Origin: Gemmatimonadaceae bacterium
Lineage (GTDB): Bacteria; Gemmatimonadota; Gemmatimonadetes; Gemmatimonadales; Gemmatimonadaceae
Direction of reading: 5' to 3'
NCBI GenBank assembly: GCA_025450815.1
Contig: JANWLO010000004.1
Span: 1 to 33,770 of the forward strand
Length of the DNA stretch: 33,770 nt
The notes beneath the pieces are model-generated. The model had not been told where the DNA came from, searched no databases, and was given only the letters and a program-made list of their open reading frames with translations. The translations under genes and the position numbers were made by a program. This document shows positions 1 through 33,770 of this stretch, piece by piece. Within the stretch, counting starts at the first letter, position 1; each line of letters begins with the position of its first letter.

Positions 1-2
1 GC

Positions 3-1772
3 TTCCCGGCCCTCGCGAGTGAGTTCGTCTATACGTCGCTCGCCTTCTCGCCGGCAAGCGCGACGCAATCCGGGTTGCACGACGGAATGGATCCGTATGC
101 CGGCCGCCGGGTGCACTTCGACTCGCTACTCGACAGCTTCTCGCCGGCCGCGATCGCGAAACAGCGCGCCTACTTCGAGAAGGTGCAGGCCCGTCTCGCG
201 GCGATGAACCGTTCGCGCCTCGATCCCCAGACACAAGCGGATTATGACGTGGTTGCGAACGCCGCGGGCTTCGCGCTATTCACTCTCACGCGCGAACGAT
301 TCCACGAGCGCAAACCGCAGCTCTACGCGGAGGACCTCGGCAACACGCTCTTCTCGAACGTCGCGCTCGAGTACGCGGACAAGAGTGCGCGCGCGGCGGA
401 TCTCGCGGCGCGCGTTGCCGCGGTCCCGGGCTTTCTCGCGGTGGCGCAGAAGAATCTCCAGGCGACGAACGAGATCTATTCACGCGTCGCGCTCGAGGAA
501 ACCGACGGCGTCATCGGCCTCGTGAAGGGGCTCGGCACCGACTTCACGCGCGGCACCCCGGCGGAGGCGCGCTACGCTCGCGTAGCGCCGGCGGCGGTTA
601 GCGCCCTCGAGAGCTACGAGCGATTCGTTCGCGACACGCTGCCCAAGCGCGGGAAATTCGACTGGCGCATGGGAAGCACGCTTTTCGATGAGAAGTGGAA
701 GTACTCGCTCCAGGTGTCGCTCACGCCGGCTCAAGTGCTCCGAATCGCCGAAGACAGCATGCGGACTACGAGAAGCGCCATGCTGGTGCTCGCGCGGCCG
801 CTGCACGACAAGTGGTTCCCGGATCACAAGCACACTGGCGACTCGACCTCCGTGCTCAACGCGATCGTGAGCGAGACGCTGGCGCGCATTGGGGGCGAGC
901 ACGCGAATCGCGACTCGCTGCTGGAGGCGGCGATGAGCGACGTGTCGGTGCTGGAGCGAGTCGTGCGCGACAAGCGCATCATCTCGATCGACTCGTTTCC
1001 GAACCTCCAGGTGATCCCGACGCCGGAGTTCATGCGCGGGGTGTACGGCGTGGCGGGCGCGGTGTTCGCGCCGCCGCTCAATCCGGGGCTCGCGACATTT
1101 TACTGGGTTACGCCCATTCCAGCCGCGTGGACCACCGAGCGCGCTGACTCGAAGCTGCGCGAGTACAACACGTACAAGATGCTCGACATCACGATGCACG
1201 AAGGCGTACCGGGTCACGTCGCCCAGGGTGCGTACGCCAACCTGCTCACGCCGGAATGGCGCCGGCTTCTGCGATCGGTGTACTCGAACACGCCGTACGT
1301 GGAAGGATGGGCGGTGTACGCCGAACACGTGATGATGTACGACGCGCACGTCGACGGTGGCGACGCCGTGAAAATGCGGCTGACGGATCTCAAGGGTATG
1401 CTGCGCATCTACGCGAACGCGATCCTCGACATCCGGCTGCAGATGCGCAATATGCCGGGCGATTCGGCGGTGGCCTTCATGATGCGCGACGCGTTCCAGG
1501 AACGGCCGGAGGCGGAGGCGAAGCTGCAGCGCGCACAGCTGGACTACGTGCAGCTCAACGCATACTTCGCGGGAGTGGAGGATTGGACTCGGCTGCGCCA
1601 GGAAGTGCACAGGCGTGAGGGCACGAGCTTCAATCTTTGCCGGTACCACGACACCGTGCTGCTCTACGGTGCGCTACCGGTGCCGATCATCCGGCGTCTG
1701 TACCTGGCGGGGATAAAGCCGACGGCGAATGCGCCGGTGTCGCGGTGCGGCGGAGTGAGCGCGGCAAACTGA
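3..1772 (+). CDS. DUF885 family protein (putative metallopeptidase-like), 5' truncated by window edge
   Basis: Open frame runs in from the window edge (FPALASEFVYTSLAFSPASATQSGLHDGMDPYAGRRVHFDS...), so the TTG start at 75 is probably not real; HEGVPGH motif and DUF885-like C-terminus. Confidence 0.85.
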   Translation, partial: FPALASEFVYTSLAFSPASATQSGLHDGMDPYAGRRVHFDSLLDSFSPAAIAKQRAYFEKVQARLAAMNRSRLDPQTQADYDVVANAAGFALFTLTRERFHERKPQLYAEDLGNTLFSNVALEYADKSARAADLAARVAAVPGFLAVAQKNLQATNEIYSRVALEETDGVIGLVKGLGTDFTRGTPAEARYARVAPAAVSALESYERFVRDTLPKRGKFDWRMGSTLFDEKWKYSLQVSLTPAQVLRIAEDSMRTTRSAMLVLARPLHDKWFPDHKHTGDSTSVLNAIVSETLARIGGEHANRDSLLEAAMSDVSVLERVVRDKRIISIDSFPNLQVIPTPEFMRGVYGVAGAVFAPPLNPGLATFYWVTPIPAAWTTERADSKLREYNTYKMLDITMHEGVPGHVAQGAYANLLTPEWRRLLRSVYSNTPYVEGWAVYAEHVMMYDAHVDGGDAVKMRLTDLKGMLRIYANAILDIRLQMRNMPGDSAVAFMMRDAFQERPEAEAKLQRAQLDYVQLNAYFAGVEDWTRLRQEVHRREGTSFNLCRYHDTVLLYGALPVPIIRRLYLAGIKPTANAPVSRCGGVSAAN

Positions 1773-2676
1773 GGATCAGGTCGGCCATCCGGACCGCCGA
1801 GCCAGGGGCGTGGGCGAAAAAGAGCACAGGTTCGATGAGCTCGAGCTCCATTAGAATGAGCCGGCCGTCGCGCTCGACCCCATCTACGCGGGCGTACAAG
1901 ATTTCTTCCACGCAAGCTCCGGTTGCACCCGCCGCTGCACGGAGTGCCGCCTGCGCATCGGCCACGAGCGCCGCACTCGGCTCTCGCACCTCGATCGAGC
2001 CGCCGAAGTCATGCTGCACCCGAAAGTCGCCCGCCGCGGGCCGCTTCACCACCGCGTGACTGTACTCGCCGCCCAGGAAAATCTGCGACCACTCACCGCC
2101 GAGAATCTCGGGGACGAATGGCTGCACCATGACGCCGCCGGGCGAGCTGGCGACGAGCTTCCTGAATCTTTCCTCGTGGGCGGCCGCATCACCCGGCTCG
2201 ATGCGCCAGGTCTCGTGCGCGGTCGCGGAAATCGCGGGCTTCACCACGGCGCCCGCATCCTCGTCGTGAGACGCGATGATGGCGGCGAGGGTCGGCGCAT
2301 CTCCGTGCGCGTGCGCAGACACCCAGGTCGTCGGCACGGTGCCCACGCCGCGCGACGCGAGATCACGGAGGTAGCGCTTGTCCACGCTCCATCGCGCAAG
2401 CTCGGGGGAGTTGCGAAGACGGCCGGGAAACCGCTCGCCGATGCCGGTCACCCACTGCGAGAAGTCGCGCGGATGATGATGAAAGTTCCAGCAGGAGCGA
2501 AGAATGATGCTGTCGTACGACTCCCAGTCGGCGTCGACGTCCCATGGGCGTGCCTCAACCTCCGCGCCACGCGACACGAGCGCATCGCGCAGCTCGCCAT
2601 CGTCAGCGGTGAGCGCCGGCCGGCCGGAGAAGGTGATGAGTGCAACGCGAACGGGGCGTGACGGTGCCATGGCCAT
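1687..2676 (-). CDS. ATP-grasp domain protein (RimK/cycloserine-ligase-like)
   Basis: 329 aa; VALITFSGRPALTADDGEL..., SCWNFHHHP, VVKPAISATAHETWRI, LILMELELIEPVLFF typical of ATP-grasp ligases. Confidence 0.8.
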   Translation of the reverse strand: MAMAPSRPVRVALITFSGRPALTADDGELRDALVSRGAEVEARPWDVDADWESYDSIILRSCWNFHHHPRDFSQWVTGIGERFPGRLRNSPELARWSVDKRYLRDLASRGVGTVPTTWVSAHAHGDAPTLAAIIASHDEDAGAVVKPAISATAHETWRIEPGDAAAHEERFRKLVASSPGGVMVQPFVPEILGGEWSQIFLGGEYSHAVVKRPAAGDFRVQHDFGGSIEVREPSAALVADAQAALRAAAGATGACVEEILYARVDGVERDGRLILMELELIEPVLFFAHAPGSAVRMADLILSLPRSLRRTATPAHSPSALSPPGTDAG

Positions 2677-3131
2677 CAGAAGCGCTCGCCGTTCGCTTCG
2701 CGCGCGCGACTACCCACCGATCGTATGCGCGTCCACATCGTGTAGAAAAAGAGCAGGATGCCGACGATCTGCGCGAACCCCGCTGCCACCACGGCCATGC
2801 GCAGCCAGGCGGAAGTCGACGCTGCGCGCGCGAGCTCGCCGCCAACCCTCGCGGCGGTGCCGACGGTCAGCACCCAGTACGCCCACTCGACGACGCGTGG
2901 CCGATACCGCTCGTCGCCCTTCTCGGGTCGCGGAAAGAGCCAGAGCGCGACGCCCTCGATCATCATCACCACGAAGCCGACGAAGAGCGCATGCGTGTGC
3001 GCGCTCGTCACGTACGAACCGGGAAATTCGCCGTACAGCTCGCGCCGCGCGATCATCCATCCGCCAATGATCAAGCCCACGGCGAGAAAGAGGATCGCGG
3101 TTTTGATGAAACGGCGCACGAGCGTGTACAT
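2676..3131 (-). CDS. Small multi-pass membrane protein (heme-copper oxidase subunit I-like fold possible)
   Basis: 151 aa, about four hydrophobic segments, conserved-looking SAHTHALFVGFVVMMIEGVALWLFPRP; abuts the ATP-grasp gene by 1 nt. Confidence 0.65.
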   Translation of the reverse strand: MYTLVRRFIKTAILFLAVGLIIGGWMIARRELYGEFPGSYVTSAHTHALFVGFVVMMIEGVALWLFPRPEKGDERYRPRVVEWAYWVLTVGTAARVGGELARAASTSAWLRMAVVAAGFAQIVGILLFFYTMWTRIRSVGSRAREANGERF

Positions 3132-3243
3132 GTGCTCCGGCTGGGCTACGGGTGGTTGGTGTGATCGCGTTACACAATGAAACTACGTCATCGCGGTCGC
3201 GCATCAATCCGGGCCGCAGCCCATCCCCGACTATCTTCACTCC

Positions 3244-4242
3244 ATGCTATTCGTCGACAATCGCGGAGTCACCGACGCGCGGCTCAATCTCGCCCTCGAG
3301 GAGCACGTGCTCCGTAACGCGATGGAGGACGATGATCTGCTGCGTTTCTACGTCAACTCGCCCGCGATCATCATTGGCCGCAATCAGAACACGATCGAGG
3401 AGATCGACTCCGACGTCGTCGCCGCGCGCGGCATTCAGGTAGTACGACGCGTCTCCGGCGGTGGCGCCGTGTACCACGATCTGGGCAACCTGAATTTCAG
3501 CGTCATGACGCGCGACGTTCATGCGCGCTTCAACCGGTACGATCTGTTCAACCGCCCCGTCGTCGACGTCCTCAACGAGCTCGGTGTGCCCGCGGAGATC
3601 GGCGGGCGCAACGACATCCTCGCCGGAGGTCGCAAGATTTCCGGCAACGCGCAGTTCGCGACCGCGGGTCGAATGTTCAGCCACGGCACGCTGCTCCTCG
3701 ACTCCAATCTCGACGACGTCACCGCCGCGCTCAAGCCGAAGCCGGGAAAGGTCGAGTCGAAGGGAGTGAAATCGATTCGCAGCCGCGTCGCAAACATCAG
3801 CGAGTTTCTGCGCGAGCCGATCACCGTGAACGAGCTGCGTGATCGAATCCTCGAGCGCATCTTCGGCTCGCGTGACCTTGCCCGCATCCCCACACTCCCA
3901 CTCGGCGACACCGACTGGCAGGCGGCGCGGGCGCTGGTCGAGCGCCGCTACGGCACGTGGGCATGGAACTACGGAGAGAATCCGCCGTGCAACTTGCAGC
4001 GAGCGCGCCGATTCCCTGCCGGCGAGATCGATGTTCGCTTGAACATTCAGAAGGGGCGCATCGAGTCCGTGCGCCTTTTTGGAGACTACATGGGCCGCTC
4101 GGATATCGGCGAGCTCGAGGCGCGACTGATGGGCCTCGCCTACAATCGCGATGCGCTCGCGAGCGTGCTCGGCAGCCTGGAAATGTCGGAGTACTTCGGA
4201 GACATCAGCCGCGAGGAAGTGCTGGCACTGCTCGCGCCCTGA
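3244..4242 (+). CDS. lplA: Lipoate-protein ligase A
   Basis: 332 aa; RRVSGGGAVYHDLGNLNFS and GRNDILAGGRKISGNAQ motifs of LplA/LipB-type ligases. Confidence 0.9.
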   Translation: MLFVDNRGVTDARLNLALEEHVLRNAMEDDDLLRFYVNSPAIIIGRNQNTIEEIDSDVVAARGIQVVRRVSGGGAVYHDLGNLNFSVMTRDVHARFNRYDLFNRPVVDVLNELGVPAEIGGRNDILAGGRKISGNAQFATAGRMFSHGTLLLDSNLDDVTAALKPKPGKVESKGVKSIRSRVANISEFLREPITVNELRDRILERIFGSRDLARIPTLPLGDTDWQAARALVERRYGTWAWNYGENPPCNLQRARRFPAGEIDVRLNIQKGRIESVRLFGDYMGRSDIGELEARLMGLAYNRDALASVLGSLEMSEYFGDISREEVLALLAP

Positions 4243-4305
4243 GCCTTCGCGCTAGTCGGTCTTGGCGATGTAATATTCGGGTCCACCGCTCCGCGACGAG
4301 GAACC

Positions 4306-4599
4306 ATGCCACACGATGCTCAATCCTGCGCGCATCTCGACCAGGTGCGCGACGTCGCACCGCACACCCCCAAGGGCTGCGAGGAGTGTCTCGCGTTGGG
4401 CATGCACTGGGTCCATCTGCGACTCTGCCAGGAATGCGGACACGTCGGATGCTGCGATCAATCGCAAGGCAAGCACGCTACCAAGCACTTCCATCAATCG
4501 AAGCACGCAATCATGAAGAGCTTCCAGCCCGGCGAGGACTGGAGCTGGTGCTACGTGGATGAGCTGTTCATTGAGCCTGCCGCCGAGCCGATGACATGA
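4306..4599 (+). CDS. UBP-type zinc finger domain protein
   Basis: 97 aa; CxHL...CEECL...HVHLRLCQECGHVGCCDQSQGKHATKHFHQSKHAIMKSF zf-UBP pattern. Confidence 0.85.
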   Translation: MPHDAQSCAHLDQVRDVAPHTPKGCEECLALGMHWVHLRLCQECGHVGCCDQSQGKHATKHFHQSKHAIMKSFQPGEDWSWCYVDELFIEPAAEPMT

Positions 4600-5537
4600 C
4601 TGGATCTGCCGCGAAGTCCGCCTGGCCACCGCTTCCTCTCGCCGAGTGGCAGGACACGCGCGATACGCTCCACATGTGGACGCAGATCGTGGGAAAGACG
4701 CGGCTCGCGCTCGCACCGATGGTGAATCACTGGTGGAACGTGCCACTCTACGTTTCCGCGCGCGGTCTCACGACGTCGCGCATGCCGTACGAAACGAGCG
4801 GCGTCTCCGTGGAGTTCGACTTCATCGATCACACGCTCGTCGCACGGCGCGACGATGGCCGGACGTGGACGATGGCGCTAGGGCCGCGATCGGTCGCGGA
4901 CTTCTATCGGAGTTACATGTCGGGTCTACGGTCCATCGGCATCGACGTACGGATCTGGCCCGTGCCGGTGGAGCTCGCGAGCCCGATTCCGTTCGCCGAA
5001 GACGAGACCCACGCGTCGTACGATGCGGAAGCGGTGCAGCGTTTCTGGCGCACGCTCGCGCAGGCGGATCGCGTGCTGCAGATCTTTCGCGGACGGTTCG
5101 TCGGGAAGTCGAGCCCCGTGCATTTCTTCTGGGGGAGCTTCGATCTCGCGTGCACGCGATTCAACGGCGCGCTCGCGCCGCGGCATCCCGGTGGGGTTCC
5201 GGGGTTCCCGGATTGGGCGGTGCGCGAGGCGTATTCGCACTCGTGCATCAGCGCCGGATGGTGGCCAGGCACCCCCGGCGGCCCGGTCGCCGAGCCCGCC
5301 TTCTACGCCTACGCCTATCCCGAGCCTGAGGGATGCCCCACCGCGCCAATTCGGCCGGCCGCGGGACATTACAACGCACAGATGCACGAGTGGGTGCTTC
5401 GGTACGACGCCGTTCGCAATTCGACAGATCCCGATGGCGACACGCTCGATTTTTTTCAGAGCACCTACGAAGCGGCCGCCAATCTGGCGGGGTGGAACCG
5501 GGCCGCGCTCGAGCGAAAGACAGCCGCAACCGACTGA
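4596..5537 (+). CDS. DUF5996 family protein
   Basis: 313 aa; WPPLPLAEWQDTRDTLHMWTQIVGKTRLAL...NHWWNVPLYVSARGLTT; ATGA overlap with the preceding gene. Confidence 0.8.
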   Translation: MTGSAAKSAWPPLPLAEWQDTRDTLHMWTQIVGKTRLALAPMVNHWWNVPLYVSARGLTTSRMPYETSGVSVEFDFIDHTLVARRDDGRTWTMALGPRSVADFYRSYMSGLRSIGIDVRIWPVPVELASPIPFAEDETHASYDAEAVQRFWRTLAQADRVLQIFRGRFVGKSSPVHFFWGSFDLACTRFNGALAPRHPGGVPGFPDWAVREAYSHSCISAGWWPGTPGGPVAEPAFYAYAYPEPEGCPTAPIRPAAGHYNAQMHEWVLRYDAVRNSTDPDGDTLDFFQSTYEAAANLAGWNRAALERKTAATD

Positions 5538-5669
5538 GTCTGCCAGAAGCGTAGCGGCGAGGTATTTGCTCCGTCCGGCGGGAACCAAAGACCCCGAATT
5601 TGGCCTAAGATGGACTGGCGCAGCCCTCGGCTCGACTGCACCTTCCGACCCCCTCCGACGCTTCCGCTC

Positions 5670-6983
5670 ATGATCTCATCGGCGACTACGACCGACCCGA
5701 CGGCGACATCGCTCAGTAGCTTGCATCGTTCCCCTCGGAACGATGCGCTCGGATCCCGCTACGCGGCGGTACGCGCGCAAACCGAGCGGCTCTGCGATCC
5801 ACTCGACACGGAGGACTACGTCGTCAGCAGCATGGCGGATGTGAGTCCCACCAAGTGGCATCTCGCGCACACGAGCTGGTTCTTCGAGACGTTCGTGCTC
5901 GGCCCGCACGCGCCGGACTATCTCTCGCCCAATTCCAAATACGCTTTTCTTTTCAATTCGTACTACGTGCAGGCCGGCGAGCGCCACTGTCGCGCGAAGC
6001 GCGGGCTCGTGACGCGTCCAACCGTGCGCGAGGTATTCGAGTACCGCGCGCACGTGGATGCTGCGATGCACGCGCTCATCGACCGCATAGCGGGCGACAC
6101 GGCGCATCCGGCGCACGCGCTCATCGAGCTCGGACTCCATCACGAGCAGCAGCATCAGGAGCTGCTGGTAACGGACATCAAGCACGTGTTCTGGATGAAT
6201 CCTCTTCGCCCCGTGTACCGCGAGCGAAGTACGGATGCGCCGCAGCCTGCATCCCCGGCGCGCTGGCAGACGATCACCGGCGGCGTGCACCGCATCGGCC
6301 ATGATGGCGATGGCTTCGCATTCGACAACGAGTCTCCCGCGCATCGCGTGTTCCTGGAGGATTTCCGGCTCGCGTCGCGTCTCGTGACGAACGCCGAGTA
6401 CCTGGAGTTCATCGACGATCGTGGTTACAGCCGCCCCGAGCTCTGGCTCTCTCCCGGGCTCGCTACGGTGCAGGATCAGAAGTGGGAAGCGCCGTTCTAC
6501 TGGGAGCACGCGCCCGAAGGATGGACCGAGTTCACGCTCGCGGGCACGCGCGAGGTCGCGCCCGATGAGCCGGTGTGCCACGTGAGCTACTACGAGGCGG
6601 ATGCCTTCGCGCGCTGGGCCGGCAAGCGTCTGCCAACGGAGGCCGAGTGGGAGATAGCCGCACGAGGAGAGCCCGTGACGGGCAACTTCGTGGAAGCAGA
6701 GCGCTTTCATCCGGCGCCGGCCAACCCGAACGCGCGCGGCCTCGCGCAGCTCTACGGCGATTCATGGCAATGGACGCAGAGCGCGTACGTCGGCTATCCG
6801 GGATTCAAGCCCGCGGGCGGCGCGATCGGCGAGTACAACGGCAAGTGGATGGCGGACCAGTGGGTGCTGCGCGGAGCATCGTGCGCAACGCCACAGTCGC
6901 ACGCGCGGACGACGTACCGGAACTTCTTTCCGTCGGACTCACGGTGGCAGTTCACCGGTATTCGTCTCGCCGACCACTCGTGA
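5670..6983 (+). CDS. egtB: Ergothioneine biosynthesis sulfoxide synthase EgtB
   Basis: DinB-like N-terminus (SPTKWHLAHTSWFFETF, HHEQQHQELL) plus FGE-sulfatase domain ending RGASCATPQSHARTTYRNFFPSDSRWQFTGIRLA; start chosen at MISSATTT inside ORF 5610..6983. Confidence 0.93.
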   Translation: MISSATTTDPTATSLSSLHRSPRNDALGSRYAAVRAQTERLCDPLDTEDYVVSSMADVSPTKWHLAHTSWFFETFVLGPHAPDYLSPNSKYAFLFNSYYVQAGERHCRAKRGLVTRPTVREVFEYRAHVDAAMHALIDRIAGDTAHPAHALIELGLHHEQQHQELLVTDIKHVFWMNPLRPVYRERSTDAPQPASPARWQTITGGVHRIGHDGDGFAFDNESPAHRVFLEDFRLASRLVTNAEYLEFIDDRGYSRPELWLSPGLATVQDQKWEAPFYWEHAPEGWTEFTLAGTREVAPDEPVCHVSYYEADAFARWAGKRLPTEAEWEIAARGEPVTGNFVEAERFHPAPANPNARGLAQLYGDSWQWTQSAYVGYPGFKPAGGAIGEYNGKWMADQWVLRGASCATPQSHARTTYRNFFPSDSRWQFTGIRLADHS

Positions 6984-6993
6984 GGAGCTGAGC

Positions 6994-7968
6994 ATGACGA
7001 TGCCATACGAGCGACGCCGCGCTCCCGCTGCGGAGCCGCGTCCCGATGCCAACACGCTTGCGCGCGACGTCGTGCAGGGGCTGACGTCGAACCCGAAGAC
7101 GCTTCCGCCCAAGCTCTTCTACGACGCCAGGGGCGCGGAGCTGTTCGAGCGAATCAGCGAGCTGCCCGAGTACTATCTCACACGCGCCGAGCTCGAGATC
7201 CTGCGCTCGCGCAGCGGCGAGATCGCCGAGCTCGCGGGCCCGCACGCAACGCTCATCGAGTACGGCAGCGGCGCCGGCGTGAAAATCCGGCTACTGCTGA
7301 ACGCGCTCGAGTCGCCCGCGGCGTACGTGCCCATCGACATCTCTCGCGAGCAGCTTGCGCGCGTCGCGAGTGAGCTTGCCGCCGAGTACCCCGCGGTGGA
7401 CGTGCGGCCGCTCAACGCGGACTACACTATGCCGCTCACTCTCCCACCGTTGCGCGACGGCTCACGACGGCTCGCGTTCTTTCCGGGGTCCACCATCGGA
7501 AACTTCCATCCAATGGAGGCATCCATCTTCCTGCGTCGCGTGCGACGGACCGTGGGCAAGAGCGGCGCGCTCGTGCTCGGCGTGGATCGCCGGAAGCGCG
7601 CCGGGATTCTCGACGCGGCGTACGATGATGCTGCCGGCGTTACTGCCGCGTTCAACCTCAACATGCTCGCGCGCATCAATCGCGAGCTAAGCACCGATTT
7701 CGATCTCGATCGCTTCGCGCACCGAGCGTATTTCAATTCGAAGGCGAGCCGCGTCGAGATGCACCTAGTGAGCCTTGCCGCGCAGACGGTCCACGTGGCC
7801 GGGGAGTCGATCCGGTTCGCCAAGGGCGAGTCGATCTGGACGGAAAGCTCCTACAAGTACGATCGCGCGCGCCTGCGCGAGCTCACCGAGTCCGCCGGCT
7901 TCAGGCTCGACCGGCTGTGGACCGACGCGAAGAAGCAGTTCTGGGTCGCCTACCTTTCGGCCATGTGA
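6994..7968 (+). CDS. egtD: L-histidine N(alpha)-methyltransferase EgtD
   Basis: 324 aa; PPKLFYDARGAELFERISELPEYYLTRAELEIL, IEYGSGAGVKIRLLL, FFPGSTIGNFHP typical of EgtD; 11 nt after egtB. Confidence 0.93.
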   Translation: MTMPYERRRAPAAEPRPDANTLARDVVQGLTSNPKTLPPKLFYDARGAELFERISELPEYYLTRAELEILRSRSGEIAELAGPHATLIEYGSGAGVKIRLLLNALESPAAYVPIDISREQLARVASELAAEYPAVDVRPLNADYTMPLTLPPLRDGSRRLAFFPGSTIGNFHPMEASIFLRRVRRTVGKSGALVLGVDRRKRAGILDAAYDDAAGVTAAFNLNMLARINRELSTDFDLDRFAHRAYFNSKASRVEMHLVSLAAQTVHVAGESIRFAKGESIWTESSYKYDRARLRELTESAGFRLDRLWTDAKKQFWVAYLSAM

Positions 7969-9557
7969 CGCAGATGGGCCGGCGCGACCGCGCGTTCGAC
8001 GAGCGCGAGCGCACCGTCCACCACCAGCGCTAGCGCCGCGGCCGGCAGCGCGCCGGAGAGAATCATGTTGGTGTCGGCGAGAGCGAGCCCCGCGACGATT
8101 GGCTCGCCGAGCCCACCGGCGCCGATGAATGCGGCGAGCGTTGCTGCTCCAACGGTGATGACCGCCGCCGTGCGAATGCCCGCCATGATAGCGGGCGCGG
8201 CTAGCGGCAGCCGCACCGAGAGCAGTCGTTGCCACGGCGTCATCCCGAGAGCTTCGGCCGCGGCCACCGCGGATGCATCTGCATTGCGCACTCCCGAGTA
8301 CGCGCTGCGCACGATCGGATAGAGCGCGTAGATCCAGAGCGCCACGAGCGCGGGGCGCACGCCGATTCCGAACAGCGGGATCATGAACGCAAGCAGGGCG
8401 ATACTCGGAATCGTCTCGAGAACGCCGAGCGTCCCAATGAGCGGCTCGGCGGCGCGGCGCGCGCGCTCGAGCACGAGGGCGAGAGGAAGGGCAACGACGA
8501 TTGCAGCGCCGAGCGCTAGCGAGACGAGCAGGATATGCTGGAGCACGAGCTTCCAGAGCGCTGCGCGTCGATCCCACATGTAGCTGGCTATTGATATCCT
8601 GGTACTAAGGTATCTCGGATGGGGCGCGGCGGTGCTGACCGCGGGCTTCGCGCGGGTGATCCCGATGTGCCGCAGCGCATCGGCAGCGACGATCGCGACA
8701 TCCTCGCGCTCCACCTCCACGCGACGGTTGAGCACGCGCATGCGCGCCTCATCCAGCATCCCGCTCAGCATCGTGAGCGCCGCGATCGCATCCGGACGAC
8801 TGCGCGCGAGCCGCGCACCAACCAGCGCCGCTGCCGCGTAGGGCGGAAAGAAGTGGCGGTCGTCCACGAGCGTGACGAGATCGTACTTCGAGAGCAGGCC
8901 GTCGGTCGAGTATCCATCGATCACATCCACGGCGCCGGTTGCGAGTGCCTGATACTTCACCGCCGGCGCGAGCGGCCGCACCGCGCGCGGATGCAGTCCG
9001 TACACGCGAGCGAGCCCGGCGAGTCCGTCCGGACGCCCAATGAAATCCGACGTGAATCCGGCCGTGAGATGCGAGCCCTCGCGAGCCAGATCGCTCAGCG
9101 TCCGCAGCCGATACCGCGCCGCGGTCTCGCGGCGCACGGCGATCGCGTAGCCATTCTGGAAGCCGAGCGGGGGTAGCCAGCGCATGCCGTAGCGCCGGTC
9201 GAACTCGCGCTGCACGTGAGCGTAGAGTAGTCGCGAGTCTGCGGCAAGCGAGTCGGTGAGGGAATCGTGCAGCACCGCCAGCAGCCCCGTGCCCGTGTAC
9301 TCGGGATACACATCTATCGCACCCGAGCGCAGAGCGCCGAATGCGACCTGGGTCGCGCCGAGTCCTGGTCGCCTGTCCACCGCGATCCCGCGCGATTCCA
9401 GAGTCTGCGCGAACATCTCCGCCAGCAGGTACGATTCGCCGAACGGCTTGGACGCGACGATGATCGGCGTGGCGCGCACGGAGTCCTGCGCGCGCGCAAC
9501 GCGGGGAACAAGCGAAACGGCCAACAGCGCGAAAAGCACGCGCGGCCGTGCTCTCAC
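7950..9557 (-). CDS. Betaine/choline/ergothioneine-class ABC importer: fused N-terminal substrate-binding domain and C-terminal permease
   Basis: 535 aa; signal peptide (..ARVARAQ), OpuAC-like SBP (IIVASKPFGESYLLAEMFAQTLESRGI, AIDVYPEYTGTGLLAVL) then permease with EAA loop (AAAEALGMTPWQRLLSVRLPLAAPAIMAGIRTAAVITVGAATLAAFIGAGGLGEPI). Confidence 0.9.
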   Translation of the reverse strand: MRARPRVLFALLAVSLVPRVARAQDSVRATPIIVASKPFGESYLLAEMFAQTLESRGIAVDRRPGLGATQVAFGALRSGAIDVYPEYTGTGLLAVLHDSLTDSLAADSRLLYAHVQREFDRRYGMRWLPPLGFQNGYAIAVRRETAARYRLRTLSDLAREGSHLTAGFTSDFIGRPDGLAGLARVYGLHPRAVRPLAPAVKYQALATGAVDVIDGYSTDGLLSKYDLVTLVDDRHFFPPYAAAALVGARLARSRPDAIAALTMLSGMLDEARMRVLNRRVEVEREDVAIVAADALRHIGITRAKPAVSTAAPHPRYLSTRISIASYMWDRRAALWKLVLQHILLVSLALGAAIVVALPLALVLERARRAAEPLIGTLGVLETIPSIALLAFMIPLFGIGVRPALVALWIYALYPIVRSAYSGVRNADASAVAAAEALGMTPWQRLLSVRLPLAAPAIMAGIRTAAVITVGAATLAAFIGAGGLGEPIVAGLALADTNMILSGALPAAALALVVDGALALVERAVAPAHLRHMAER

Positions 9558-10303
9558 TCGATCTCCCGCAGCCGAGCCGATGCTGCCAGCGCGCGATCAA
9601 GGAGCATCTCCACGTACGGTGTTTCCGGTTTCGCGATCAACGCACTGAGTGATCCGCGCTGCTCGATGCGCCCCGCACGCATAACCACCAACTCGTCGGC
9701 CAGCCGGGCCGCCTCGGCGATGTCGTGCGTGACCATCAACGTCGTGAACCCCAGCTCGCGGCGGAGGGCGTCGAACGCTGCCTGGAGATCCGAGCGCGTG
9801 ATGGCGTCGAGCGCACCGAACGGCTCGTCCATGAGCACGACACCGGGGCGTGAGGCGAGCGCGCGCGCGAGTGCGGCTCGCTGCCGCTGACCGCCCGAGA
9901 GCTCGTGCGGAAAGCGCGATCCGAACTGGGCCGCCGGGAGACCCACGAGCGTCATCGCCTCCGTTGCAACCTCATCGCGCGATGGCATGTCGAGCAGAGA
10001 AGCGACGAGTGCCACGTTGCGCAGCACGCGCCAATGCGGCATGAGCCCGCCGTCCTGCGGTACGTAGCCGATCGTGCGGCGCAGCGTCACGACATCGCGC
10101 TCGCGGACGTCGATGCCCCCAACCGATATCGCTCCGGAGAGGGGCTCGACCAGTCGATTGAAGCAGCGCAGCAGCGTCGTTTTGCCGGAGCCGCTCTCGC
10201 CAACCAGCGCGACGCTCTTCCCCGCCTGAACATCGAGGCTCACGCCGTCGAGAGCAACGACGTCGCCGTAACAGTGGACGACGTTGCGCGCGGCGAGCGA
10301 CAT
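9554..10303 (-). CDS. ABC transporter ATP-binding protein (betaine/choline class)
   Basis: MSLAARNVVHCYGDVVALDG...GESGSGKTTLL (Walker A), LSGGQRQRAALARAL, VVLMDEPFGALD; start set at 10303 because ORF 9554..11248 extends through unrelated genes; overlaps the permease gene by 4 nt. Confidence 0.92.
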   Translation of the reverse strand: MSLAARNVVHCYGDVVALDGVSLDVQAGKSVALVGESGSGKTTLLRCFNRLVEPLSGAISVGGIDVRERDVVTLRRTIGYVPQDGGLMPHWRVLRNVALVASLLDMPSRDEVATEAMTLVGLPAAQFGSRFPHELSGGQRQRAALARALASRPGVVLMDEPFGALDAITRSDLQAAFDALRRELGFTTLMVTHDIAEAARLADELVVMRAGRIEQRGSLSALIAKPETPYVEMLLDRALAASARLREIE

Positions 10304-10399
10304 CGGCTCGCTGCGAGATTGGCCGGACGAAACATGGGTCACCTGCGGTAAACTGTTGCTGCTCCTGCGCTCCCGCAACGCTCGCGGCGATGCGGGGCG

Positions 10400-10948
10400 T
10401 TGCGCGGCGTTATCATCCGATGCATGGCGCTGCGCCCTCCTGCCACCCTCTGGACTGTCGGTCACTCGACGCACCCGATCGACGAGTTTCTCGACATCCT
10501 CCACGCACACGGCATCACGCGGATAGCGGACGTGCGACGATTCCCGGGCTCGCGTGCCTATCCGCACTTCAATCCCGAGCAGTTCGAGCGCTCGCTCGCC
10601 GAATCGGGGATCTCGTACACGCCCATGCCGGCGCTCGGCGGGCGACGGAAGCCACGCCCCGACACGCCGCATGTAGCGTGGCGCAACGATTCGTTTCGGG
10701 GCTACGCCGATTACATGGACACGCCGGAATTCGCGGACGCGGCGGATGCGCTTGCAGCGCTCGCACGCGAGGATCGTGTGGCGGCGATGTGCGCGGAGGG
10801 GGTGTGGTGGCGATGCCATCGGTCGATGATCGCCGACTATTTCAAGGCGAATGGTTGGGAGGTGCTGCACGTCCTGGGCACTGGCGAGGCGAAGGAGCAT
10901 CCGTATACGGCGGTGGCGCGAGTGGAGAACGGGAGATTGATGTATTGA
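10400..10948 (+). CDS. DUF488 family protein
   Basis: LWTVGHSTHPIDEFLDILHAHGITRIADVRRFPGSRAYPHFN...; true start may be MALRPP at 10424. Confidence 0.88.
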   Translation: MRGVIIRCMALRPPATLWTVGHSTHPIDEFLDILHAHGITRIADVRRFPGSRAYPHFNPEQFERSLAESGISYTPMPALGGRRKPRPDTPHVAWRNDSFRGYADYMDTPEFADAADALAALAREDRVAAMCAEGVWWRCHRSMIADYFKANGWEVLHVLGTGEAKEHPYTAVARVENGRLMY

Positions 10949-11060
10949 TGCGATGCACCGTTCTCCCGTCCATGGGCGATCGGTGATAGCTTGAGACGCG
11001 GTCGCTGCACGCCCGCATCCGACTTCCTCGACTCGCGGCCGGTCGCGCGCCATCGCCACC

Positions 11061-12590
11061 ATGACCTTCCAGCGCAAGATGCTGTATGGCTTTTCGCTCA
11101 TGGTACTGCCCGCGCTGCTGATCGGCGTCGAGGCGATACGCACGAACGTGCTGGAGCGCGATGCGCTGCAAATGCTCGGGCAGAACATGGCGCGCACGCG
11201 CACGTACGCCGAGCTCGAGACTGCGATGTTCAACCAGAGCGAGATCATCTGGCGCTATCTCAGTGGGCTGGACCCGCACGCGCGCGACGAGTTCCGCGTG
11301 ACGGGACAGGTGATCGACTTCTGGCAGCAGCGGTGGCGCTCCGAGCTTCGGCCCAACGAGATGGGAATGGCGAACAGCACCGAGGAAATCGAGCGCCAGA
11401 TTCGCATCGTGTCGGACAGCGTCTTCAGACTCTACGATGCGGGGCAGCGAGAGGAGTCGTACCGGCTGGCCGAGCGGGATTTGCGGGACCGGCTGCTGCC
11501 TGCGCTGACGCAGCTGAATCGGGATATATATCGCGAGGCGCGCGAGTCGAGTGTGCGCGGCGCGTACACGCAGCTCGAGGACATCGTCACGGGTGAGCGC
11601 GACGTGCTGATCGCGATCCTCGTGCTCGCGGTGGCGGCGGGCCTCGTCGGCTCGTGGCTCATCTCTCGAGGGCTCGCGCGTCCACTCAGCGAGCTGCGGC
11701 GTGCGATGGCACTCGTTGGCGCGGGCGAGACGGAATTCCCGATCGACGTGAGCTCGCCGGACGAGATCGGCGATCTCGCACGGTCGTTCGCTCGCATGAC
11801 GGAGAGTTTGCGCCAGTCGCGTGCCGGCACGACGCGCCTCAACTCGGAGCTCGAGCGAAAGATCGCGCAACTCGAGCTTACGCAGGCCCAGCTCGTTCAA
11901 TCGGAGAAGCTCGCGTCCATCGGCGAGATGGCGGCGGCGGTGGCGCACGGCATCCGCAATCCGCTTGCGAGCCTGCGCGCGGCGGCACAGGTCGCGCTGC
12001 GCCACCCGGAGTCACCGGAGTCGCGCGAGCATCTGAGCGTCATCATCGAAGAAGTGGACCGCCTCGATCGACGCGTGAGCCACCTGCTCAGCTTCTCGAA
12101 GCCGGCACCGTATCATCCGTTGCGCGAGAGCGTTGCGCGATTGATCGAGGATCTGCTCCCGCCTTTTTCCGAGCTGCTGCGCGAGCGGCACGTGGAGCTG
12201 GAGCTCGCGCTCGCGCTCGATCTTCCGGATGTGCGCGTCGACCCGATGCAGCTCGAGCAGGCACTGGTGGAGGTCGTCTCGAATGCGCTCGACGCCATGC
12301 CGGCGGGTGGCAAGCTTCGCATCGCGGCGCGCCCGGAGCGCGGCGCGAGCGGAAGTGTCGGCGTCGTGATCGAGGTGGCGGATTCCGGGATGGGCATTCC
12401 GGAGAAGGTTCTGCCATCGGTATGCGAGCCGTTCTTTACAACGCGTGCGGAGGGCACGGGGCTCGGCCTCGCGATCGCGAAGCGGTACGTCGAACAGAAC
12501 GGCGGACAGCTCGAAATCCTGAGCGTGCCTGGTGAGGGCGTGACGGTGCTTATCCGGCTGCGCGCGGAAGCAGCGGGGACAATCGCGTGA
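11061..12590 (+). CDS. NtrB-like sensor histidine kinase (4HB-like sensor, HAMP, HisKA, HATPase)
   Basis: two TM segments, HAMP (SRGLARPLSELRRAMALVG), H box AAAVAHGIRNPLASLRAA, ATPase DSGMGIPEK and GTGLGLAIAKRYVEQNGG. Confidence 0.92.
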   Translation: MTFQRKMLYGFSLMVLPALLIGVEAIRTNVLERDALQMLGQNMARTRTYAELETAMFNQSEIIWRYLSGLDPHARDEFRVTGQVIDFWQQRWRSELRPNEMGMANSTEEIERQIRIVSDSVFRLYDAGQREESYRLAERDLRDRLLPALTQLNRDIYREARESSVRGAYTQLEDIVTGERDVLIAILVLAVAAGLVGSWLISRGLARPLSELRRAMALVGAGETEFPIDVSSPDEIGDLARSFARMTESLRQSRAGTTRLNSELERKIAQLELTQAQLVQSEKLASIGEMAAAVAHGIRNPLASLRAAAQVALRHPESPESREHLSVIIEEVDRLDRRVSHLLSFSKPAPYHPLRESVARLIEDLLPPFSELLRERHVELELALALDLPDVRVDPMQLEQALVEVVSNALDAMPAGGKLRIAARPERGASGSVGVVIEVADSGMGIPEKVLPSVCEPFFTTRAEGTGLGLAIAKRYVEQNGGQLEILSVPGEGVTVLIRLRAEAAGTIA

Positions 12591-13975
12591 GCAATCCGAC
12601 GGTACTCATCGTGGACGACGAGCGAACGCTTGCGCGCTCGATCAGGATCTTTCTCTCGGAGTCGGGCTACGACGCCGAGATCGCGGGCGATGGCGAGAAG
12701 GCGCTCGAGCTGCTCGAGAGCCTGCGTCCGGACGTCGTGTTCGCGGACGTGCGACTGCCCGGCATGGGAGGAATCGAGCTGTTGCAGCGCATTCGCGACT
12801 TCGATGCGACGATACCGGTGGTGATCATGACCGCGTATGGAAGCATCGAGGGCGCGGTCGAGGCGGTGAAGCTGGGCGCGTTCGACTATCTGAAAAAGCC
12901 GGTCGATCTGGAGGAGCTCAAGCTTCTCGCGGATCGTGCGCGTGAGACGTCGCTGCTGAAGCAGGAGCTCTCGTACTATCGCGGCCGCGAGGCTCGCAAG
13001 CTTCCGTTCTCGGGCGTGATTGGCGAGTCTCCGGCGCTGCTTACCATCATGGAGCGGGCGCACCAGGTGGCGGCGCTCGATGACACGCCGCCGGTGCTCA
13101 TCACGGGCGAGACGGGTACCGGCAAGGGACTCATTGCACATACGATTCACACGTACGGTCCGCGTGCATCGAAGCCGTTCATCGAGGTGAACTGCACTGC
13201 GCTTCCCGCGAGCCTGATGGAGGCCGAGCTGTTCGGCCACGAGCGCGGCGCATTTACGGATGCGAAGCAATCCAGGATCGGACTGTTCGAGGCGGCGGAG
13301 CACGGATTCATCTTCCTCGACGAGATCGGCGATACGGAGCTCCAGCTGCAGGGGAAACTCCTGCGCGCGATCGAGGAGCGGATGGTGCGGCGCGTCGGCG
13401 GCATTCGCGATCGCAAGATCGACGTGCGCATTCTGGCGGCGACGAATCGCGATCTGGAACGCGAGGCGCAGCAGGGAACCTTTCGGCGAGATCTCTACTT
13501 TCGGCTCGCGGTGATTCTCCTCCGGTTGCCGCCGCTGCGCGAGCGCGGCGATGATGTGCTGCTGCTCGCCGACGACTTCGTGCGCCGATTCAGCGCGAAG
13601 TACGGCAAGGAGGTGAAACGCATTAGCGCTGGCGCGCGCGATGCGCTGCTCGCGTACTCGTGGCCGGGCAATGTGCGCGAGCTGAGTCACGTCATCGAGC
13701 GCGCTGTGCTGTGGAGCCAGGGGACGGTGCTGGAGGAGTCGCAGCTCACGCTCACGCAACCGGTCGAGCTTGAGGCGCGCGCCACCGAGTCCGATTCGCC
13801 ACTGACGATTCCGGGAATACTTCCACCCAAGGGCACCGACCTCGCACAGTGGGAGAAAGCGATGATAGAGCAGGCGCTCCGCGAGTCGGGCGGCAACCAG
13901 ACGCAGGCTGCGCAGCGATTGGGCGTGAGCCGAGACACGCTGCGCTACCGGCTCAAGAAGTACGGCATCCAGTAG
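12587..13975 (+). CDS. NtrC-family sigma54-dependent response regulator
   Basis: receiver (VLIVDDERTLARS, VVFADVRLPGMGG), AAA+ (GETGTGKGLIAHTIH, ELFGHERGAFTDA, IFLDEIGD), Fis-type HTH (NQTQAAQRLGVSRDTLRYRLKKYGI); GTG start overlapping the kinase stop by 4 nt. Confidence 0.95.
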   Translation: MSNPTVLIVDDERTLARSIRIFLSESGYDAEIAGDGEKALELLESLRPDVVFADVRLPGMGGIELLQRIRDFDATIPVVIMTAYGSIEGAVEAVKLGAFDYLKKPVDLEELKLLADRARETSLLKQELSYYRGREARKLPFSGVIGESPALLTIMERAHQVAALDDTPPVLITGETGTGKGLIAHTIHTYGPRASKPFIEVNCTALPASLMEAELFGHERGAFTDAKQSRIGLFEAAEHGFIFLDEIGDTELQLQGKLLRAIEERMVRRVGGIRDRKIDVRILAATNRDLEREAQQGTFRRDLYFRLAVILLRLPPLRERGDDVLLLADDFVRRFSAKYGKEVKRISAGARDALLAYSWPGNVRELSHVIERAVLWSQGTVLEESQLTLTQPVELEARATESDSPLTIPGILPPKGTDLAQWEKAMIEQALRESGGNQTQAAQRLGVSRDTLRYRLKKYGIQ

Positions 13976-14015
13976 TGCCGCGGCTTATAAGGATACTGAA
14001 AAACCAGGAACCGCT

Positions 14016-14261
14016 CGACGCAGAGTCGCAGAGGTGAACTGAGAGTCGCAGATGAGTGGGATTTAAGTCTTTCATGACGGACCGACCTGCCGGTTTCCCC
14101 TGCGGCTCTGCCTATCCTCTGCGGCTCTGCGTCCCTCTTTGTGTCTTTTTCTTTTTTTCAGCAACCTGTTATACGTAGTGGGAGATCGGCTCTGATTGTG
14201 GTGACCCGCTTAACGCACATCACCGGTGCATCCTCCCGCGGGCTCTGCGCCTCTGCGGTGG
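14016..14261. repeat. Intergenic inverted/direct repeat cluster of gcagag/ctctgc units
   Basis: cgacgcagagtcgcagagg (~14016-14034), gagagtcgcagatgag (~14041-14056), ctgcggctctgcctatcctctgcggctctgcgtccctctttgtgtc (~14100-14145), gggctctgcgcctctgcggtgga (~14239-14261). Confidence 0.65.
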
Positions 14262-14309
14262 AGAAGTTAGGACAGCGAAGATCCCTCACCTGAACCGTAT
14301 CAACACTAG

Positions 14310-15218
14310 ATGCATGTAATTCTGCTCGGCACCGCCGCCGGTGGAGGCTTTCCCCAATGGAACTGCTGGTGTCCGACGTGCCGCGCGGCGCGCGAGACAT
14401 CGGAGCTGGCCCGCGCGCGCACGCAGTCGTCGATCGCCTTCAGCGCCGACGGCGCACGCTGGTTCCTCGGCAATGCGTCCCCCGACGTGCGCGAGCAGCT
14501 CGCGCGGCTTCCACGCGCGGAAGTGCGCGGGATGCGGCACGTGCCGGTGGAAGGCATCGTGCTCACGGACGCGGAGCTCGACCACACTCTTGGGATCGCG
14601 CTGCTTCGGGAGGGGCGTCTGCTGCAGGTGATCGCGACGCCGTCGGTGTTGCGCACGATCACCGAAGACTCACGCGTGCTTCCGGTGACGCAGGCATTCG
14701 CCACGGTGCAGACGGTGAACGCCGAGCTCGGAAGCGTGGTGCCGCTCGAGTACCGCAATGGAAGCGCGAGCGGACTCACGGTCGAGATGATGGCCGTGCG
14801 CGGCGATCCGCCGCGCTTCGCCCGACACGACGATGAGGGCCACACGGTGGCGACGTTCATTCGCGAGATGAGCACCGGGAAAACGTTCGCGTTCGTGCCG
14901 GGATGCGGCGGACTTGGACCGCGGCTGTTGTCGCGATTGAACGAGGCCGACCTGCTGCTGTTCGACGGCACCTTCTGGACCGACGACGAGCTCATTCGGC
15001 TCGACATCTCCGGCAGGCCGGCGCTCGCGATGGGACACGTTCCAATCACGGGGCGTGAGGGAAGCCTCACGATTCTGTCGCAGCTGGCGTGCCGGCAGAA
15101 GGTGTATACGCACATCAACAACACGAACCCGATGCTCATCGAATCGTCGGACGAGCGCGCGTTGGTGGAGGCGGCAGGGATCCTCGTCGGTATGGATGGA
15201 ATGCGCTTCGAGCTCTGA
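14310..15218 (+). CDS. pqqB: PQQ biosynthesis protein PqqB
   Basis: 302 aa; MHVILLGTAAGGGFPQWNCWCPTCR, LTDAELDHTLGIALLREG, GHVPITGREGSL, YTHINNTNP. Confidence 0.96.
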   Translation: MHVILLGTAAGGGFPQWNCWCPTCRAARETSELARARTQSSIAFSADGARWFLGNASPDVREQLARLPRAEVRGMRHVPVEGIVLTDAELDHTLGIALLREGRLLQVIATPSVLRTITEDSRVLPVTQAFATVQTVNAELGSVVPLEYRNGSASGLTVEMMAVRGDPPRFARHDDEGHTVATFIREMSTGKTFAFVPGCGGLGPRLLSRLNEADLLLFDGTFWTDDELIRLDISGRPALAMGHVPITGREGSLTILSQLACRQKVYTHINNTNPMLIESSDERALVEAAGILVGMDGMRFEL

Positions 15219-15275
15219 GGCGCGCGATTTGCGCGGATCGTGGCACCACTACCCGCCACGCGGTATGATTTGATC

Positions 15276-16031
15276 ATGACGACTTCGCTGCTCTCCGCGC
15301 CCACCATCGCGGCACCACCCCCGCCGCCCATCCCGAATCTCGATCGTCCACTCGCGCCTGACGCGCTCGTAGCGGCGCTACGCGGCTTTCATGGATCGTA
15401 TTACGTGGAGCACCCGTTCCATCAGCTGATGCATGAGGGCAAGCTCTCGCAGCGGCAGATGCAGGGGTGGGTTACGAACCGGCTCGCGTACCAGCGCGCA
15501 ATCCCGCGCAAGGACGGCGCGATCATCTCGAACTGCCCCGTGCCCGCGGTGCGACGAAAGTGGATCCAGCGCATCATCGACCACGACGGCACGCGCGATG
15601 GCGAGGGCGGCATCGAGAAGTGGATCCAGCTCGGCATCGCGTTCGGCGTTCCGCGCGAGGAGATGGAGGATGAGCGCCACGTACTCCCCGGCGTGCGCTT
15701 CGCGGCGGAGATGTACGTCACGTTCTGCAAAACCCGACCGTGGGTCGAGGCGGCGGCATCATCGCTCACGGAGCTGTTCGCGCCGGACATCATGCGGCGG
15801 CGTCTCGACGCGCTGCCGAAGTACTATCCGTGGATTCGCGCGGACGCGTACGAGTATTTCAACAGCCGCCTGACGCAGGCGCCGCGCGACAGCAACCACG
15901 GGCTCGAGATCGTCACGACGTACTGCACCACTGTCGAGACGCAGCAGCGCGCGTTCGAAGCGCTCGCGTTCAAGATCGAGATGTTGTGGGTGATGATCGA
16001 TACCATCCACAACGCATACCGCGAATCGTGA
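15276..16031 (+). CDS. pqqC: Pyrroloquinoline-quinone synthase PqqC
   Basis: YYVEHPFHQLMHEGKLSQRQMQGWVTNRLAYQRAIPRKDGAIISNCP; start chosen at ATG 15276 within ORF 15240..16031. Confidence 0.96.
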   Translation: MTTSLLSAPTIAAPPPPPIPNLDRPLAPDALVAALRGFHGSYYVEHPFHQLMHEGKLSQRQMQGWVTNRLAYQRAIPRKDGAIISNCPVPAVRRKWIQRIIDHDGTRDGEGGIEKWIQLGIAFGVPREEMEDERHVLPGVRFAAEMYVTFCKTRPWVEAAASSLTELFAPDIMRRRLDALPKYYPWIRADAYEYFNSRLTQAPRDSNHGLEIVTTYCTTVETQQRAFEALAFKIEMLWVMIDTIHNAYRES

Positions 16032-16035
16032 CGCG

Positions 16036-16311
16036 ATGACGTTGTCCGAGATGTCGCGGCCCAAGCTCTGGAAGTTTGCGCGCGTGCAATACGACGAGGC
16101 GCGGCAGCGTAGCGTGCTGCAGTACCCGGAAGGCGCGGTGCTCCTGAACGACAGCGCGGCGGAGATTCTCGCGCTGTGCGACGGCAATCGGACGTTGGCG
16201 GACATAGCGGCGGCGCTCGGTCAGCGTTACGGCGCGAACGTGCTCGAGGACGTGCAGTCGTATCTCTCGCAGCTGGCGGATCGCGAGTTGGTTCGCGACG
16301 AAAGCCAGTGA
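16036..16311 (+). CDS. pqqD: PQQ peptide chaperone PqqD
   Basis: 91 aa; PEGAVLLNDSAAEILALCDGNRTLADIAAALGQRYG...DVQSYLSQLADRELV. Confidence 0.94.
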   Translation: MTLSEMSRPKLWKFARVQYDEARQRSVLQYPEGAVLLNDSAAEILALCDGNRTLADIAAALGQRYGANVLEDVQSYLSQLADRELVRDESQ

Positions 16312-16463
16312 TTTTCCGGCCGAGCACGCTGCGTCAATTGCCCCGATGTGGGTGTTCTGCCCCGGCTCGAGAGGTCAGCCATAACTGTGATCGCGGCGCT
16401 ATCGAACTGTGCAACTCTTTTTGTGACATATACTTGCAGGCATCGCCGAGAGCTCGAAAATAA

Positions 16464-16479
16464 CGGCACGGTCGGTGCT
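16464..16479 (+). promoter_or_regulatory. Candidate sigma54 (-24/-12) promoter upstream of pqqA
   Basis: CGGCACGGTCGGTGCT vs TGGCACGNNNNTTGCW: 10 of 12 defined positions, invariant GG and GC with correct spacing. Confidence 0.45.
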
Positions 16480-16558
16480 TTAGTCACGGTAGTCGCGAGT
16501 CGGTCAGTATCCGCTGCCGGGCGCGAGCACACACCCCTCAGTCAACAGGAGCTTCGCG

Positions 16559-16633
16559 ATGACCTGGACCAAGCCGGAATTCGAGGTTGTGGAAGTCACG
16601 ATGGAAATCACCGCCTACGTCGCCCGGCGCTAG
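16559..16633 (+). CDS. pqqA: PQQ precursor peptide PqqA (24 aa)
   Basis: ATG..TAG encodes MTWTKPEFEVVEVTMEITAYVARR; ExxxY core (E16, Y20) characteristic of PqqA; lies between pqqD and pqqE; too short for the supplied ORF track. Confidence 0.96.
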   Translation: MTWTKPEFEVVEVTMEITAYVARR

Positions 16634-16646
16634 TCGTCGGCCGTAG

Positions 16647-16686
16647 CGAGATGAGGGGGCTCGCTGTCGTGGGCCCCCTCGTCTCG
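16647..16686 (+). terminator. Strong hairpin between pqqA and pqqE (attenuator / RNA stabiliser candidate)
   Basis: CGAGATGAGGGGGC (16647-16660) pairs with GCCCCCTCGTCTCG (16673-16686): 14-bp stem with one T:G wobble, 12-nt loop; no T-tract after it. Confidence 0.75.
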
Positions 16687-16701
16687 TCTGCCTGACGCGA
16701 T

Positions 16702-17805
16702 ATGGAACGCAGACCCACGACTCTGCTCGCGGAGCTCACGCACCGCTGCCCGCTTCACTGCCCCTACTGCTCCAACCCGATCGACCTCGCGCGCTCGCAG
16801 ACCGAGCTGTCGACCGATGATTGGAAGCGCGTGTTCACGCAGGCGCGCTCACTCGGCGTTCTGCAGCTCGGACTGTCCGGTGGCGAGCCCCTCGTGCGAC
16901 GCGACCTCGAATCACTCGTCGCCCACGCACACACTCTCGGCCTCTACCAGACGCTCGTCACCTCCGCGCTGGGGCTAACGCGAGAGCGTGCGGAGCGATT
17001 GAAGGCCGCTGGTCTCGAGCACGTGCAGATCTCGTTTCAGGACGCTGATAGGGTTGCGGCGGAGCGCATTGCAGGAACGCGAAGCTGGGATGCGAAGCAC
17101 CAGGCGGCTTCATGGATCAAGGAGCTCGACTTCGCGTTCAGCGTCAACGTCGTACTCCACCGCGCGAATCTCGATCATCTCACCGAGATCATCGACATGG
17201 CGGCAGCGCTCGGCGCTGATCGCATCGAGCTCGCCAACACTCAGTATTACGGCTGGGCCGTGATTAATCGCGAGTCGCTCATGCCCACGCGCGCACAGAT
17301 CGAGCGCTCCGAGAGCATCGTCGATCGCGCTGTGGAGAAGTATCGCGGCAAGATGCAGATCATCTACGTGCTTCCCGATTACTACAGCGAGTTCCCGAAG
17401 CCGTGCCAGGGAGGCTGGGGGAATTTCTACCTCGTAGTCGCGCCGGATGGCCGCACGATGCCCTGCCACGCAGCATCGCAGATCACGTCACTCAGCTTCG
17501 ACAATGTACGCGACCACGACGTGGAGTGGATCTGGCAGGAGTCGAGCGCCTTTCGCGCCTACCGCGGCGACGAGTGGATGAGGGAGCCGTGCCGGAGCTG
17601 TCCGCGCAAGCATGTCGACTTCGGCGGCTGCCGCTGCCAGGCATTCGCGCTCACGGGCGATGCGGCGCGTGCGGATCCCGTGTGCACGCTGACATCCGAT
17701 CGCGCGCTTATCGACGCGATGCTCGACGGCGAGCCGCCAGCATTGGGCTATACATATCGCGAGATGGGACGTTCGGCCGAGCCGGCCGTCGCCGCGCACA
17801 TTTAG
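16702..17805 (+). CDS. pqqE: PqqA peptide cyclase PqqE (radical SAM)
   Basis: ELTHRCPLHCPYCSNP radical SAM CxxxCxxC motif; C-terminal SPASM Cys cluster (CRSCPRKHVDFGGCRCQAF). Confidence 0.96.
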   Translation: MERRPTTLLAELTHRCPLHCPYCSNPIDLARSQTELSTDDWKRVFTQARSLGVLQLGLSGGEPLVRRDLESLVAHAHTLGLYQTLVTSALGLTRERAERLKAAGLEHVQISFQDADRVAAERIAGTRSWDAKHQAASWIKELDFAFSVNVVLHRANLDHLTEIIDMAAALGADRIELANTQYYGWAVINRESLMPTRAQIERSESIVDRAVEKYRGKMQIIYVLPDYYSEFPKPCQGGWGNFYLVVAPDGRTMPCHAASQITSLSFDNVRDHDVEWIWQESSAFRAYRGDEWMREPCRSCPRKHVDFGGCRCQAFALTGDAARADPVCTLTSDRALIDAMLDGEPPALGYTYREMGRSAEPAVAAHI

Positions 17806-17816
17806 AGGACAAGGCA

Positions 17817-18476
17817 ATGCTGGAATCCGAGCTCTTCGCACTACTCGAGCAGACCGCCGATGCGGCCTACACCGTCACCGACGACGGTGAGATCCGTTCG
17901 TGGAACCGGGCGGCCGAGCGCCTCCTCGGGTACTCCGCGAGCGAGATGGTGGGTCGTTACGTGGACGACGCGCTCGAGGCACGCGATTCACTCGACACTC
18001 CCGTGCTCGCGGGCGGCGCCGACTCGAGGGTCCGGAAATGCGACGACACTGACTGCTCGCCACCGAACTTCGATCTCCATGTGCGCACGCGGAGCGGCGC
18101 GCGGCTCTGGGTGAGCGTGTCCACGATCGTGCACCACAATCGCCGATCCGGACGCCGGCTGTTCATCCGCCTCGCGCACGACATCGATCAGAGCCGGCGC
18201 AACGAGGAGCTGCTTGGCCGCCTTCTGGAAGTGACGAGACAGCATGTCACGTTGCAGAACTCGACGCACCATGCGCCGGTAGATTCGCTCTCGGACCAGG
18301 AGGGCCGGATCCTCAAGCTACTCGCGACGGGAATCAGCTCGGCGACGATCGCGCGCAATCTCGGGATCTCCGCGCAGACGCTCCGCAATCACGTGCACCA
18401 CATAAACCGCAAGCTTCGCACTCATACGCGGCTCGAAGCGGTGACGCACGCGCAGCGGCGCGGGCTCATCGCGTAG
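17817..18476 (+). CDS. PAS domain - LuxR-type HTH transcriptional regulator
   Basis: MLESELFALLEQTADAAYTVTDDGEIRSWNRAAERLLGYSASEMVG (PAS); LSDQEGRILKLLATGISSATIARNLGISAQTLRNHVHHINRKL (LuxR HTH); starts 12 nt after the pqqE stop. Confidence 0.88.
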   Translation: MLESELFALLEQTADAAYTVTDDGEIRSWNRAAERLLGYSASEMVGRYVDDALEARDSLDTPVLAGGADSRVRKCDDTDCSPPNFDLHVRTRSGARLWVSVSTIVHHNRRSGRRLFIRLAHDIDQSRRNEELLGRLLEVTRQHVTLQNSTHHAPVDSLSDQEGRILKLLATGISSATIARNLGISAQTLRNHVHHINRKLRTHTRLEAVTHAQRRGLIA

Positions 18477-18479
18477 CCC

Positions 18480-20432
18480 TCACGCTCGCTCGAGAACCTC
18501 GCGCACCTTCTCCGCCATATCGTATGGCAGGAAGGGCTTCTGCAGAAAATCGACCTTGGCGTTGGCGAGGCTGCGAAGCATCACGTCGTCGTCGTGATAC
18601 CCCGACATGAAGAGCACGCGAACCGTTGGCCAGATGCCCCGAATGCGCTCGGCCATCGCACGCGCGTTCATCCCCGGCATAACGACATCGGTGATGACCA
18701 GATGAATCGGGCGCGCGGAGGACTCAGCGACCTTGATCGCCTCCTCGCCGTCGGGCGCCTCGAGAACGCGATATCCCTTCTGCTGCAGGATTCTCCGCAC
18801 GAGCTCGCGGAGCGACGGTTGATCCTCTACTACCAGGATCGTCTCGGAGCCGGTCGAGCTTCTCGGCGCGGCCTGCTGCACATCGACCCTTCCCGTGGTC
18901 GAAACCTGCGGAAAATAGATCGTGAAGCTCGTGCCTTTGCCCGGCGTGCTCGCGAGGTGCAGCTCTCCGCCCGACTGTTTGACAATTCCGTGAACGGTGG
19001 ACAAACCGAGTCCGGTGCCGTGCCCGAGTGGCTTGGTCGTGAAGAACGGCTCGAAGATCCGGTTGCGCGTTGCCTTGTCCATGCCGACGCCCGTGTCGCT
19101 GACGGTGAGTCGCTCGCACGTACCAGTGGCAATGCCAGCGACCCAGTCGCTCGACTTCGTGTGCTGCTGCACCGTCTGCGTGGCGATCGTGATGCAGCCT
19201 CCGTCCGGCATTGCATCGCGAGCGTTCACGGTGAGGTTGATGATCACCTGTTCGATCTGCCCGGGATCGGCGAGCACCCAGCCACCGTTCTCCGCGAGAT
19301 CGAGCACGAGCTCGATGTTGTCGCCGATGAGGCGGCTCAGCATGCTCTCGACCGTGCGAATGACGGTGCGCAGCTCGATGGGGCGGGGTTGGAGCACCTG
19401 GCGCCGCCCAAAGGCGAGGAGCTGCTTCGTGAGCGCGGCAGCGGAGGTCGCAGCGCGCTTGATCTCGCAGATGTCCGCGTGCGCCGGCGATGACGGATCG
19501 AGGCCATCGAGGGCGAGATCGCTGTTGCCCTGAATGACGGTGAGCAGATTGTTGAAGTCGTGCGCGATGCCGCCGGCGAGCTGCCCAATGCCTTCCATCT
19601 TCTGCGCCTGGCGCAGCTCGAGCTCGAGCTGAGTGCGCTCGGTGATGTCGCGTACGAGGCCGCTCATGTGCGCGCTGCCGCTGGCATCATCGAGCACGAT
19701 GGTGCCTCCGTTGACAACGAGCCGCACGGTGCCGTCGGGGTGGATGACCCGAAACTCCTCTTCGAAGCGTGGGGAGAGTCCATCCGCGCACGCTTCCCAC
19801 GCCGCGCGAACGCGCGGCTGGTCGGCGGGGTCGATGCCGTTCCACCAGACGGCCGCGTCCTGATAGAACTCCTCTGCGGTGCGTCCCCAGATGAGCTCGA
19901 CCGCCGGACTCACGTAGAGCACGCGTTCCGGCTTCAGTCCAACGAACCAGAAGCCATCGCGGCTGTGCTGCGCGAGAAGACGAAACCGCTCTTCGCTCGC
20001 GCGCAGCTCCGCCTCGGCGCGCCGGCGCTTGCGCTGCTCGTCCGCCGCGATGATGGCGCGCCGTACGGCGTTGGGCAGGCGCTCCAGTCGCTGCTTGAGC
20101 AGGTAGTCGGTGGCGCCCAGATGCAGGCACTTCACCGCCTCCTCCTCGCCGAGCGATCCGGAGATGACGATCACGGGCACGTCGGGCTGCGATGCGCGAG
20201 CTGCGCTCAACGCGGAGATGCCGTCGTAGTCCGGCAAGTTGAAGTCGCAGAGGATGACGTGATACGTCGCGTCGTTCAACGCGGTCTCGAACCCTTTGCG
20301 ATTGCTCACTCGCGTGATCACGCTCTTCAGCCCCGCAACCTCGAGGCGATCGTGAATCAACTCCGCATCCTTGGCGTTGTCCTCGAGATGCAGCAGACGC
20401 ACGGGAGTCGTGTCTCCGGGAACTCGGGTCAT
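18480..20432 (-). CDS. Hybrid histidine kinase: receiver-PAS-HisKA-HATPase-receiver
   Basis: N-term [20 protein letters not shown] box [22 protein letters not shown]-terminal receiver [14 protein letters not shown]...[11 protein letters not shown]. Confidence 0.93.
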
Positions 20433-21574
20433 GATGCGGGCGCGGGGCGAAGCGTGAAGTAGATCGTAGCTCCCTCATCGACGACCCCCTCGGCCCACGT
20501 TCTTCCGCCGTGGCGCTCGATGATGCGACGCGTGGTCGCGAGGCCGATCCCGGTGCCTTCGAACTCCTCGGCGTTGTGCAGGCGACGAAAGACGCCGAAC
20601 AGCTTGTGCGAGTAGCGCATGTCGAAGCCGGCGCCGTTGTCGCGTACGAAAAAGATGCTCCGTCCGTCCTCGACACCCGCGACGCCGATCTCCACCTTCG
20701 CAAGTTCGCGTCCCTTCGTGTACTTGATTGCGTTGTCGATGAGGTTGGCAAATACCTGGCGGAGCATCGCGAAGTCGCCGATTACGCGCGGCAGCGGCCC
20801 GATCTTCCACTCGATCTTTCGAGTGTTCGTCGCCAGTTGAAAGCCTCGCAACGCCTCATCGACCACCGCGCTGAGATCAACCGGCGCTTCGTGCATCTCC
20901 TCGGCACTCATGCGCGAGAAGGCGAGCAAGTCGTCGATCAGCTGCCCCATTTCGACGCTAGCCGAGCTGATGGTCTTTAGGTAGCGCTCCGCGTTTTCCG
21001 GCAGAATTCCCTCCGTGGCGCGCCGCAGCATGCCGACGTAGCCCTCGATGTGCCGGAGCGGCGCGCGCAGATCGTGCGACACGGAATAGGAGAAAGCCTC
21101 CAGCTCCTTGTTCACTGCTACGAGCTGCGCGGTACGCTCGGCGACGCGATGCTCGAGATCGCGATTGAGCGTTCTGATCTCCTCCTCCGTACGCTTGCGC
21201 TCCATGGCGTAGCGGATGGCGCGCTTGAGGAGGAAGCTGTTGATGCGCCCCTTCACAAGGTAGTCCTGGGCGCCGCACGACACGGCTTCCGACGCAAGTT
21301 GCTCGTCGTCCGCGCCACTGAAGATCACGATGGGTAGCCCCGGGACGCGATCGTTGATGCGATGGAACGTGTCCATCCCCTGGCTGTCGGGAAGACCGAG
21401 ATCGAGCAGGAGCACTTCGATCGGATCGCGGTCGAGGCTCTCGAGCAGCTCGTCGACGCGCGTGGAAAGCGTGAGACGAAACTGCGTGACCGGCGGCTCG
21501 CGCAGCATCTCCTGGATGAGGCGCGCGTCGCCCGGGTTGTCCTCGACCAATCCGATACGCAGCATCGTCGCCAC
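20429..21574 (-). CDS. Receiver-histidine kinase protein
   Basis: N-term receiver RIGLVEDNPGDARLIQEML, LLLDLGLPDSQG; H box FSYSVSHDLRAPLRHIEGYVGML; HATPase. Confidence 0.93.
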   Translation of the reverse strand: MATMLRIGLVEDNPGDARLIQEMLREPPVTQFRLTLSTRVDELLESLDRDPIEVLLLDLGLPDSQGMDTFHRINDRVPGLPIVIFSGADDEQLASEAVSCGAQDYLVKGRINSFLLKRAIRYAMERKRTEEEIRTLNRDLEHRVAERTAQLVAVNKELEAFSYSVSHDLRAPLRHIEGYVGMLRRATEGILPENAERYLKTISSASVEMGQLIDDLLAFSRMSAEEMHEAPVDLSAVVDEALRGFQLATNTRKIEWKIGPLPRVIGDFAMLRQVFANLIDNAIKYTKGRELAKVEIGVAGVEDGRSIFFVRDNGAGFDMRYSHKLFGVFRRLHNAEEFEGTGIGLATTRRIIERHGGRTWAEGVVDEGATIYFTLRPAPAS

Positions 21575-21577
21575 TCA

Positions 21578-22024
21578 TTACCTCGGCGGGAGCTTGACGA
21601 TCGTGAACCAGAAGCTCTCGATCGCCTTGACGACGGTGATGAACTGCTCGATCGCGAGCGGCTTCGTGACGTAGCAGTTCGCGTGCAACGAATACGATTT
21701 CACGATGTCCTCTTCCGCCTTGGAGGTGGTGAGGATGACCACCGGAATTCGTTTCAGATCCTCGTCCTCCTTGATCTCCCGAAGCACCTCGCGGCCGTCC
21801 TTCCGCGGCAGATTCAGGTCGAGCATGATCAGGTCAGGGCGCGGTGCCTTGGCATGCTCGCCCTGGCGGCGCAGAAAGGCGAGCGCCCGGACGCCGTCCT
21901 CGGCGACGTGCAGATTGTTGAGCAGCTTGCACTCGCGCAGCCCCTCGCGGGCAAGGCGCACGTCGCCCGCGTTGTCTTCCACGAGCAGAATTTCGACTGG
22001 ACGCCCCATCGTTGACTCGCTCAT
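21578..22024 (-). CDS. Single-domain response regulator (Rcp1-like)
   Basis: MSESTMGRPVEILLVEDNAGDVRLAREGL...LIMLDLNLPRKDGREVLREIK...VVILTTSKAEEDIVKSY; start at 22024 overlaps the upstream stop as ATGA. Confidence 0.92.
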   Translation of the reverse strand: MSESTMGRPVEILLVEDNAGDVRLAREGLRECKLLNNLHVAEDGVRALAFLRRQGEHAKAPRPDLIMLDLNLPRKDGREVLREIKEDEDLKRIPVVILTTSKAEEDIVKSYSLHANCYVTKPLAIEQFITVVKAIESFWFTIVKLPPR

Positions 22025-23829
22025 GCTGTTCCGGAGTGATCCCGTTTGGGGATGGTGAAGAAGAATGTCGATCCCTCGTGAGGCTTCGACTCGACCCAGA
22101 TCTTTCCGCCGTGACGCTCGACGATGCGCTTGCACAGCGCGAGGCCGATCCCCGTTCCCGGGTAGTCTCCCTTGGTGTGAAGTCGCTGGAAAATGACGAA
22201 GATGCGCTCGAAGTACTCTGCCTCGATTCCGATCCCGTCGTCGTGTACGGAGAACTCCCAGCTCGATTCGCTTTCGACCGCCTGCACGCGCACGTGCGGG
22301 CCGGTGCCGTTGCGAAATTTGATTGCGTTTCCGATGAGATTCTGCATGACTTGGCCGATCTGCCCCGCATCGGCGACGATCTGCGGCATCTGTCCACTCG
22401 TCAGAATGGCACCGGCTTCCTCCATCGCAACGCCGAGGTTGGCGCGAACCGTTCCCAGAATCTCGCCGACGTCGGTGAGCGCGAGTGGCCGGCCGCGCGT
22501 GCTGACGCGAGAAAAGTCGAGGAGGTCGTTGATCAGCCTCTGCATGCGGCTGGCACCGTCCACGGCGTAGCCAATGAACTCGCGCGCGTCGTCGTCCAGC
22601 TTGTCGGAGTAGCGACGCTCGAGAAGCTGCGTGTAGCTGGAGACCATGCGCAGCGGCTCCTGCAGATCGTGCGACGCGACGTACGCGAACAGTTCCAGCT
22701 CCTTGTTGCTCCGCTCGAGCTCTACGACCAGCCCCTTCATCCGCTCCTCGGCGCGCTTCCGTTCGGTGATGTCCCAGAACACACCGGTCATGCGCGACAA
22801 TTGACCGGTGGTGCCCGGAAGGACCTTGCCGCGCGCGGAGAGGTCGCGAATCGTTCCGTCCGGCCAGCGCACCCGGAAAATGCTCTCGTACGCTTCGCTC
22901 GTCGCCCCCGCACGCTCCATCTCCGCGCGAACGCGCCCCCGATCATCGTGGTGCGCGAGTGCGAGGAAGGAGTCGTACGTGCCGGCGAACGCGCCGGGCT
23001 GTACGCCGAATAGCGGATACGTGAATTCGTCCCAGCTCATGCGACTGTTCGTGATGTCCCAAACCCAGGTACCCACCCCCGATGCCTTGAGCGCGAGATT
23101 CAGCCGCTCGTGGCTTTCGCGGATCGCCCGGTCCTGTTCCTCGATCTGGCCGAGCATGTGGTTGAAAGCGTCGGTGAGCAGCCCGAGCTCATCCTCACCG
23201 ATCTTCGCGGCGCGCACCGAATAGTCGCCCCGCTGCGAGATCGCCTTCGCCGTTTCCGCCATCGCCAGGATCGGCCGCGAGATATGACCCTGCAGCGCCG
23301 CCGCAAGCAGATAGGCAACGACTAGCGAGACGAGCATCACGAGCGCGGCAAGTGCCGTATAGCGTGTGAGCCTGTCGTACATCGCCGACTTGTTCGACTC
23401 GAGGAGGAGCGTGCCCAGCCGGTTGTTGTCTCCCTGGACCACCGGCATGTAGCCGAGGAGACGCGACCCCTCCGAGCGGAAGCCATCGTGTTCTGGCACA
23501 CGCGGGAACGAGTCGGCGGGAAACGCAGCGGGATATCTCGCGAACAGCTTTCCATCGGAGTCGTACAGCGCGGCCGCGATGATCTGCGGCCGGGCCTTGA
23601 GCGCGGACAGCACCTCGGTCGCATCGCTCTCATTGTCGAATGCCAGCGAGGCGGTACTGTTGGTTGCGATGACGTCGCCGAGCGTGGACAGACCCTGAAA
23701 AGCCTTCTCCTTGAAGGTCGTGAGCTCGTAGGTGAAGAACGCCGCGCACGTCAGCAGCAGCACCACGCTGCTGGTGAGCATGAGTATCACCATCAACTTC
23801 CGCTTGATCGGCGTATCTCGAAATGCCAT
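22021..23829 (-). CDS. Membrane histidine kinase with CHASE8-like periplasmic domain, HAMP, PAS, HisKA/HATPase
   Basis: TTFKEKAFQGLSTLGDVIATNSTASLAFDNESDATEVLSALKARPQIIAAALYDSDGKLFARYP resembles the YfiN/TpbB sensor domain; HAMP; PAS; H box FAYVASHDLQEPLRMVSSYTQLLERRY. Confidence 0.9.
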   Translation of the reverse strand: MAFRDTPIKRKLMVILMLTSSVVLLLTCAAFFTYELTTFKEKAFQGLSTLGDVIATNSTASLAFDNESDATEVLSALKARPQIIAAALYDSDGKLFARYPAAFPADSFPRVPEHDGFRSEGSRLLGYMPVVQGDNNRLGTLLLESNKSAMYDRLTRYTALAALVMLVSLVVAYLLAAALQGHISRPILAMAETAKAISQRGDYSVRAAKIGEDELGLLTDAFNHMLGQIEEQDRAIRESHERLNLALKASGVGTWVWDITNSRMSWDEFTYPLFGVQPGAFAGTYDSFLALAHHDDRGRVRAEMERAGATSEAYESIFRVRWPDGTIRDLSARGKVLPGTTGQLSRMTGVFWDITERKRAEERMKGLVVELERSNKELELFAYVASHDLQEPLRMVSSYTQLLERRYSDKLDDDAREFIGYAVDGASRMQRLINDLLDFSRVSTRGRPLALTDVGEILGTVRANLGVAMEEAGAILTSGQMPQIVADAGQIGQVMQNLIGNAIKFRNGTGPHVRVQAVESESSWEFSVHDDGIGIEAEYFERIFVIFQRLHTKGDYPGTGIGLALCKRIVERHGGKIWVESKPHEGSTFFFTIPKRDHSGTA

Positions 23830-23832
23830 GGC

Positions 23833-24426
23833 TCAGTCGTCTCTACTGGCGACGATCTCCGCGGACCGCAGCAGCTTCGAGCTGATCGTGAGGCTCGACG
23901 CCCTTGCGGCATCCACGTTGATCTTCAGGCGAATCTTTCCATTCTCGGTGGCGAGCTGAATCATCCCCCCGCGCGCAGCAAATGCGTCGGCATCGCTCAC
24001 CGTGAGCACGTCGTTTCCCTTCACCTGGGAAAGTACCTTCTGCAGATTCTTGTCCTGGGACCGGCTGATGAAAAGGACCTGGCACGCAGCGATATCCTCC
24101 GGCCGGCGAAAGCGTCGGACCGTCAGCCGCCGGCTGTTCACCAGCTCGCCCCGCACGATGTCGTCGAGGTATGGACCGAACGGGTCGTCTCCCAGCACAC
24201 CGATCACGAGTGAGGCCGTATCCTCCGGAAATGCGGCGGGCGGCCAGTCGACGAACTGCGTGAAGTTGAAGAGGAACGCGGCCTTCACCTGATATTCGCG
24301 TGACGGAGCGGACTGGCCGTACGCGTTCGGGCTGTCGGTGAGCAACAGTCCGAAGGCGACGCAGAACAGTGTGCGCACCGCGCGCGCGATGCGGGGCGCT
24401 CGCGAGCGACGCCCTAGAAACGCCAC
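23833..24426 (-). CDS. YfiR family (DUF4154) periplasmic protein
   Basis: signal peptide; SREYQVKAAFLFNFTQFVDWPPAAF..., LVIGVLGDDPFG, CQVLFISRSQ, GGMIQLATENGKIRLKINVDAARASSLTISSKLLRSAEI. Confidence 0.92.
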   Translation of the reverse strand: MAFLGRRSRAPRIARAVRTLFCVAFGLLLTDSPNAYGQSAPSREYQVKAAFLFNFTQFVDWPPAAFPEDTASLVIGVLGDDPFGPYLDDIVRGELVNSRRLTVRRFRRPEDIAACQVLFISRSQDKNLQKVLSQVKGNDVLTVSDADAFAARGGMIQLATENGKIRLKINVDAARASSLTISSKLLRSAEIVASRDD

Positions 24427-26465
24427 GAAACCTTGCCATACACGGCGCGAAGGATCTCAACACGCGTCGGGTCCGGCACGCCGAACTCGGGGTGATGCTT
24501 GTGCAGCAGATTTTGTCCGGCAACCGAGAGTTCCAGCTGCCGTGTTGCGTGCCATCCGAGCCGCAAATTCATGTCCGTGTACTTCGGCACGATCGCAAGC
24601 ACGCCGCCGTTGTTCGTGTAGATCTTGTCCACGGAGCGAAGGCCAGCGTCGAAGTCGACGTTCCGTGGCAGATCGAACGACGAGTTGAGCGAGAACTGCC
24701 GCTCGGGATCGGCGGTCTCGTTGAGAGCATGATTGATGTCGACCTCGCCCGGCTTGACGTGCAGACTCTCCTTGAGCACGTCGAAGCCTGCTCGCAGCCG
24801 CCACCAGGCAAGCGGCTGGTACGTCGCGCTCAACTCGATGCCGTGTGTCTCGCCCTCGAGATTGTTCGCGAAGAAAAACGGAATGATCGTGGCAGGTGTG
24901 AAGCTCGCGCTGCGCAGATCGCTGTAGTCATTATAGAAGGTGGAGACCGAGGCCGAAATTCTGGAAGTGAGCGCTGCGCGGTATCCGAGCTCGTAAGCGA
25001 TTAGCGTTTCCGACTCGAAATCACTGCTGCCTTCCAGAAGAATCGGAAACTGCGTGGGCTCTTTGAGGTCGCGATCTACGCGTGACGGCGTACGAACGGC
25101 GCGAGAGACTGCCGCCCACACCATGTGCTTCTGCGACATACTCCATCGGAGACGCGCCGTGGGCTCCGCTTCGAATCCCGTGTAGTCGTTGTGCTCGAGC
25201 TTCGTACCGAGCGTCAGCAACACCTTCTGCGCGAGCGCAATCTCGTCCTGCACGAAGCCGCTCACGAGACTGTGATCGAGATGCGCCGGGAAGAAGCCGA
25301 GCGGACGCGAGTTGGTGACGATGTCATGCGTGAATCGATAGCCGAGTCCCCACACGATGCGATTGCGCTGGCCGAAGGCGAGGCGATGCTCGAAGTCCAC
25401 ATCGTAGGTATCGAGCCGGTCCTTCAGGGTTCCACCAGGCGAGAACTGGCTGGCAGGCTCGGGATTCGACAGCTGAGTGTGATCGTAATACAGCTGCAGA
25501 CTCATGTCCGACGTGGGAGAAATCGCGTGCGACCAGCGGCTCGAGAGATTGCCCCCACTCGCCGTGGTCGTTCCTCCCGTAAACACGTTCTCATTGCCGC
25601 CGTATCCGTCAGCCGACACCATCAATGAGTCGCGCGCTGACGTCTGTGCGTCGAGGCGGAATCCGCCCTGCCCCATTCGCCACGAGTCGGTGGCATCGTC
25701 CCCGTTGGGGTAGACCTCGTTGTCGCGATCGAAGTACTTGCCGTACGCACGGTACGTCGCTTGGCCACCAAGGGCGCCGCCGTAGCGCACGCCCGCGAAG
25801 TCATTCAGTGACGTGCCGCCGCCAGCTTCGGCGTACGCACCCTGCGTCTCCCCGGAGCTTCGGGTGATGATGTTGATAACGCCGTTCACGGCGTTCGCGC
25901 CCCACACGGCGCCGCCCGGGCCGCTGATGACTTCGATCCGGTCTATGTCTTCGAGGAGCACGTCCTGAATGTCCCAGAACACGCCGGAGAAGAGCGGCGT
26001 GTAAACACTCCGGCCGTCGATGAGAACGAGCAGCTTGTTCGCGGTGGTGCTGTTGAATCCGCGTGCGGTTATCGCCCACTGATGCGAGCCCACTTGCGCG
26101 ACCTGCAGGTTGGGCGCGAGACGCAGCGCTTCGGGGATGTTCGTCGCGCCGGAGCGTCGAATCTCATCCCGCGTGATGACCTGAATCGCCGAGGCGGCTT
26201 GGGAGAGCTTCTCGGCTTTCCTGGATACGGAGGTGACCTCGATGTCCATCAGCTGCTCGACGCTCAATCGTTTGAGCACGCTCGGCGGCGGGATGGTGTC
26301 GGCGGCCTGCGCGAGCGCGCTCGGAGCGAGTAGCGCGAGACACGAAACAACACACAGTATCGCGATACGCTGCGCATTCCATGTGATGACGTGATCGATT
26401 GAGTGGTGCGACCTCCCTTCGGCGCGCGCGGGAGCAAAATCGGACTGCCCGGATGCCAACATCAA
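24414..26465 (-). CDS. TonB-dependent outer-membrane receptor
   Basis: 683 aa; plug domain IQVITRDEIRRSGATNIPEALRLAPNLQVAQVGSHQWAITARGFNSTTANKLLVLIDGRSVYTPLFSGVFWDIQDVLLEDIDRIEVISGPGGAVWGANAVNGVINIITR; barrel ends in KVSWRF. Confidence 0.93.
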   Translation of the reverse strand: MMLASGQSDFAPARAEGRSHHSIDHVITWNAQRIAILCVVSCLALLAPSALAQAADTIPPPSVLKRLSVEQLMDIEVTSVSRKAEKLSQAASAIQVITRDEIRRSGATNIPEALRLAPNLQVAQVGSHQWAITARGFNSTTANKLLVLIDGRSVYTPLFSGVFWDIQDVLLEDIDRIEVISGPGGAVWGANAVNGVINIITRSSGETQGAYAEAGGGTSLNDFAGVRYGGALGGQATYRAYGKYFDRDNEVYPNGDDATDSWRMGQGGFRLDAQTSARDSLMVSADGYGGNENVFTGGTTTASGGNLSSRWSHAISPTSDMSLQLYYDHTQLSNPEPASQFSPGGTLKDRLDTYDVDFEHRLAFGQRNRIVWGLGYRFTHDIVTNSRPLGFFPAHLDHSLVSGFVQDEIALAQKVLLTLGTKLEHNDYTGFEAEPTARLRWSMSQKHMVWAAVSRAVRTPSRVDRDLKEPTQFPILLEGSSDFESETLIAYELGYRAALTSRISASVSTFYNDYSDLRSASFTPATIIPFFFANNLEGETHGIELSATYQPLAWWRLRAGFDVLKESLHVKPGEVDINHALNETADPERQFSLNSSFDLPRNVDFDAGLRSVDKIYTNNGGVLAIVPKYTDMNLRLGWHATRQLELSVAGQNLLHKHHPEFGVPDPTRVEILRAVYGKVSWRF

Positions 26466-26561
26466 TCCTTGAGTTCACAGGGCGAACCCCGATACATCGC
26501 GTAGCACTGACGGTAACCGCGAGCACACGATGGCGGCAATGCTCAATGACGAGATTGCACA

Positions 26562-26575
26562 TGAGAATCTTCTCA
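26562..26575. promoter_or_regulatory. Palindromic operator candidate TGAGAA-TC-TTCTCA upstream of TonB receptor operon
   Basis: Perfect 6-2-6 inverted repeat; near-copy TGAGAA-TT-TTCTAA at 26661-26674. Confidence 0.45.
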
Positions 26576-26660
26576 CGAAAAGCACGCGAGACTCGGCTAG
26601 CTGATTGGAGACGAGGCGGCCACGGCGCTGCAACGTCGACGGTAGCGCGTCAGCCGTTCA

Positions 26661-26674
26661 TGAGAATTTTCTAA
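26661..26674. promoter_or_regulatory. Second, imperfect copy of the TGAGAA-N2-TTCTCA palindrome
   Basis: TGAGAATTTTCTAA; embedded in a 13/14 direct repeat (catgagaatYttct) with 26560-26573, 99 bp apart. Confidence 0.4.
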
Positions 26675-26696
26675 TTCTGCGCGGGGCCGCGAGGAA

Positions 26697-27059
26697 CTAT
26701 GGCGCCACTTCGTCTGCGTAGTACTCGTCTATGCAGGCCGTGATGATGCGATTGAGCAGCTCATCCGGTCCGGCGGCTCGCGGACGGGGGCGCTCCTCAT
26801 GCAGCGACGACCATCCCTGCTTGATCGCGATCACGAGCTGCTCCGCGCGCACGTCGTGGCGGCGCGCATCGGCGCACAGGGTCCGGAGTGCATCGCGAAC
26901 ATCACCACCGCTGTGCGCACGTTCGTCCGAGCGCGTGACTTCGGCGCGGACCATCCGCAAAAAGAGCTCGCGCAGCGCCGAGATCGTGCTGTCGGGAATG
27001 GTGCTGCGGAGATTCGGCGGCCGATCGGAGTGTGTTCGTTCGTCGTGATGAGTTTCCAA
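26697..27059 (-). CDS. Hypothetical protein (120 aa)
   Basis: METHHDERTHSD...STISALRELFLRMVRAEVTRSDERAHSGGDVRDALRTLCADARRHDVRAEQLVIAIKQGWSSL; amphipathic, natural-looking composition. Confidence 0.6.
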   Translation of the reverse strand: METHHDERTHSDRPPNLRSTIPDSTISALRELFLRMVRAEVTRSDERAHSGGDVRDALRTLCADARRHDVRAEQLVIAIKQGWSSLHEERPRPRAAGPDELLNRIITACIDEYYADEVAP

Positions 27060-27321
27060 GATACACCACTCCGCTCCGTAGCGATAATGCCGCGCGGAGA
27101 AATGCGGTCACCGGCGATCAGCGGCTTCAGGGAAAGAGTTATCGGACTGCTCATGATCCCGCAAGCGACTCGCGCGCATATGGCAGCGAAGCTTCGGAGC
27201 AGCCACCGTCGCAGAGGCGGCGAGGCGCTTCACCCCGCGCGCGCAGCCATCGGCCGCGAACTCGGTGCGCGGATGGCGCGCGACAGGTACGCTCCAAGTC
27301 ACCGCCCTGATGGAGTGAGCC

Positions 27322-27741
27322 ATGTCAATCGCGCTCGTCGATCGTCGTTCCGTAAATCTGCTGGTACTCGCATTTTCCGCCGTACTTCTCGGCTGCGGAG
27401 GAGGCGGTTCGTCTTCCGACGGCGTCACCGGTCCGCCGCCACCGAACAATCCGCCACCCAATGCCTCCACCCTGGCTCTCATGGTGGAGAACAACCACTA
27501 CTCGCCAGCCAACGACAGCGTAGGCGTGGGCGCAACGCTCACGTGGACGTGGAATTCGTGCACCGGCGATGGCTACGGCGGATCGGTGTGCACGGCGCAC
27601 AGCGTGAAGTTCGATGACGGTCCGGAGTCTGGCGTGCAGGAATCGGGATCGTTCTCTCGCACGTTCGCAATAGCGGGCACGTACACGTACCACTGCGCAG
27701 TGCACGGTACGGCGATGGCGGGAAAGATCACTGTGAAGTGA
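27322..27741 (+). CDS. Cupredoxin/plastocyanin-like lipoprotein
   Basis: lipobox-like VLLGC followed by Gly/Ser/Pro linker; type-1 Cu pattern H(SVKFDD)...YTYHCAVHGTAMAGKITV. Confidence 0.85.
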   Translation: MSIALVDRRSVNLLVLAFSAVLLGCGGGGSSSDGVTGPPPPNNPPPNASTLALMVENNHYSPANDSVGVGATLTWTWNSCTGDGYGGSVCTAHSVKFDDGPESGVQESGSFSRTFAIAGTYTYHCAVHGTAMAGKITVK

Positions 27742-28051
27742 TGCGTTCCGTGGCGTCGGAGATTCGTCCGATGAACGACGCCACGGACTCGTTCGCCTTT
27801 CGCACCGGCAGCACGAACCACGTCTCATCGGGCGCGATGGGCGAATCGCCGGCGACAGGCTCATCCACCATGAGATCGCCGCCGCTTCGTTCGACGGCGC
27901 GCTCGAACTCCTCCACCGACTCCTCGATATCGGCGAGCTCCACGGCGGACTCGCTGCCCGAGAGCTGGACGCCGCGGCGGCGCAGTCGCGACGCAACCTC
28001 GGCCGCGACGCGCTGGCGCTCCTCGTCGGCCGCGTCGGAGGCACGATTCAT
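27728..28051 (-). CDS. Small acidic hypothetical protein (107 aa)
   Basis: MNRASDAADEERQRVAAEVASRLRRRGVQLSGSESAVELADIEESVEEFERAVERSGGDLMVDEP...; tail overlaps the cupredoxin 3' end by 14 nt. Confidence 0.65.
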   Translation of the reverse strand: MNRASDAADEERQRVAAEVASRLRRRGVQLSGSESAVELADIEESVEEFERAVERSGGDLMVDEPVAGDSPIAPDETWFVLPVRKANESVASFIGRISDATERITSQ

Positions 28052-28062
28052 TGGAGCGGGAG

Positions 28063-28278
28063 TCACTTCGTGTCCTTGGGTGCTGATCCGCTCTTCGCGT
28101 CGCCGTCGGGGAGCGTCTCCCACGTGGAGGAGCCGCTGAGGTTGCGATTCGCAGCCGCGTCGCCCACGGCGCCCTTCCCCTCTGCCGCCTCGCGGCGAAG
28201 CTCTTCCTGCAGCTCCTTCTCGTTGTCGCTCTGCGTGGCTGCTGACTTCTTGTCCGAAGCGTTCTGATTGTCGGGCAT
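28063..28278 (-). CDS. Small hydrophilic protein (71 aa)
   Basis: MPDNQNASDKKSAATQSDNEKELQEELRREAAEGKGAVGDAAANRNLSGSSTWETLPDGDAKSGSAPKDTK; start trimmed to 28278. Confidence 0.6.
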   Translation of the reverse strand: MPDNQNASDKKSAATQSDNEKELQEELRREAAEGKGAVGDAAANRNLSGSSTWETLPDGDAKSGSAPKDTK

Positions 28279-28406
28279 GATCGATGGCTCCGTGTGTGGG
28301 AAACGAGTGGCGAGCGTGACCATCATGCATGGACCGGGCCTCTGATTCCCACGACGGGCACATGTTATGCTGCTCCAACCGGGCACTCAAGTAGAGGAGG
28401 AGTTGC

Positions 28407-28691
28407 ATGCCACGAGGAGATAAATCGTCCTACACGGACAAGCAGAAGCGGCAGGCGGAGCACATCGAAGAGGGATACGAGAGTCGCGGCGTCCCCGAGG
28501 GCGAGTCCGAGCGAAGGGCGTGGGCGACCGAGAACGCGATCAGCCACGGCGGCAGAAAGTCCGGCTCGGGGCGTGGGCGTGCGGAAAACAAGGCGCCGGA
28601 GCGAAAGGGCGGTCACAGCGAGAGCAGCTCGGAGCGCAGCCGAGCGGCGAAGAAGGGATGGGCAACTCGCCGCAGGAACGGCACCGCGTAA
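28407..28691 (+). CDS. Small basic protein of the type often labelled 'plasmid stabilization protein'
   Basis: MPRGDKSSYTDKQKRQAEHIEEGYESRGVPEGESERRAWATENAISHGGRKSGSGRGR...AAKKGWATRR; good SD (gaggagg) upstream. Confidence 0.8.
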   Translation: MPRGDKSSYTDKQKRQAEHIEEGYESRGVPEGESERRAWATENAISHGGRKSGSGRGRAENKAPERKGGHSESSSERSRAAKKGWATRRRNGTA

Positions 28692-28721
28692 TTCTCGTAC
28701 CATGTTGATCGCCGAGCGCAC

Positions 28722-28770
28722 AAACGCCGGCAATGTCGGGAGCAACGCGCTCCGGGCATTGCCGGCGTTT
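28722..28770 (+). terminator. Perfect 14-bp inverted repeat, putative intrinsic terminator
   Basis: AAACGCCGGCAATG (28722-28735) / CATTGCCGGCGTTT (28757-28770), 21-nt loop; short T run at the 3' arm. Confidence 0.75.
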
Positions 28771-28832
28771 TGGTCGCGCCGTTAATTCACGCATCGAATG
28801 GCGCCAGGACTCACAACTTTCCCCGCCTAAAC

Positions 28833-29555
28833 ATGAAAATGGCTTACGCTACGGAACTGGTCGGTACGTATTTTCTGGTGCTGACCGTCGGGCTCACTAC
28901 GCTCTCGCAGTCGCCGCTCGCGCCGATCGCGATCGGCTCGTCGCTCATGGTCATGGTGTACATGGGGGGCCACGTGTCCGGCGCACACTACAATCCGGCG
29001 GTGACGCTCGCGGTGTGGATGCGCGGCAAGCTCGCCGCGCGCGATGTGATCCCGTACTGGGTAGCGCAGCTCATCGGCGCGGTGCTCGCCGCGCTCACCG
29101 TTCTTTGGTGGACCGGCCACACGTTCGCACCCGCACCTGGCGCCGACGTGTCGTGGGGCCGCGCGGCGGCGGTGGAGGCGGTGTTCACGTTTGCGCTCGC
29201 ACTCGTGGTGCTCAACTCCGCGACCGCGCGGCAGACGGAAAAGAATTCGTTCTACGGGCTGGCGATCGGATTCACGGTCACAGTCGGAGCGTTCGCTGGC
29301 GGCGCGATCTCCGGCGGCGCGTTCAACCCTGCGGTGGGCCTCGGCCCGATTCTGATCGATGCGACGATGGGGCACGGCGCGTTCACGAATGCGTGGCTGT
29401 ACATCGTCGGACCGCTCGTTGGTGGAGCGCTGGCAGCGTTGTTCTTCCTCGCGCAAAATCCCGAGCCCGAGCCAGGTCAGGCGATTCCAGGTGCGCCGCC
29501 CGGAGAAGAGCGCGTGCTCGAAGGAGAGTTCACGGCCCCGCGACCCGGCCGGTGA
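28833..29555 (+). CDS. MIP family aquaporin
   Basis: two NPA boxes (SGAHYNPAVTLAVWMRG, GGAFNPAVGLGP), six hydrophobic segments; start trimmed to MKMAYATELVGTYF. Confidence 0.93.
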   Translation: MKMAYATELVGTYFLVLTVGLTTLSQSPLAPIAIGSSLMVMVYMGGHVSGAHYNPAVTLAVWMRGKLAARDVIPYWVAQLIGAVLAALTVLWWTGHTFAPAPGADVSWGRAAAVEAVFTFALALVVLNSATARQTEKNSFYGLAIGFTVTVGAFAGGAISGGAFNPAVGLGPILIDATMGHGAFTNAWLYIVGPLVGGALAALFFLAQNPEPEPGQAIPGAPPGEERVLEGEFTAPRPGR

Positions 29556-29601
29556 GGGTACATGTGAGTATGTTCGTCAAATCCCCCATCGGACCGAGTT
29601 C

Positions 29602-30231
29602 ATGAATCGCAATTCGATCATCGCGCTCGCGCTTGGCGTTTCATTGGCGGCAGGTGGCACGCCGGTGGTCGCGCAGACGGCGGCGAGCAAGCCTGGGAGT
29701 ATCGGTGTGATGGGCGGCGCGACGTTCCCACGCGGTTCCGACTTCAGCGACATGGCGAAGACCGGATGGAACGCCGGCGTGCTGCTCCGACTCGGCGCCG
29801 CACCCTTTCCGCTGAGCTTCCGCCTCGAGGGGCAATGGAATCAGTTGAAGGGCAAAACGATCGACGTCCCTGACCGCGGGTCGAACACGACCGATTATCG
29901 GATAATCGATGGTACCGCCGACTTCGAATGGACGTTCGGGCGGCCGGCGGTCTCGAACTTCTATCTCATTGGCGGCGTGGGCTTCTACAAGCTCCGCGGC
30001 ACGGACCATGTGACGCCGGGAAATATTCCTGACGGCGTCGCGACGACGGTCACGGAAAACGCGACGAAGTTCGGATGGAATGGGGGCGCCGGCTTTCGCT
30101 TTCAGCTCTCCGGCTACTCGATGTTCATCGAGGGCCGCTATCATGATGTGAGTCACGGACACGAAGTAGATGGATCGGGGAGCTCGAAGCCGCTCCACTT
30201 CATTCCCGTCGACATCGGCATCACGTTCTAG
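29602..30231 (+). CDS. Outer-membrane beta-barrel protein
   Basis: signal peptide MNRNSIIALALGVSLAAGGTPVVAQ, alternating beta pattern, terminal aromatic GITF. Confidence 0.75.
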   Translation: MNRNSIIALALGVSLAAGGTPVVAQTAASKPGSIGVMGGATFPRGSDFSDMAKTGWNAGVLLRLGAAPFPLSFRLEGQWNQLKGKTIDVPDRGSNTTDYRIIDGTADFEWTFGRPAVSNFYLIGGVGFYKLRGTDHVTPGNIPDGVATTVTENATKFGWNGGAGFRFQLSGYSMFIEGRYHDVSHGHEVDGSGSSKPLHFIPVDIGITF

Positions 30232-30267
30232 CGCTACACATCCATCCGCAATCGTGATACGATCACA

Positions 30268-30340
30268 CTGGGGCGGGTGGAGTCGAACCACCGATCTCCG
30301 GATTAACAGTCCGGCGCTTTGCCAGCTCAGCTACGCCCCA
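30268..30340 (-). tRNA. tRNA-Asn (anticodon GTT), CCA not encoded
   Basis: Minus strand TGGGGCGTAGCTGAGCTGGCAAAGCGCCGGACTGTTAATCCGGAGATCGGTGGTTCGACTCCACCCGCCCCAG folds into a complete cloverleaf. Confidence 0.96.
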
Positions 30341-30439
30341 AAAAGGATGCGCAACTTAGGCCACCCCCACGGCACACGCAACGCTGCGCGCGCGCCCCGG
30401 ACGTGCATCGCACACAATTCATTTCTCTCTCCCGTGACC

Positions 30440-32164
30440 ATGTCTCTTCGCTCTTCCCTGTCAATCGCGATCGCCGCAACGCTTCTCGCCGCATGCGCCG
30501 GTAGCACGCATCCCGCCATGTCGTCGTCGTCAACCGGCTCCTACGATGTCGTCATCTCACACGGCAAGATCGTGGATGGAACGGGGAATCCGTGGTACTA
30601 CGGTGACGTCGGACTTCGCGGCGATCGCATCGCGATCGTCGCGCCGGCAGGAGCGCTCGACGGTGCGACTGCGGTCAGACGCGTCGATGCGCGCGGCATG
30701 GTGATCGCACCGGGATTCATCGACATCCAGGGACAGTCCGACGAGCAGCTGCTCATCGGCGACGGCCGCGTCATCAGCAAGATCACCCAGGGCGTCACCA
30801 CCGAAATACTCGGCGAGGGCAACACGCCAGCGCCCGTGAACGACAAGATCCTCGCGACGATCGCGCCATCCGACACGGCGGACATCCGCGTCGCGAAGCA
30901 GTTTACGGGCGAACATGGCTTCGGCGCGTGGCTGGACGCGATGCAGCATCACGGCAACTCGATCAACGTCGGATCGTTCATCGGCGCCGCTACGATTCGC
31001 ACGTACGCGAACGGCGAGGCGCAGGGCGCGCCCACCGAGGCGCAGCTCGACACGATGCGGCGCGTGACGCGCGATGCGATGCGCGACGGCGCGTTCGGCG
31101 TCGCGAGCGCGCTGATCTATCCGCCGGGGAGCTACGCGGGTACGCACGAGTTGAGCGAGATCGCAAAGGCGATGGCGCCCTATCACGGCGTTTACATCTC
31201 GCACGTGCGCTCGGAGGGCGACAGTCTGCTGGAAGCCATAGATGAAGCGCTCGCAATCGGCCGAGCGGGTGGAGTTCCGGTGGAGATCTACCATCTCAAG
31301 GCAGCGGGCCACCACTCGTGGGGGAAGGCGGCCGAGATGGTTTCAAAGATCGACTCGGCACGCGCGGCTGGGCAGGATGTGGGAGCGACGATGTATCCGT
31401 ACACCGCGTCGGGCAACGGACTCGATGCGTGCATTCCGCCGTGGGCGGCGGAGAACGGCAAGCTGCTCGCTAACCTCCGCGATCCGGCGGCGAAGGCGCG
31501 CATCATCGAGGAGGCGATGGACAGCACGCCGGGGAAGCCCGTGTACTGCCAGGAGTCCGGGCCGGGTCCGATCATGGTCGTCGGACTGCTGTCGACGCCG
31601 TCCCTCGCGAAGTACGAGGGATGGCGACTCGACAAGATCGCGGACGACATGCACAAGTCGTGGGGCGAAGCGATGGCGGACATCGTGCTCACGTCCAACA
31701 ATCGCGCGGGGAAGCTGACGTTCAGCATGACGGACGAGAATGTCGCGATGCAGCTGAAGCGCCCGTGGGTATTGATCGGAACCGACGCGGAGGGCTTCGA
31801 CCCGGACAGCGCGAAGGGACTCACGCATCCGCGCGCGTACGGGAGCTATCCGCGGCTACTGGGCAAGTACGTGCGCGAGGAGCACGTGCTCACGCTCGAG
31901 GATGCGATCAGGAAGTTCTCGTCGGGCGTGGCCGAGCGGCTATCGCTTCCAGAGCGCGGGCTGCTGCGCGCAGGGATGTACGCGGACGTGGTGGTGTTCG
32001 ATCCGGCCACGATCATCGACAAGGCCACGTACGAAAAGCCGCATCAACTCTCGGTGGGCGTGAAGGACGTGTTCGTGAATGGCGTCGCGGTGGTGAAGGA
32101 TGGCGTGGCGACCGGAGCGAAGCCGGGGCGGGCGTTGAGGGGAGCGGGAGCGGGAATGAACTAG
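30440..32164 (+). CDS. N-acyl-D-amino-acid deacylase / D-aminoacylase-like amidohydrolase (lipoprotein)
   Basis: lipobox LLAAC; SYDVVISHGKIVDGTGNPWYYGDVGLRGDRIAIV, VIAPGFIDIQGQSDEQLL, ILGEGNTPAPVN, YISHVRSEGDSLLEAIDEALAIG; start trimmed to 30440. Confidence 0.92.
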   Translation: MSLRSSLSIAIAATLLAACAGSTHPAMSSSSTGSYDVVISHGKIVDGTGNPWYYGDVGLRGDRIAIVAPAGALDGATAVRRVDARGMVIAPGFIDIQGQSDEQLLIGDGRVISKITQGVTTEILGEGNTPAPVNDKILATIAPSDTADIRVAKQFTGEHGFGAWLDAMQHHGNSINVGSFIGAATIRTYANGEAQGAPTEAQLDTMRRVTRDAMRDGAFGVASALIYPPGSYAGTHELSEIAKAMAPYHGVYISHVRSEGDSLLEAIDEALAIGRAGGVPVEIYHLKAAGHHSWGKAAEMVSKIDSARAAGQDVGATMYPYTASGNGLDACIPPWAAENGKLLANLRDPAAKARIIEEAMDSTPGKPVYCQESGPGPIMVVGLLSTPSLAKYEGWRLDKIADDMHKSWGEAMADIVLTSNNRAGKLTFSMTDENVAMQLKRPWVLIGTDAEGFDPDSAKGLTHPRAYGSYPRLLGKYVREEHVLTLEDAIRKFSSGVAERLSLPERGLLRAGMYADVVVFDPATIIDKATYEKPHQLSVGVKDVFVNGVAVVKDGVATGAKPGRALRGAGAGMN

Positions 32165-32943
32165 CGCTGTGTGAGCCGCTGCGCGAACAGCCACCTCCAC
32201 AATTCTTCATCGCCGTACGCCTTGTCCCACGCGCCGTGGCCCACGTCCGGATACTCGGTGTATTTCGGCGACCCACCGGCGGCGCGAAGCGAATCGACGA
32301 GCGTGCGGTCCTGAACCACCGGCACCACGTCGTCCTGCGCGCCGTGAAAGATCCACACCGGCAAGTCCTTCGCGCGCTGCGCCACGTAACCGAATGGCTC
32401 CTCTCCCTTCGTGTCGACGAACAGATTTGCCATGTCCACACTCGGCGTGAGTCCGCCGCTCACAGTCACCGCGGCCGCGAAAACGCCCGGATGATCCACC
32501 AGCTGCTGCCACACGCCGTAGCCGCCCATCGAGAGGCCGGTGACGTACAACCGATTGCGATCACCGTGGAAATCCTTCACCGTCTTTTCGAACGCCGCGA
32601 ACGCCGCCTGCGCCACCTCGCCGCGAAACACGCTGTCGTCCGGGCACTGCGGCATCACCACGATCGCATCGAACCAGTCCCTGTGCCACCGTATCTGCGA
32701 TGGCATTCCCACCTGCGTCTGTTTGAGCCCATCGCTCCCCCTCTCGCCCGAGCCGTGCATGAACAGGATCACCGGCAGGTTGCGATGACCGTCGTACGTG
32801 AGTGGGACGTACACCTGATACCGCATTCGCAGCGTGCCCACGGTGACTATGCGATCGAGAAAGCCGCTGGCTGATTGCGCGGGGAGCGCGCCGGCGAAGG
32901 CAAGCACCAGTGACATCGACGCGAGCATCGGCGCAATCATCAT
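32161..32943 (-). CDS. Secreted alpha/beta hydrolase (esterase/PHB depolymerase-like)
   Basis: signal peptide; VILFMHGSGERG, nucleophile elbow GLSMGGYG, GAQDDVVP, DVGHGAWDKAY. Confidence 0.88.
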   Translation of the reverse strand: MMIAPMLASMSLVLAFAGALPAQSASGFLDRIVTVGTLRMRYQVYVPLTYDGHRNLPVILFMHGSGERGSDGLKQTQVGMPSQIRWHRDWFDAIVVMPQCPDDSVFRGEVAQAAFAAFEKTVKDFHGDRNRLYVTGLSMGGYGVWQQLVDHPGVFAAAVTVSGGLTPSVDMANLFVDTKGEEPFGYVAQRAKDLPVWIFHGAQDDVVPVVQDRTLVDSLRAAGGSPKYTEYPDVGHGAWDKAYGDEELWRWLFAQRLTQR

Positions 32944-33770
32944 GTGACGGCCTCCTTCGCGAGCCTCGCACGTAGCACGGGGTACGCGATGAGTCGCTGC
33001 GCGAGCGCCAGCGCGTGGCTGTGGCGAATCGTGCCGTTCTCGAAGAAGTCGCCGGTCCTCGCGAGCAGCATGCGCCGCATCTCCGGCCGCCGCATCCAGA
33101 GTGCGCGCTCAACCGCGCCCGCCTGCTCGGACGAGATCGCGCCATCGATCTCGAGTACGAGCTCCCCGCCAGGACGCTCGGCCAGCGCGATCGCCGGCGC
33201 GGCGCGCGGGCACGCGTCGAGCGCCGACTGTATTTCCGGCTGCTCGAGCGTGGGCCGCATCGTCACCGTCGCATGCAGCCGCTCGTAATCGGTGGGCTCG
33301 GCGCCGCCGTGAAAGCGCACGACCATGTCCGCGCGATCGCGCTGAGGCCTGATGTACTCCGCCGCCACCGACTCGCGGTGCTCCAGGATTCCCTGCACCT
33401 GGTCGGCCGAGTAGCCGCGTTTCTCAGTATCGCGCATCACCTTCCACAGATGACGCAGCGGCTCCGGAGTGTCGAGATACACGCTCACGTCGTATCGGTT
33501 GCGCAGCGCTTGCGAGTGCAGAGCAAGCAACCCTTCCACAATGAGAAACTCCGAAGGCATGACCGCGCGCGGCGCGCCGAAGTCCCCGGTCGCATGATCG
33601 TACGGCGCCTTGACCACTGGCCGGCCCTTGGCGAGCGCTTCGCGATGCTCGCCGAGCAGATCGAGATCGTTGCAGTCGGGATGGAGCGCGCTGATTCGCC
33701 GCGCGCGCCGCTCGCGTCGGTTGTAGCGATGATAGTCGTCCGTCGTCACGATGGTGACGCGCTCGTCGCC
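32940..33770 (-). CDS. Phosphoribulokinase/uridine kinase family protein, N-terminus beyond window
   Basis: GDERVTIVTTDDYHRYNRRERRARRISALHPDCNDLDLLGEH...EFLIVEGLLALHS...VYLDTPEPLRHLWKVMRDTEKRGYS; frame open to the window edge, P-loop not included. Confidence 0.85.
   Translation of the reverse strand, partial: GDERVTIVTTDDYHRYNRRERRARRISALHPDCNDLDLLGEHREALAKGRPVVKAPYDHATGDFGAPRAVMPSEFLIVEGLLALHSQALRNRYDVSVYLDTPEPLRHLWKVMRDTEKRGYSADQVQGILEHRESVAAEYIRPQRDRADMVVRFHGGAEPTDYERLHATVTMRPTLEQPEIQSALDACPRAAPAIALAERPGGELVLEIDGAISSEQAGAVERALWMRRPEMRRMLLARTGDFFENGTIRHSHALALAQRLIAYPVLRARLAKEAVT

Follow-up and report, generated by a model that had tools for sequence, protein, structure and literature searches.

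In Pseudomonas aeruginosa, the periplasmic protein YfiR represses its target through the PAS domain of YfiN, and YfiR is in turn withdrawn from the target by sequestration at the outer membrane (PMC3375315, PMC4655355). The outer-membrane member of this YfiBNR system, YfiB, is OmpA-like and the output of the system is a GGDEF domain. Yfi systems that lack YfiB and that carry kinase, HPT, GGDEF-EAL or MCP outputs have been described from distant phyla by Malone et al. 2012, whose text makes no mention of TonB and does not settle the input of these YfiB-less systems (PMC3375315). Receptors of the TonB-dependent class (TBDR) are known to pass a signal inward in the FecA/FoxA-type systems, and one such receptor, OmpS of Alcanivorax dieselolei, was reported to be necessary for alkane detection, and TOL_0244 of Thalassolituus, reported as 40.3% similar to OmpS, was sevenfold up on the n-C28 alkane relative to Tween 80 (PMC6304351).

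In the current work, a window of 33,770 nt from a Gemmatimonadaceae draft genome (2.9 Mb, 68% complete) was analysed, in which a TBDR gene, a YfiR-like gene and a CHASE8 kinase gene (hereafter the trio) are followed by three receiver-containing genes. The locus has in common with YfiBNR and its HmsCDE-type relatives the YfiR fold, a CHASE8/PAS-HAMP target and the idea of an outer-membrane input, and with the YfiB-less systems of Malone et al. 2012 a YfiR and PAS/HAMP core with exchanged outputs (PMC3375315). It differs from YfiBNR in having a TBDR in place of YfiB, with no OmpA domain detected by Pfam in the six genes, and in that its CHASE8-HAMP part carries a histidine kinase.

Gene order and domain content of the six-gene operon

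Open reading frames are present at all six positions on the minus strand between 18480 and 26465, separated 5' to 3' along the operon by a 13-nt overlap, a 3-nt gap, a 4-nt overlap, a 3-nt gap and a 4-nt overlap, so that all five junctions described in the sequence-only reading were recovered. Promoter and terminator scans returned nothing above chance. At the first junction (24414..24426) the GTG start of yfiR lies across the terminal Trp codon of the receptor gene, and the same 13-nt geometry is seen in several phyla, being rarer in Gammaproteobacteria.

The receptor (24414..26465), the putative outer-membrane input, matches the Pfam barrel (108.7 bits) and plug (77.2 bits) models, and the ATG at 26462, immediately after the TTG at 26465, is a likelier start. 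Pfam detected neither an STN domain in the receptor nor, in the operon, a sigma/anti-sigma pair, in both of which respects the locus differs from FecA/FoxA-type signalling. The receptor scores ≈410-880 bits against full-length trio receptors from other phyla and has no phmmer match at E<=1e-3 among the 18 other receptors of its own genome; by these comparisons and the divergence correlations given below it is a member of one trio-specific receptor family that is co-inherited across phyla.

The YfiR-like protein (23833..24426) matches PF13689 (YfiR/HmsC-like) with 159.4 bits, in agreement with the sequence-only reading of it as YfiR, and its structure model (pLDDT 81.5) matches PDB YfiR entries with E ~1e-9. 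An identity as a YfiBNR-type YfiR is not supported: it falls below the YfiBNR-type model NF053586 (38.1 bits, cut-off 85) and passes that of a separate YfiR-like family, NF053591 (168.2 bits, cut-off 125). Three of the four cysteines of P. aeruginosa YfiR, which make up its conserved cysteine pairs, are absent in the alignment to PDB YfiR, and since identity is also low, details of the mechanism may differ.

The third gene (22021..23829) encodes a sensor kinase with the predicted CHASE8 domain at aa 40-143 (PF17152, 54.2 bits, cut-off 27), followed by HAMP, PAS_3, HisKA and HATPase_c (Pfam). The CHASE8 region has no match in the PDB by sequence; its structure was modelled with confidence (pLDDT 92), and the model is similar to extracytoplasmic sensors of the PAS-like kind, WalK and CitA among them. 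The N-terminal sensor part also passes NF053592, "sensor histidine kinase, YfiR-like protein-associated", a model which corresponds to that part of the protein (250.2 bits, cut-off 194).

Together with the receptor, which passes NF053590 (782.6 bits, cut-off 645), the window proteins thus exceed the curated cut-offs of all three models that the June 2026 release of NCBIfam holds for the trio, named after Thalassolituus oleivorans (the receptor and the YfiR-like protein falling in the TOL_0244 and TOL_0243 families, respectively), and therefore the locus belongs to a named but uncharacterised kind. These models give names without a described function, functional tests of the three families appear to be absent from the literature, and no paper joining a TBDR, YfiR and a kinase was found in the open-licence literature.

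What the window adds to the NCBIfam trio is a three-gene receiver relay. It consists of a lone single-domain receiver without an output domain (21578..22024), a receiver-HisKA-HATPase_c protein (20429..21574) which weakly resembles LvrB in NCBIfam (85.8 bits, cut-off 500), and a hybrid kinase (18480..20432) in which two receivers flank PAS_3, HisKA and HATPase_c. The count of three kinases and four receivers in the six genes, with no DNA-binding, GGDEF or EAL domain found, agrees with the Pfam results, and inspection of the translations by eye located the His and Asp residues that accept phosphate, the Lys of the receivers and the N and G boxes of the kinases.

Conservation and joint divergence of the first three genes

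YfiR is sporadic in the Gemmatimonadetes class (22/295 genomes), and the survey was made on 116 loci, taken from four groups for having the highest YfiR scores rather than as a random sample, some of them cut by contig ends. A TBDR directly upstream and a CHASE8 protein downstream of YfiR, all on the same strand, were found at 66 of the 116, namely 19/26 in the Gemmatimonadetes class, 20/30 in Gammaproteobacteria, 19/30 in Verrucomicrobia and 8/30 in Bacteroidia. CHASE8 lies downstream of YfiR at 87 loci and was undetected at the other 29; loci without a detected TBDR neighbour are more numerous than these 29, and the Bacteroidia loci of the set mostly lack both, the missing neighbours being explained in part by contigs that end there. 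The TBDR-YfiR-CHASE8 order occurs in Gemmatimonadetes, Opitutae (Verrucomicrobia), Gammaproteobacteria including Rudaea, Chitinophagales, Mucilaginibacter and Ignavibacteriaceae, and a Sphingobium indicum plasmid carries annotated TBDR-YfiR-kinase genes. This recurrence at many distant loci indicates that the arrangement is not due to chance.

Every one of the 85 proteins taken to be CHASE8 neighbours of YfiR is recognised by the CHASE8 model of Pfam, and likewise by NF053592 at E<=1e-20. Their outputs are HisKA in 71, GGDEF in five, EAL in three and MCP in one, although many of these proteins are covered only to ~490 aa, where the flank ends, so that outputs further along were missed. A kinase is therefore the commonest output, and GGDEF a minority one, in the surveyed YfiR-linked CHASE8 proteins, and the suggestion that the Yfi sensor had been "rewired" to a kinase in the window is not supported, the more so as Yfi systems without YfiB had been shown in 2012 to include ones with a kinase or an MCP as output (PMC3375315).

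The six genes had also been proposed as one conserved unit, of which only the first three are widely kept. Beyond the window, all three receiver genes were seen solely in a second genome of the same genus and at two other Gemmatimonadetes loci, one having the last two genes swapped and the other being cut by a contig end; a lone receiver after the kinase is present at several Gemmatimonadetes and Bacteroidota loci.

The trio members also diverge jointly. Across 24 loci the distance matrices correlate at 0.893 for YfiR and CHASE8, 0.839 for TBDR and CHASE8, and 0.830 for TBDR and YfiR, and with the kinase core held constant the three values are still 0.75-0.85. For CHASE8 and the kinase core that follows it in one protein, the value over the same number of loci is 0.593, so that CHASE8 divergence tracks YfiR better than it tracks the kinase core to which CHASE8 is joined. 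These data speak for inheritance of the receptor, YfiR and CHASE8 together, as a single sensor to which different outputs can be joined. Given the co-occurrence and joint divergence of the trio across phyla, the reading in which a TBDR takes the place of YfiB as outer-membrane partner, and a kinase that of GGDEF, is well founded.

Several individual loci deserve mention. A gammaproteobacterial locus (L080) combines the trio order with a chemoreceptor (MCP) output, and so, by motif only, does a locus in the class to which the window belongs (L047). Many Bacteroidia YfiR genes (L115-L134) have neither a TBDR nor a CHASE8 neighbour, are adjoined by genes including those for WG-repeat and TPR proteins, and may have a different role. 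On the Sphingobium indicum plasmid (L184:5233-8732), genes for a KaiC-like ATPase and a hybrid kinase lie directly upstream of the trio; the KaiC-like gene was rejected as a trio partner, having been found near none of the other trios examined alongside. A tally of genes flanking the trios, made for a clue to the ligand, returned only signalling families as recurrent.

A candidate signalling route and its alternatives

We consider that the receptor, YfiR and the CHASE8 kinase work together as a trans-envelope sensor whose kinase, once switched, feeds the receiver relay, a reading to which we assign a probability of roughly 55%. With the physical contacts, sign of regulation and order of phosphotransfer that we infer, the receptor would bind a ligand outside the cell, and its ligand- or TonB-driven state would change the amount of free periplasmic YfiR and hence the grip of YfiR on CHASE8. 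YfiR would bind the PAS-like CHASE8 domain and set kinase activity, probably holding the kinase off by analogy with YfiR and YfiN of P. aeruginosa. The active kinase would phosphorylate the lone receiver, and the two receiver-kinases would extend a branched relay whose final target is expected to lie outside the operon.

The strongest competitor, tentative as it is, is a relay of the ligand itself, in which the TBDR imports a ligand into the periplasm, YfiR binds it and loaded YfiR docks on CHASE8, making contact between receptor and YfiR unnecessary. The YfiR model also matches, more weakly than it does YfiR entries, the one-lobe substrate-binding protein 6k1x (TM 0.49/0.60) and lobes of ABC binding proteins, and ligand binding would thus fit as well; TBDRs are importers, and joint inheritance of the trio would be expected here too. 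Against this relay stands P. aeruginosa YfiR, which acts through protein-protein contacts.

Envelope or outer-membrane stress sensing in the manner of YfiBNR, with the receptor a mere co-transcribed client, draws on the Pfam homology of YfiR and CHASE8 and on the redox and stress sensing on record for P. aeruginosa YfiR; we regard it as improbable, as the receptor comes from a single trio-specific family inherited across phyla and the redox cysteines are mostly missing in the window protein. Very unlikely is a role for the operon in local sensing of PQQ or of metabolism that depends on PQQ: the operon converges on pqqB, C, D and E (14310-17805), with a PAS-LuxR gene also adjoining, and PqqE adjoins the trio in the same-genus genome G004 as well, but no pqq gene was found near the trios of other genera examined and no PQQ-receptor family is among the NCBIfam matches listed, so that the link was rejected as local to the genus. 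That the genes are coincidental neighbours without a joint function, for which one may cite the surveyed YfiR loci lacking a TBDR or CHASE8 neighbour, is contradicted by cross-phylum recurrence, co-divergence and receptor specificity, and is scarcely credible.

Returning to the trans-envelope sensor, the recurrence of the trio in several phyla suggests how YfiB-less YfiR systems obtain their outside signal. At about even odds, a widespread class of TBDRs signals via a dedicated periplasmic YfiR shuttle to inner-membrane kinase, cyclase or chemoreceptor outputs, by a route separate from that of STN and anti-sigma factors, and provides the missing input of the YfiB-less Yfi systems. In many phyla, judging from the survey, YfiR would be fed by a single dedicated family of receptors, and the sensor would be passed on independently of the output. 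Should this be borne out, TBDRs would gain a second way of signalling across the periplasm, and the inputs of many orphan kinases would become testable.

Neighbouring genes in the window

The genes converging on the 3' end of the operon (14310-18476, plus strand) comprise pqqB, pqqC and pqqE (NCBIfam), a pqqD-like ORF and then the PAS-LuxR regulator; at the same-genus locus L030, PqqE is next to the trio and the PAS-LuxR regulator is absent. At 5610-7968 (plus strand), the gene for an FGE-sulfatase/DinB protein precedes that for a histidine-specific methyltransferase, the two forming an ergothioneine-type, EgtB-EgtD-like pair. Near the operon, a HAMP kinase and, after it, a response regulator of the sigma-54 NtrC type (11061-13975, plus strand) constitute a complete two-component pair.
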